Source: Lachnospiraceae bacterium (lineage in GTDB: Bacteria > Bacillota > Clostridia > Lachnospirales > Lachnospiraceae). Taken from it: a stretch of 56,590 nucleotides of DNA. The stretch covers positions 1 to 56,590 of the forward strand of contig JAIKXA010000166.1 in assembly GCA_024684355.1 (NCBI GenBank). The letters run 5' to 3'. The notes under the pieces are model-generated. The model saw only the letters and a list, made by a program, of their open reading frames with translations. It was not told the origin of the DNA and did not search any database. Positions 1-56,590 of this stretch are shown here, one piece after another. Position 1 is the stretch's first letter; each line of letters opens with the position of its first letter. The position numbers and the translations under genes were made by a program.

Positions 1-785
1 TTATTCTTTACTTCGATAACTTCACCTTTTTCAGGCTGAACAAATACGATAAGTGTGGGAGGTACTATAGTAGCATCCTCAGAAAAGGCTGAAAGGAAAT
101 AACTGCCTGACTGGTTAGCTGAGAACTTAAATCCACCCTTCTTACTTGTACCATACTCTGTAGGCTCACCACCGATAGTGATAACAGCATTCTTTAAGGG
201 GCTGTTAACCTGAGCCCAATTTGCATCAAAACCTGCTGTATAAAGTCTGATGGTCTTTTTCTTACCTATCTTAATACCTAACTTACGGGTATTAAAGAAT
301 GCATACTGATCTGAAAAATCTGAATTTACATATACCCATGCATTAAGATAATCACCGTCACTTATGGGATCACTTGCTCCCATAGACATGATATCATTTA
401 CATAGTATCCAAAGTTTCCTGAGGTATCGCCCCAGAGCTTTGTAACGCCTAAACCCCACTGGCCAACCTCTGCGCCGTAACCTTCAGTTGCTCCGCCCTT
501 ATAATACTTTTCATGTGCACAGTAAAGTGCATCTGAAACTGTAAGAGCGCCGTCATCATCGGTATCCATAACTGTAACGGACTGCTGTCTTACAACAAGG
601 TCACCCTTGTTAGAAATAGTAACATACACTGTTGCTTCTGAAGGTACTGTAGCGGTAGCGATCAGTAAAGGTGTATCACCTTCGTCAGAGTATGCACTGA
701 CATTACCGGAAAAGCCGGTATAACTTGTCACGATCAAGGCCGCAATCATGATCATAGACATAAACTTAGCTAATTTCTTCTTCAT
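1..785 (-). CDS. Secreted DUF4430/transcobalamin-C-terminal-like protein, truncated by window edge (absent from ORF track)
   Basis: Open minus-strand frame from ATG at 785 to position 1 without stop; N-term MKKKLAKFMSMIMIAALIVTSYTGFSGNVSA is a signal peptide; internal DTDDDGALTVSDALYCAHEKYY...WGDTSGNFGYYVNDIMSMGASDPISDGDYLNAWVYV resembles DUF4430 proteins; GGAGG upstream of the ATG. Confidence 0.75.
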   Translation of the reverse strand, partial: MKKKLAKFMSMIMIAALIVTSYTGFSGNVSAYSDEGDTPLLIATATVPSEATVYVTISNKGDLVVRQQSVTVMDTDDDGALTVSDALYCAHEKYYKGGATEGYGAEVGQWGLGVTKLWGDTSGNFGYYVNDIMSMGASDPISDGDYLNAWVYVNSDFSDQYAFFNTRKLGIKIGKKKTIRLYTAGFDANWAQVNSPLKNAVITIGGEPTEYGTSKKGGFKFSANQSGSYFLSAFSEDATIVPPTLIVFVQPEKGEVIEVKN

Positions 786-878
786 GTTATGTCCTCCATA
801 GAGATAAATTACAGTCTTCTCCCTTAAGTTAAAAGACCGTATTATATTAAGCAGCTTCCTGTAATCAAAATGATATCC

Positions 879-1148
879 GGTGCTCGCAGACGACACAATG
901 GTCTACAGAAAACACGGCTAAGTCTTCCGGCTCATAAACATTCATATCGCACGTACCTTCTCAAAGCAAAAGCTTCAATGGCATTTAAGAGAAAAGCTTT
1001 GCGGCTGCTTTTCTCTCCGCTTGATATGTATTTACACCTCGTCAGTCAGCTTCCCTCGATAGGAAGTCTTTCAGACATGTAAATATAGTTTATTTACGGC
1101 GGCGGGCCCGCTCAGGTTTTTCACCTGATTCCTTACTCCGTTACCGCT
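879..1148 (-). ncRNA. Probable cobalamin riboswitch
   Basis: Reverse strand reads GGAATCAGGTGAAAAACCTGAGCGGGCCCGCCGCCGTAA (cobalamin core GGGAA..GGTG.AA.TCC..GC.G.CCCGC.(A)CTGT) then GAGCCGGAAGACTTAGCC (GCCGGAAGACCTGCC element), between the upstream gene and the DUF4430-like gene. Confidence 0.8.
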
Positions 1149-1156
1149 TATTAACA

Positions 1157-2455
1157 TTAATTATATATCCTGTTTAAACTTTCCTGCATTTCAGCCTTAA
1201 CTTTTTCGGCATCTAAAGTAGTATACTCACCGTTTTCATAAAGTATACGGCCGTCTACCATGGTCATAACCACATCGGAAGCCTGTGCACTGTATACCAG
1301 GATATTGGGTATATCAAATGCCGGGAACATGTGCGGCTTATCAAGAGATACGGCTATAATATCAGCCTTCATGCCGCATTTAAGCTCACCGGTATCGGTC
1401 CTTCCCATGGCACGCGCACCGTTAACCGTGGCCATCTTTAATATCTCTTCAGCGGTAGCCAGTGTAGCGTCCCTGCCGGTATTTTTTATCAGCAATGATG
1501 CCAGATGCATTTCCTCAAACATATTAAGGTTATCGTTGCTGGCAGTTCCGTCGGTACCTATACCTACATTTACGCCGGCTTTTTTCAGAGCTGTGATGGG
1601 AGCAAATCCCGATGCAAGCTTACAGTTGCTACTGGGATTAAATACAGCCGATGTACCTTTTGCTGCCATTATCTCCATATCTTGCGGCTCTACCCATACA
1701 CAATGCGCTGCATATGTCCTGTTATCCAGTATACCGCACTTTTCAAGGTATGCTATCGGAGTAAGACCGGCATGCCTTGCCTTACACTCTTCATGCTCCT
1801 TTTTAGTCTCGGAAACATGTATATTTACAGTCGCCTTGTAATCATGATTGGCTTCTGCGATCTTTCTTGCAAAGCCTTCATTGGTAAGATACTCGGAATG
1901 CAGGCAGAACTCAGCGCGTACCCTGTCATCAGGATCCTTCCAGTCTCTTACCAGCTCCACGCACTCTTCAAACCTTCCGGGAGGTATCTGGGTTTCTTCG
2001 GAAAATGACAGACCTACTCTGCATATGTTGGCACGCATACCTGTTTCCTTAAGTACCATACCTGTAGTTTTCGGGAAATCATACATCTCGGAAACATATG
2101 TTACGCCGGATGCCAGCATCTCCATAACAGCCAGTCTCTCGCCTCTTTCAACATCAAGAGGAGTAAGCTTATCCTCTATGGGGAATATCGCCTTCTCAAG
2201 CCATTCCTGAAGTGCCAGACCTCCGCCGACACCTCTGAGCAGCGTCATCGGTCCGTGACAGTGTGCATTAACGATACCGGGCATAAATATGCAGCCCTTC
2301 ATGTCCTTTTCATTTTCACACGCAGGTGCATCGCCTTCCGGTCCTATATATACGATCTTATCATTCTTTACGCATAATACTTCATGTCTTAATACGTTAA
2401 AAATACCGTTTTCATCTGTTGCAAGTATTATGCAGTTCTTAAATTTGTAACTCAA
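1157..2455 (-). CDS. mtaD: Amidohydrolase, 5'-methylthioadenosine/S-adenosylhomocysteine deaminase family
   Basis: MPGIVNAHCHGPMTLLRGVGGGLALQEWLEKAIFPIE, HVSETKKEHEEC, GIGTDGTASNDNLNMFEEM motifs of the MTA/SAH deaminase group. Confidence 0.85.
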   Translation of the reverse strand: MSYKFKNCIILATDENGIFNVLRHEVLCVKNDKIVYIGPEGDAPACENEKDMKGCIFMPGIVNAHCHGPMTLLRGVGGGLALQEWLEKAIFPIEDKLTPLDVERGERLAVMEMLASGVTYVSEMYDFPKTTGMVLKETGMRANICRVGLSFSEETQIPPGRFEECVELVRDWKDPDDRVRAEFCLHSEYLTNEGFARKIAEANHDYKATVNIHVSETKKEHEECKARHAGLTPIAYLEKCGILDNRTYAAHCVWVEPQDMEIMAAKGTSAVFNPSSNCKLASGFAPITALKKAGVNVGIGTDGTASNDNLNMFEEMHLASLLIKNTGRDATLATAEEILKMATVNGARAMGRTDTGELKCGMKADIIAVSLDKPHMFPAFDIPNILVYSAQASDVVMTMVDGRILYENGEYTTLDAEKVKAEMQESLNRIYN

Positions 2456-2479
2456 TTCTGTTCTCCAATACTATGTCTG

Positions 2480-4162
2480 TTAAATAGTCAGTCTGCCCTC
2501 AAAGGGTTTAAAGATGTTTTCATCAGCCTTGATATATTTTCTGTCATAGGTGATCAGTCCGTTTGTTTCCTGCTCTATGTCACAGAACTGTGTATAGATA
2601 CATCCGCAAAGCCCCAGGCCTATGGCCGGGATCACCTCTTCTTCATACAGTTTTCTTATGGCATCAAGGTATGAATGCTTGTCATCAAACTGCTTATAGC
2701 CATACCCTGCGGTTTCATCACTGTGATCTCTTATCTTTAACGAATAACCGCCAAACTCCGAAAGAATGATCGGTTTTTCGGTCCTGGGCGGATTAAACTT
2801 CTTGAAATAACAGTGTATCGACTCCACATCGGTCTTGCCGCCTTTAAACCAGCCTGACGCACTGTCTATGAAACGGGTCTTGTCCATGCCTTTTATAAGA
2901 TCATAGATCTGACTGCTGCAGAACTGTCCCCATCCCTCGTTAAACAGCGTCCAGTAACAGATGCACGGATGGCTGTAAAGCGTTTTAACAGTACTCTGGG
3001 CTGCGTTTATATACGATCTTCTCTGTACCTTTCCCCTGTGTTTAAACTTGTCGGAAAACTTGGTAAATCCGATAACGGGGAATACAATATCCCTCACCTT
3101 TGAATACTTTCCGTTGTTGACCATATCCTGAAATACGATCATACCGAGTTTATCACATTGATAATAAAACTCTTCGGGCTCAATCTTTAAGTGCTTTCTT
3201 ATGGTATTAAATCCCATATTTTTAGCGGTTATGATATCAAACTTATAATCATCCGCTCTTTCGGGAGTATAAAGACCATCCTTCCAGTAGCCCTGATGCA
3301 TGACACCGTTAAAGAAATATGATTCCCCGTTAAGGCACAAACGTTTCAGTCCGTAATCATCTTTGATCTCCAGTGTCCTTAGTGCAAAATAAGAATCCAC
3401 CTTATCATTGCCTACCTGTACGGTAAAGAAATAAAGATGCGGATCTGCCGGGCTCCAAGGTTTTTTCACAACAGGTGTGAGCCTTATCTTTCCGTCATAG
3501 AAACGATAGCTCTTGCCCTCAAACATAACTCTGCCTTCATCCACTCCGAATATCTCTATATCGGCGTAGTCGAGAGTAGTAGTCACTTTAAGTCCCTTGA
3601 TATAATACTCGGGCACGGACTCAAGCCATACCGTCTGCCATATACCGGACACAGCCGAATACCATATCTCCTTCGGGTTTTCGCTCTGTTTTCCGTAAGG
3701 TACATTTTTATCCATGTCGTCAATTACTTTTATTACCAGCTCGTTCTCATCCAGCAGGAAAGGAGTTACATCCACTTCCAGCGGACCTTCTATAGCCGTA
3801 CAGCATGATATTACAAAATGCCCGTTTATAAATATGTCCGCTTTCTGGTCTATGCCGCCGCAGTGCAGCAGCACTCTTCTCCACCGAAGCTTAATGGGAG
3901 CATCGAAATATCTTCTGTAAAAGAGCCTGCTACCTTTTTTATAGTGTTTTCCAATACCTGACAGCTTGGATTCCACAGGATAGGGCACTGTTATCCTCAT
4001 AGAATAGGTATTGGGAGGATAATCATACTGTGCAACTTCGAAATCCCATTCACCGTTTAAGTTATAGAAGCTTTCCCTGCGCATCTGCGGTCTGGGATAG
4101 ACATTCCACGGTATATGTTCTTCCTCGGAACTTAGCTGATTTAATATCAGATCGTTGTCCAT
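2480..4162 (-). CDS. Glycoside hydrolase family 2 protein
   Basis: N-terminal GH2 sugar-binding region (RRESFYNLNGEWDFEV), catalytic-region motifs CYWTLFNEGWGQF and ILSEFGGYS. Confidence 0.85.
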   Translation of the reverse strand: MDNDLILNQLSSEEEHIPWNVYPRPQMRRESFYNLNGEWDFEVAQYDYPPNTYSMRITVPYPVESKLSGIGKHYKKGSRLFYRRYFDAPIKLRWRRVLLHCGGIDQKADIFINGHFVISCCTAIEGPLEVDVTPFLLDENELVIKVIDDMDKNVPYGKQSENPKEIWYSAVSGIWQTVWLESVPEYYIKGLKVTTTLDYADIEIFGVDEGRVMFEGKSYRFYDGKIRLTPVVKKPWSPADPHLYFFTVQVGNDKVDSYFALRTLEIKDDYGLKRLCLNGESYFFNGVMHQGYWKDGLYTPERADDYKFDIITAKNMGFNTIRKHLKIEPEEFYYQCDKLGMIVFQDMVNNGKYSKVRDIVFPVIGFTKFSDKFKHRGKVQRRSYINAAQSTVKTLYSHPCICYWTLFNEGWGQFCSSQIYDLIKGMDKTRFIDSASGWFKGGKTDVESIHCYFKKFNPPRTEKPIILSEFGGYSLKIRDHSDETAGYGYKQFDDKHSYLDAIRKLYEEEVIPAIGLGLCGCIYTQFCDIEQETNGLITYDRKYIKADENIFKPFEGRLTI

Positions 4163-4165
4163 ATG

Positions 4166-5533
4166 CTATTGAACCTCTATATGTTTTTCATTCAGCTTTT
4201 TATCTACCATCTTATTAACAAGATATACTATAACGGCAGTCACGGGAACACCTAAGAACATACCGGCAAATCCGAAATATGCTCCTCCGACCGTGATACC
4301 GAATATAACCCAGATAGGTCTGACACCGGTGGAATCACCAAGTATCATAGGTCCGAGTACCCAGCCGTCAAACTGCTGGATAGCAAGTACTATGCCTGCA
4401 AATATAAGCGCATCCACGGGATCTATGCATAAGTAAAGCAGTATGCCCGGTACCGCTCCGATGAAAGGACCGAAGAACGGTATCATGTTGGTAACTCCTA
4501 TGATAACAGCTACAAGCAGGCTGTATTTCAACTGGAAAATATTAAGTATAAAGAAGGAAAGGATACCGATGATCAGTGAATCGATGGCCTTGCCGATTAT
4601 AAATCCGGTAAATATCTGGAAGCTTTCCTTTGCGTTTTCTATGAAGCTGCCCGCTTTGGCCGGCTTAAACAGACAATATACCATCTTTGTGGCTGCATGT
4701 GCGATCCTTCTCTTATCACATACCATGTAGATGGATATGGCCATAGCCAGCAGAATATCTATCAATACGTGTATGATCGAATATGATGTACTGAAGATCT
4801 TCGGTATAAATGCCATGATCTTGTCTCCTGCCACAGAAAATACCGAAGGAAGGTTTTCGTTCACCGTTGTGGTGATCATGTCGATATCAAGTGTAGGGAA
4901 GCTGGTCTTTAAGTTGTTAAGCAGATTGGTGATCTTCTTCCCTATAGCGGGTCCGATTGTCTTTGACTTATCATAGAGATTTACAATGCTCTCGCTGATC
5001 TCCGGAGCCAGCTTGACTATCGAAAGCACTATCAGTCCGAAAAATATTATAAATGTAATGGCTATGGAAAGACCTGCACGAAGCTTCGGTTTCTTGATCT
5101 TGCATACCTTTTCGAAAAACGCTTCATCTACAAAATTAACGATGGGCGTAAGGATAAACGCTATGATCGCACCGATGATAAATGGTGACAAAACGCCTAT
5201 AAATCTCTTTACACCTGCCAGAACAGGTGATATGTTAACTATGATGACCGTAAACAGCACTATGGCCAAAATAGCCGTAAAAGCATATACAGTCACGGTA
5301 AAAAATTTATCATTGGGGATAAATCTCGCATGTCCCTTTTTACCGGTAGCTTCTGCGTTTTCTTCTTCCGAGGCTCCTGCAGTGTTTTCTTCAGCTGCAG
5401 CTTCCTCATCTATATTTACACGAAGGGTCTTGTCCGGATCCTTCTCCTTAAAAAACTTAACTACTATCGGTTCACGATGACCTCTTTCAACCGTATTTTT
5501 CTTTTTCTTCTTTGAAAAAGGATTAAGCCTCAT
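4166..5533 (-). CDS. AI-2E family transporter (permease)
   Basis: Multi-TM protein; C-terminal NMIPFFGPFIGAVPGILL...GWVLGPMILGDSTGVRPIWVI typical of the AI-2E/YdbO-like family. Confidence 0.9.
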   Translation of the reverse strand: MRLNPFSKKKKKNTVERGHREPIVVKFFKEKDPDKTLRVNIDEEAAAEENTAGASEEENAEATGKKGHARFIPNDKFFTVTVYAFTAILAIVLFTVIIVNISPVLAGVKRFIGVLSPFIIGAIIAFILTPIVNFVDEAFFEKVCKIKKPKLRAGLSIAITFIIFFGLIVLSIVKLAPEISESIVNLYDKSKTIGPAIGKKITNLLNNLKTSFPTLDIDMITTTVNENLPSVFSVAGDKIMAFIPKIFSTSYSIIHVLIDILLAMAISIYMVCDKRRIAHAATKMVYCLFKPAKAGSFIENAKESFQIFTGFIIGKAIDSLIIGILSFFILNIFQLKYSLLVAVIIGVTNMIPFFGPFIGAVPGILLYLCIDPVDALIFAGIVLAIQQFDGWVLGPMILGDSTGVRPIWVIFGITVGGAYFGFAGMFLGVPVTAVIVYLVNKMVDKKLNEKHIEVQ

Positions 5534-5548
5534 CTTTAACCTCCAAAA

Positions 5549-7414
5549 CTAATTACAAATTCTTGCTATAAGCACCGCTCCGCTGTATCCCGGATAAGGG
5601 CTGAAATATACTCCGCCTCCTCCGGTACCCGCATGGACTATACTCCCCTGAAGCCCATACTCAAATGTATCATTCCAAAAATCATAATACTCATAATAAT
5701 TGTCTGTACCGTAGTACATAGCCACATGATTTATCTTCTTGTATCTTCCGTTGTCGGAACTGATCGCATAAAACAACAGGTCACCCGGAAGCAGCTCCTC
5801 AGGTTCAAGATCACCGTATGCTATCGTATAGCCGTTATCATCCATATACTTGCCAAGATCGGCCGATGTCGGTGCATAATCGTTATTCAGTATCTTAAGA
5901 CCCGCTTTTGCATAGCTTCTCCATACAAGGGAACTGCAGTCAAAATATCCTTCCTCCATACGTCTTGTCTGATCGTACTTGGCTTTTCCAACATATTCAC
6001 CTGCATAAAGCACTGCCTTTACCGCCGTCTCATCACCGACATTTACTGTGTACTGCGTCTCAACGTCTCCGACTGTTACGGTAATAAATGTAAAGCCCTT
6101 TTTCTTAGTCTTAAGTGTACCCTTTTTTGATATCGAAGCTACCGTCGGATCCGAACTCGAATATGATATCTTCAGATCTGAAGGAGCACCTGTAACTTTA
6201 TAACTGAACTTTGTACCCGGCCAGGTAAGCAGATTGTTGCCTGCCACATGCACATCTATTACGGTAAGATCCTCTGTAAATACTTTTCCGTCAACATCTA
6301 TCTTTACGGTTACGTTTCCGCTTGCTTTCGGTACAAGCTGGCCGTTGTCGTTTATCTCAAGTATCTCTGTATCCGAAGAAGTGCATTTTATATCCGAATA
6401 AGCTGTTGCATTGGGAATACCGGGCTCATATGTCTGTCCGACCCAGAGATATTCGTTAAAAGGTACATACTCGGGATCATATGCTATAACATTCAGATAC
6501 GAATAAAGCTGTGTCCCATCTTCCGTCTCATATCCGATCTTAAATACAGACATGGTCTCCTCTGGACATCCGTCCCTTGTGGTAAACGAGTCAAACCCGT
6601 CCCTTATGATATAGCCGCCGTCGGTTCCGTATATATCGGCAGCATAGACTATATTTCCTTCAGTCCAGGATACAAGCTCTATCGATGTGATCTCGGAATC
6701 GACCATGTTTATGCTCTTGGTACAGCCCTTAGCCACACTTATGTCATCCGCCTCGGGTCCGGCCTGCACTGTATAAACCGTAAGCTTTTTCGCATATCTG
6801 ACACCTTTTTTATTGGTGCCCATGAGTCTTATCTCATGTCTGCCTTTTCTGCCGGCGGTGATGGTAAATACACCGTTCCCCTTTATCTCAACCTTTGGAG
6901 AATCAGACCAGGAATACTCCGCATCCGGATCAATATTGTATGTCGTATAATCATAACCGGTGATCTTCTTAATACCCGAAAGCTTAACATCCGTCGACTG
7001 ATTGGAATAAAGCGTGATCTCAGTTTCAGAAAGCTTAAACTTGTTCTTCTTAACCTTTACGGAGCATTCTGCGGTCAGACCGTTATAATATGCCTTGATC
7101 ACGGTCTTGCCGGTACCCATACAGTCTATCGTGCCGTCATAATATGCCCTTACGATATTTGAGTCTGCGCTCTCAAAATCTACCGAGTCCAGAGAAAAAT
7201 CCTGTCCGTCATATATTAGGTTAAGTCTGAGGGTATTTCCTTCATAAAGAACGATACTGTCCTGTTCAAACGTAAGCTCCGAAGCTGAAATATCTGCACT
7301 CGGAACACACATAAACACCAAAAACAGTACCGACAGAATCAAGAAAATCTTTATAGAAAACAGTCCGGCTGATATCTTTCGCATAAGCACCCCAAATTTC
7401 ATATTATTAAGCAT
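5549..7414 (-). CDS. Secreted protein with bacterial Ig-like (BIG2) domains and C-terminal NlpC/P60 hydrolase domain
   Basis: Ig-like repeats (YSSSDPTVASISKKGTLKTKKKGFTFITVTVG) and FDCSSLVWRSYAKAG ... LLPGDLLFYA ... NHVAMYYG. Confidence 0.85.
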   Translation of the reverse strand: MLNNMKFGVLMRKISAGLFSIKIFLILSVLFLVFMCVPSADISASELTFEQDSIVLYEGNTLRLNLIYDGQDFSLDSVDFESADSNIVRAYYDGTIDCMGTGKTVIKAYYNGLTAECSVKVKKNKFKLSETEITLYSNQSTDVKLSGIKKITGYDYTTYNIDPDAEYSWSDSPKVEIKGNGVFTITAGRKGRHEIRLMGTNKKGVRYAKKLTVYTVQAGPEADDISVAKGCTKSINMVDSEITSIELVSWTEGNIVYAADIYGTDGGYIIRDGFDSFTTRDGCPEETMSVFKIGYETEDGTQLYSYLNVIAYDPEYVPFNEYLWVGQTYEPGIPNATAYSDIKCTSSDTEILEINDNGQLVPKASGNVTVKIDVDGKVFTEDLTVIDVHVAGNNLLTWPGTKFSYKVTGAPSDLKISYSSSDPTVASISKKGTLKTKKKGFTFITVTVGDVETQYTVNVGDETAVKAVLYAGEYVGKAKYDQTRRMEEGYFDCSSLVWRSYAKAGLKILNNDYAPTSADLGKYMDDNGYTIAYGDLEPEELLPGDLLFYAISSDNGRYKKINHVAMYYGTDNYYEYYDFWNDTFEYGLQGSIVHAGTGGGGVYFSPYPGYSGAVLIARICN

Positions 7415-7510
7415 AAAATCACTAACTACATTATATCATATAATTTTTTTATGTAAACTAAAAAATGCCTTAAAAATCATAATAATTTCTTTAATTGTTG
7501 CGAATAATCC

Positions 7511-7539
7511 TTGTAAAAAAGAACATTTTACTGTATAAT
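7511..7539 (+). promoter_or_regulatory. Sigma-70/A-type promoter for 7638 gene
   Basis: TTGTAA - 17 bp - TATAAT. Confidence 0.75.
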
Positions 7540-7637
7540 AATCCATAAGTACACTGCAAATGATGACAGGCATAAAATATCCCTTTAATGCTTCATGGAA
7601 CATTTTGCAGTGTCAATAATTTCCGGAGGATAAAAAC

Positions 7638-8432
7638 ATGAATGTACTTGGTGTATGGGAACTTGTTTCAGCTTATGGATTTGATGCGGCAACCTTTAAG
7701 CAGGTATGGATCACAAACACGGACTTAAATCTTCTCCCCGCCGATAATTACAACAGGATGATGGCTAATGCCACATTTGAGTTTAAGGATAACGGCAAGG
7801 TTACCATGTTCAGTTGTATAGGAAAAACTGTTGATGATGTACCCGCTGACGATTTAAAAGCAGCAGTTGATGCAGGTCAGGTAATTGTTGTAGATAAAGA
7901 CCTTTATATGGCTCATGATATGGACTGGAAAGAGGAAGACGGCAATATACTTGTTAACACCGGAGAAAGCGGAGAAATCCTCGGCGAAGCAGTCAATCCC
8001 TGGAAAGCTGTTGAAGTACTCGGAAATACCCTCATCATAAACGGCACTTATCAGGTAGTACGTAAAGGTGAGACCCCTTCAGAGGTTAAAAAGACCGTTA
8101 CGGAAGTAAAAGCTGACGATCCCGCATTAGTACCTTTCGCAGGCACATATAATTCATTATATAATAAATTTGTCGGAGATCCCGATACCGTAAAGAATAC
8201 GGATGATCCTTTCAAATTGGAATTACAGGCTAACGGCACCGGCAAGAGCTATCGTAACGACCTCGATATCACCGTTCCTGCCTGGAGCTGTGAAAACGGC
8301 GAGTTTAAGCTTACCGAAAAATTCCTTGGCACCATCGACTATACAGGAAAGCTTGAAGGCAACCTGCTTACACTCTTTAACGGCGATCCTTCAAATCCTC
8401 TTACCTGTATGTACGTATTTGAGAAGGCCTGA
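7638..8432 (+). CDS. Hypothetical lipocalin-like duplicated beta-rich protein
   Basis: MNVLGVWELVSAYGF... two related halves (VLGNTLIINGTYQVVRKG; GTIDYTGKLEGNLLTLFN); SD CCGGAGGA upstream. Confidence 0.65.
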   Translation: MNVLGVWELVSAYGFDAATFKQVWITNTDLNLLPADNYNRMMANATFEFKDNGKVTMFSCIGKTVDDVPADDLKAAVDAGQVIVVDKDLYMAHDMDWKEEDGNILVNTGESGEILGEAVNPWKAVEVLGNTLIINGTYQVVRKGETPSEVKKTVTEVKADDPALVPFAGTYNSLYNKFVGDPDTVKNTDDPFKLELQANGTGKSYRNDLDITVPAWSCENGEFKLTEKFLGTIDYTGKLEGNLLTLFNGDPSNPLTCMYVFEKA

Positions 8433-8533
8433 TCTTATTATGCTGATTACAGCTCTGTGCTAAACAGGCATGGGGCTGTATTGTTTTAACTTTTATCAAA
8501 CGTTGTAAATCAATCGAGCGGGAAGGTGTAGCT

Positions 8534-9499
8534 ATGAATGATCTTATCTCTGTAATAGTACCGATATATAATGTAGGAAAATATCTCCGCCCCAGTCTGG
8601 AATCCATCAGAACCCAGACCTATAAAAACATAGAAGTCATCATGGTTGATGACGGTTCAACAGACGGTTCGCAGAAGGTATGCGACGAATACACCCGTAT
8701 AGACGAGCGTTTCATCTGCATACATAAGAAAAACGGCGGACTTTCCGATGCCAGGAACGAAGGCATAAAACTGGCATCCGGCAAATACGGGATACTCGTT
8801 GATTCAGACGACTACATGCACCGTGATGCAATACGTATATTATACCAAAACCTTACAGAAAACGATGCGGACCTCGCAATAGGCAACTATCGCCGTGTCA
8901 AACCCGACGAAGCCGTGGATATGGAATCCAATCCGAACAACACCATAACGATCTACGATACGGACAAAGCACTCTCCGAGCTCTGCGAACTCGAATATAA
9001 CTACTTCACAGCCAACCACATACAGCAGTTTACCTCCGCATGGAACAAGCTGTACAAGATAGAGCTGTTAAAATCCGTAAAATTCCCTGTAGGCAAAGTA
9101 TTCGAGGACGTAGCCACCGCTCATCAGTTTATACATAAAAGCACAAAAACAGTCTATACCGACGCCATACTCTACTTCTACATCATACGTGAGGGAAGCA
9201 TTTCAAGAGTGGCTGTCAAAAACACAGACATGATAACGGCCTTTGAAAACCGTATAGAATACTTTAAAGAAAACGGTCTTGAAAAGCACTTGGAAAACAC
9301 CTACCAGACCTATATGACAGTCCTCATGCGTACATATACGCATCTGATCGAAACACCGGACTCTCCTATGATCAAAAAGGAAATCCACACAAAAGCCAAG
9401 GACCTGTACAAAGAACACAAAGATGTGTTTAAAGACAGTAAGCTGAAATCCCAGTGCAGGATGTTCGTGAATTTCCCTATTTTATTTAAATATACATAA
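8534..9499 (+). CDS. Glycosyltransferase family 2
   Basis: MNDLISVIVPIYNVGKYLRPSLESIRTQTYKNIEVIMVDDGSTDGS...GGLSDARNEGIKLASGKYGILVDSDD. Confidence 0.95.
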   Translation: MNDLISVIVPIYNVGKYLRPSLESIRTQTYKNIEVIMVDDGSTDGSQKVCDEYTRIDERFICIHKKNGGLSDARNEGIKLASGKYGILVDSDDYMHRDAIRILYQNLTENDADLAIGNYRRVKPDEAVDMESNPNNTITIYDTDKALSELCELEYNYFTANHIQQFTSAWNKLYKIELLKSVKFPVGKVFEDVATAHQFIHKSTKTVYTDAILYFYIIREGSISRVAVKNTDMITAFENRIEYFKENGLEKHLENTYQTYMTVLMRTYTHLIETPDSPMIKKEIHTKAKDLYKEHKDVFKDSKLKSQCRMFVNFPILFKYT

Positions 9500-9505
9500 T
9501 CTATC

Positions 9506-9826
9506 GTGTCGCCCCTAAATGCGGCGGCCCCAATCTTAATATCGCGATAAAATACAACAAGGGCTCTGTCCGGGCAGCAACCCTAACGAATTGTAGGCCG
9601 CAACGCCTCGTCAAACTTCCTCTAAGAGCAGCAATTAAAAGCGCTCAGCATTGGCTTCGCGTTTTGCTGCTCTAAGAGGCGATTTCGACTCGGCTAAAAC
9701 CGCGGGTCCGTCGGACAAATACAATTCGTTAGGATACTACCCGTCACGAGCCCTTTCTATAATCTGTTAGCGATATTAAGATTTCGCCATGCCCGTGCCG
9801 CCGCCGCATAAGTGGTGGGGCGACAC
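9506..9826. repeat. Large (~320 bp) near-palindromic element, copy A
   Basis: Termini GTGTCGCCCC / GGGGCGACAC; nested arms ATGCGGCGGC, AATCTTAATATCGC, AGGGCTC, CTAACGAATTGTA, CCTCTaAGAGCAGCAA each with reverse complement on the other side. Confidence 0.85.
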
Positions 9827-9863
9827 TTACTACAATATGCAATATTTTTAAAAAAATACAAAA

Positions 9864-9895
9864 AAGAAATCACCCGAGTGTTCGGGTGATTTCTT
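9864..9895 (-). terminator. Intrinsic terminator of the HU gene
   Basis: AAGAAATCACCCGA-ACAC-TCGGGTGATTTCTT followed by T-run on minus strand. Confidence 0.85.
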
Positions 9896-9910
9896 ATAAT
9901 CATGATTAAA

Positions 9911-10216
9911 TTATTTCTTCTTAGCAGCCTTCTTAGCGGGTTTGGTGTTAACCTTCTCCTTAAGAGCCTTTCCTGCCTTAAATCCAGGAACAGTAGCAGC
10001 TGCGATCTTAACAGCCTCGCCGGTACGAGGATTCTTTCCTGTACGAGCCTTTCTTTCGCTGGTCTGGAAGGTACCGAAGCCGATAAGCTGAACCTTCTCC
10101 TTCTTCTGTAATGCATCACCGATTACACCGAATACAGCCTCGATGGCTGCTGCTGCGTCTTTCTTCTTTAAAGCAGTCTTCTCTGCTACTGCAGCTACTA
10201 ATTCAGTTTTGTTCAT
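9911..10216 (-). CDS. hup: DNA-binding protein HU
   Basis: [71 protein letters not shown]; Lys/Ala-rich C-terminal tail. Confidence 0.97.
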
Positions 10217-10315
10217 AATCTAAACCCCTTTCGTAGTTTGTCTTCTACACAGGTTGACATCGACTGCCTCCTGTATATTCAACAGTATACTATATATCTT
10301 ATGAAAAATCCACAC

Positions 10316-10384
10316 TTTTTTTTAATTTTTTTAAGTTTTTTTTGCATTTTTTTAAGGTTTTTGGGGATTTTAGGACGTTTTTTT
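10316..10384 (-). promoter_or_regulatory. Phased A-tract (intrinsically curved) region upstream of HU gene
   Basis: T-tracts (A-tracts on minus) at 10316-10323, 10326-10332, 10336-10343, 10347-10353, 10358-10362, 10368-10371, 10378-10384; centre spacing about 9.5-11.5 bp. Confidence 0.75.
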
Positions 10385-10424
10385 AACGAAAAGTGTCAAA
10401 ACAGCTGCCAAATCGACTGATTTC

Positions 10425-12152
10425 TTACTCAAATATCCAATCTACTATCTCATATCCTTCACCGCTGAATGTGAAGAATACATCCTGAAGGCCTGTTATA
10501 GCGTTATCAAGTTCAGCTGAAATAACGGTTGTCTCTGCGCTGTCACCCTTAACTGCCATATATCCGGCAACTTCTCCGTTAGGATACTTAGTGGTAATAC
10601 GGATAACTCCGTCCTTTCCGTTGGTACGCACTGTAGCTGTAAGCTTCTTAGCTCCCTTATCACCAAAATCAACACCCTGAAGCTTTACAAAGTCACCGTC
10701 ATTGATAGCTGTAAGTAAAAGGTTACCGCATCCGTACTTTTTGCTTACTTCATCGGCTGGTGCCGTATCAACGCCTGCCATAACCGCAAATGTAGCCCCG
10801 TTTATCTTCTCGTAAGGATTAAGAGTACCTACCTGAGTTCTGCCGCCGTTCTTGGTCATCCTGATATCGCCTATGGAGCCGTCTTCGCCCATATCGAAAG
10901 CTTCAATACTGGTTGAACGGTAGCCGTGCAGTATGCCCTGTTCCTTCTCCAAAATCCTTGAATGGTAGCAGATATACCACTGATCCTTAAACTTAAAGAT
11001 AGCATGATGGTTATTTCCGCCCAATCCGAAGAAATATCCGGGATTCTTAAGTACTCTCTCTTTGAAAGTGAACGGTCCTAAAGGATTCTTGCTTTCCATA
11101 ACGATGATCTCACCGTTTCCAAAGCCGTACTCGTTGGGTCCGTTTTCTTCTACGTTGAAGTTACTGCAATAGCTGTAATAATAGGTATCTCCGTATTTAT
11201 GTATGCCTGAATCCTCAAAAAGGAAAGGTGCATCGATCGTTACAGGTACATCCTTAAGGCTCATCATATCATCTCCGAGCTCTGCACATCTGCCGGTCAT
11301 AGGATGAGCTGCCTTAGGCTTTCCTGCTTCCCTGTCAAAAGGTACGCCGCCGCCAAAGTAGATATATGCTCTTCCGTCATCATCTACAAGTACTGCCGGG
11401 TCAAACAGCCATTCTACGTTTCCGCAGTTCTCCATATCACGTCTGATAAGTCCGTGTCCGAGCTCATCTACGAAAGGACCTACGGGGCTGTCGGAAGTAA
11501 CTACGCCTATACCGCCGCCGTTATCTGCAAAATACAGGAAGAACTTGGGCTTTCCGTCTATCATCTTCCAAGCTGCTGCGGGTGCCCATGAATTATGAGC
11601 CCACTTTGTAGCTCCGTTAGCACCGGCAATAGTGATCTCGCCGTGATCGGTAAAATTGATCATATCCTTTGTGGAAACCACATAAAGGCTTCTTATCTGA
11701 GAATATGAGTTTTCCTTGATCTCTCCCTTTGTATCATACTCGTATGCATCAGCTGTCATGTAGAAATATACTGTGTCGTCATATACAAGCGCAAAAGGAT
11801 CTGCACCGTAATGCTGCTCGATAATGGGGTTGTTGTTGGCTACACCCTTATAGCTCTTCGACAATGTAATGTTCTTAAAAATGCTCTCGTAATCCATATT
11901 CTTCTCCTTCGTATCGTTTTTTTCTCCGTCGCCGGCCTGTGTTATGGCAGCTGTAGGCTCTGCTCCTTTTTCGGGACTGACAGCAGGATCATCTCCGGTA
12001 TTTTGTGAACTATCCGGTTCGATAGTTACAGTGGCTGTGTTTTTGTCTTCAAATCCGTCTGTGTTACCCGAACAGCCCATAAGAACAAGTGCCGTAATAG
12101 CCAGTGTGCATAATACCGCACCCTTTTTACTGCTCTTTCGCATCATTTTCAC
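10425..12152 (-). CDS. Lipoprotein glycoside hydrolase family 43
   Basis: Lipobox LVLMGCSG; GADPFALVYDDTVYFYMTAD, FDPAVLVDDDGRAYIYFGGG, GGNNHHAIFKFKDQWYICYHSR. Confidence 0.9.
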   Translation of the reverse strand: MKMMRKSSKKGAVLCTLAITALVLMGCSGNTDGFEDKNTATVTIEPDSSQNTGDDPAVSPEKGAEPTAAITQAGDGEKNDTKEKNMDYESIFKNITLSKSYKGVANNNPIIEQHYGADPFALVYDDTVYFYMTADAYEYDTKGEIKENSYSQIRSLYVVSTKDMINFTDHGEITIAGANGATKWAHNSWAPAAAWKMIDGKPKFFLYFADNGGGIGVVTSDSPVGPFVDELGHGLIRRDMENCGNVEWLFDPAVLVDDDGRAYIYFGGGVPFDREAGKPKAAHPMTGRCAELGDDMMSLKDVPVTIDAPFLFEDSGIHKYGDTYYYSYCSNFNVEENGPNEYGFGNGEIIVMESKNPLGPFTFKERVLKNPGYFFGLGGNNHHAIFKFKDQWYICYHSRILEKEQGILHGYRSTSIEAFDMGEDGSIGDIRMTKNGGRTQVGTLNPYEKINGATFAVMAGVDTAPADEVSKKYGCGNLLLTAINDGDFVKLQGVDFGDKGAKKLTATVRTNGKDGVIRITTKYPNGEVAGYMAVKGDSAETTVISAELDNAITGLQDVFFTFSGEGYEIVDWIFE

Positions 12153-12212
12153 CTGCCTAATACATTGTTACAGTATCGTAGTTCAGTTGACTTCGAAGAA
12201 TACTGCTATAAA

Positions 12213-12252
12213 AAATATAGCATAGAACTTGTTTCAATTCTATGCTATATTT
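12213..12252 (-). terminator. Intrinsic terminator after adenine deaminase
   Basis: 15-bp perfect stem AAATATAGCATAGAA / TTCTATGCTATATTT, then TTTTTATAG on minus strand. Confidence 0.75.
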
Positions 12253-12276
12253 GTGATTTATAAATCATTTTTTGCG

Positions 12277-13998
12277 TCATAACAGATAAAGGCCCTTGCT
12301 GTCGAGTTTACACAAACCTCTCGGAGTTATCCTAATCTCGGGTATAACCGGAAGTGCCAGGAACGAAAGCGTGATAAACGGATCTATATCCTTATCCACT
12401 CCCATCTCATAAGCCTTTTTCTTCATACGCTGAAGCTTTTCGTTTACATTTTCGAATCCAGCATCGGACATAAGTCCCATAATAGGTAAAGGCAGTACTT
12501 CAAATACCTGTCCGGCCTCTACTATAACATATCCGCCGCCGGATTTTTTAAGTGCATTAACAGCTGTCGCCATATCCCTGTCACTGTCACCAATGACTAT
12601 AATATTGTGTGAATCATGGGATACGGATGAAGCAACGGCACCTCCCTTTAATCCGTAGCCCGAAGCTAAAGCCACACCTATCTTACCTGTAAATTTATGG
12701 CGTTCAACTGCTGCTATCTTAAGTATATCTGTGCTTCCGTCCGGTTCATAATTATCGGTTTCATCAAACTTTTTAATTATGTCCGTAGTAGTTATCTGTT
12801 TTCTGTCGATGCCGATCACATGAGTTTCACCGCCCAGAATAGGCAGTTTAAAGCTTTCAGCATTAACTTCAGCCAGATTCATAGTGGACTTTAACTTGTC
12901 CGGGCAGGGTTTTAAAGTGATCTTTTCACTCTTTTCCACCTTTTTACCCTTATAGTATACAGCGGACACATCCACGCTTTCCGGATCGCTTAATACCACC
13001 AGATCGGCCTGTGCCCCGGGTATTATGGCACCCAAATGCTTTAAGCCGTATGTACGGGCCGTATTTATGGTAGCCATCTGATATGCCGCCATCGGAGCAA
13101 TACCCTCTTTTATTGCTATCCTTATGTTTGCACTTATATGACCGCCTGCAAGTATATCCTCTATATGCTTGTCATCGGTACAGAATGAGAAACAATCTGT
13201 ATTGATACCGCTTTTTACTATACCTTTTACTATGTCCGCACAGTTATGGGCAGCACTGCCTTCACGGATATGTACATGTATACCGCGCTCAGCTTCTTTT
13301 AAGGCATACTCAAAAGAAGTTGCTTCATGATCGGTCATTATTCCTGCCATACTGTATATATCAAGCTCCCTATCCGGTAAAAACGGTGCATGGCCGTCAA
13401 TTATCTTTTCGCCAAACAACGCCAGCTTATCATGCATATTCTTATCCGCATATACTACAGCAGGATCGTCCATAACCTCGCCAAGTCCGAGTATTCTCTC
13501 ATTATCGAGGTAAGGCTTCATATCCTTTGCGGTAAATATGCATCCGTTATCATCCAGAGGTGTGGCCGGTACGCATGAAGGCATCATAACATACACATTT
13601 GCATCTGAATCTGCGGTCTGGTCCAGTATATAGTTAATACCGTCAGCGCCTGACACATTGGCAGCCTCATGAGGGTCAACTATAAACGTGGTAGTACCTT
13701 TTGCGGCAGCCTCAGCTATAAGCTCGGCGGGGCTGACCATAGTGGACTCCAGATGAAGATGTGCATCCATAAATCCCGGAGATACATATGCTCCGTTTAG
13801 ATCCGTTATCGTTTCGGCATTTAAAACAGCCCCCGGATCTTCGATCACTCCGAGGATCACACCGTCTTTAATGATGATAGATCCCTGTCTGATCCTGCCG
13901 GTAAGCACATCGATGATATTTGCATTTTTAAGTATCAGGTCGGCTTTTTCCCCGCTAAGTACCGCACCCGACAGTTTCTTAAACTTGCCGTACTCCAT
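12277..13998 (-). CDS. ade: Adenine deaminase
   Basis: LENAKADLILKNANIIDVLTG-like start, GFMDAHLHLESTMVSPAELIAEAAAKGTTTFIVDPHEAANVSG. Confidence 0.95.
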   Translation of the reverse strand: MEYGKFKKLSGAVLSGEKADLILKNANIIDVLTGRIRQGSIIIKDGVILGVIEDPGAVLNAETITDLNGAYVSPGFMDAHLHLESTMVSPAELIAEAAAKGTTTFIVDPHEAANVSGADGINYILDQTADSDANVYVMMPSCVPATPLDDNGCIFTAKDMKPYLDNERILGLGEVMDDPAVVYADKNMHDKLALFGEKIIDGHAPFLPDRELDIYSMAGIMTDHEATSFEYALKEAERGIHVHIREGSAAHNCADIVKGIVKSGINTDCFSFCTDDKHIEDILAGGHISANIRIAIKEGIAPMAAYQMATINTARTYGLKHLGAIIPGAQADLVVLSDPESVDVSAVYYKGKKVEKSEKITLKPCPDKLKSTMNLAEVNAESFKLPILGGETHVIGIDRKQITTTDIIKKFDETDNYEPDGSTDILKIAAVERHKFTGKIGVALASGYGLKGGAVASSVSHDSHNIIVIGDSDRDMATAVNALKKSGGGYVIVEAGQVFEVLPLPIMGLMSDAGFENVNEKLQRMKKKAYEMGVDKDIDPFITLSFLALPVIPEIRITPRGLCKLDSKGLYLL

Positions 13999-14025
13999 AT
14001 TAATACCTTACCCTCTCCCAATACA

Positions 14026-14403
14026 CTATAACAGACAAACATTCAGTATCATTCCGATAATAAAGAATATAGCACCTACCGCTATAAAGGGCATATAAGT
14101 TAGTTTTGAATTACTCTTTACAGCTCTTTTCTTGGTCTGATAATCAATATAATCTGTATATTCACGCTCTTTTCTTCTGAATGACGAGAATGAATATCCG
14201 AATATATCAAATGCACCATAGTGAGATACCATCTGCAAAAGTCCCAAAAAGAACACTGCACCCCCTGCTACTGAAAAAGCATCAACATAACTTATCCTGT
14301 ATTCAAAGCCTTTTGAAAGCAGACATAAAAAACCGATTATCAATGCCAATACCACTCCGACTATATACCTTACAGGAGAATGTAAAAACAATTTTCTAAA
14401 CAT
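14026..14403 (-). CDS. Small membrane protein, DUF3899-like
   Basis: Three to four predicted TM helices; DAFSVAGGAVFFLGLLQMVSHYGAFDIFGYSF. Confidence 0.6.
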   Translation of the reverse strand: MFRKLFLHSPVRYIVGVVLALIIGFLCLLSKGFEYRISYVDAFSVAGGAVFFLGLLQMVSHYGAFDIFGYSFSSFRRKEREYTDYIDYQTKKRAVKSNSKLTYMPFIAVGAIFFIIGMILNVCLL

Positions 14404-14404
14404 A

Positions 14405-15784
14405 TTATTTTATGATCTTTTTATACTGAGCAAACTCCGCTTCATTACAATATACAAAGTGTCCGGTTTTTATTTCTTTAAGTTCCGGAGTGTCTCCGTC
14501 TTCATAGTTATGAGCTTTGGCGGGATCATAAAGAATTCGCCTTCTGATCTTTTCGGATTTTGGATCCGGCTTCGGTATTGCGGAAAGCAGTGCCTTTGTA
14601 TATGGATGCAGAGGGTTTTTAAACAGCTCATCACTTGAAGCTTTTTCAACAACCTTGCCGAAATACATAACCACTATCGAGTCGCAGAAATACTTAACTA
14701 CCGAAAGATCATGTGCTATAAAGATAATTGACAGACCAAGGTTATTCTTAAGGTCGTTAAGCAGGTTTATAACCTGGGCTCTGATGGAAACATCAAGTGC
14801 CGAAATAGGCTCATCACAGATAAGGAGCTTGGGATTCATTACTATAGCTCTGGCTATACCGATACGCTGACGCTGTCCGCCTGAAAACTCGTGCGGATAA
14901 CGTGAAGCATGCTCTTCTACCAGACCTACCGTGTTAAGCATCTCAACAACCTTTTTGTGATTTTCCTTCTTGTTTTTATAACCCTGTATCTTTAAACCTT
15001 CCTGAATTATGTCTTCTACAGTCATCCTGGGATCAAGTGAATCGATAGGGTCCTGGAATATCATCTGGATCTCGTTCAAAAGCTTTCTGGAAACATTAGC
15101 ATTATCATACTTTATCTGCTTGATCTTTTCCTTCTGCTCTATACGGGTATTCTCGATATTTTTCTCTATTTCGGCTATACGATTGTCAGCATCTGCAGCT
15201 CCGCTGTTCTTGAGTTCCTCAATCTGCTTTTTGCCTTTTATCCTGGACCACTTTATCTCTTTTTTATTCCAGCGGTCGCCTGCACTTATCCTTACTCCTC
15301 TATAGTATATGGAGCCGGAGGTGATATCATATAACCTTATTATACTTCTGCCTGTAGTGGTTTTTCCGCATCCGCTCTCACCGACTATACCAACACACTC
15401 TCCCTCATGTACATCAAAGGAAATGTTGGATACAGCTTTAAGCTTTTGCCTTTTAGCCCCATGTCCGAAGAAGAAAAACTGCTTCAGATGCCTAACCGAA
15501 AGAAGTATTTTCCGGTCACGCAGTTCAGGTTTTTGTTTAACTTTAGGATTTATATGATATTTTTTATTGAATTCCTCAACACTCTCGTTTTTAGCTGTAC
15601 TTAAGTTCTCCTTCTGACCACTGGCCAGATAAAACTGTGTATCAGACTCAAGAGCTTCTTCCATTACCCGAAGTTCTTCGTTATTCTCATCGATACCATG
15701 CACAAACTGTTTTCCGGGAGCATTCGGCAGGTCGCTGCGCTTTACGGATTTATTTGAGTTGTTTTTATTATTTTTATTTGACAT
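14405..15784 (-). CDS. oppF: Oligopeptide ABC transporter ATP-binding protein (OppF-type)
   Basis: GECVGIVGESGCGKTTTGRSIIRLYD, FSGGQRQRIGIARAIVMNPKLLICDEPISALDVSIRAQV. Confidence 0.93.
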   Translation of the reverse strand: MSNKNNKNNSNKSVKRSDLPNAPGKQFVHGIDENNEELRVMEEALESDTQFYLASGQKENLSTAKNESVEEFNKKYHINPKVKQKPELRDRKILLSVRHLKQFFFFGHGAKRQKLKAVSNISFDVHEGECVGIVGESGCGKTTTGRSIIRLYDITSGSIYYRGVRISAGDRWNKKEIKWSRIKGKKQIEELKNSGAADADNRIAEIEKNIENTRIEQKEKIKQIKYDNANVSRKLLNEIQMIFQDPIDSLDPRMTVEDIIQEGLKIQGYKNKKENHKKVVEMLNTVGLVEEHASRYPHEFSGGQRQRIGIARAIVMNPKLLICDEPISALDVSIRAQVINLLNDLKNNLGLSIIFIAHDLSVVKYFCDSIVVMYFGKVVEKASSDELFKNPLHPYTKALLSAIPKPDPKSEKIRRRILYDPAKAHNYEDGDTPELKEIKTGHFVYCNEAEFAQYKKIIK

Positions 15785-15819
15785 GATCTGTACTTTTCAA
15801 TCCTTTACAAAATGTCATT

Positions 15820-17445
15820 TTAAGTTACATCTATACCGACATGGACAAAATAGCCGTCAGGTTGGTCCGGCTTATCCGGCTTTTTGTCCGGATCCTGATC
15901 CATAATATTGATATCTGTAGGAGAAACTATTTTTATGTCTTTATTGGCCTTGGCAGCCTCAAGTGACAAACGTATTCTCTCGCTTACGATCTTAGGCATT
16001 TCAACCTTAGGTGCATGAGGGTCCAGCAGCCATGTAGCAGCATAATGCGTATCGCTGACCTTAAAGTAAGGTGGCTGTCTCCTAAAGTCAATATTCATGG
16101 CATATTTACTTCTGGCAGCGAAAGCATCACCATCAGGAGGGTAGATCATATTGGGAGGCGTACCGGGGATCGCTTCGAGTTTTTCTTTACTGTCCACATC
16201 AGGGATACTTGAAAGAAGTGCCCATGTATACGGATGTTTCGGGTCATAGAATATTTCTTCCGCAGTACCGTATTCTACTATCTTACCGGCATACATAACC
16301 GCTACTCTGTCAGCCATATTGGCAACTACGCCCAGATCATGTGTAATGAATATACATGAAAGGTCTCTTTCTGCTTTGATCCTGTTGATAAGCTCAAGTA
16401 TCTGTGCCTGAATAGTAACATCAAGCGCAGTTGTAGGCTCATCGCAGATAAGGATCTCAGGTGAAGCTGTCAGAGCAATAGCTATAACTATACGCTGTCG
16501 CATACCGCCCGAAAACTCAAACGGATACTGTCTGTATCTTTTTTCAGGCTCGGGGATACCTACTTCCTTCATGATCTGAAGAGCTCTTTTCTTAGCTTCT
16601 GCTTTGGTAATCTTCAACTTATCCTGACGTTCTATTTTTACCTTCTTAAGCTCTTCCTTATACTTGTCAGCATCGTAGCCATTTCCAAGATTTTTCTTTT
16701 GTTTGATATCAGTCAGTTTCTTCCTGTATTCTGCGTCTACTTCTTTTTTATATGCCTTGACCTTCTTCTTAGCTTCTTTCTGAGTTTCCTTTAACTTTGC
16801 TTTTAAAATCTTGGCCTCATCAAGATACTTAGCTTTAGTTTCTCTTTCAAACTCCTTAAACTGCTGTTCCTTTGTTTTTAAAAGCTCCTCGTCTTTTCTT
16901 TTATCTGCTTCATTCTTATAGTTTTTATTCTTTATCTCGGATTTTAATGCATCTATAGTCTTTTTTTCAGTATTGATGACTATATTCATTTTAGCAAGCG
17001 TATTCTTATAATGGATAAGGTCATCACTTATAAGATCATTATACATGAGTTTGAGCTTATCATTATTTAAAAGCATTGCCTCGGTGATCTGCTTTCCTAT
17101 CCTTACTATAGGATTTAACGAAGACAAAGGATCCTGGAATATCATTCCGATCTTATGTCCGCGGATCTTATAAAATTCATCCTCTGAAACCTCAAGTAGA
17201 TTTTCACCGCGATACATGATATTTCCGCCTGCAATGATGGCATTTCTGGCTAAAATGCCCATTATAGCTTTGGATGTAACAGATTTTCCTGAACCCGACT
17301 CACCTACTATACACAGTGTTTCACCCCTGTTCAGCTCAAATGAAACATCTCTCACGGCATGTACCATACCGTTATCGGTTTTGAAGTTAACGATAAGGTT
17401 ATTGACAGCCAATACTTTTTCCTGTGAAACAGCCATATCATTCAC
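15820..17445 (-). CDS. oppD: Oligopeptide ABC transporter ATP-binding protein (OppD-type) with coiled-coil insertion
   Basis: GETLCIVGESGSGKSVTSKAIMG, FSGGMRQRIVIAIALTASPEILICDEPTTALDVTIQAQ. Confidence 0.93.
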   Translation of the reverse strand: MNDMAVSQEKVLAVNNLIVNFKTDNGMVHAVRDVSFELNRGETLCIVGESGSGKSVTSKAIMGILARNAIIAGGNIMYRGENLLEVSEDEFYKIRGHKIGMIFQDPLSSLNPIVRIGKQITEAMLLNNDKLKLMYNDLISDDLIHYKNTLAKMNIVINTEKKTIDALKSEIKNKNYKNEADKRKDEELLKTKEQQFKEFERETKAKYLDEAKILKAKLKETQKEAKKKVKAYKKEVDAEYRKKLTDIKQKKNLGNGYDADKYKEELKKVKIERQDKLKITKAEAKKRALQIMKEVGIPEPEKRYRQYPFEFSGGMRQRIVIAIALTASPEILICDEPTTALDVTIQAQILELINRIKAERDLSCIFITHDLGVVANMADRVAVMYAGKIVEYGTAEEIFYDPKHPYTWALLSSIPDVDSKEKLEAIPGTPPNMIYPPDGDAFAARSKYAMNIDFRRQPPYFKVSDTHYAATWLLDPHAPKVEMPKIVSERIRLSLEAAKANKDIKIVSPTDINIMDQDPDKKPDKPDQPDGYFVHVGIDVT

Positions 17446-19330
17446 TTCCTTTCAACGTAGGATTCATTGCATCTCTTAAACCGTTACCAAACAGGTTGAA
17501 CATTATGACCATCAAACCCATAATGGTAGCCGGGAAAATAACCAGATTACTGTATACACCCATGTACTGCTGATTGTTTGACATTAATACACCAAATGAA
17601 TGCACACCTTTAAGACCGAGATTCAGATATGCAAGTGTAGCTTCGGCCATAATAACGCTTGGTATCATCAATACCGATGAAGTAATAACGGTACCTAAAG
17701 AATTCGGCAGTATATGCTTAAATATCAATCTCGCATCGGAAGCTCCGAGAGTCCTCGATGCAAGTACATATTCTCTACCCTTAAAACGGTAAAACTGATG
17801 TCTTGTTGTACTTGCAGTACTTATCCAGTCTGTAAGGCACAGTGCAAAACAGAATGTAAAGAAATTATTACCGAGGTGAAGTATACAGAGTGTGATGACC
17901 ACTATCCACGGTACTCCGCCAAGTATATCGGTAATTCTTTCCATAAACAGATCGATATTCCCACCAAAATATCCTGAGATCGATCCCCAAATAAGTCCTA
18001 TAACAAAGCATACTGCAAAAACAATAACACCTAATACCAAAGATGTACGAAGGCCGGCAAATGCTCTTTTAAACACATCCACACCGGAAGCATCGGTTCC
18101 CATAAGATATCTGGGCATGGACTCATAACCAAGCTTATGATAATTCCACCCGCTTCCCGTAATACTTGACAGTTTCTTTGTTACAGTAAGCACTTTCTGA
18201 TCACGAACCACATCAATAGGGCACTCGTTTGAGAGCTTTACAAAAGACTCGGGACCGACCTTATAATCATAGGTACACCATCCCTTCTTTATCCATTCAT
18301 TAAGCTCTGATGCTGAATACTCGATGGCATCCGCATTTCCGTATACCAGCATATAAGTGTCGAGAACATAGTCACAATATCTTACTTCCGAATTATGTAA
18401 GCCCTTTCTTCCGGAGCAAGACCAGTATTCATTGCTCTGCAAGTCTGTGATACCAACCATCTCTGTAGGATTATCAAATGAAACTTCCGCCAATACATCC
18501 GCATTCTTGGCTCTTTCGCCGCATCCGAGTTTTATGCTCTTAATAAGGACATACTGTATTGAAGATGTAGATGATTTAACATCAAAAACTATCGAAGCGC
18601 TTACGTTCTTCAGCCTATTCTCTTTCATAGCTGAACTGATATCAAAGGATATGGGACTGTAATCATTGCTAAAGTCCCTTATCATTATCTTATCATCTTC
18701 ACCCTCGCCGGTCTTTAAATATACTCTGTATTCACCGAGTTTTCCTTCTCCGAAGTTTTCTTCGTTGTCAAATTCAATATCGATGGTATAAGCACCTTTA
18801 TCGGTAAATTCAACTGTTTTTGAACTAAGGAATACATCTTTATTATTTACTTTGGCATCAGTCGCAAGCACAAGCACTCCGCCAAATCCGTACTGGTTAT
18901 AAGAATCAATATATGTTATATCCGGATCAACATTAATACTTACCAATGACTGCTTAAGTGCCGCGATACTGTATTTTTCAGATACGGCAGGCACTTCATT
19001 GACCGGATCATATAATATGTGTTCATATGATCTGGTACCGTCCCAGAATCCGAAACCCGCATCAAACAGCTTAGGAGCCAGGAACTTTTCTTCGGTCCTG
19101 ACTGATTCAATATCATACGGAGAAATAATAGGTACAAAGATGGCCATTAAGATCAATATTGTCAAAATAACAGCGGCAACTACCGAAGACTTATTCTTTC
19201 TGAATCTTTTCAAAGCATCCCTAAAGAAAGTAGTCGGTTTAGTGTCCAGTTTTTTATCTTTTATTGCTCCATCCGATTGAACAAGTTCGAAATCGTTAGC
19301 CAGAAAATCAAAATTATTCTTATCAGCCAT
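17438..19330 (-). CDS. oppC: Oligopeptide ABC transporter permease (OppC-type) with large extracytoplasmic insertion
   Basis: MGTDASGVDVFKRAFAGLRTSLVLGVIV ... EYVLASRTLGASDARLIFKHILPNSLGTVI. Confidence 0.92.
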   Translation of the reverse strand: MADKNNFDFLANDFELVQSDGAIKDKKLDTKPTTFFRDALKRFRKNKSSVVAAVILTILILMAIFVPIISPYDIESVRTEEKFLAPKLFDAGFGFWDGTRSYEHILYDPVNEVPAVSEKYSIAALKQSLVSINVDPDITYIDSYNQYGFGGVLVLATDAKVNNKDVFLSSKTVEFTDKGAYTIDIEFDNEENFGEGKLGEYRVYLKTGEGEDDKIMIRDFSNDYSPISFDISSAMKENRLKNVSASIVFDVKSSTSSIQYVLIKSIKLGCGERAKNADVLAEVSFDNPTEMVGITDLQSNEYWSCSGRKGLHNSEVRYCDYVLDTYMLVYGNADAIEYSASELNEWIKKGWCTYDYKVGPESFVKLSNECPIDVVRDQKVLTVTKKLSSITGSGWNYHKLGYESMPRYLMGTDASGVDVFKRAFAGLRTSLVLGVIVFAVCFVIGLIWGSISGYFGGNIDLFMERITDILGGVPWIVVITLCILHLGNNFFTFCFALCLTDWISTASTTRHQFYRFKGREYVLASRTLGASDARLIFKHILPNSLGTVITSSVLMIPSVIMAEATLAYLNLGLKGVHSFGVLMSNNQQYMGVYSNLVIFPATIMGLMVIMFNLFGNGLRDAMNPTLKGSE

Positions 19331-20364
19331 TATTTTTTCGCCCCCATTCTAATTCTCGGATCTATAAATCCATATGAAAGGTCTACTAAAACACCTGCCA
19401 AAAGCGATATCGTAGTAAATATCGCCATATCAACAAACAGGATATCATAATCCTTATAATTCATAGCCAAAACAAACAATTTACCAATTCCGGGGATACC
19501 ATATAACTGTTCAAGTATCATGGATCCGCCCAAAATACCGATAAACTCACTTACAATAACCGGGAAAACAGGAACCATCGCATTCTTTAAAGCATGTCTG
19601 TTAATTGCCTGGCGTCTGGTAAGACCTTTTGTACGAGCCAAAAGAAGATAATCGCTTTCCAACACATCACAAAGCTCAGCTCTGACAAAACGACAATACC
19701 CGCATACCGAACCAAAGCTGAGTGAAAATACCGGTATAACATATCCCCTGATCCTTTCAGCTAAAGGAGCCGTATCGGTAGGCCATGTTGACGGGAACCA
19801 GCCAAGTCCGTACGAAAAAATCTGTAATAAAAATATTATCAAAACAAATTTGGGTATAGATATAAAGACCATAACAAGTGTGGATATGATATGGTCAGTA
19901 GCTGTATTCTTTTTTAACGCCGCCCATATTCCCAACATTATGCCAATAGGAACGGAAATCAAAGATAAAATATTTAAACGGATAGAATATCCGATTCTTT
20001 TCATGATAATAACAGTTGCCTTAACATTGGGCTGATATGTTTTACTATCGCCCCAATCCCACTCAGTAACAATATTTTTCAACCAATTAACATACTGAGT
20101 CATTACAGGCACCATATAATAATATGAGGTTTTTCCTTTATTAGAAGGAGATTTATATAAAAGCTCTCCGTATTTGTCGGTAGGCAGATCGAGTCTGTAA
20201 ACATATCCCAGATTGTACTGTCTGTCAAAATATGTTGTTTGAGCTCTGTCATCACCGATAGGTCTTTCAAACGGAAGAAGCTTTATCAGAATAAAAGTGA
20301 TCGATAGAATTATAAAAGTCGTTACAAATGCAAGTGTAATACGTTTAATTACATATTTGCCCAT
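19330..20364 (-). CDS. oppB: Oligopeptide ABC transporter permease (OppB-type)
   Basis: SDYLLLARTKGLTRRQAINRHALKNAMVPVFPVIVSEFIGILGGSMILEQLYGIPGIGKL. Confidence 0.95.
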   Translation of the reverse strand: MGKYVIKRITLAFVTTFIILSITFILIKLLPFERPIGDDRAQTTYFDRQYNLGYVYRLDLPTDKYGELLYKSPSNKGKTSYYYMVPVMTQYVNWLKNIVTEWDWGDSKTYQPNVKATVIIMKRIGYSIRLNILSLISVPIGIMLGIWAALKKNTATDHIISTLVMVFISIPKFVLIIFLLQIFSYGLGWFPSTWPTDTAPLAERIRGYVIPVFSLSFGSVCGYCRFVRAELCDVLESDYLLLARTKGLTRRQAINRHALKNAMVPVFPVIVSEFIGILGGSMILEQLYGIPGIGKLFVLAMNYKDYDILFVDMAIFTTISLLAGVLVDLSYGFIDPRIRMGAKK

Positions 20365-20390
20365 AGAAAGCTGATCCTTCCCAAAAATAA

Positions 20391-20424
20391 ACAGGCGATG
20401 GCGATATTACCCGCCATCGCCTGT
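20391..20424 (-). terminator. Hairpin between oppA and oppB (terminator/attenuator or mRNA-stabilising)
   Basis: ACAGGCGATGGCG / CGCCATCGCCTGT perfect stem, then TTTATTTTT on minus strand. Confidence 0.75.
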
Positions 20425-20439
20425 CATAATAATCAGAAT

Positions 20440-23277
20440 TTACTCAATTACAAATGTGTCTTCAACAGAATGATATGTATCACTGGGTTCACCGTTGAAC
20501 TCTAAGCCATAATAGATGTCAAATCCGGTAGAACCGGTAGGCTGCTCGGGAAGACCCTCGCCCTTTGTAAACTCTTCTACTATGTCAGCAGGTACTGTAA
20601 AGTTAACAACATATGTTCCCTTAGTGGAATCATCAACAGCAAACTCAACATCCTTTTCTACATATGTTCCGTCACCGTTATAATATCTGTCATAATTGCA
20701 GCATACAATATTCTGGATATCAACCTTGGTAATATCAGGAAGTGCTGCGGTGATCTTAAGTGAACCTGAATATGTTCCGTCGTCGTTCTTTGAAATATTG
20801 GTATAATCAAATGAAACAATCTCCTTGTTCTGACCGGCAGAAACTATAGCCTGAACGTTTGCTGCATTGTATAATGCATCAAAGGACCATCTCTTTCCGT
20901 CGTATACAAGAGGATATACATCAGGATCATTTGTATCTGTACCCCAGTTAAGAGTGAAGCTTCCGGATATAAGCTGATCGCTCGAAAGAACGCTTAAGAA
21001 TCCGAGAGGATCAAGTGAGTTACCGGAGATAGAACCGAAACCAAGGTCAAACTGACCAACCATTAACTTGTTGTAGTAAACATCTGACCACTGATTGCCA
21101 ACCCAGAAAGTAACGTTTAACTTGTAAACGCCGCCACATACGCTGTCATCATTGAATGCGGTCTCAATATAGTTCTTGATCTCCTTATGATAATCTTCTT
21201 CATCTGAAGGATACATCCAAGCGATCTCGAACTGGATCTCGGTAGGATTCTCCTTAGTACCGGGTTTGTATGCTCCGGCCTGTTCAAGCTCTGTAAGAGC
21301 CATTCTAAAGTACTCTCTAGCAAGCTCTAATGAGTAGCCTGCTCCGTCTGTATCCTGTAAGAGGTTAGCTACAGCCTTCTTATGAGCATCTGTTGTAGCA
21401 TAAGAGATACCGTTTTCAGGATCTGACATATAGTTTGAAGAGAAGAAATCTACTGAAGCAATGCTACCACGTGCTTCAGCAAACTGTTTTCTGTTAATAG
21501 CAAGGCTTAATGCCTTTCTGAAATGATCGTTACCGATACAAGGCTTAACTGTCCAGTAATCAGCCTTGGGAGTCTGTGTAACGACACCGTTCTCACCGAA
21601 GAGGTATTCCCATGTTTCTGCATCACAGGCATTTGCATTAAGCTTGAAGTTTGATGTACCGGTAGTCTTACGTGTTCTGGGATCATTCTTGTATTCATCA
21701 AGATAATCCTGAGTAACACCTGCAGCATCAAAATGCTCTGCAAGGAATTCCTTGATAGCTGCATTCTTATCTGTATTAATAGCTGTAAATATCTTTACAT
21801 ATATACCTTCAACAGCATACTTTGTATCTGCGAAAATATAATAAGGATTCTTTTTAAATACGATCTGCTGATCGCTGTCATATCTTTCAAGATAGTAAGG
21901 TCCTACTGTAAGCGCGTTATCAACAGGTGTCTCTTTTCCATCCTCGCTGAAACCTAAGTACTTCTTAACTGTAACTAACTTAATGAAATCCTCAGGTATA
22001 GGCATATAAAGACTTGAAGAAATGTAGTACATAGCATAGAACTGATCCTGTAAACCTGTAAATGTTACTTCAAAATAGTTCTTTCCGTCTTCTACATATG
22101 TCTTGATACCTACATTCTTCCAAAGTTCTTCCTTGTAACCATCAGCTGTAGCATCATAGTAATCCTTAGCGCCTGCTATAGCAGAAGAATTAGTTGTGTT
22201 TGCAAGCTCTGAACCACGGTAAAGCTGGTTAGACTGAGTAAGAAGAAGCTTGAATGCATATTCGTAATCTTCAAGAGCCACTTCTCTTCCGTCAAATGCC
22301 TTACGGTCAGCCATCTCGGAACCGGTCTTATACTTAAGTCCGTCAGCTCCGGTCTTAACTTCCATACGCCATGTGGTACATAAGCCGTCACCGTCATCAT
22401 CGTTTACGGGCTGGGGCTTTTCCTTAGCAAGCTCAGGTACCCAGTCATAGCCGTCCTTTGTTGCATTCATGAAGTTTGTAACAAAGGTAGCGCCGGTGTA
22501 ATCATAAAGATCACCAACAGATGCACGCTGGTCATTAAGCTCGTTTAATGTACCGGGGTCTTCGCTCTCAAATGTATGGTAGTATCTCTTCCATGCTTCA
22601 TTGGGCTCAGCCTCAAGGTCTGAATTGATAGAACCCTCTGCCAATACACCGAAGCCATATCCTACGATATAGTTCTCTGTACCCAGAGTTACACGGGGAT
22701 TATACATCTGATATCTACCATTCTCATAAAGAGATATACCGGTAATACCCTTTGATACGGCAAACTGCTCTAAGATACCGAGGATATTGGTCTTTTCAGC
22801 ATTGCTTTCCTTCTTAAATGTGTAAAGACCATCTGCCTTGGGTATAGCATTAAGGATGCCATTGAAAGCATCTTCATATGCCTTTTCAGCCTCATTAACG
22901 GTATTTGATGCATTGATAGCTGCAACACCGTTATCAACAACTGTCTTTACAGCCTGATATTCAGCATCTTCAAGCTGGTCTTCGATAGCTTCAAAAACAG
23001 TCTCAAGGTCATGTACCGTATAAGCTAAGTAATCTTCCTTCTCCATGTAAGCACCGTCCCAAGGAATCTCGGGAGTAGGCTCTGCAGTGGGCTCTACGGA
23101 AGGCTCAGCTGTAGGTGCGGTAGTGGTTGCGGGGTCCTGGGTAGGTGCATCGGTTACTTCAGTTTTGGTAACATCCTGACTACCCTTGTTGTCGTTGTTT
23201 TCATCTTCGTTCTTTCCGCATGCTGTAAGTCCGAGCACGAGGGTAAAGATCAGAAGATAGCTGAGAAATTTTTTCAT
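20440..23277 (-). CDS. oppA: Oligopeptide ABC transporter substrate-binding lipoprotein
   Basis: Lipobox LGLTACGK; Thr/Pro linker; SBP_bac_5-type sequence FRKALSLAINRKQFAE, TPVDNALTVGPYYLERYDSDQQIVFKKNPYY. Confidence 0.93.
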   Translation of the reverse strand: MKKFLSYLLIFTLVLGLTACGKNEDENNDNKGSQDVTKTEVTDAPTQDPATTTAPTAEPSVEPTAEPTPEIPWDGAYMEKEDYLAYTVHDLETVFEAIEDQLEDAEYQAVKTVVDNGVAAINASNTVNEAEKAYEDAFNGILNAIPKADGLYTFKKESNAEKTNILGILEQFAVSKGITGISLYENGRYQMYNPRVTLGTENYIVGYGFGVLAEGSINSDLEAEPNEAWKRYYHTFESEDPGTLNELNDQRASVGDLYDYTGATFVTNFMNATKDGYDWVPELAKEKPQPVNDDDGDGLCTTWRMEVKTGADGLKYKTGSEMADRKAFDGREVALEDYEYAFKLLLTQSNQLYRGSELANTTNSSAIAGAKDYYDATADGYKEELWKNVGIKTYVEDGKNYFEVTFTGLQDQFYAMYYISSSLYMPIPEDFIKLVTVKKYLGFSEDGKETPVDNALTVGPYYLERYDSDQQIVFKKNPYYIFADTKYAVEGIYVKIFTAINTDKNAAIKEFLAEHFDAAGVTQDYLDEYKNDPRTRKTTGTSNFKLNANACDAETWEYLFGENGVVTQTPKADYWTVKPCIGNDHFRKALSLAINRKQFAEARGSIASVDFFSSNYMSDPENGISYATTDAHKKAVANLLQDTDGAGYSLELAREYFRMALTELEQAGAYKPGTKENPTEIQFEIAWMYPSDEEDYHKEIKNYIETAFNDDSVCGGVYKLNVTFWVGNQWSDVYYNKLMVGQFDLGFGSISGNSLDPLGFLSVLSSDQLISGSFTLNWGTDTNDPDVYPLVYDGKRWSFDALYNAANVQAIVSAGQNKEIVSFDYTNISKNDDGTYSGSLKITAALPDITKVDIQNIVCCNYDRYYNGDGTYVEKDVEFAVDDSTKGTYVVNFTVPADIVEEFTKGEGLPEQPTGSTGFDIYYGLEFNGEPSDTYHSVEDTFVIE

Positions 23278-23394
23278 TATTCTCCTCCTTTTCCTAAATC
23301 CGGGATAAACTTTTTTACGTCATTCTTTTACCACTTTAATCTGCTAATGTAGTAGCGAAAAACAGCGTAAATACGGGCTTCCCGACACTTTTCT

Positions 23395-23423
23395 ATTATA
23401 CTACCATCATAGTCAGATTGCAA
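23395..23423 (-). promoter_or_regulatory. Sigma-70/A-type promoter for oppA
   Basis: Minus strand TTGCAA - 17 bp - TATAAT, with an A-tract just upstream. Confidence 0.75.
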
Positions 23424-23432
23424 TATTTTTTT

Positions 23433-23621
23433 TTAACTGAACAGTCTTCTGTCTTCCACAAGGTCCTCTAAAGGACATCCCCATTCATCGGAAGCGTTGT
23501 CTATATATATCCATCCCTTAAGTCCGGATTTAGTTTTCACATACGCAAGAAATGAGTCATTTTCATCATTATTAGTAAACTTTACTTTCTTTAAGGTAAA
23601 TTTCTCTCCTGCTTTAATCTC
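23433..23621 (-). pseudogene. Orphan C-terminal coding fragment (SH3-like?)
   Basis: Minus-strand frame reads EIKAGEKFTLKKVKFTNNDENDSFLAYVKTKSGLKGWIYIDNASDEWGCPLEDLVEDRRLFS*, immediately preceded by in-frame TGA; no start codon. Confidence 0.55.
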
Positions 23622-23694
23622 TCAACTTTTTCTTTATATACTGTATTTAATATCAGGCCCGCATATTAGTTTTTCAAAACTAAACCGGCCCATA

Positions 23695-24441
23695 TCATTT
23701 ACCATGATATGTGATAACTATCGGAGCATACTTTGGGTACCAGTCTCCGCCGGCCTGTATGACTTTGTCAGCCACACGTATACTCTGTACCTTACCGTCC
23801 TGTACCTTCAGCCCCAGTTTAACATCATGCAGGTTGCGGCTTATTATATTGGTAAATCCCGCATCCTTAAGCTTCGCAAGCGCTTCCCCGTGATCAAGTA
23901 CTGTAAACGGCTCCATCCCCTTCGGGAACTCGATATAGTCCACATCATATTCCTCTTCCGTTGGAGCCTGTCCGAATATCCTTCCGTAAGCAAAATATCC
24001 GGTACAAAAAGCCACAATGACCAGGATCAGCCCGATTATACCGAACGCATTGATAAAACCTCCGAATGCCATCATAAACAGACCGAAAACACCTGTTGCA
24101 ACAGCTCCGATAAACCAAGGCTTCCACTGCTCTTTCCTCTTTTGCTTTTCAGCCTTTCGTTTTTCCCGGTCCTTTTCCAGCTTTTCCCTGTATCTTTTCT
24201 CTGCCTCAGCCTGTCTTTCGGCTTCAAACTTCTGCTGCTCAGCCTCATAATCCTCCTGAGCCTTCAGTCTTCCCATTTCCTGCTCGTAGCCGTAGTCAAA
24301 ACCGTTCTCTATGACAAGTCTGGTAACTCCGTCATCCACCAGCATCTCTTTTCCGCAGTAAACGCATATTAGACGCTTCAGGTCCGGATTAACTTTCATC
24401 TCCGCCCCGCAGGCCGGACATTTCAAATCTATCAGCTTCAT
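23695..24441 (-). CDS. Zinc-ribbon, coiled-coil, two-TM protein with C-terminal PASTA-like domain
   Basis: KCPACGAEM...CVYCGKEMLVDDG; charged coiled coil; two TM helices; EALAKLKDAGFTNIISRNLHDVKLG. Confidence 0.7.
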   Translation of the reverse strand: MKLIDLKCPACGAEMKVNPDLKRLICVYCGKEMLVDDGVTRLVIENGFDYGYEQEMGRLKAQEDYEAEQQKFEAERQAEAEKRYREKLEKDREKRKAEKQKRKEQWKPWFIGAVATGVFGLFMMAFGGFINAFGIIGLILVIVAFCTGYFAYGRIFGQAPTEEEYDVDYIEFPKGMEPFTVLDHGEALAKLKDAGFTNIISRNLHDVKLGLKVQDGKVQSIRVADKVIQAGGDWYPKYAPIVITYHGK

Positions 24442-24540
24442 ATTTCTATCCTCATAAAAAACCTCTTATTCATCCCACAGTTACAGGTAAAATTATACCC
24501 AACTTTCCCTATTTTTACAAGTCTATCTTGTTCAAAAAGA

Positions 24541-24731
24541 GGCTGTTGTAATACTCAACGTCGTCCCCTCTATTAATACCGCTTTCGTAAAAAAATATAG
24601 GCTCGTGACGGGTATGCTCCCGGGACGAATTGCCTTTGGTGGCAATCTCGTCCGGGATGCTGCCCGGACAGAGCCTATTGTTAGTCTTATTGTGGTATTA
24701 ATAAAGGGGACGACACGTTATTACAAAAGCC
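24541..24731. repeat. Palindromic element, copy B, related to 9506-9826 in opposite orientation
   Basis: GTTGTAATA..ACGTCGTCCCCT / AGGGGACGACACGTTATTACAA ends; GGCTCGTGACGGGTA...CCCGGACAGAGCC core shared with copy A. Confidence 0.85.
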
Positions 24732-24738
24732 CCTATAA

Positions 24739-26040
24739 TCAATTGAAGAAAGTTGCTGTATCAATTTTACCGTAACCACCGAAACTTGAAGGTGCAGCAT
24801 AGATCTTATCTGAAAGAGCACTTCCGAGGAACAGTTCGGTAACTTCATCGGTCTTAGCCTTGATATCGATATCGGCAAAAGCATCCGGATATACTGTCTT
24901 GGCTATGAACCAGCAGTTGATAAGAGCAATCTCATAATTGGTATAGTATGCATTGTAAGCCATTTCGATATATACATTGTTGTCCTTAAATGCTTTGCAC
25001 TCGTTAAACATCTCGGGATTCTCGGCATATAAAGGTTTGATGTTCTTTACTGCTGCGGCATCCATAATGATGATATCCATATCATCGCCCAAAGCGACAA
25101 ACTTTTCCTCTTCTATAGCCTGGATACCGTCCTTGGCAAGATCTGTTACCACATTCTTTACGTTTGCTATATTGAACTGTATATAGTTCTGAGCTGTCAT
25201 TAAGTGATTGGTGGTACCCCAGTTACCCAAACCGCAGATATATACGCCGGGCTTTGCTTCAGCAGCTATGCCCGAAGTCCTGCTGCTGATCTCAGCCTTT
25301 TCTTTATCTATAAAGCTAACTATCTGCTCAGCCTTAGCTTCATTCTTAAATATTGTACCCAAAAGCTTCATGGAGCCTGCAAATGAAGGATCAAATACTC
25401 CACCGGGGCCTGCCTTCATTGTGATAACCGGAACTCCGAGCTGTTCCTGAAGAGCATCTTCTTTTTCAACATCCTCATACTCGGAAATAACTATATCGGG
25501 GTTGCATGAAAGTATCTTCTCAGCTTCTGCAGCCTGTGCATTTGGTCCGCCCACGCCGCATGAAGGAAGCGCAGCGAACTTATCGCCATATGCCAGTACA
25601 TAAGGACGTGCTACAGAATCAAACATCTTAGGTCTCTCACTGAGTGTAGTATTATCAATATCTTCCACACCGCACAAAAGATCGACACTTCCGATGTAAG
25701 TATACATACGAAGTGCTCCGGCGCCTATACAAACTACTCTTGTATAGCTTCCGGGAGTAACCTCAACTTCCCTGCCGATCATATCAGTAACGATGATCGA
25801 AGCTGCAGGAGCATCTGTTACTGCAGGCTTATCGGTAACCACAGGTGCATCTGTTACTGCAGGCGCATCTGTAACAACCGGAGTATCGGTAACCTTAGGT
25901 TCATCCGTTACAACGGGTGTATCGGTAACAGCTGCTGTAGTCTCGGGTGCCGTTTTATCATTCCCGTTACTGCTGCAGGCACAAAGACCCATTATAAGTA
26001 TCAGAGAAAGCAATACGGCAAGTATTCTCTTTGTTTTCAT
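24739..26040 (-). CDS. ABC transporter substrate-binding lipoprotein (FecB/BtuF/HemV-like)
   Basis: Lipobox GLCACSS; DMIGREVEVTPGSYTRVVCIGAGALRMYTYIGSVDLLCGVED, SCNPDIVISEYED; (V)TD(A/T/E/K)P linker. Confidence 0.88.
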   Translation of the reverse strand: MKTKRILAVLLSLILIMGLCACSSNGNDKTAPETTAAVTDTPVVTDEPKVTDTPVVTDAPAVTDAPVVTDKPAVTDAPAASIIVTDMIGREVEVTPGSYTRVVCIGAGALRMYTYIGSVDLLCGVEDIDNTTLSERPKMFDSVARPYVLAYGDKFAALPSCGVGGPNAQAAEAEKILSCNPDIVISEYEDVEKEDALQEQLGVPVITMKAGPGGVFDPSFAGSMKLLGTIFKNEAKAEQIVSFIDKEKAEISSRTSGIAAEAKPGVYICGLGNWGTTNHLMTAQNYIQFNIANVKNVVTDLAKDGIQAIEEEKFVALGDDMDIIIMDAAAVKNIKPLYAENPEMFNECKAFKDNNVYIEMAYNAYYTNYEIALINCWFIAKTVYPDAFADIDIKAKTDEVTELFLGSALSDKIYAAPSSFGGYGKIDTATFFN

Positions 26041-26123
26041 TTATCTTTCCTCCCAAATGTTTTACCGGTAACAGTCATAACTCCAACCTTCCCGGCTTAT
26101 AATACCCATACATGATGGGATTA

Positions 26124-26882
26124 CTAACAATTTACTACGATCATTTTCCCTTCATGATCTATGATGCTCACATCGGCATCAAATACTTCCTTAATCAGCT
26201 CTTTTGATATTATGTCTTTTCCTCCGGAATGCAAAAGCTTTCCGTTTTTTAAGAAAAAGAACCTGTCGCCTATAGCCAGAGCCTGATTAAGGTCGTGCAG
26301 CGAAGTAAGTATACCTATACCCTTTTCCCCCGCTATCCTCTTTGCTTCATTTAAGATAAGCTGTTCGTTAGCTATATCAAGGTTGCCGGTAGGTTCATCA
26401 AATACCATAAGCTCGGGCTCCTGTGCAAAAGCTCTCGCTATAGCCGCCTTTTGTCTTTCACCGCCCGAAAGCTCCTCTACATTTCTTGATGCGAGGTCTG
26501 TTAAACCCATCTCATTTAATACGCTATAGGTCTTTTCCTCATCCTCTTTTCCCGATCTTAAGCCAAAATAAGGCATGCGTCCCATAAGTACCGTATCAAA
26601 TACCGACAAGGCTCCGAATTCGACATTCTGGGGAACATATGCGATATATCCCGCTCTTTCCCTGCGGCTTACCTTAGAAAGGTCTTTTCCGTCAAAAGAA
26701 ATACTGCCGCCGGTAGGTTTGACAAGCCCCAATACATTTTTAAACAATGTGGTCTTACCCGAACCGTTTTTACCCAGTACCACTCCTATCTCGCCTTTAT
26801 TAAGGCTGAAGCTGACATTATCAAGCACCAATGGGGCTCTTTTGGAATATCTGAAGCTTAAATCTTTAATATCCAAACTCAT
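26124..26882 (-). CDS. ABC transporter ATP-binding protein (FecE/BtuD-like)
   Basis: VVLGKNGSGKTTLFKNVLGLVKP, ELSGGERQKAAIARAFAQEPELMVFDEPTGNLD. Confidence 0.93.
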   Translation of the reverse strand: MSLDIKDLSFRYSKRAPLVLDNVSFSLNKGEIGVVLGKNGSGKTTLFKNVLGLVKPTGGSISFDGKDLSKVSRRERAGYIAYVPQNVEFGALSVFDTVLMGRMPYFGLRSGKEDEEKTYSVLNEMGLTDLASRNVEELSGGERQKAAIARAFAQEPELMVFDEPTGNLDIANEQLILNEAKRIAGEKGIGILTSLHDLNQALAIGDRFFFLKNGKLLHSGGKDIISKELIKEVFDADVSIIDHEGKMIVVNC

Positions 26883-27943
26883 GCTTTGTCCCCCTTCCTA
26901 AACAGTATAATGATCAGGAAGAACGGTGCTCCGAGCAGTGAAGTAATGGCGCCCACGGGCAAAGCCGATCCGTTTCCGATACTTCTCGATACAGTATCAG
27001 CCAAAAGCAGCAGTATGCTGCCCGCAAATACACTTGCAGGTATAGTGAACCTGTGATCCTGTCCCAAAAGCTTTTTAACCACATGCGGACATATGATACC
27101 GACAAAACCTATCATACCGAGATAAGAAACACACACTGCCGTGATAAGAGAAGCCAACAGCATTGATACAAACCTGAGTCTGTTAACATTTACACCGAGG
27201 CTCTTTGCTGCAGGCTCTCCGCTTAAAAGTGCGTTAAACCTCCAGCTCATTACCATAAAAAATATTATCCCGGCCACTATTACCAAAGCCATGATGATAT
27301 CTGTTTTATATGTAGCTCTGCCTAAGTCTCCGAATGTCCAGATAACTGCGGCGGAAAGTCCGACATCCGTTGCGTAAAACTGTAATATGGTGGTAGCCGC
27401 CGTCCACAGCGAACCGACCGCTATACCTGCCAGTACCACTACGCCCGGTCTGAAGGACTTAAGTCTGCACAGACCCAGTATAAGTATGATCGACAAAGTG
27501 GAAAAAATAAACGCCATAAGGCTTGCCGCATACGGATTAAATCCTGTGGTATAGTTTTTAAGGTTATTGCCCGTGGACAAAAAACCTCCCGCAAAAGCTA
27601 TGATCGAAAGATTCGCTCCGAATACCGCCGCATTGGAAACTCCCAAAGTAGACGGCGAAGCCATCGGATTGTTAAGATTGGTCTGCATGATAAGACCTGC
27701 TGCGGAAAGCCCCGCTCCCGCTATTATCGCAGCCAGTACTCTGGGTATCCTGATATTTCTTATGATACGTATCTGTGCCGAACTCCCGTTGCCGAACAAA
27801 GCGTAAATGCATTCCGATAAAGACATATTCGACGAACCGACAAATAGACATACAAAACCAAGGACTACAGTGATCACTATCAAAATAACTATAGCCGCAG
27901 TCTTTTTATGTTTATCTTTTAAAAGTGCCGACCTGTCTCCCAA
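26879..27943 (-). CDS. ABC transporter permease, FecCD family
   Basis: RNIRIPRVLAAIIAGAGLSAAGLIMQTNLNNPMASPSTLGVSNAAVFGANL; GFVGIICPHVVKKLLGQDHRFTIPASVFAG. Confidence 0.93.
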   Translation of the reverse strand: MGDRSALLKDKHKKTAAIVILIVITVVLGFVCLFVGSSNMSLSECIYALFGNGSSAQIRIIRNIRIPRVLAAIIAGAGLSAAGLIMQTNLNNPMASPSTLGVSNAAVFGANLSIIAFAGGFLSTGNNLKNYTTGFNPYAASLMAFIFSTLSIILILGLCRLKSFRPGVVVLAGIAVGSLWTAATTILQFYATDVGLSAAVIWTFGDLGRATYKTDIIMALVIVAGIIFFMVMSWRFNALLSGEPAAKSLGVNVNRLRFVSMLLASLITAVCVSYLGMIGFVGIICPHVVKKLLGQDHRFTIPASVFAGSILLLLADTVSRSIGNGSALPVGAITSLLGAPFFLIIILFRKGDKA

Positions 27944-28004
27944 CTTTTTCTCCTTTTTACCTGCCGGCTGTCAGACTCTATTTCAAATCTCCGGCAAAAA
28001 TAAA

Positions 28005-28128
28005 AAGGTATACCCTCTCATTCTTGAAAAGATATACCTTCATGGTATACATCTAACATTCTATTCCGTATAATGATCAAATAAACCACAGGTACTTCTG
28101 TACCTTCAGGCTTGCTTCAGCAAGTCCA
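28005..28128 (-). ncRNA. Structured leader with mutually exclusive antiterminator and terminator upstream of the FecCD operon (candidate riboswitch/attenuator)
   Basis: Minus strand: hairpins CTTGC-TGAA-GCAAG and AGGTAC-AGAA-GTACCT, then GTATACC-ATGAA-GGTATAT, whose 3' arm is also the 5' arm of AAGGTATATCTTTTC-AAGAAT-GAGAGGGTATACCTT + TTTATTTTT. Confidence 0.65.
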
Positions 28129-28134
28129 AGGATT

Positions 28135-28162
28135 ATTTTACATATATCAGTACTAATGTCAA
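28135..28162 (-). promoter_or_regulatory. Sigma-70/A-type promoter for FecCD operon leader
   Basis: Minus strand TTGACA - 16 bp - TAAAAT. Confidence 0.75.
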
Positions 28163-28170
28163 GTATTTTT

Positions 28171-28602
28171 TTAACATATTTTTGTATCTGTTTTATTATC
28201 AAGCATGGTCTTAAGATAGCCTACCGCATCATCAACCAGCTTTCCGATACTTGTTTCGCTGATACCGGCAATATAATTATCACAATTTGCAAATGGTATG
28301 AGTATCCTTTTAGCATCTGCCTGAGCAACTGCACAAGCCATCTTGGGAGTGATCTCGCCCAGCATGGCATCGGCTATTACCATACCTATCGGACCTATTA
28401 TAACATTTGCCCTGCGTGAAGCCACCATAACGGCATTTTCACCTGTGGCCGCTTCATCCGCACCGGCTTTTAACATTGCGGCTGTAGCAGTTGTATTGGT
28501 ACCCACAGCCATAACAAACGCTTTAGGATAATCCTTTTTTATCGATGTTATGATCTGCTTTCCGAGTCCGCCTCCTTGGGCATCTATAACCAATGTCTTC
28601 AT
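28171..28602 (-). CDS. DUF3842 family protein
   Basis: MKTLVIDAQGGGLGKQIITSIKKDYPKAFVMAVGTNTTATAAMLKAGADEAATGENAVMV...NVIIGPIGMVIADAMLGEIT. Confidence 0.75.
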   Translation of the reverse strand: MKTLVIDAQGGGLGKQIITSIKKDYPKAFVMAVGTNTTATAAMLKAGADEAATGENAVMVASRRANVIIGPIGMVIADAMLGEITPKMACAVAQADAKRILIPFANCDNYIAGISETSIGKLVDDAVGYLKTMLDNKTDTKIC

Positions 28603-28617
28603 GCTGACAAAATCTCC

Positions 28618-29814
28618 TTAACTTATCGAAGCCTTCTTTTTCTTTTTAAAAGAAAGAAATCCCTTTTTGGCACTGATCGCATGTCTTGGACACATCTCCT
28701 GACAGCAGTAGCATCTGATACATTTCTTATAATCATATACGGGCGGACGCTGTTTTCCGTTCTTAAAGTCCACAGCCTTACCCGGCACGGGACAATGATC
28801 CACACATACACCGCACTTTACACATTCATCTTCATCTATCACAGGCCTTCTGGCAAGCTTTGTCATGAAGCCCGAATATTTCATAAGAAATGTTTTCTTC
28901 GGCTTTTCCCTGCCCACATCAAACGAGCCGTTGCCAAGTTTTTCAAACAGTTCTTTTCTTGTGATGGTTTTTGCCTGATCCACGTTACATAAAATGATAT
29001 CTATCTCTTCTTCCTTATCTGTACCAACACCCATGCGGCAGCCCTGCGAATTTGTCGGCACCGCTTCCGGGTCCAGATCTATCAGATAACAATATACTGT
29101 ATCAAGCGCTACGGGGTCTTCCGATATAAGTATCACATTCATCGGAGTGGGCGTACCCGAACCCGGTCCGTTTCCTTCCATGGCAACTATACCGTCCATA
29201 ATATGAAGCCTGGGATGTGTGCATCTGTGTATATCTGCAAGCATTCTGGCAAACACCGTATCATTCGGGAACTTTACATGCCCTGCAGCTTTCCTGTAAC
29301 CACATACAAATCCGTAGACATTCTTTACCGCTCCGGTAATACGCTCCAATGCATGCGTTTTCATCTTGCAGACATTTATTATCGCATCACTCTCGACTAT
29401 TTCCTTACAAAAATCAAACTCCCTGCAGGTAATGCCATCAGCGAAATCCACATGGACATTATCGGACATAGGAGTAAATTTTGCACCGAATATATCATCT
29501 TCTTTAAGCCCGAGAGCTTTAAGCGCTCCCTCACAGCTGCCGTGTCCGGGTGAATCACCAATTTTAACATCAACGCATCCGCGTTCATTAAGAAGACGGA
29601 GCACCGCTCTTAACACGGAAGGATGCGTAGCTATAGCCTTATCAGGCACAGAAGCAGTAAGCAGGTTGGGCTTGACCAATATCTTTTCTTCAGCCTTAAC
29701 AATAGCGTCAAAGCCTCCAAGCTGACCGAGACCTGCTTTTATGCAATTATATACTTTTTCCTCATCATAGCTGTCACACGGGATAACCATGACTTTAGAT
29801 CTTTTCTGTTCCAT
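28618..29814 (-). CDS. DUF362 domain protein with C-terminal 2x[4Fe-4S] ferredoxin domain
   Basis: CVKCGVCVDHCPVPGKAV and CIRCYCCQEMCPRHAI; N-term DUF362-like KPNLLTASVPDKAIATHPSVLRAV. Confidence 0.88.
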   Translation of the reverse strand: MEQKRSKVMVIPCDSYDEEKVYNCIKAGLGQLGGFDAIVKAEEKILVKPNLLTASVPDKAIATHPSVLRAVLRLLNERGCVDVKIGDSPGHGSCEGALKALGLKEDDIFGAKFTPMSDNVHVDFADGITCREFDFCKEIVESDAIINVCKMKTHALERITGAVKNVYGFVCGYRKAAGHVKFPNDTVFARMLADIHRCTHPRLHIMDGIVAMEGNGPGSGTPTPMNVILISEDPVALDTVYCYLIDLDPEAVPTNSQGCRMGVGTDKEEEIDIILCNVDQAKTITRKELFEKLGNGSFDVGREKPKKTFLMKYSGFMTKLARRPVIDEDECVKCGVCVDHCPVPGKAVDFKNGKQRPPVYDYKKCIRCYCCQEMCPRHAISAKKGFLSFKKKKKASIS

Positions 29815-29846
29815 TCTTTGTACCTTATCATAGGCAGGAGTACCTG

Positions 29847-31187
29847 TTAAACAGCGGGTTCTTCTTCCGTATCAAGTTTGAGTACGGGTTCGATGGGCAT
29901 AGGGATATCGTTTTCAACATCAAGCCTCATCTGTTCCTCTGCCAGCCTGATCTTAAAATCTATTATAGGAAGCTCACTGTAATACAGTTCCTTGGCCGCC
30001 TCTATATCATGTTTCGCATTGGCGATCTTTTCTTCAGCCTTGGCAATAATGGCTTTCTGAGCCTTCTTCTCTCCGAATTTGAAAAGTCCGAGACTGTCCA
30101 GTATATTCTGTGCTTCTATAAGCTGCTTTTGATACATGATCATGATCTCGGTCGCGGCTTTTATGGAATCGTCACGGCGGTTGGCAGCTTCATCCTCAAG
30201 TTCGGTTTTTCTGTCACTGCAGCGTTTTTGGAATACTTCTTCTCTTTCTTCCAGACACTTTAAGCAATGCTCTTCCCAGATCGTGTGCTCTGTTTCAAAT
30301 CTTTTATATGCTTCCTCGATCTTTCTCTGAGCCTCGGCTATACGCTCCTCTTCAGCACGTCTGGCTTCTTCTGCCTTACGTTCTTCTTCGAGTCTTAGCT
30401 CCTCGGCTTTTCTTTCTTCCTCGAGTCTGCGTTCTTCCTCTAACTTTCGCAGTTCTTCGGCCTTTTTCTCTTCCTCGGCTCTGCGCCTGAATTCTTCCTC
30501 GGCCTTTCTCTCATCCTCGGGCTCAACCTTTTTCTCAGGCTCTTCATCACCCTTTGGTACGATTTTTTCTACGGACTTTGTGACTTCATCAAACCTCTTG
30601 GTTTCAAGTTCTACTTTATCTTCAGGATTTACTTCCGGCTTAGCTTCCGCCTCTATACCGGAGCTGTCAGCTGCACCGGACTCTGTCACTGTATCGGCCA
30701 CTGTACTTGTGCTGTTATCTGTCTCTGCATTTTCCGCTGTATCCGTCCGGCTGACCGATCCGTTCTCTGTTTCTGTCTCTGCCCGGTTCTCAGATACGAT
30801 CTCGTTCTCACTCCGGTTCTCCGGTCTTATCTCAGCAGCAATCTCTACATGGCTCTCCGCTCTGAGTTCGGCGTCAATCTCCGCATCGGATGCCTTCGCG
30901 GTCTTTTTCTTTAGTCCGATAACACCGATCTGTTTTAAATATAAAGCGAGCGTAGTACCAAACAGTTCCCTGGACTTTCTGCCCATTGCCTTTATCCTTC
31001 CCGCATAATCGGGATTTTCGGCATAAATTGCAGTCAAAGACTCTGCTTTAGCTCCTTCGTATTTATCCTGCAGGAGTTTTATCAGCAGTTCATGATCATT
31101 ATTCTGTTTTTTATTGTCTGCCTGTATCATACAAAACTCCTGTTTCATAGACCGATCACGTTTGATCCTATTTTTCCCAGTATTCAT
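29847..31187 (-). CDS. Hypothetical Glu-rich coiled-coil protein
   Basis: Long EEERRLEEERKAEELRLEEERKAEEARRAEEE heptad-like segment; start may be internal at 31148 (MKQEFCMIQ) because the 5' end overlaps the 31168 gene. Confidence 0.7.
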   Translation of the reverse strand: MNTGKNRIKRDRSMKQEFCMIQADNKKQNNDHELLIKLLQDKYEGAKAESLTAIYAENPDYAGRIKAMGRKSRELFGTTLALYLKQIGVIGLKKKTAKASDAEIDAELRAESHVEIAAEIRPENRSENEIVSENRAETETENGSVSRTDTAENAETDNSTSTVADTVTESGAADSSGIEAEAKPEVNPEDKVELETKRFDEVTKSVEKIVPKGDEEPEKKVEPEDERKAEEEFRRRAEEEKKAEELRKLEEERRLEEERKAEELRLEEERKAEEARRAEEERIAEAQRKIEEAYKRFETEHTIWEEHCLKCLEEREEVFQKRCSDRKTELEDEAANRRDDSIKAATEIMIMYQKQLIEAQNILDSLGLFKFGEKKAQKAIIAKAEEKIANAKHDIEAAKELYYSELPIIDFKIRLAEEQMRLDVENDIPMPIEPVLKLDTEEEPAV

Positions 31188-32199
31188 ATTCTATCGACGA
31201 ATAATAGGTCTCGCTGTATATGAATTCACTCTTATGTATCGAACCGTCTTCGTTATAAAAAGTTATATCTTTATTATTTTCAGCAGTTTTTTCTACTTTG
31301 GTCAATATATCATCTTTGTCATAGTAATACTTAAAACAAATTGTACCAATGAACATTTTAGCAGCAACAGCCTGCTCGTCATTCTGCGTTTTAGCCTCTT
31401 TATCCTTTATTTTTGATTCCAAATAATAACCGTCTCCGTCATCATGACGTTCATATTCAAAATAAAGATTAATCGTTATTTCAGGATCATAAAACTCATA
31501 TAAAATCTCAGATACCTTATTATCCTTATCATAAGTAGACATCGTAGTATTACCCGGAACATATTCATTGTTCTCGATATTACCGTTGATCTTAGTTTCT
31601 ACCCATGAACCGTCACTCTTTTTCTCTGTAAAGGTCACTCCGTAAATATGCTGCTGAGTAGTTCTGCTGTAGACATTTTTTTCATCGGAACGCTTAATGA
31701 GTGCTCCGGTACCGGGACACTCAAAATCCACATCACGATAATTGTCATAACCCGTTATCAGAGGAAGAAAAGTACTTATATACATAGCAGGCTCATACTC
31801 AAGCTGTTCGCCTTCTTTTGAAAGATCGATCTTCCGGTCATCGTATTCCAAAGCTGTTAAAAAAACCTTTTTAAGCTTATCCCCTTCATAATCGTTTTCC
31901 AGAGTAAGCTCTACTTTCTCATTATCTCTCTTAGCCACTACTTTTGTAGGATTATCATGTTCATCAAAGTCATATTTGAAGTCCATCGAATCACCCTGAC
32001 TTCTCATCTCGGTAGCAAGGCCCTTTTCGTTATACAGTACTTCGGTAACAGTTTCTATATCATCACTATAATGGATTGTCGATATATACTTTTTTATATG
32101 TTTGATCTCTTTTTCTTTTTTCCCGCAGCCGGTAAGGCTGATCGCAAGTACAGCCATCAATATTATCGCTACTGTTTTTTTCATTTCCTTTTTCCCCAT
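31168..32199 (-). CDS. Hypothetical lipoprotein
   Basis: MKKTVAIILMAVLAISLTGCGKKEKE lipobox; likely start is the second Met. Confidence 0.75.
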   Translation of the reverse strand: MGKKEMKKTVAIILMAVLAISLTGCGKKEKEIKHIKKYISTIHYSDDIETVTEVLYNEKGLATEMRSQGDSMDFKYDFDEHDNPTKVVAKRDNEKVELTLENDYEGDKLKKVFLTALEYDDRKIDLSKEGEQLEYEPAMYISTFLPLITGYDNYRDVDFECPGTGALIKRSDEKNVYSRTTQQHIYGVTFTEKKSDGSWVETKINGNIENNEYVPGNTTMSTYDKDNKVSEILYEFYDPEITINLYFEYERHDDGDGYYLESKIKDKEAKTQNDEQAVAAKMFIGTICFKYYYDKDDILTKVEKTAENNKDITFYNEDGSIHKSEFIYSETYYSSIEYEYWEK

Positions 32200-32305
32200 A
32201 CAGTGTGCTTCACCACACCATCAAACTCCCAAAACATTTTACAGGGTATAAAACCCTAATTTTAACCTATTATATACCAAAAATAAGAAAAATTCAAGAC
32301 TGACA

Positions 32306-32336
32306 AAAAAATAAAGCGGCAGGCTGTCCCTACCGC
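32306..32336 (-). terminator. Intrinsic terminator of the PARG-like gene
   Basis: Minus strand AAGCGGTAGGGACAGCCTGCCGCTTTATTTTTTT. Confidence 0.7.
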
Positions 32337-32348
32337 TTAATGCATATA

Positions 32349-33191
32349 TTATTTAGCAAATATTTTACTGAACACATCAAAGTTTCTGCTTCCGTCCGGA
32401 GGACAGTATACCGCAAACTCAATATGTTTAAATACCTTCGGAAATACTTCAAGTGCTGTCTTAAATGCTTTTGATACCACTTCCGGATCATTTTGAAACG
32501 CTCCGCATCCGAAAGCTCCGAGTACCAGGATGTCCGCCTTCTGTGCGGCTGCACAGGTCAGCATATGGATTATCCTTTTTACCTGGTATCCGAAAAGCTC
32601 CGCATCATACATCCTTGCTCCGTTTCCGACAGTGGGAACATGGATATTGTGTTTGCTCCTCAGATCCGGAGCTGCTATGGTGATCACATCCACCTTTATC
32701 CAGTCTTCCTTCGGCATACGTCTCGGAAGGTCGACATCGGTCTTACATACTACAACGCCTTCCGTATATATAAGAGAATCGGATGCCTTTGGTGTATTAA
32801 GATCATAATGATGTTTGTAATAGGTATCCCTGAGCGTCATACGGTATAAAAGCGGATACAGTGTGGATGTACGGCAAAGGCACTCTTCCTGTGCTCCGGC
32901 ACCTGTGGTAACTCCTCCGCCCGGTTTAAAAGCATTGGCAAAATTCATTACTGCGATCTTTGCATCGGGATTTTCTTTCTGCAGTCTCATAGCTGCCGCA
33001 AAACTTCTGTCACCCGATACGGAAACGGTCATATCTTTTATCGCCGACGGATCGTATTCCGGATAATCATCTTCATAATATACCGTCGTCTTTTTCTTGG
33101 CTGCCGAGATTGAATCAGCCAGATCCGGATCTTCATTGATCCAGTTCAGCGTATCCTGAAATATGTCCAATCTTTCTTCACGTGTTGACAT
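32349..33191 (-). CDS. TIGR02452-like microbial PARG/macrodomain protein
   Basis: VMNFANAFKPGGGVTTGAGAQEECLCRTSTLYPLL (PARG signature-like GGG-X-QEE) and ILVLGAFGCGAFQNDP. Confidence 0.88.
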   Translation of the reverse strand: MSTREERLDIFQDTLNWINEDPDLADSISAAKKKTTVYYEDDYPEYDPSAIKDMTVSVSGDRSFAAAMRLQKENPDAKIAVMNFANAFKPGGGVTTGAGAQEECLCRTSTLYPLLYRMTLRDTYYKHHYDLNTPKASDSLIYTEGVVVCKTDVDLPRRMPKEDWIKVDVITIAAPDLRSKHNIHVPTVGNGARMYDAELFGYQVKRIIHMLTCAAAQKADILVLGAFGCGAFQNDPEVVSKAFKTALEVFPKVFKHIEFAVYCPPDGSRNFDVFSKIFAK

Positions 33192-33203
33192 TCTACCCCT
33201 CCT

Positions 33204-35585
33204 TTATTGTTCCGGCCAGAACTCCAGTACCTCTTCCTCGTCCTTGGACAGATTTTCTGTGTTGATCACCGATCTTATGCAATCGGTCACCTCTTTGTAT
33301 TTCTTTATCATGGGAGCACAGCCCGAACAGATAGTATCCGTATCCCCTTCTTTTGATGCCTGCTCCTGCTTTGCCGCCTGCTCCGATAATTCTGTGGCGC
33401 CTATCATCTTTGCACTGCTCTTTAACGAGTGTACCTGGATCATATAATTATGCCAGTCTTCTTCAGCATAGCTCTTTTGGATCAGCCCTTTCTTTTCCTC
33501 TAAGCCCGCTGCAAAATCGCCAAGCACCGAACGGTAGAACTCCGCATCATTTTGAACATACTGCAATCCTATTTCCGGATTTATGCCGGCATCACGCAAA
33601 GCTTCAAAAACGGCTGTTCTGTCATCTCCTGCTGTTTCGTCCTTTTCTTCGGCAGCTGCATCGCTGTCCTGCACCTTCTCCAGTTTATCTTCCGGCAGGT
33701 ATTTCATTAACATTTTTTCAAGTGCATATCCATCTACAGGTTTGGACAGGTAATCGTTAAAGCCTTCCTGCAGATATTTCTCCTTTGCGCCGACCACAGC
33801 ATCTGCCGTAAGACAGATAACAGGTACGTTGCTGCTTTTTCCGTTTTCTTTTTCCCTGATATGGTGCAATGCCTCCGTTCCGTCCATCTCAGGCATTCTC
33901 TGATCCATAAGGATAATATCGTATTCGATTTTTTGAGCCTTGCTTACAGCTTCGGATCCGCTTATGGCAGTATCGATCTGTACACGTGTATTCTTAAGCA
34001 GGTTCGAAACAACCGTAAGATTAATCCTCGTATCGTCCACGATCAGTATATGGGCATTAGGAGCATGGAAGGATTCTTTGTAAGCACGTGCCTTAAGCAC
34101 ATTTTCCTCAAAGCGTGCCTGGAAATCACCCATCGGCACATCCTTTATGATCTTCTGAGGTATGGTGACGGTAAATACCGAACCGTCACCATACCGGCTT
34201 TCAACGCTTATGCTTCCGCCCATCATGTCAAGCAGACGTTTGGTAATGGCAAGTCCGAGACCGGTGCCTTCAACCGTACTGTTGCGGTCCATTTCAAGTC
34301 TTTCAAACTTGGTAAAAAGCTTCTCCAGATCTTCTTTTTTGATACCGATACCGGTATCTTTTACATCTACAACAAGTACCAGCGTATCGTTACCGTGTCT
34401 TTCGCCTTTGACCGTCAGCCCTACGGATCCGAACTCGGTATATTTTACGGCATTGATAAGCAGATTGGTAAGTACCTGTCTTACCCTTACCTCGTCTCCG
34501 TTCAGCTCATCCGGCAAGGTTTTATCGACATCTATAACGAACCCGAGCTTTTTGTCCTGGGCCTTTAATTGTACCATATTGCTCAAGTCGCTTAAAAGCG
34601 AGCTTAACTGGTAAGGTGCCTCAACAAGGTCAAGCCTTCCGGCCTCTATCTTTGAGAAATCAAGTATGTCATTAACTAAAGCCAGCAGATTATGGCCAGC
34701 ATTCTCCACGTCGCCAGCATATACCACTATGTTCTTAAGTGAATCCCTTACAGCCTGCTCATTGCCCTCTTTGATCTCCTGTGTCCTGCGGCTTTCGCGG
34801 AGTATCATCTCGTTCATACCGAGCACCGCATTAATGGGTGTGCGGATCTCATGGGACATATTGGCCAGGAAATCGCTCTTGGCAAGGTTGGCACTCTCAG
34901 CCCTCATCTTTTCTTCCATCAGTTCACCCTGCATACGTACAAAGGGTCTTACTATAGTGAAAGAAAGAGCTGCTGCCAGTAAAAGCGAGAAACAAAGGAT
35001 GATCAGATAACTTTTAACAGTGGATTTCATCTGTTCCGTAAGCTGGTTGTCAAACCACTGTGCGGAAAAGTCCACCGCAATGATTCCCGCAACTTTGCCT
35101 CTGTAGTCAAATACAGGGCTGTATGCGCTGTAAAACTCACCCCACGCATCCGAATAAGGTACTTCGTCAACAGCTGCAGTACCTTTTCCTGCTTTTGCGA
35201 GCGCTTCTGTGTATTTTACCGGATCTCCGAATGATGCGGGAGTGTCCGGGTCAGTGTCCATAGTGAATATGAACTTGCCGCTTTCGTACTCTTTAATGCT
35301 GTATACATATTCCAGCTCTACATTATCACGAAAGACCGCAAGCGTATTATACTGCTTGTTGTATTCCTCACTTCCGACATCTTCAGCTGTTAATGAGCCT
35401 AAGATATCACCGTTTACCGAACCGGAGGCACAGTTGGCTATATCGAGCATTCTCTGCTGTATGGCTTCCTTTATTCCGTTTCTGGCTCTGATTATCGAAA
35501 CAGTACAGAACAGAATACTGGACACCAAAAGAATTGCTTCGACCATAAGTATTATTTTAGTCGACAGGTTGTTTTTCTTAGCCAC
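33204..35585 (-). CDS. Hybrid sensor histidine kinase (HisKA-HATPase-REC-Hpt)
   Basis: SHEIRTPINAVLGMNEMI, GTGLGLAITKRLLDMMGG, DIILMDQRMPEMDG, QVHSLKSSAKMIGA. Confidence 0.93.
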   Translation of the reverse strand: MAKKNNLSTKIILMVEAILLVSSILFCTVSIIRARNGIKEAIQQRMLDIANCASGSVNGDILGSLTAEDVGSEEYNKQYNTLAVFRDNVELEYVYSIKEYESGKFIFTMDTDPDTPASFGDPVKYTEALAKAGKGTAAVDEVPYSDAWGEFYSAYSPVFDYRGKVAGIIAVDFSAQWFDNQLTEQMKSTVKSYLIILCFSLLLAAALSFTIVRPFVRMQGELMEEKMRAESANLAKSDFLANMSHEIRTPINAVLGMNEMILRESRRTQEIKEGNEQAVRDSLKNIVVYAGDVENAGHNLLALVNDILDFSKIEAGRLDLVEAPYQLSSLLSDLSNMVQLKAQDKKLGFVIDVDKTLPDELNGDEVRVRQVLTNLLINAVKYTEFGSVGLTVKGERHGNDTLVLVVDVKDTGIGIKKEDLEKLFTKFERLEMDRNSTVEGTGLGLAITKRLLDMMGGSISVESRYGDGSVFTVTIPQKIIKDVPMGDFQARFEENVLKARAYKESFHAPNAHILIVDDTRINLTVVSNLLKNTRVQIDTAISGSEAVSKAQKIEYDIILMDQRMPEMDGTEALHHIREKENGKSSNVPVICLTADAVVGAKEKYLQEGFNDYLSKPVDGYALEKMLMKYLPEDKLEKVQDSDAAAEEKDETAGDDRTAVFEALRDAGINPEIGLQYVQNDAEFYRSVLGDFAAGLEEKKGLIQKSYAEEDWHNYMIQVHSLKSSAKMIGATELSEQAAKQEQASKEGDTDTICSGCAPMIKKYKEVTDCIRSVINTENLSKDEEEVLEFWPEQ

Positions 35586-35739
35586 TTATATCTCCTTTCT
35601 CCGGTCAGGCAGATTTTTTTATTTGGTAAAAAATGCCGGACTTTTCACAAGGTCCGGCAATATAATCTATTTTATTTTTTATTGGCTAACATTCCATATG
35701 CCCTTGATGGTTATATGATACAATTACGTGTTTCTTTTG

Positions 35740-38169
35740 TCAAGAAAAATCAGTTTCCTGTACGGACGCGTAATCAAATCTGCATAAATTACCGAATACA
35801 TCCCAGTAGAATATGCATTTTTCCTCTTCATCCATGGCTATATATCTGCCTTCCCACAGCTCGCTGTACCTGTCGTCATCGGCATCAAAAGAATATGTCT
35901 TTCTTGATCCGTACATACCGTTACCGGCCATATCAAAAGATTTCGGATCATATCCGTCCCTGCTGCCTCGCAGTTCATCGGTAAACAGGAAGTATTTCAG
36001 GTCCGGAGTACGGTATTCCGTAAGCCCCCAGGTGGCATCTATCAGGTACCCCTGTCCGTCAAGTGTTATATAATTCCATGCATGCGAATCGGCACCGTAC
36101 TCGTAAGGCATGCCCGAAGACTCTTCCGCATCAACACCGCACTGCAGCATAAGATACTGGTAAAGACATGCTATCTCCCAGCAGATACCCTGCTTTTCCA
36201 TAAGACAGCGGTATCCGGACTGTTTTTCCATCCACTCAACACTGTGTTCGAGCATTTCATAATCGTATACACAGTACTCCGTCATAAACTCATATAAGGC
36301 CAGAGCCTTTTCAAAATCCGTATAATCCTCCTCAAGCACATCATTAAGTATAGCGCAGATCCTTTCCTCAAAATCCTTTTCTTTCTCAAGGAATTCTTCC
36401 TTCGGGATAAGATAAGTGATCTCGGCCCATCCGTTGCCTACATAATCCGCTCTCGCATAAATACTGCCCAGCGGGAAGAAATAAATTGAAAGCCTTCCGC
36501 ATCCCCATGCCGCACATCCCTCATCCGGACATTCAAATCCGTCCTCACCGGCACGAAGTGCATCTACATAGTTAAAGAACGCATCACGTCTCTTTTCGCC
36601 GTGCTCCAATGTATAAAAATGTGAAAAGACATGAGGATTAAAGGTATAGTTTGCTCCGTCATTGCTTCGTATGTTTTCGGGGTGTATGGCTTTGCCCGAC
36701 TTTGTCTCAAGTACTTCCGGATCGTCTTTTGCCGCAAGTACAAAAGTATTAACAAACTCTATCTCCAGCATATAATCACCGATAGCGGTGATCGTTCCGT
36801 CATTTTCTATACGGTCGGGAGTTATCTCGATCCCGTATTTTTCCTTTGCCCCTATTACCAGATCCGACAGGTATTTTGCAGGATCATCCTTTGAAAAATC
36901 AATGAAGTCCCGGATAGGTTCTGTCTTATCGCTTGCTGACCAAAGAAGCAGTTCTCTTTTATTGTCTTCATAAGTGACACTTAAAAGTACATTCCTGTCA
37001 TCTACCATTCCCCAGGTATTTATATATGAGTCCTCAATGATGTCAGTATTGCTCAACACGTCGGAAACAGTCCTGTTTTCGATATCGTACAGACGGAACT
37101 CCTGTTTATAGATAAAATTCTCCGGGTCTGTCAGAATACTGTTATCGCCGCACAATATCTTATCCTGTTTAAAGCTGATCGACTCATTCCTTGAACACTT
37201 CGGGAATGCACATATTTCGTTAATATTGCCCGGCACATGGAAAAACCATGTCGATCTTGAATCCGTTATATCCACCAGATCGTAAGGAGCTACATCATAG
37301 CCCTTCCATCCATCCCCGAGTTCAACCTCATCCTCCGGCTGTGAAGTAACCACACCATCCTCGGAAATAAAGAGATACTCATATGTTAAGTAATCATCTT
37401 TCTTATACAATGTAAAGATCTTTTGTCCGTTGTATGTACCCAGATATCTGGAGACTTCATACTGTGCATCTATGCTGTATTCACCGGCATTACGTCCCTG
37501 CAGGTCGGTTGCGATAAGCATGCTGTTTTCAATGTCCATATTCCAGATATAGCCGTCCGTATCAATGCCGAGGATAAGTGAAAGCTTTTTCTCACCGGGT
37601 GTGAAGCTTTGTATCTCAGTCAATGTATCATCATATACATGTATCATACCTGTTTCATATTCTTCCACTACGACCTTGCCATCATTAAGCAGCTTGGGCT
37701 CATTAAAGGCAAAATCCATTTCTCTTCTATACTGTTCGGTACTTACTGCAGGCTTAAACAGTAAAAGGATGTTCTTTTCCCCGAACGGTTCTTCCTCTTC
37801 TATTACATCAAGCCATAACAGAGCATGATCCCCTGCACATTTTGCAGAAAGTATATAACAGAATTTTTCCTTAAGCTCTTCTACCGGTATACGGTATACA
37901 TCCTCACGTCCGATCGTTTCATAAGCTGTTTTTACAAAAGGTACCGGGGTCGGTGTGGGTGTAGGTATCGGTGTAGCGGTCGGCGCCGGAGTGGCTGTAG
38001 GTGATACAGTGGTTTCCGGTGTAACGCTTCCGGTTGTTTTACCCGTATCTGTCGTATTATCCTCATTCTTGCTGCAGCCCGTCATCACAAACAGACAGAC
38101 TATAGCTATTATCATCAGGATGCCGAGCTTCTGTCCGGCATTCTTAACTTTTAACCTTACTAACGGCAT
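35740..38169 (-). CDS. Lipoprotein with transglutaminase-like domain
   Basis: Lipobox FVMTGCSK; PT-rich linker; QGICWEIACLYQYLMLQCGVDAEES...SHAWNYITLDGQGYLIDATWG (Cys-His-Asp order). Confidence 0.8.
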   Translation of the reverse strand: MPLVRLKVKNAGQKLGILMIIAIVCLFVMTGCSKNEDNTTDTGKTTGSVTPETTVSPTATPAPTATPIPTPTPTPVPFVKTAYETIGREDVYRIPVEELKEKFCYILSAKCAGDHALLWLDVIEEEEPFGEKNILLLFKPAVSTEQYRREMDFAFNEPKLLNDGKVVVEEYETGMIHVYDDTLTEIQSFTPGEKKLSLILGIDTDGYIWNMDIENSMLIATDLQGRNAGEYSIDAQYEVSRYLGTYNGQKIFTLYKKDDYLTYEYLFISEDGVVTSQPEDEVELGDGWKGYDVAPYDLVDITDSRSTWFFHVPGNINEICAFPKCSRNESISFKQDKILCGDNSILTDPENFIYKQEFRLYDIENRTVSDVLSNTDIIEDSYINTWGMVDDRNVLLSVTYEDNKRELLLWSASDKTEPIRDFIDFSKDDPAKYLSDLVIGAKEKYGIEITPDRIENDGTITAIGDYMLEIEFVNTFVLAAKDDPEVLETKSGKAIHPENIRSNDGANYTFNPHVFSHFYTLEHGEKRRDAFFNYVDALRAGEDGFECPDEGCAAWGCGRLSIYFFPLGSIYARADYVGNGWAEITYLIPKEEFLEKEKDFEERICAILNDVLEEDYTDFEKALALYEFMTEYCVYDYEMLEHSVEWMEKQSGYRCLMEKQGICWEIACLYQYLMLQCGVDAEESSGMPYEYGADSHAWNYITLDGQGYLIDATWGLTEYRTPDLKYFLFTDELRGSRDGYDPKSFDMAGNGMYGSRKTYSFDADDDRYSELWEGRYIAMDEEEKCIFYWDVFGNLCRFDYASVQETDFS

Positions 38170-38195
38170 AACTTTTTCCTTTCTCTTCCTATCTT

Positions 38196-38224
38196 TGTGT
38201 CACTTTCTACGGTCATTTGACACA
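38196..38224. repeat. Diverged palindromic repeat, REP-like
   Basis: TGTGTCACTTTCTACGGTCATTTGACACA. Confidence 0.45.
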
Positions 38225-38349
38225 TAAGATCAAATTTTCCTTAATAGCATGATAATTATCCCATGTGACTCTTAGGTGACATATCTTTGAAATATTTAAA
38301 AATTTTTCTTTCATCAGGCTAAAGAACGTATAAACGTTTTTTTGCTCTC

Positions 38350-38378
38350 TTGACCGAACGTATGTTTTGTGTTATAAT
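38350..38378 (+). promoter_or_regulatory. Promoter with embedded LexA/SOS-box-like operator
   Basis: TTGACC - 17 bp - TATAAT; spacer contains CGAACGTATGTTTT, 13 of 14 positions fitting Gram-positive CGAACRNRYGTTYC. Confidence 0.75.
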
Positions 38379-38402
38379 AAAGTGCAGAAAGGAGGACCGG
38401 AT

Positions 38403-39017
38403 ATGTGCGTAAGATTTTTTATTGATACTCACAGTGATGAACTGGACGAGATAGTTGAAAAAGCCAGAGCTACCAAGACAGGGATAAAGCTCTCTCATCT
38501 GTGGGGTCCCGTAAAAGACGGTGAGATCAAGCCCACGGATATCGCCCCCGTGATAGCTCCGGCTCCTTCCGGCAAGCCTAAGATATATGCCATGAAGTGG
38601 GGCTATTCCGTACCGGGTAAAACCACCATCCTGTTTAATGCCCGCTCGGAAACGGCAGCCATAAGACCGACCTTTAAAGAGGACTGGCTGCACCACCGCT
38701 GTATCGTACCCGCATCCTATTACTACGAGTGGGAACATCTTACAGATGAAAAAGGCCGGAAAAAATCCGGCAGCCGATATCTTATACAGCCGAAAGGGCA
38801 TGACATCACATGGCTGTGCGGACTATACAGAGTCGAGGACGGCTACCCGTATTTCATAATACTTACCAGGGAGCCGGGCGAAGAAATAAAGTTCATTCAC
38901 AACCGCATGCCTTTAATACTTCCAAAAGAAAAGATCGAAGAATGGACTGATCCAAACTCCGATCCTCAAAGACTTATCAGATATGCACTTACAGTAATGG
39001 TGGCCGACAAGGGTTGA
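38403..39017 (+). CDS. yedK: SOS response-associated peptidase (SRAP/YedK)
   Basis: Starts MCVRFFIDTHSDE with catalytic Cys2; FNARSETAAIRPTFKEDWLHHRCIVPASYYYEW; SD AAAGGAGG. ORF-track start at 38367 is too early. Confidence 0.93.
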   Translation: MCVRFFIDTHSDELDEIVEKARATKTGIKLSHLWGPVKDGEIKPTDIAPVIAPAPSGKPKIYAMKWGYSVPGKTTILFNARSETAAIRPTFKEDWLHHRCIVPASYYYEWEHLTDEKGRKKSGSRYLIQPKGHDITWLCGLYRVEDGYPYFIILTREPGEEIKFIHNRMPLILPKEKIEEWTDPNSDPQRLIRYALTVMVADKG

Positions 39018-39039
39018 TCCTTTATCCGCCGCCATTTTT

Positions 39040-39582
39040 TTAATCAGATAACCGCCTCATAAGCTGCGGCCCGTTTTTCTTCAGCCATGCCTCACAGGTA
39101 AAATACTCCGGATAAGCCTGCCTAACTACTTCGTAGAACCTTGCAGAATGGTTCATCTCTTTTCTGTGTGCCAGTTCATGCACCACTATACTGTCTATCA
39201 CTTCAATGGGAGTAAGCATAAGCAGGCAGTTAAAATTGAGATTTCCTTTTGCGGAGCAGCTGCCCCAGCGTGTCTTTTGTGCACGTATCGTTATGCGCCC
39301 GTATGTAATACCCATCTTGGCAGCATACAGTGTTACTCTTTCTGGGATCACCTTAACTGCTCGGTCTGCCAGCTCTCTTAACTCTACAGCCGTAAACGGA
39401 GGTAATGCCGGGTCCGCCTGTCTCTTACTCACATGCTTTTTTATCCATGGTTCTTTTGCTCTTATGAAAGCCTCAATATCCCTTAATGCCGCCCTCATGG
39501 GAGCTCTTACTATTACCTCACCGGTACGGGATATCTGGATGCAGATGGTTTTTCTTCTGCTTCTTATCAATTGGTATTCCAT
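39040..39582 (-). CDS. YgjP-like metallopeptidase (M48/DUF45)
   Basis: TRWGSCSAKGNLNFNCLLMLTPIEVIDSIVVHELAHRKEMNHSARFYEVV with HELAH motif. Confidence 0.92.
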   Translation of the reverse strand: MEYQLIRSRRKTICIQISRTGEVIVRAPMRAALRDIEAFIRAKEPWIKKHVSKRQADPALPPFTAVELRELADRAVKVIPERVTLYAAKMGITYGRITIRAQKTRWGSCSAKGNLNFNCLLMLTPIEVIDSIVVHELAHRKEMNHSARFYEVVRQAYPEYFTCEAWLKKNGPQLMRRLSD

Positions 39583-39584
39583 AA

Positions 39585-39794
39585 TTAATCTTCTAATATA
39601 CAGTTAGGATCTGTTACCAGTACTCTTCCCTCGGAATCAAGTAAAGGCGTAATAGCGCTTCCGCCGTTTCCGTTGGCCAGTGCCAGATAGTTAACGCCGG
39701 TTGCAAGATCGACAAATATCATACGCACGCCCTCTACGGAAAACTGGCTGCCTTCCTGGTGCACCATAACAAATCTCTTAAGTTTCTTTGACAT
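39585..39794 (-). CDS. Small DUF6440-like protein
   Basis: MSKKLKRFVMVHQEGSQFSVEGVRMIFVDLATGVNYLALANGNGGSAITPLLD; start reassigned to 39794 preceded by AAAGGAGGATGAA. Confidence 0.7.
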   Translation of the reverse strand: MSKKLKRFVMVHQEGSQFSVEGVRMIFVDLATGVNYLALANGNGGSAITPLLDSEGRVLVTDPNCILED

Positions 39795-39806
39795 TTCATC
39801 CTCCTT

Positions 39807-39837
39807 TGTGTCAGTAGGGACGTTTTTCTTTGACACA
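39807..39837. repeat. Diverged palindromic repeat, REP-like; partner fragment near 39893-39908
   Basis: TGTGTCAGTAGGGACGTTTTTCTTTGACACA; nearby TTTGACCGTCCCTGTGA. Confidence 0.5.
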
Positions 39838-39889
39838 TTAAATAATTATTTTTGGCTTGGAATTTTCTCAAGCCTATCAGAGAAATCAA

Positions 39890-40720
39890 TCATTTGACCG
39901 TCCCTGTGATTGGTTTTCTTTTAGAAAGTATTAAATAAATCGCCACGGGTATCAGTAATATACTGATGATCTGGGATGTGGAAAGGAAGCCGATGCTGCC
40001 CCTTACGGTATCATCCCTGAAAAACTCCAGTACCGTTCTTACCACGATATAGTATGCTAAGTAAAATCCCAGTAGCTGACCTTGTCTGATTTTTCTCTCT
40101 TCACTTTTAAACTTTATATTTTTCAAAAGCAAATACAATAAAACCGCAAAACAAATGAAGTTAAGAAAAGCCTCTATCAGCTGTACCGGAAGTCTGGGCA
40201 CGGTACTCAGCTCCGGATTCGCTTCGTTATAAGGAAACTGTACTGCACATGCTCCATGATACTCTATGCCGTAACAGCAGCCCGCCAAAAAGCATCCGAT
40301 ACGTCCAAACGCATGTACAAACGGTAGAAACGGTGTATACAGGTCGATCACGCTAAACACATCGATTCTGAAATGCTTACAATACACTGTAACTCCCAGG
40401 ATAAATCCGATAAGCCCTCCATAAAAAACCATGCCTCCGAATGCATAGTCAAGTGCACTCACAAGATCAGTCTTTATCAGCTCTTTAAACTTATCAGAGT
40501 TTTCGATGATGGAGGGAAGTCTGGTAATAAAGTACACCAGTTTCGCTCCTATTATCAGTCCTACAGCTCCCCATATCGGAGCGGCTACGGCATCGGTCTT
40601 TCCGACGCCGCAGCGTGTAGATAAACGCCGCACCATTAAGCTTGCCAGTACATATCCGATCAAAAACATCGGTCCGTATAGTGACAGCTCTGTAAATCCC
40701 AGATTTATCGACGGTAACAT
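39890..40720 (-). CDS. lgt: Prolipoprotein diacylglyceryl transferase
   Basis: LPFVHAFGRIGCFLAGCCYGIEYHGACAVQFP; Lgt N-terminus MLPSINLGFTELSLYGPMFLIGY. Confidence 0.92.
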   Translation of the reverse strand: MLPSINLGFTELSLYGPMFLIGYVLASLMVRRLSTRCGVGKTDAVAAPIWGAVGLIIGAKLVYFITRLPSIIENSDKFKELIKTDLVSALDYAFGGMVFYGGLIGFILGVTVYCKHFRIDVFSVIDLYTPFLPFVHAFGRIGCFLAGCCYGIEYHGACAVQFPYNEANPELSTVPRLPVQLIEAFLNFICFAVLLYLLLKNIKFKSEERKIRQGQLLGFYLAYYIVVRTVLEFFRDDTVRGSIGFLSTSQIISILLIPVAIYLILSKRKPITGTVK

Positions 40721-40742
40721 AAATACTCTCCGTTTTAGTACA

Positions 40743-41864
40743 TTATACTTTTCTGTACTTTTCAATATTCTTGATCATATCGCTTTTCAGAATGATCTTC
40801 CCATCACGGTCCATTTCATTTTCCATATATGCAGGCTTCTCGCCTTCAGTTCTAAACTTGGGTCCTCTTTTTGTATTCATATGTCCGGTACATCCGGCTT
40901 CAACACATACTTCTTCCACTTCCATGCCGGGGATACGCTCACTTATAAGCTCTTTAACCCTATTTCTGATCATATTCTTATAATCCGAAAGAGGTAATTT
41001 AGCCCTATGATCATCCTTAGCCATAAATGACAGGTATCCGATCTCATCTTCTATGCTTATCAAAGCCGGGTAATCAGGAAAACAACTCTTATACTTTACT
41101 TCAACATAAAATATATAACGTCCGTAATTGGGGAAATCAAATTCATACGGTCTCATCCTGAACCATCTGTTAGTTATAAAATCGTGTGATGTGATCCTCC
41201 ATTCCTCGGAGATGATACTCTTATACTTCCTATAGCTTTCTTCAATCCTCTTGGTCGGATATGTCAGTGTAACCTTTGATGCATCAGTCATCGTAAGGTT
41301 TTTACACAGTTCGTAATAAGGATGACTCTCAAGTCTTTTTGTATTCTTACGCCAGCTGTTTATCTTAGTTATCAGGATTATTATTCCGATAAGTACGATC
41401 TCTCTTAACACAAATTTAAAAATCTTTGTAAAGAGATCAACAGTTTCATCAGCAGGCTTAAATATTTCGATAATGAAATTAATGATCAGCCCTGCAAAGA
41501 GAAAAATACATACCGCCATCGGTATGGCACATATTGCTATATCAATCCATAACTGTCTGGATAATTTTTCCGTACTTTTATATAGTTCTTCCGTACTTCG
41601 CCTTTTACGTTTCGGGGACGGATAGTTCTTTTCCATCTTGTACAGATCATATGAAAAGCTTGAGCTGCTAGCAGAAGACTGATCTGCAAACAAGCCCTTA
41701 TTTCTTTTCTTACATTCATTGAATATGCTAAAGAACTCAAAATTCTGGATTGAAGTTTTAAGAGGTTCAAAATCATACGGTTTAAACCCGTTATCCTCTG
41801 TTAAATCCGCAGGTGTGGCCGGAAGCATCTTCTTATATTTTATGTTTTTATTCTTCTTCGCCAT
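40743..41864 (-). CDS. Hypothetical membrane protein
   Basis: Two TM helices (LWIDIAICAIPMAVCIFLFAGLIINFII; FVLREIVLIGIIILI) in a conserved-looking 373-aa ORF. Confidence 0.6.
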   Translation of the reverse strand: MAKKNKNIKYKKMLPATPADLTEDNGFKPYDFEPLKTSIQNFEFFSIFNECKKRNKGLFADQSSASSSSFSYDLYKMEKNYPSPKRKRRSTEELYKSTEKLSRQLWIDIAICAIPMAVCIFLFAGLIINFIIEIFKPADETVDLFTKIFKFVLREIVLIGIIILITKINSWRKNTKRLESHPYYELCKNLTMTDASKVTLTYPTKRIEESYRKYKSIISEEWRITSHDFITNRWFRMRPYEFDFPNYGRYIFYVEVKYKSCFPDYPALISIEDEIGYLSFMAKDDHRAKLPLSDYKNMIRNRVKELISERIPGMEVEEVCVEAGCTGHMNTKRGPKFRTEGEKPAYMENEMDRDGKIILKSDMIKNIEKYRKV

Positions 41865-41904
41865 TTTTCATCCTTCAGCGGTCTGTACACAATAGGTGAC
41901 GGTA

Positions 41905-44721
41905 TTATCCCTTAACACATCCGGCTATCTTATAACTTACATCCTTATACTCAGCTATGAAGCCTTCGAAATCCTCCAGGATAAAGCTTATATTATCCTC
42001 TTTAACGGCGAATTCATGCTTCTTTGCTCTCTCACTCTGCTTCATTAAGCCCACTGTAGCAAGATTGCCCTTTATGGCATGCACACTTATCAGATATGAC
42101 TTATAATCCTTGGTCTGTATAAAAGACTTAAGGTCATTTATCTTACCTTCGCATGCATTGGAGAAATCTGTAAGTATCTCAGCTAAAATATCTTCATCTC
42201 CCGCACAGTGCAAAAGTGCATTATCATAATCCATATCCGGTAGAACCGATAATAAGCGCTCCTTTAAAGATCCGTCGGTTTTCAAAGCATTGCTCTGCTG
42301 CCCGATATATTCGTCCTTATCGTTATTTACAGTCTGGCTTTCTTCCTGCTTAAGATGTACCTTTTCCTCAGGCAGGTATTTCTTTACCGTATTTATCAGC
42401 TTCTTGGAATCCATAGGCTTTACCAGATAATCCGTAAAACCTGCTGCCATATACATTTCCCTGCTGCCGGATACTGCATTCGCTGTAAGCACAATAACCT
42501 TTGTATCCTTATTTAGTGAATCAGTTTCACTCTTTATCAATTTAAGTGTCTCCATACCGTCGGGATCCGGCATCATGTGGTCAAGTAGAATAAGATCATA
42601 CTTTTTCCTCTTACATAACTCCACAGCTTCCGTACCTGTACTGCAAAGCTCTGTATCTATGCCTGTATCCTTTAAGAACAATCTGACTATAGTCAGGTTG
42701 GAATTATTGTCGTCCACTGCCAGGATATGCGCATCGGAGGTATAGTCACATACATATGCTTTTTCCGAATTGCTGTCTTTATTGGAATAATCCTCTTTTG
42801 CAGGGGTACTGTCAAATACTCCTACAGGTATGGTTACGCGGAACTCGGAACCTTTTCCGTATTCGCTGTACACAGTTATCTCTCCGCCCATGGAATCAAC
42901 GATGCTCTTGACTATTGTAAGTCCCAGTCCTGTACCCTCTATACTGCTGTTCTGCTTACGGTCCGCTCTGGCAAACGCATCAAACAGTGTGTTGATCTCG
43001 TCCTTCTTGATACCGCGTCCTGTATCCTTAACCGATATCTTAAGCTCAAAGCTCTTCTCATCCGTATAGCTTCCGTCAAATGTTACATCTATCGAGCCTT
43101 TATCCGTATATTTTACCGCATTGCTGATTATATTGACCAATATCTGTTTGAGCCTTGATTCGTCACCTATCTGTCCGTCAGGTATATCTGTATTAATATG
43201 AGTCTTAAGTAAAAGCGACTTATTCTCCGCTCTTTCCAATAGCATGGGCATGGTCTCGGAAAGGACTTTCGAAAAGCTGTATTCTTCCTCGAGTATCTCC
43301 ATTTTACCCGCTTCTATCTTAGAGAAATCAAGTACATCGTTAACCAGAGTAAGCAACATATGTCCCGAACTTCTGACCGTCTTTGCATACTGGTCGATGA
43401 CTTCATCCTTGTTTTCCTTTAAGATTATCTCATTCATACCGAGGATGGAGTTGATAGGCGTACGGATCTCGTGTGACATGCTGGCTAAGAACTTTGTCTT
43501 TGCATCGGACAGATCAACAGCTCTCTGCTTCTCCTCGTATATCTTCTTCAGATCGTCAACCTGCTGGATAACGACAAATACGAGCAGGAACGCAAGACCT
43601 ATCAGCATGGGCAGATCATCGCTCTTTAAAGTCATAAACATGAGAACATATATCTCAGCGGTACAGAATACAAGGAATCCGAGGAAACCGATGACCGTGT
43701 ACTTGTATTTGCTGAAGTTTCCTTTTTTGATATCAACGATAAGTATAATAAATCCTGTTAAAACGAGAATGCCGAGTACGATATCAATAGGTACAAGCGA
43801 CTTGTTAAAGGGCTGTATCCCGGTAAAATGCAGCACGGTCCAGAATGCGGTATTTATCGAACAACAGATAAGAAGTATCGACATTATCCTCTTATAGCGT
43901 GCACGCTGTACCGAATTAACATACAGGATGAAGCCGAAAGGCATCAGCAAACAGAACATGTAATTGGCTATTCCGTCAACATGGTAATGTCCGAATGTAA
44001 ACGGATACAAAAATGAGTTGGTAACCAGCCATGCAGCTACTATAAATACACCGAGAGCACCGTAGAGCATCTTCATCTTCTGACGATACCAGACCATAAG
44101 TCCAAGTCCTATAAATATAACGATCAAAGAAAATGCCAAAAGCACTAACGCAAAACAGAAGGAAAAACCATATCTCTCAAACAGGAAGGAGTATACTCCG
44201 TTTACTGTTGTCACGAATGTCTCAGGTACTACCTCGGGACGACTGAAACTCGTATTTCTGACTATCTTTATCTCCTGTCCGCTGTCCTCGTCATAAAGCG
44301 GTATGGTAACATAAAATGATTTTACATGCCCCCCGGGTATTGAAGAATCATCTATAATGGTCAATTCACGGCTCTTTTCCCCGCCTATATATACAGAAAC
44401 TTCAGTATAAGCACTAAAACAAAGCACCTGATTATTATAGATATTGTCAGGCAGCTTTGACGTAACGGTAAAATCACCGTTATATACCTTATTGTCTCTG
44501 AAAGTGCGTCCGGTCTCAAAAGTATTGCCTTCTGCGTCCACCACGGTCCAGCTTTCTATGAACCGACGCTCGTCCCTATGTATTGTGCTTTCTTTGTCAA
44601 AAATACTGTAGATTACCATAAACATTATGGTAAACGCCAGAAACATGAAAAAGAATATTTTCGATGCATACATTACGTTATTGTATGCATTTCCGGCCGG
44701 TTTATCTCCCGATCTTTGCAT
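41905..44721 (-). CDS. Membrane hybrid sensor histidine kinase (7TM-HisKA-HATPase-REC-Hpt)
   Basis: Multiple TM helices, SHEIRTPINSILGMNEII, GTGLGLTIVKSIVDSMGG, DLILLDHMMPDPDG, VHAIKGNLATVG. Confidence 0.93.
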   Translation of the reverse strand: MQRSGDKPAGNAYNNVMYASKIFFFMFLAFTIMFMVIYSIFDKESTIHRDERRFIESWTVVDAEGNTFETGRTFRDNKVYNGDFTVTSKLPDNIYNNQVLCFSAYTEVSVYIGGEKSRELTIIDDSSIPGGHVKSFYVTIPLYDEDSGQEIKIVRNTSFSRPEVVPETFVTTVNGVYSFLFERYGFSFCFALVLLAFSLIVIFIGLGLMVWYRQKMKMLYGALGVFIVAAWLVTNSFLYPFTFGHYHVDGIANYMFCLLMPFGFILYVNSVQRARYKRIMSILLICCSINTAFWTVLHFTGIQPFNKSLVPIDIVLGILVLTGFIILIVDIKKGNFSKYKYTVIGFLGFLVFCTAEIYVLMFMTLKSDDLPMLIGLAFLLVFVVIQQVDDLKKIYEEKQRAVDLSDAKTKFLASMSHEIRTPINSILGMNEIILKENKDEVIDQYAKTVRSSGHMLLTLVNDVLDFSKIEAGKMEILEEEYSFSKVLSETMPMLLERAENKSLLLKTHINTDIPDGQIGDESRLKQILVNIISNAVKYTDKGSIDVTFDGSYTDEKSFELKISVKDTGRGIKKDEINTLFDAFARADRKQNSSIEGTGLGLTIVKSIVDSMGGEITVYSEYGKGSEFRVTIPVGVFDSTPAKEDYSNKDSNSEKAYVCDYTSDAHILAVDDNNSNLTIVRLFLKDTGIDTELCSTGTEAVELCKRKKYDLILLDHMMPDPDGMETLKLIKSETDSLNKDTKVIVLTANAVSGSREMYMAAGFTDYLVKPMDSKKLINTVKKYLPEEKVHLKQEESQTVNNDKDEYIGQQSNALKTDGSLKERLLSVLPDMDYDNALLHCAGDEDILAEILTDFSNACEGKINDLKSFIQTKDYKSYLISVHAIKGNLATVGLMKQSERAKKHEFAVKEDNISFILEDFEGFIAEYKDVSYKIAGCVKG

Positions 44722-44731
44722 TTTCTACTCC

Positions 44732-45994
44732 TTAGGGCATTTCTGTTAATACCTTCGTTTCCATACCCAGTTCATCGTATTCATATCGTAATCCGTATTC
44801 CGTATCCATTGATTCCGTAAGATCCCCTATCAATGTCTTTGAGATATGTGTCTCATGGACCATGTTATGCACCTTATCGTATTCGTAGGTACTTATACGT
44901 TTTAAATGATCATCGATCAGATATTCTTCCTTTGATAACAAAAATCCGTTTTTATCAAATGTATAAGTTATGTTCCAGCTTTTTCTGCTTGAAAGACTTC
45001 CGTCAGCGGAGAACCACATCTTTGTTGTCTCTTCGTATATCATAAGCCCGTTGTCATCATAAGAATAACTTATGTCTTCACTGAAATACTGACTTGAATT
45101 ATGAGCTTCAGTCAATCTTCCGTCCTTGTCATATACATTTTTATATGTGACAACGGTCGGTGCAAAGGCATGATCTATTTCCTCAACAACCTTATAATCC
45201 TCGTAGACATAATCATAATAACCTGTCAGTTCCAGATCTCCCGAGCCGGCGTCATATTGTTTCCACTCAATACGGTTTCCGTTTTCATCGTACTTGTTTT
45301 CATCACGCAGTTCGGTCGCCCAGCCTGTATAAGATGACCTAAATATCCTTCCGCTCTCATCGAGGACCATTGTATAATGTATAGGATATTCTTCCGTTAC
45401 CAGATTCTCTGTGGTTCCGTAATAATCAGCATCATAGGAAGTCCATATCCCCACCGTATCAAATGTGAGCGTCCTTGTTTCTTTATCAAAAGTACTCTTA
45501 TGTGTTTTATCAGCTATCTTTATGCTATTTATAGAACCGTTTTTCCTGATATCATAATATACAGGTGCTTCTGTTGAAACAAGTTTTTTAACTTTAACTC
45601 CTTCTCCCACCAGCATATATGCACCCGATGAAAGCTTAATGGTATTACCTGATACCGCTTCAATATACTTTTTAGCCTTGATCACTTCCACCTTTTTAAA
45701 CTTAGCTGTATTGGTGATCACTGCATTCGGAGCATCGATAATGATCTTCTTTTTTCTTGCTTTGCTCGATTTAATGGTTATATCTTTGTAAGATACTGTT
45801 CTGAAGACGACAGTGCTTACATCAGGATTCTTTAAGGCGGCTTTAAGCTGTTTTTCCGTTGCCGCACGTACTGTTTTTTTAGTTGCTGCATCGGATGCGG
45901 CTTTTACTTCCTTTGTTTCCTGTAAAACAAACGGTGCTATAAGCGACAAAATAAGTAAAAGCGAAAAAACCGCAGTTTTTGTAATCCTCTTCAT
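44732..45994 (-). CDS. Secreted hypothetical protein with YD/RHS-like repeats
   Basis: Signal peptide; repeated YDENGNRIEWKQYD, YDKDGRLTEAHNS, YDDNGLMIYEE, FDKNGFLLSKEEY. Confidence 0.7.
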   Translation of the reverse strand: MKRITKTAVFSLLLILSLIAPFVLQETKEVKAASDAATKKTVRAATEKQLKAALKNPDVSTVVFRTVSYKDITIKSSKARKKKIIIDAPNAVITNTAKFKKVEVIKAKKYIEAVSGNTIKLSSGAYMLVGEGVKVKKLVSTEAPVYYDIRKNGSINSIKIADKTHKSTFDKETRTLTFDTVGIWTSYDADYYGTTENLVTEEYPIHYTMVLDESGRIFRSSYTGWATELRDENKYDENGNRIEWKQYDAGSGDLELTGYYDYVYEDYKVVEEIDHAFAPTVVTYKNVYDKDGRLTEAHNSSQYFSEDISYSYDDNGLMIYEETTKMWFSADGSLSSRKSWNITYTFDKNGFLLSKEEYLIDDHLKRISTYEYDKVHNMVHETHISKTLIGDLTESMDTEYGLRYEYDELGMETKVLTEMP

Positions 45995-46096
45995 ACCTTC
46001 TCCTTGTACCCCATCAAACTGACAACAAACTGTTTCGCGGTTACCCTGACTGCTTTACGGGCATTCACGAATTGCTCGTACTATCAATATTACATC

Positions 46097-46125
46097 AGTA
46101 TATATTTTACCACATAGCCTGTCAA
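46097..46125 (-). promoter_or_regulatory. Sigma-70/A-type promoter for 44732-45994 gene
   Basis: Minus strand TTGACA - 17 bp - TATACT. Confidence 0.75.
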
Positions 46126-46176
46126 AATGCTACAAAAAAATACCTGCCGTTTATACGACAGGTACACGTTTTTGTT

Positions 46177-46602
46177 TTATTTCATATTCTTTATAAACTG
46201 CATCTGAGGGCTTCTCTCATCGATCTGCATAAGCTCTATTTTATTGCCGTCCGGATCGTGGGTCCAGCACTGCCAGTTAAAATCGGCACCCTGCTTGGGA
46301 GCATCATCCTGAGGAGCACCGGTCTCCACTATCTTTTTCCAGATCTCATGTAAATCATCAACCGCTACGCAGAGATGGAAAAATCCGATATTCTCGTCCT
46401 TATAAGGTATCTCTTTTGTTCCGCCGTAGAAGAGCTCTATAAACTGGCCTCCGCCCGCGTACAGATAAACGATCCAGGGCTCACCGTTTTCGGGCTTCGG
46501 GATATCAAATGCACGCTTGAACCCCAGTGTCTTCTCATAGAACCCTATAGACTTATCCATATCCTTTACATTAAATGCCACATGCGCAATACCCGTTACC
46601 AT
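46177..46602 (-). CDS. VOC family (glyoxalase/lactoylglutathione lyase-like) protein
   Basis: IAHVAFNVKDMDKSIGFYEKTLGFK ... HLCVAVDDLHEIWKK ... HDPDGNKIELMQ. Confidence 0.9.
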   Translation of the reverse strand: MVTGIAHVAFNVKDMDKSIGFYEKTLGFKRAFDIPKPENGEPWIVYLYAGGGQFIELFYGGTKEIPYKDENIGFFHLCVAVDDLHEIWKKIVETGAPQDDAPKQGADFNWQCWTHDPDGNKIELMQIDERSPQMQFIKNMK

Positions 46603-46776
46603 ACATTTCCTCCTCGTTTTTTGTGATACACCTGAAAAGTTGTTAACTTATCGCCGGCTTATTGTTATATAAGACTGATCATTATCAAATTCCGGTACGA
46701 GTCCATGGTAACATATTGCTGTATGTATTATCCATACCTTCATGTGGTATTATCTTGTCCATCCGCCTTCGCTGCG

Positions 46777-47238
46777 CTAAGAGACGGGTGATATCTTCAT
46801 ATTAATTACAAAATCATATAATTCTTCCGCAACCAGATCGACACCCGCCGGATCGAGCTTCCCCGAAGCATCAAGGAAAGATGCGTCCTTAAGCTTTTCC
46901 TCGAACTCTTCACTGTGATCCTGTAAAAAGCTTTGTATTTCCTGCCTTGAAGATGCAATACTTTCCTTAACATCGTCTCTCAGCTGCCCGTCCTCGGTAT
47001 AGATATTATCATCGGACTTATTTTGGGTCGACAGCTTATTGGCCGCGTAGCTTATAAGGTACGGATAAACTTCGCCGATAGATATCTTTGCTTTTGCAGG
47101 TCTCGTTCTGTCGTATATCCGCGTATGCGTCGTATTGTTTAACTTTCTTCTGCGTCTCCTGTTAAGCAAAAACGAACCTACGCTCAGCAAGATCACCAGA
47201 AATATCAATACGAAAATAAGCAGAGCATTACGTTCCAT
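46777..47238 (-). CDS. Hypothetical single-TM protein
   Basis: N-terminal TM LLIFVLIFLVILLSVGSFLL followed by RRRRRK. Confidence 0.55.
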   Translation of the reverse strand: MERNALLIFVLIFLVILLSVGSFLLNRRRRRKLNNTTHTRIYDRTRPAKAKISIGEVYPYLISYAANKLSTQNKSDDNIYTEDGQLRDDVKESIASSRQEIQSFLQDHSEEFEEKLKDASFLDASGKLDPAGVDLVAEELYDFVINMKISPVS

Positions 47239-47241
47239 CCG

Positions 47242-49110
47242 TTATTTCTCCCTCATCTCATATGCCACATCTTCGTCTATCATTTCTATCATGATCTTAG
47301 CAAAAGCAGGATCAAACTGGACTCCGGAACACTTTTCTATTTCGGCACGGACTGTGTCCTGAGGCAGCGGGTCACGGTAGCTTCTGCGGCTCGTCATAGC
47401 ATCATATGCGTCAGCTACGGCTATTATCCTGGCCTCTTCAGGTATATCGGTTCCGGCCAAGCCGTCCGGATACCCTCTGCCGTCAAACCTCTCATGATGC
47501 CAGCGTGCTCCCGTAAACAGTTTCGGAAGCTCCTTAATATTTTTAAGTATCCTGGCACCCATAACAGGATGATTTTTAATAAGAGCAAACTCGTCATCGG
47601 TAAGCTTTGCGGGCTTATTGATGACCGCATCGGGAACACCGATCTTTCCTACATCATGAAGTATGCCCATGATGTAGATATTATCCTGATCCGAAGACGA
47701 ATACCCGTATCTCTTGGCTATCTCCCTGGCGTATCTTGCCACACGATCCGAATGACCGTTGGTATATGTGTCCTTGGCGTCTATCGCATCGGCAAGGGAC
47801 TGTACGACATGCAGGAAAAGGGATTCCATCTCTTTTGTCTTCTTTGCTACTTCCTGCTCGAGGTTAAGCTGAAGCCTGCTGAGTTCTACGGTATGTCTTA
47901 CACGCAGGATAAGAACGTTGGGCACGAAAGGCTTTTTTATAAAATCCATGGCACCCAAAGCCAGACCCTTTGTCTCGGTCTCATTGCTGTCATCTCCGGT
48001 TAAGAAGATGATCGGTATCTCAAGAGAGCTTTCCTCCTGCGCACGCAGTCTTTCAAGCGTTTCAAATCCGTCCATCTCGGGCATATTTACATCCAGCAGG
48101 ATAAGGTCAGGTTTGTTGTCTTTGATCTTTTCGAGGAGCTCCTTCCCGGACTTCATGGTGATCACTTCGATCCCGTTTTTCTCCAGGATGAATGAAGCCA
48201 TCTTAAGATTAAGGAAATCATCATCTACGATCATAACCTTGATCTTTTCATTCTTTCCGAATTCGCTGTCCGTGAAGCTTTCAAAATGGACCTCGTAGGA
48301 AATGGTGATCTTGTTCTCATGCCTCGAATACCATGTGCTCATGATACTTCCGACAACCTGTTCTATATAAACTTCCTTGATATCGGTAAGCAGCACCATG
48401 ATCTGGTTTTCCGTAGGTCTGGTAACTATATCGCTCTTTCTGAGCATATGGATTATGTGATTAAGTAACTCTTCTTTCAGCTCTTCAAACTCGTCATCAT
48501 CCCTTGTGGCAACATTGTTGATGGTCAGGAAAAGATTGCATGCATTTTTGTTGTAACGCTTGATATAACGCATGATAAAGCGGTATACGTGTACAAACTC
48601 GTCGCGGTTTAACAGCAGTGCTTTATTTGACATGTCATGCTCTTTTAACAGATCAGAGTAACGTGCAAGCGATGTCAGCTCTTCCTTTTTCGAGCCGTCA
48701 TGCTCGATGTCAAAAGGCTGCATAACCTCATCATAATCAAGCTTTTTATCAAAGATCATATTGATCTTCTTGATAAGCTCATCACTGTCGATAGTTTTGC
48801 TGAGACATCCGGCCACACCCATTTCGCCGTACATGATCTCATCATCCCTGCTGGTCTTGTTCTTAAACAGTACAATGGGAACATTTTCCGAAACGAGCTC
48901 TTTTACCGCATTGATGGTGTCCACACATCTGTCGCCTACTACCTCGGAATCGATGATGATCATATCGGGATTATTGTTTCCCCTAAGGTAATTGATCAGC
49001 ACATCACCGTTTTTAAACGCAGTAACTCTCATGTTATTGCGGCTCAAAACCTGACCTACGCTTTTAAGGGATACAGTATCCGAATCAACAAGAAATATCC
49101 ATTTAACCAT
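47242..49110 (-). CDS. Response regulator with two REC-like domains and HD-GYP domain
   Basis: KVMIVDDDFLNLKMASFILEKNG...DLILLDVNMPEMDG; HSDRVARYAREIAKRYG, ILHDVGKIGVPD, HHERFDGRGYPDGLAG. Confidence 0.92.
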   Translation of the reverse strand: MVKWIFLVDSDTVSLKSVGQVLSRNNMRVTAFKNGDVLINYLRGNNNPDMIIIDSEVVGDRCVDTINAVKELVSENVPIVLFKNKTSRDDEIMYGEMGVAGCLSKTIDSDELIKKINMIFDKKLDYDEVMQPFDIEHDGSKKEELTSLARYSDLLKEHDMSNKALLLNRDEFVHVYRFIMRYIKRYNKNACNLFLTINNVATRDDDEFEELKEELLNHIIHMLRKSDIVTRPTENQIMVLLTDIKEVYIEQVVGSIMSTWYSRHENKITISYEVHFESFTDSEFGKNEKIKVMIVDDDFLNLKMASFILEKNGIEVITMKSGKELLEKIKDNKPDLILLDVNMPEMDGFETLERLRAQEESSLEIPIIFLTGDDSNETETKGLALGAMDFIKKPFVPNVLILRVRHTVELSRLQLNLEQEVAKKTKEMESLFLHVVQSLADAIDAKDTYTNGHSDRVARYAREIAKRYGYSSSDQDNIYIMGILHDVGKIGVPDAVINKPAKLTDDEFALIKNHPVMGARILKNIKELPKLFTGARWHHERFDGRGYPDGLAGTDIPEEARIIAVADAYDAMTSRRSYRDPLPQDTVRAEIEKCSGVQFDPAFAKIMIEMIDEDVAYEMREK

Positions 49111-49147
49111 AAGCTACCTTCCTTTCCGGAATGCATGATTTTTTGAA

Positions 49148-50752
49148 TTATATAAAAAATGTCGATCTTGCTTTTATGATACAGCGTGTACCGGTTAAGA
49201 CCGGTTTATTGCCAAGATTATATATCGTGCTCACGGCGATATCTGATTGTTTTTCTATAGCTGTTTTTTTAAGAAACTCCGGTATCTCAAGTTCATAGTC
49301 ATTGTCGGTAGGATTAACAGCCGCCAATATCTGCTCTTCCCCTGATGACCTGACATATACCAAAGGTTTTCCCGGTGCTCCGTCACATAAGAATTCTATT
49401 TCCCCGGAATTCATCAAAGCTTTATGCGACTGCCGCACGGATATGAGTTTTTTAACTTCATTAAGCAAAGAATTTTCATCTGCAAGCTGGTCAGCGACAT
49501 TGGGTCTGTCTTCGTCGGGATCTATGGGTACATACAGACAGCTGCCGTTTTTAAGGGATGCAGCAGTTGTTTTGTCATATGTTTTAGTTGAAAAACCGGC
49601 ATTAAGATCTCTGTTCCACTGCATAGGAGATCTTGAACCGGTGCGGTTATATCCGCCCTCTACCGACGTAAGCCCCTCAATATATCTCATGCCTATCTCA
49701 TCACCGTAATAAATGTACGGCGCTCCGGGCATGGAAAGCAAAAATGCAAAAGCCATCTTGGCCAGATCACCGTCTACATACTTTCTTAACCTGTCCATAT
49801 CGTGATTGCCTGAAGGGATGCAGATAAAACCGTTACCGTCGGCTTTTTGATAGCTTTCAAGATATTTTTTTACAAACAGGGAAGCATCGCCTTTTCCGCA
49901 GAAAAACGGAGCGTCACAACGGAAAAGATCATTATAATGAGACGGGCCGAAATGGAGCAGGAAATCCATATGGAAGCCGGCCTCAATACTCTTATCCGGC
50001 TCTCCCCACTCGGACACGAGCACTGCCTCGGGGAATTCCTCATTAAGGAAGCTTCTGATATCCTGCCATAAAGCTATAGTGCCTTTGCCGTTCTCATCAT
50101 TTTTTACCATAGCGCCCGCCATATCTACACGGAAACCGTCGCATCCTTTTGACAGCCAGAATCTCATTATATTTTTCACTTCGTTGCGAGTAGCCATGGC
50201 GCCTTCGGAATCCATCGGCTGCTGCCACGGACGGTCAGGCTTGTAAAACCCGTAATTAAGTGCGGGCTGATGACTGAAAAAGTTTACCAGACAGCTTCCG
50301 TCGCGGTCCGAAATGCCGCGCAGTGACCCGTACCCTTCGGGAGACTCCCAGATATTATCGGTCCAGATATAGCGGTCGGTGTATTCATTTTTTTCAGCCT
50401 TCATACTCTCCTTAAACCAAGGGTGGTCCCAGGAAGTATGCCCGGGCACAAGGTCCAGCAGAATGTGGATCCCAAGCTTATGAGCTTCGTCAAACAGAGC
50501 CGCCAGGTCATCATTGGTCCCGTAACGCGGTGCCACTTTATAATAATCCGAAACGTCGTATCCCGCGTCACCGAACGGCGAATCAAAGCAGGGATTGATC
50601 CAGATAGCGTTACATCCCAGCCCCTTTATGTATTCAAGGTTTTCTGTGATGCCGTTAATATTTCCTATCCCGTCACCGTCAGTATCCTTAAACGACTGCG
50701 GGTATATCTCATAAAATACGGCATTTTCAAGCCAATTGCAGTTTTTGTTCAT
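49148..50752 (-). CDS. GH13 alpha-glucosidase/amylase family
   Basis: FYEIYPQSFKDTDGDGIGNINGITENLEYIKGLGCNAIWINPCFDSP; GCDGFRVDMAGAM; SGNHDMDR. Confidence 0.93.
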   Translation of the reverse strand: MNKNCNWLENAVFYEIYPQSFKDTDGDGIGNINGITENLEYIKGLGCNAIWINPCFDSPFGDAGYDVSDYYKVAPRYGTNDDLAALFDEAHKLGIHILLDLVPGHTSWDHPWFKESMKAEKNEYTDRYIWTDNIWESPEGYGSLRGISDRDGSCLVNFFSHQPALNYGFYKPDRPWQQPMDSEGAMATRNEVKNIMRFWLSKGCDGFRVDMAGAMVKNDENGKGTIALWQDIRSFLNEEFPEAVLVSEWGEPDKSIEAGFHMDFLLHFGPSHYNDLFRCDAPFFCGKGDASLFVKKYLESYQKADGNGFICIPSGNHDMDRLRKYVDGDLAKMAFAFLLSMPGAPYIYYGDEIGMRYIEGLTSVEGGYNRTGSRSPMQWNRDLNAGFSTKTYDKTTAASLKNGSCLYVPIDPDEDRPNVADQLADENSLLNEVKKLISVRQSHKALMNSGEIEFLCDGAPGKPLVYVRSSGEEQILAAVNPTDNDYELEIPEFLKKTAIEKQSDIAVSTIYNLGNKPVLTGTRCIIKARSTFFI

Positions 50753-50777
50753 AATTTGCTCCTAATCGGTATCATTT

Positions 50778-50847
50778 TGTAACAGGGGACGGTTCTCTGT
50801 TACATTTTTTTGCCGCATACATGTGACAGGGGACGGTTCTCTGTCAC
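50778..50847. repeat. Two REP-like palindromes
   Basis: TGTAACAGGGGACGGTTCTCTGTTACA (50778-50804) and GTGACAGGGGACGGTTCTCTGTCAC (50823-50847). Confidence 0.9.
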
Positions 50848-50970
50848 CAAAAATCTTCAAAAAGTTCTCCAAAACAAATAAACACTAGAATTATTATACT
50901 ACATAATTCCCCAAAATAATATACTTAATTTAAGGAATTTTCCGTTTTGTGGAAGTCGTATGACAGAATC

Positions 50971-51110
50971 GTGTGACAGGGGGTGACAGGGGGGGTGACA
51001 GGGGACGGTTCTCTGTTGCGTTTTCTCCGAAAAAATGTGACAGAGAACCGTCCCCTGTCACCCTGTTGCGTTTTCTCCGAAAAAATGTGACAAAAACCGG
51101 CCCCTATCAC
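50971..51110. repeat. REP-like doublet plus partial tandem copies
   Basis: Successive GTGACAGGGGG units, inverted pair 50995-51061, then direct-repeat TGTTGCGTTTTCTCCGAAAAAATGTGACA with decayed tail AAAAACCGGCCCCTATCAC. Confidence 0.9.
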
Positions 51111-51220
51111 CAAAAATGGGCAAGATATATCAAAAATTTGCCTTTATTTTACTATTATGAACAGTCCGACATATAGTATATTATTATACAGTCAAAAAAC
51201 TATGAGAGGACTATTGGGAA

Positions 51221-52486
51221 ATGAAGAAATTATTTGCAGTGCTGCTCGTAGCAGTGATGGTTTTATCATTTGCGGGATGCAGCGAGAAAAACACAGAACC
51301 TACCAATTCAACAATTACCGATGTTCCGGCAACACCTGAAGCTACTCCGACCGAAGCTGTTACCCCGGAACCCACCGCTGAAGTGACACCTACGGAAGCT
51401 CCCACCGAAGCACCCACAGCCACTCCTACTCCCACTCCCGACCCGATCGAAGGCATGAGCCTTATCGATCTGTTCGCAGAGCACGGAATGAAGGTTGGTA
51501 CCTGTTTAAATTCACAGATGATCGACCGCGCCGGTGTAAAGAAGCTTCTGTTAAACAATTTTAACAGCGTGACCATGGAAAATTCCATGAAGCCCGATTA
51601 TATTTTCAACAAGAAAAAGAGCCAGGAAAGCGGCGAACTTGTTATCGAATTTAATTCCGACGCTTTAAAGATGTTGAAATTTGCCGCAGAAAACGAATTT
51701 TCCATGAGAGGCCATACTCTTATCTGGTACAGCCAGACACCCGATTGGATATTCCATGAGGATTTTGACCAGAATAAGGACCTCGTAGACCGCGATGTCA
51801 TGCTGAACAGAATGGAAATCTACATCAAAAATGTTTTCCAGACCATTGACGAGTTAGGCTACACCGACCTCTTCTATGCTTATGATATCGTAAATGAAGC
51901 ATTGATGGAAAACGGTACGAAGCGTTCGAACCGCTGGACTCAGATTATAGGCGAAGACTATCTGTGGTATGCATTCTACTATGCTGACAAATACGCGCCC
52001 GAAAGCATTGACCTGTATTATAATGATTACAACGAGCAGTTTAAGACACAGACATTGTATGATTTCGTAAACACTCTGGTAGATGAGGACGGCAGGTATT
52101 TGATCGACGGCATCGGACTGCAGGCGCACCTCTACACTTCCGACAGTCTTGATCAGTATTTCAAAACTATAGACAAACTTGCCGAGACAGGCTTAAAGCT
52201 TCAGCTTACCGAACTTGATGTATGTTTGGGCAAATATCAGGCTCCTCAGGCTGGCACAGATGAGAATTTAAGGAAACAGGGCCGTTTCTACTATGACCTC
52301 ATCAACGGTTTATTCGAGCGTGTGGATGCCGGGACTATCAAGATGGATGCGCTGACATTCTGGGGTATAACCGATAGCATGTCATGGAGAAAAGAATACA
52401 AACCTCTATTGTATGATACTCTCCTCAAGCCCAAATATGCTATGTACGGTGTATTCCAGTTGAAAGAATATGCAGGCTTTGATTAA
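51221..52486 (+). CDS. GH10 endo-1,4-beta-xylanase lipoprotein
   Basis: Lipobox SFAGCSE; PTE/PTP linker; SVTMENSMKPD, RGHTLIWYSQTPDWIF, YDIVNEALMENG, LQLTELDVCLG. Confidence 0.95.
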   Translation: MKKLFAVLLVAVMVLSFAGCSEKNTEPTNSTITDVPATPEATPTEAVTPEPTAEVTPTEAPTEAPTATPTPTPDPIEGMSLIDLFAEHGMKVGTCLNSQMIDRAGVKKLLLNNFNSVTMENSMKPDYIFNKKKSQESGELVIEFNSDALKMLKFAAENEFSMRGHTLIWYSQTPDWIFHEDFDQNKDLVDRDVMLNRMEIYIKNVFQTIDELGYTDLFYAYDIVNEALMENGTKRSNRWTQIIGEDYLWYAFYYADKYAPESIDLYYNDYNEQFKTQTLYDFVNTLVDEDGRYLIDGIGLQAHLYTSDSLDQYFKTIDKLAETGLKLQLTELDVCLGKYQAPQAGTDENLRKQGRFYYDLINGLFERVDAGTIKMDALTFWGITDSMSWRKEYKPLLYDTLLKPKYAMYGVFQLKEYAGFD

Positions 52487-52504
52487 ATGAAATTAGGCTT
52501 CGTA

Positions 52505-53107
52505 CTATTGAAATAACAAGATTTGATCCCATGTAACCGTGTTGCCTTTTCTTTCCGGCGTCGATCTGTTTAATTTGTCGTTAAATGGATAACCTATTAT
52601 AAGGCCTCCGGTTATGGTTTCATCTTCTTTAAGACCATGCCTTATCATAAAATCGCGTATAGTCTTATTTTCATCGAGCCAGTGCAGCTGGTTAATCCAG
52701 CAGGAGCCAAGGTCCAGTGCATTTGCGGCAATCATCATGTTTTCGATGGCACATGCACTGTCAGCCATAGCATTTCCGTAGCCTTTTTTATTGGAAACCG
52801 ATATAAATACCGGTGCTCCGTAATGGAACACAAATTTGCCTCTTTTTGAAACCACGATGCATCTTTTCAGGGAAACGTACATCTCATCGGTCTCTTCCAT
52901 CTTGGCAAATTCGTTCTGCACCATATCCGCAAGCTCATCGAGCACTTTTTTGTCCGTAAAAACAATAAAATGCGAGGTCTGGTTGTCATGACCGCTCGGC
53001 GCAAATCTGCCAGCTTCCACCACTTTTTCGATAAGCTCCCGTGACGGCATCTCATCAGAATACTTTCTGGTGCTGCGTCTTGTAAAAATCGCTTCAAGTG
53101 CATCCAT
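52505..53107 (-). CDS. Nitroreductase family protein
   Basis: MDALEAIFTRRSTRKYSDEMPSRELIEKVVEAGRFAPSGHDNQTSHFIV; NMMIAANALDLGSCWI. Confidence 0.92.
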   Translation of the reverse strand: MDALEAIFTRRSTRKYSDEMPSRELIEKVVEAGRFAPSGHDNQTSHFIVFTDKKVLDELADMVQNEFAKMEETDEMYVSLKRCIVVSKRGKFVFHYGAPVFISVSNKKGYGNAMADSACAIENMMIAANALDLGSCWINQLHWLDENKTIRDFMIRHGLKEDETITGGLIIGYPFNDKLNRSTPERKGNTVTWDQILLFQ

Positions 53108-54137
53108 GTATTTGGTACCTCTCTTTCCTTTTGTTACATGAAAGAATTATCTTCCCGATAGTCCCCTCTATACCCGAACCGTCTTCTTCGATGACGATAT
53201 CCGCGTATTTTTCATAAAGAACACAGCGATGATCGTACATATCATCAAAATTTTCTCCATCCTTAAGTACCACACCGCGTTCCTTGATATTACGCAGTCT
53301 GCGGGTTATTTCATCCTTATCGGCTTTAAGATAAATGACTGTGGCTATCCCGGACAGATACTGCATCGCTTTTTCGCTGTATACCACGCTGCCGCCGGTA
53401 GCGATCACCGTATTTACGGGACTGATGGAAAGCGCCGCTTCTTCCTCGCTTTTAAGGAAAGCATCTACTCCCCTCTGCTCTATGATCTCGCAAAGAAGCG
53501 CATGCTCACGCTGCTGTATCACAAGATCCGTATCCAGGAAATCCTTGCCAAGCATCTTAGCCAGAATGACGCCAACAGTACTTTTCCCGGATGCCGGCAT
53601 GCCTGTCAAAACAATATTGGATTTTCCGAGAATGCCCAATTTTTCAAGCTCTGCCATAGTTTCGCCGGAACTGTTATTCAGAATACCGGTACCTCCCATC
53701 GCTTCCCATTCGCGGATGTTTTTCGTAAAATCATCGATCAGGATGCAGTCCTTCCCGGTACAGAAGCGGGCTTTTTCCTCGCGATATACGATGTTTACCT
53801 TTATTTTATCAGACAGCAGCCTTTTAACCCAAGCCTTCTTGTCATCTCCGGCACTGTCAATGCCGCGCTTCGGCTTCGGAATACCGGTGAGGATCTCGCA
53901 TTTATCGCCATACCTGTTATATAGCTCGTCAAACATCTCCTTCGCCCCGGGCATGAGCTCCAGCTTATCATAGAAATGTCCGGCGTCTCTTATCGCATTC
54001 CACATCCTGTCTTCCTTGGCAGAATCATTATTTTTTGCGTTCTGTGATATGGGTTCAAGCCGGCAGATTTCTCTTACTCCGCGAGCAAAATCAGCCAGCA
54101 CGCCATCCATATCAAAATAAATTTTCTTTATTTCCAT
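53094..54137 (-). CDS. HAD (5'-nucleotidase C-like) / shikimate-kinase-like fusion
   Basis: IYFDMDGVLADFARGV at N-term; NIVLTGMPASGKSTVGVILAKMLGKDFLDTDLVIQQ ... ATGGSVVYSEKAMQYL ... VLYEKYADIVIEE at C-term. Confidence 0.88.
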   Translation of the reverse strand: MEIKKIYFDMDGVLADFARGVREICRLEPISQNAKNNDSAKEDRMWNAIRDAGHFYDKLELMPGAKEMFDELYNRYGDKCEILTGIPKPKRGIDSAGDDKKAWVKRLLSDKIKVNIVYREEKARFCTGKDCILIDDFTKNIREWEAMGGTGILNNSSGETMAELEKLGILGKSNIVLTGMPASGKSTVGVILAKMLGKDFLDTDLVIQQREHALLCEIIEQRGVDAFLKSEEEAALSISPVNTVIATGGSVVYSEKAMQYLSGIATVIYLKADKDEITRRLRNIKERGVVLKDGENFDDMYDHRCVLYEKYADIVIEEDGSGIEGTIGKIILSCNKRKERYQIHGCT

Positions 54138-54170
54138 ATTGTTTTCCTTATTGTGTGATTAGTGATGAAC

Positions 54171-54262
54171 GTGACAGGGGACGGTTCTCTGTAACATAAT
54201 GCTTTCGTTTGGGGAAAACGGTATTTTTTCATTTTTGCAACAGAGAACCGTCCCCTGTTACA
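54171..54262. repeat. REP-like doublet
   Basis: GTGACAGGGGACGGTTCTCTGTAACA ... TGCAACAGAGAACCGTCCCCTGTTACA. Confidence 0.9.
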
Positions 54263-54265
54263 TCC

Positions 54266-54667
54266 TCAGCTTTTCCATACGCACATACCCTCGGTAGCCG
54301 CGATACTTTTTACAAGCTCCAGCATATCATCTGAGGGATTATACAGGCTCATATACATATCATCCGGATCTAAAACGAGCAAGGCCTCGCCCACTATTAT
54401 CTGAAGATTCTTGTGGCCGACAAGTCCCCATAATTTATAAACTGTAGCATCACACTCTGGCATTACGATTTTAAAATCAAAATAGCATCGAAGCTTCATC
54501 AGCGCATTATAGAATTTTCTCTTCAAATTCTCCGTATACAGGAAAACCTTTTCCAGTTCTGCATACTCCTTAGCTTTATCCTCCGGAACGCGCCTCGGCA
54601 GGATATCGATTATCCAGCAGGGAGTATTTAACAATTCTTCGATACGATCATTTATTTCATCTGCCAT
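54266..54667 (-). CDS. Conserved hypothetical protein
   Basis: MADEINDRIEELLNTPCWIIDILPRRVPEDKAKEYAELEKVFL; family recalled as common in Clostridia but not named with certainty. Confidence 0.6.
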   Translation of the reverse strand: MADEINDRIEELLNTPCWIIDILPRRVPEDKAKEYAELEKVFLYTENLKRKFYNALMKLRCYFDFKIVMPECDATVYKLWGLVGHKNLQIIVGEALLVLDPDDMYMSLYNPSDDMLELVKSIAATEGMCVWKS

Positions 54668-54684
54668 AACCTGATTCCCTCTTT

Positions 54685-55044
54685 CTATATAATCCTGGCA
54701 CCGACCGGCATAAACGCGAGCTTGGCCATTTTAAAATGCTGCAGCCCGAATGGTATACCGACTACCGTTATGCAATAAATTCCACCGATCACCAGATGCA
54801 AAACCGCCAGTTCAAATCCGCCGAAGATGATCCATAAGACATTTACGAGAAACTTGACTGTTCCTCCGCCATACTCCACTTCCTTTCCAAACGGCCAAAG
54901 GACAAGTATAGCCGCTTTAAAGCACTGTACTCCTATAGGGATTCCCACAACGGTGCAGCACCACAAAAATCCGACTATCGCCCACATTACTGCGCCGATA
55001 AAGCCGCCAAACAAAAACCAAATGAGATTTCCAAGCAATTTCAT
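54685..55044 (-). CDS. YccF domain-containing membrane protein
   Basis: MKLLGNLIWFLFGGFIGAVMWAIVGFLWCCTVVGIPIGVQCFKAAILVLWPFGKEV with repeated YccF unit; start set to 55044. Confidence 0.9.
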   Translation of the reverse strand: MKLLGNLIWFLFGGFIGAVMWAIVGFLWCCTVVGIPIGVQCFKAAILVLWPFGKEVEYGGGTVKFLVNVLWIIFGGFELAVLHLVIGGIYCITVVGIPFGLQHFKMAKLAFMPVGARII

Positions 55045-55279
55045 AAATCTTTCCTTCCAAAAAAAAGTAACTACAATCAATGTCGAATCTAATAGTAGTT
55101 ACATTATACAAATGGTATTCTTAAGTGTCAACAGAATTGGTAATTGAAAACAGTCCCCTGTCACTTCTTGCAAAACGGGAGGCTTTCTGTTAAAATCAAA
55201 CTGAGGACCATAACCCGGTTCCTTCTGTCTCCTGCTGTCCCAACGCCACATTCCATCGCATGCCGGGAGGTGAAATAAT

Positions 55280-56386
55280 TTGAAGAATAGGATTATCATC
55301 TTAATATCGCTGATCATCATAATCTGTCTTACGGGATGTGCCACAGAAGACCCCGATATAACCGGGGAAGTTGAGGAGCATCCGCTAAATGAAAAAGAAA
55401 TCATCAAATACGTACAGGATTATATGTATAACAAGTACAACGATGAGGTAGAAGTCACAGTACTCGGGAAGTATGATCTGACGCATACAACGGAAACCCG
55501 TCCGGGAATTGACGGAGGAACGAGCATTTTCGGCGGCAAATATGCAAAAATAAAAAAAGGCCACCGCTATCGCTTAGAAATAACAAATTCGAAGTACAAC
55601 ATAACCATAAACGGGAATTATTATGACGGATACACTTTGTATGATCAACGCACGCAAGCCTACCAGACTGTTACCAGAACTGTAGAAATCGATTATCAGT
55701 ATACCACGATGAAGGATGAAATACACCTGAAAAAGGAATATGACGAATTTTTAAGCGGTTATTTTACAAAATTTCATTTATACAAAGACCCTGCAAGTCC
55801 GGAGCCCCAGGTCAGTTATTATAATCTCTACTTATACAGTACAGATTACGAGAAAATAAACGAAGCTTTGAGCAAATTGGTTGAGATCAGCCACACCAAA
55901 TACTACAACTGTGTTTATGAACTCAGGGCATTCATTTTTACAGACGAAGCGTTCTATGATTCCATTGATTTTGACAAATGCAATAATATCGATATAGTTC
56001 ATCTCTCCAGCGGTCAAAAAGAGGAGGACCATCCTGACTGGCTGACCGATCTGGAAACAAAATATCATCCGCAAATGATCTTGGAACAGTATTTGAAGCT
56101 GAACTTAACGTTTATTTCAAGCTGTACAAATCTTGACCGGGAAATCTTTATTACAAACGGGCTTTCCGGATGGATTGAAGATAAGGAAGATGGTTCATGG
56201 TATAATCAAGACATTGCAGAGGAAGATATAAAAAAATTCGATCATGTAGTATTTATTTACGAGGGAAATCCGCAGGCATATGCAAACAGTCTGAAACAAA
56301 AAGAAGATATTATAATGTATGCCCATACCGAAGTATACGGGATCAATATGGACGATGTACTGACCAGAAAAAAAGAACAACAATAA
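55280..56386 (+). CDS. Hypothetical lipoprotein (TTG start)
   Basis: LKNRIIILISLIIIICLTGCATE lipobox; GGGAGGTG upstream. Confidence 0.7.
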   Translation: MKNRIIILISLIIIICLTGCATEDPDITGEVEEHPLNEKEIIKYVQDYMYNKYNDEVEVTVLGKYDLTHTTETRPGIDGGTSIFGGKYAKIKKGHRYRLEITNSKYNITINGNYYDGYTLYDQRTQAYQTVTRTVEIDYQYTTMKDEIHLKKEYDEFLSGYFTKFHLYKDPASPEPQVSYYNLYLYSTDYEKINEALSKLVEISHTKYYNCVYELRAFIFTDEAFYDSIDFDKCNNIDIVHLSSGQKEEDHPDWLTDLETKYHPQMILEQYLKLNLTFISSCTNLDREIFITNGLSGWIEDKEDGSWYNQDIAEEDIKKFDHVVFIYEGNPQAYANSLKQKEDIIMYAHTEVYGINMDDVLTRKKEQQ

Positions 56387-56508
56387 ATAAGACGGGCCAC
56401 TTTAAAATGGCCCGCCTTTTATTGTGTCTGTTTCTCTGCTTTCCTAAATCTTTCTCTCCAGCCAATGTATTTCCCGGATGATATCCCCTTATCTGCCGGT
56501 TTCTGTGT

Positions 56509-56574
56509 GTAACAGGGGACGGTTCTCTGTTACGTTTTTTCCAAAAAATGTAACAGAGAACCGTCCCCTGTCAC
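56509..56574. repeat. REP-like doublet
   Basis: GTAACAGGGGACGGTTCTCTGTTACGTTTTTTCCAAAAAATGTAACAGAGAACCGTCCCCTGTCAC. Confidence 0.9.
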
Positions 56575-56590
56575 CTGCCGCAGAAAATAC

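Follow-up and report, generated by a model that had tools for sequence, protein, structure and literature searches.

A dispersed palindromic element with a conserved mismatched core and a candidate structured RNA domain in Lachnospiraceae

The attC sites of integrons are long imperfect hairpins in which some unpaired bases are conserved and the terminal part varies, and bacterial MITEs with conserved RNA structure are known from bcr1 of the Bacillus cereus group and from the ERIC/RU elements. The CGTC-tagged REP superfamily comprises palindromes of 20-40 bp that have unpaired CCA-like tails, stems of 8-9 bp conserved within a family and no dedicated transposase, and no Firmicutes are listed for it (PMC3733652).

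Here we describe a palindromic element found in a stretch of Lachnospiraceae DNA of 56,590 nucleotides, which is referred to below as the window, and in which a sequence-only reading had pointed out two copies, A and B. The element resembles integron attC sites in all of these respects, but its ends carry GGGCTC/GAGCCC or GGACG/CTG rather than GTTRRRY/RYYYAAC boxes, and it has no cassette structure. With Rho-independent terminators it has in common a GC stem just past stop codons with a T-rich tract behind it, and it differs from them in having a conserved mismatched core and a tip domain that are repeated at unlinked genes. Like bcr1 and ERIC/RU (RU: PMC2229807), it is small, non-coding and dispersed, and it folds end to end with compensatory changes; unlike them, it shows no duplicated target, its arms are not common to copies outside the window's genus, and its sequence and host group are different. 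Finally, it resembles the CGTC REPs (PMC3733652) in being palindromic, intergenic and dispersed, in carrying, in genera other than the window's, a CGTC tag at one end (GACG on the other strand), in forming head-to-head pairs and in lacking a known transposase, but it has a structured tip of ~125 nt and stems that are usually 22-28 bp long and copy-specific.

Copies A and B and the anatomy of the core

Direct reading places the ends of copy A, GTGTCGCCCC and GGGGCGACAC, at positions 9506-9515 and 9817-9826, and its core letters at 9561-9566 (GGGCTC), 9567-9579 (TGTCCGGGCAGCA), 9738-9747 (TACCCGTCAC) and 9748-9753 (GAGCCC). Relative to dinucleotide-preserving shuffles, both copies fold far more stably than expected: copy A at -146.1 kcal/mol versus -92.0 ± 5.8 (z -9.3; none of 100 shuffles as good), and copy B at -100.4 versus -50.1 ± 4.1 (z -12.2; none of 200 as good). 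A and B are placed and spelled as the sequence-only reading had them. Its claim that both retain an asymmetric core also holds, copy B carrying the same core as A on the minus strand, at 24600-24675. The neighbours of A are a converging family-2 glycosyltransferase gene and an HU gene, and B lies directly beyond the stop codon of a periplasmic-binding-protein gene. The interior of A had been read as nested arms; it does fold, but the loop at 9596-9719 is a conserved domain in its own right. The parts of the two copies are as follows.

9506-9826, plus strand: copy A, the full-size palindromic element (fold z -9.3; covariance-model hits; orthologous site free of the element in three sibling species)
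9506-9545, plus strand: left outer arm, made up of GTGTCGCCCC, part of a local GC hairpin and ATCTTAATATCGC (recurrence of TCTTAATATCGC; helix 1 of A3, with compensatory change in 12 of 12 pairs)
9561-9579, plus strand: left half of the core, with GGGCTC stem, TGTC mismatch, CGGG stem and CAGCA mismatch (TGTC without change in all 51 copies; covariation of CGGG/CCCG)
9580-9595, plus strand: left strand of the variable stem, ACCCTAACGAATTGTA (sequence varies among copies; pairing with 9720-9735 kept)
9596-9719, plus strand: RNA-like tip domain, GGCCGCAACG ... GATTTCGACTCGGCTAAAACCGCGGGTCCGTCGGACAAA (homologous across Lachnospiraceae by covariance-model searches and covariation; no Rfam match)
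9720-9735, plus strand: right strand of the variable stem, TACAATTCGTTAGGAT (pairs with 9580-9595)
9736-9753, plus strand: right half of the core, with ACTA mismatch, CCCG stem, TCAC mismatch and GAGCCC stem, then CTTTCTATAA (each TCAC position kept in 50 or more of 51 copies; T-rich tract after it)
9770-9826, plus strand: right outer arm, GCGATATTAAGATTTCGCCATGCCCGTGCCGCCGCC...GGGGCGACAC (segment AAGATWWCGCCACGCCCGAGCCGCCGC common to many copies)
24541-24731, minus strand: copy B, a probable short-tip derivative of A's element (fold z -12.2; 143 bits with covariance model R1, of which B is a training sequence)
24600-24675, minus strand: core of B, with a tip hairpin ATTGCCACCAAAGGCAAT in place of the RNA-like domain

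A and B are both real, but they are not a pair; the window's genome has at least 9-10 copies, among which these are two. The 13-mer TGTCCGGGCAGCA, with up to one mismatch, occurs nine times there, versus one hit in a reversed control, and model R1 locates further places beyond these occurrences, its E-values being rough because the calibration was short. Each of three sibling genomes (G001, G003 and G006) has some 15-20 copies, and three other genomes of the genus have a few; copies were found in none of the remaining 17 of 24 genus genomes and in none of 37 genomes outside the genus, most of the genomes examined being incomplete metagenome-assembled genomes (MAGs). When 85,462 species were scanned with the core pattern, matches came from the rumen or omasum Lachnospiraceae MAGs RUG11977, RGIG8006, RGIG2768 and RUI154, and one further matching contig is labelled Ruminococcus sp. 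RGIG8224.

Across 51 copies, the core runs from an A-rich stretch through GGGCTC, TGTC, CGGG, CAGCAT and CCCG to the variable stem and tip, and returns through CGGG, AGCATA or AACTA, CCCG, TCAC and GAGCCC to a T-rich tract (C-T-T-T/A-T-T-T-T). TGTC and TCAC, which are mismatched with each other, are essentially invariant in these copies, a constancy that is somewhat favoured by the collection of the copies with core-containing patterns. Between them, the CGGG/CCCG stem covaries, with a change from G-C to A-T at one pair and from C-G to T-A at another. In two distant copies (L098 of G016 and L101 of G004) the inner stem is wholly different, and GGCTC-TGTC and TCAC-GAGCC are retained. Outward from the core lie AT-rich spacers and then TCTTAATATCGC and GCGATATTAAGA, to which full-size copies add a GC-rich arm. 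In four genomes, TCTTAATATCGC was counted 32 times, versus one reversed-control hit, and its non-coding occurrences accompany a core, whole or remnant; therefore, arms and core make up one element. The terminal arms are common to full-size copies in the window's genus and unrelated between copies in other genera.

We then aligned 40 copies to R1, a fit that biases the alignment toward the pairing of the model. Standard pairs fill 92.5% of paired cells, 188 cells are double-changed versus 52.9 after shuffling and no more than 52 after sliding, and compensatory change is seen in 12 of 12 outer-arm pairs. This bears out the earlier claim that the internal mismatches are conserved (TGTC in 51 of 51 copies) while the stems covary. 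The outer arms change in step. In most orthologous pairs the core shows 0 changes in 48 positions, whereas third codon positions of the flanking genes differ by 6-44%; for L086 and L069, for example, the figures are 0 of 48 and 75 of 169. Either selection or gene conversion between copies can explain this near-identity. At several loci the core is kept in all four species and the arms have diverged beyond alignment. Given that the core is common to four species at many loci, much of the pattern is old inheritance.

The tip domain and its arms in other genera

The tip domain of copy A (9596-9719) is ~125 nt long, and complete copies have tips of about 105-130 nt. Long tips recur elsewhere in the window's genome (L110, L226, L257) and in G006 (L211), G001 (L071) and G016 (L232). 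A copy in G022 (L095), intermediate between the long-tip and short-tip forms, keeps remnants of the domain. Given this distribution, the long form is likely ancestral, and short-tip copies are likely derivatives, B through deletion of the tip.

In a search of 397 Lachnospiraceae genomes, model R2, trained on five copies from the window's genus only, found the tip domain in 15 genera. A broader model, R3, whose training set includes the window's genus, found it in at least 36 of the 397 genomes and at least 34 of 334 genera; these counts are lower bounds, up to eight candidates per genome having been scored. Such a search had been proposed in the sequence-only reading. In a phylum-wide draw of 399 genomes, R3 matched two, both from Lachnospiraceae and one of them that of the window, and no genome outside the family.

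In a MAFFT alignment of 26 tip copies made from sequence only, GCAACGC, GAUUUC and GCUAA are invariant or nearly so. Compensatory change is found in 22 of 28 pairs, and 114 cells are double-changed versus 29.2 in shuffled and at most 24 in slid versions; one pair is G-U in 17 copies and A-U in 9. G-U outnumbers A-C by 43 to 16 in the tip and by 38 to 19 in arms and core, an excess that points to an RNA of the domain's strand.

A match to an existing Rfam family had been named as a refutation, and none fell on the element. Searching the whole window with all 4227 families of Rfam 15 at the gathering cut-off returned a cobalamin riboswitch alone (RF00174; 986-1163, minus strand). No match to the element was seen for copy A at E-values up to 5, in eight further copies or in eleven loci from other genera, and we found no description of this element in the literature. 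The tip domain is an uncatalogued candidate structured RNA. It is multicopy in up to a tenth of the sampled genera of Lachnospiraceae, a dominant gut and rumen family. In one genome (G395), a TwoAYGGAY RNA (RF01731, 78 bits; an orphan Rfam family; L336, 1172-1336, minus strand) directly adjoins a copy of the domain.

In other genera the tip domain is framed as GGACG-X-domain-X'-CTGnnnnYYGG. Among 43 copies, a few of which are entered twice under two locus ids, 35 close this frame with 9 or more of the 12 pairs formed; the mean in shuffles is 0.04. X is 22-28 nt long in all but two of the 35 closing copies (65 and 70). Each X is a nearly perfect complement of its own X' (median score 24) and bears no relation to the X arms of the genome's other copies (median score 6). 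Copies also occur in head-to-head pairs 110-820 bp apart, and one other genome has five near-identical copies in different surroundings. In G348, near-identical copies (L351-L357) adjoin a second, unrelated inverted-repeat family, and the length of the left end varies among them.

What is known of repeats does not readily explain inverted arms that are copy-specific and usually of fixed length. Two sources for them were considered and rejected. The arms of L342 and L411 were examined for an origin in local sequence; a significant direct copy of the start of X stands just upstream in L329 and L411 only, so such copying is not general. The 70-77 nt arms of L342 and L329, searched as possible phage- or plasmid-derived spacers, gave only chance matches (one collection each). 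The least exotic candidate is drift kept palindromic by hairpin-templated repair. Tentatively, and against what we think are the odds, the arms may instead mark a new kind of bacterial element, in which a conserved structured RNA domain sits on a copy-specific, near-perfectly self-complementary stem of ~25 bp between constant tags (GGACG ... CTGnnnnYYGG). If this were true, a dedicated process would make or capture a fresh inverted arm for each copy, or the arm would be used as a guide, and copy A would be the form that this system takes in the window's genus.

Gain, loss and position at gene ends

Presence and absence of the element were compared at orthologous sites. Three sibling species have the site of copy A, and in each of them it is empty. 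The engB locus carries the element in three siblings and a plain hairpin only in the window's genome; likewise, at the trmE locus, which is filled in other species, the outgroup G022 has only a hairpin. The empty sites that the sequence-only reading had suggested looking for were therefore found, but the target-site duplication was not: none is visible at A against the three empty sites or at the engB locus, a weak test given that the flanks have diverged. One intergenic locus (L050, L071, L089 and L104) carries the core in opposite orientations among four species, which suggests inversion inside the palindrome. The dispersion of the copies and the filled and empty sites lead us to infer mobility. 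The sequence-only interpretation is borne out in part: the mismatches are conserved, the stems covary, no Rfam family matches and the element is dispersed. MITE-like mobility is not supported, neither a target-site duplication nor a linked enzyme having been found. Sampled phages and plasmids gave no match to A or to the tip domain, and viral contigs matched neither the core nor the tip pattern. We also considered whether the long outer arms are host-derived inverted duplications, which looks plausible at L068 and the engB locus; the right-arm segment conserved across copies argues against this as a rule.

By a rough call of coding strands, the left half of the core lies 6-100 nt past a stop codon in most copies of the window's lineage, and no copy there lies between divergent genes. 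In a count of independent co-directional loci, the core follows the orientation of the upstream gene at about 13 and opposes it at 3. In other genera, by a rougher gene call, all gene arrangements are represented. The composition of the core flanks and their positions give a GC-rich stem and a T-rich tract downstream of a gene, as in an intrinsic terminator, and shrunken, symmetrical versions at several loci (L220 and L024 among them) are plain terminator hairpins. A simple terminator scan called neither A nor B because it considers short hairpins only. Many copies thus probably act as terminators. The earlier statement that the element is "not just a terminator" is right in that it is a dispersed element, but it understated a role that many core-only copies at gene ends appear to have.

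Explanations for the element and neighbouring repeats

We favour, with a probability of about 0.58, the reading that A and B belong to a dispersed, non-autonomous family of palindromes that is mobile, carries a structured RNA tip and has in part been domesticated as terminators in the window's lineage. A complete copy is a long hairpin with the mismatched, conserved core in both arms and a strand-specific, structured RNA-like domain at its tip. It would spread through a trans-acting enzyme that recognises the folded strand, as RNA or single-stranded DNA, by the core mismatches and the tip domain, and it would settle where insertion is tolerated, at gene 3' ends. In the window's lineage most copies have lost the tip, and the core, with its A-rich stretch, GC stem and T-rich tract, may have been retained for ending transcription of the upstream gene. 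This would be a clean case of a repeat turning into gene-end architecture.

The strong covariation, the conserved unpaired GCAACGC, GAUUUC and GCUAA, the strand bias and the occurrence in 34 genera would also suit stationary non-coding RNA genes or cis-regulatory RNAs, in which the tip is the functional part, an RNA that binds a protein or ligand, the palindrome serves it as scaffold and terminator, and copies arise by ordinary duplication. We consider this rather unlikely, since copies adjoin unrelated genes with no constant neighbour, most copies of the window's lineage have lost the domain and kept the core, and near-identical copies stand in differing contexts within one genome. Clearly unlikely, in our judgement, are REP/BIME-type repeats mobilised by RAYT (Y1 HUH) transposases, the GGACG end being, on the opposite strand, the tag that gives the CGTC REP superfamily its name. 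Such a relationship is favoured by the head-to-head pairs and by the tags, GGACG and CTGnnnnYYGG, that 35 of 43 copies from other genera carry, CGTC-tagged palindromes being a known superfamily (PMC3733652). However, REPs are 20-40 bp long with family-conserved stems, versus 190-330 bp with copy-specific stems here, and the GGACG/CTG arrangement is absent from the core of the window's genus, A and B included. A link to RAYT (PF01797) was rejected because RAYT is absent from the carriers G001 and G003, whose assemblies are incomplete, and the element does not flank RAYT genes, no core lying near those at the loci checked; RAYT is present in non-carriers.

A classical MITE, derived from a DNA transposon by internal deletion and mobilised by a DDE transposase through terminal inverted repeats (GGGGCTGTCGC...), would account for outer arms common to full-size copies at unlinked loci, such as L065, L104 and L232. 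It nevertheless seems highly unlikely, given that no target-site duplication is seen, that GGGGCTGYCGCA hairpins also stand alone as plain terminators and that arms are wholly different between copies in other genera. Ordinary intrinsic terminators, alike by convergence and gene conversion, would fit the position after stop codons, the T-rich tract and the degenerate forms that are plain terminators, but we find them scarcely credible as the whole explanation: convergence cannot account for a 76-nt core whose mismatches are invariant and for a tip domain that is homologous across 34 genera. Further copies without conservation of the core motif had been named as a refutation of the sequence-only reading; instead, the core recurs in dozens of them.

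Several other repeats lie close to the element. In the last 6 kb of the window, at 50779-56576, lie seven copies of another dispersed palindromic repeat, GTGACAGGGGACGGTTCTCTGTCAC, some of them as inverted pairs, and a related sequence, CAATCAGAGGGACGGTTCTCTGATTG, adjoins copies L058 and L096. The outer arms of L062, L084, L108 and L199 are a palindrome, GGGGTCAGGTACCATTAA..., and one resembling it is found close to a RAYT-like gene of G006 (L199). Half-cores occur in tandem arrays at L137 (3625-3877), L060, L092 and L059; in G004 the array has 10.5 repeats of a 24-bp unit with GGCTCTGTC, and in G006 and G003 the arrays consist of right core halves. A different palindromic module (CTCCATTTTGCTTCGCAAAACGGAGCCGTGGCA...GCGACTGACACCTCGTGCCGT) is nested in the tips of seven core copies (L063, L075, L076, L079, L107, L110 and L240). 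At one locus it is present in L076 and absent in L055 and L090.
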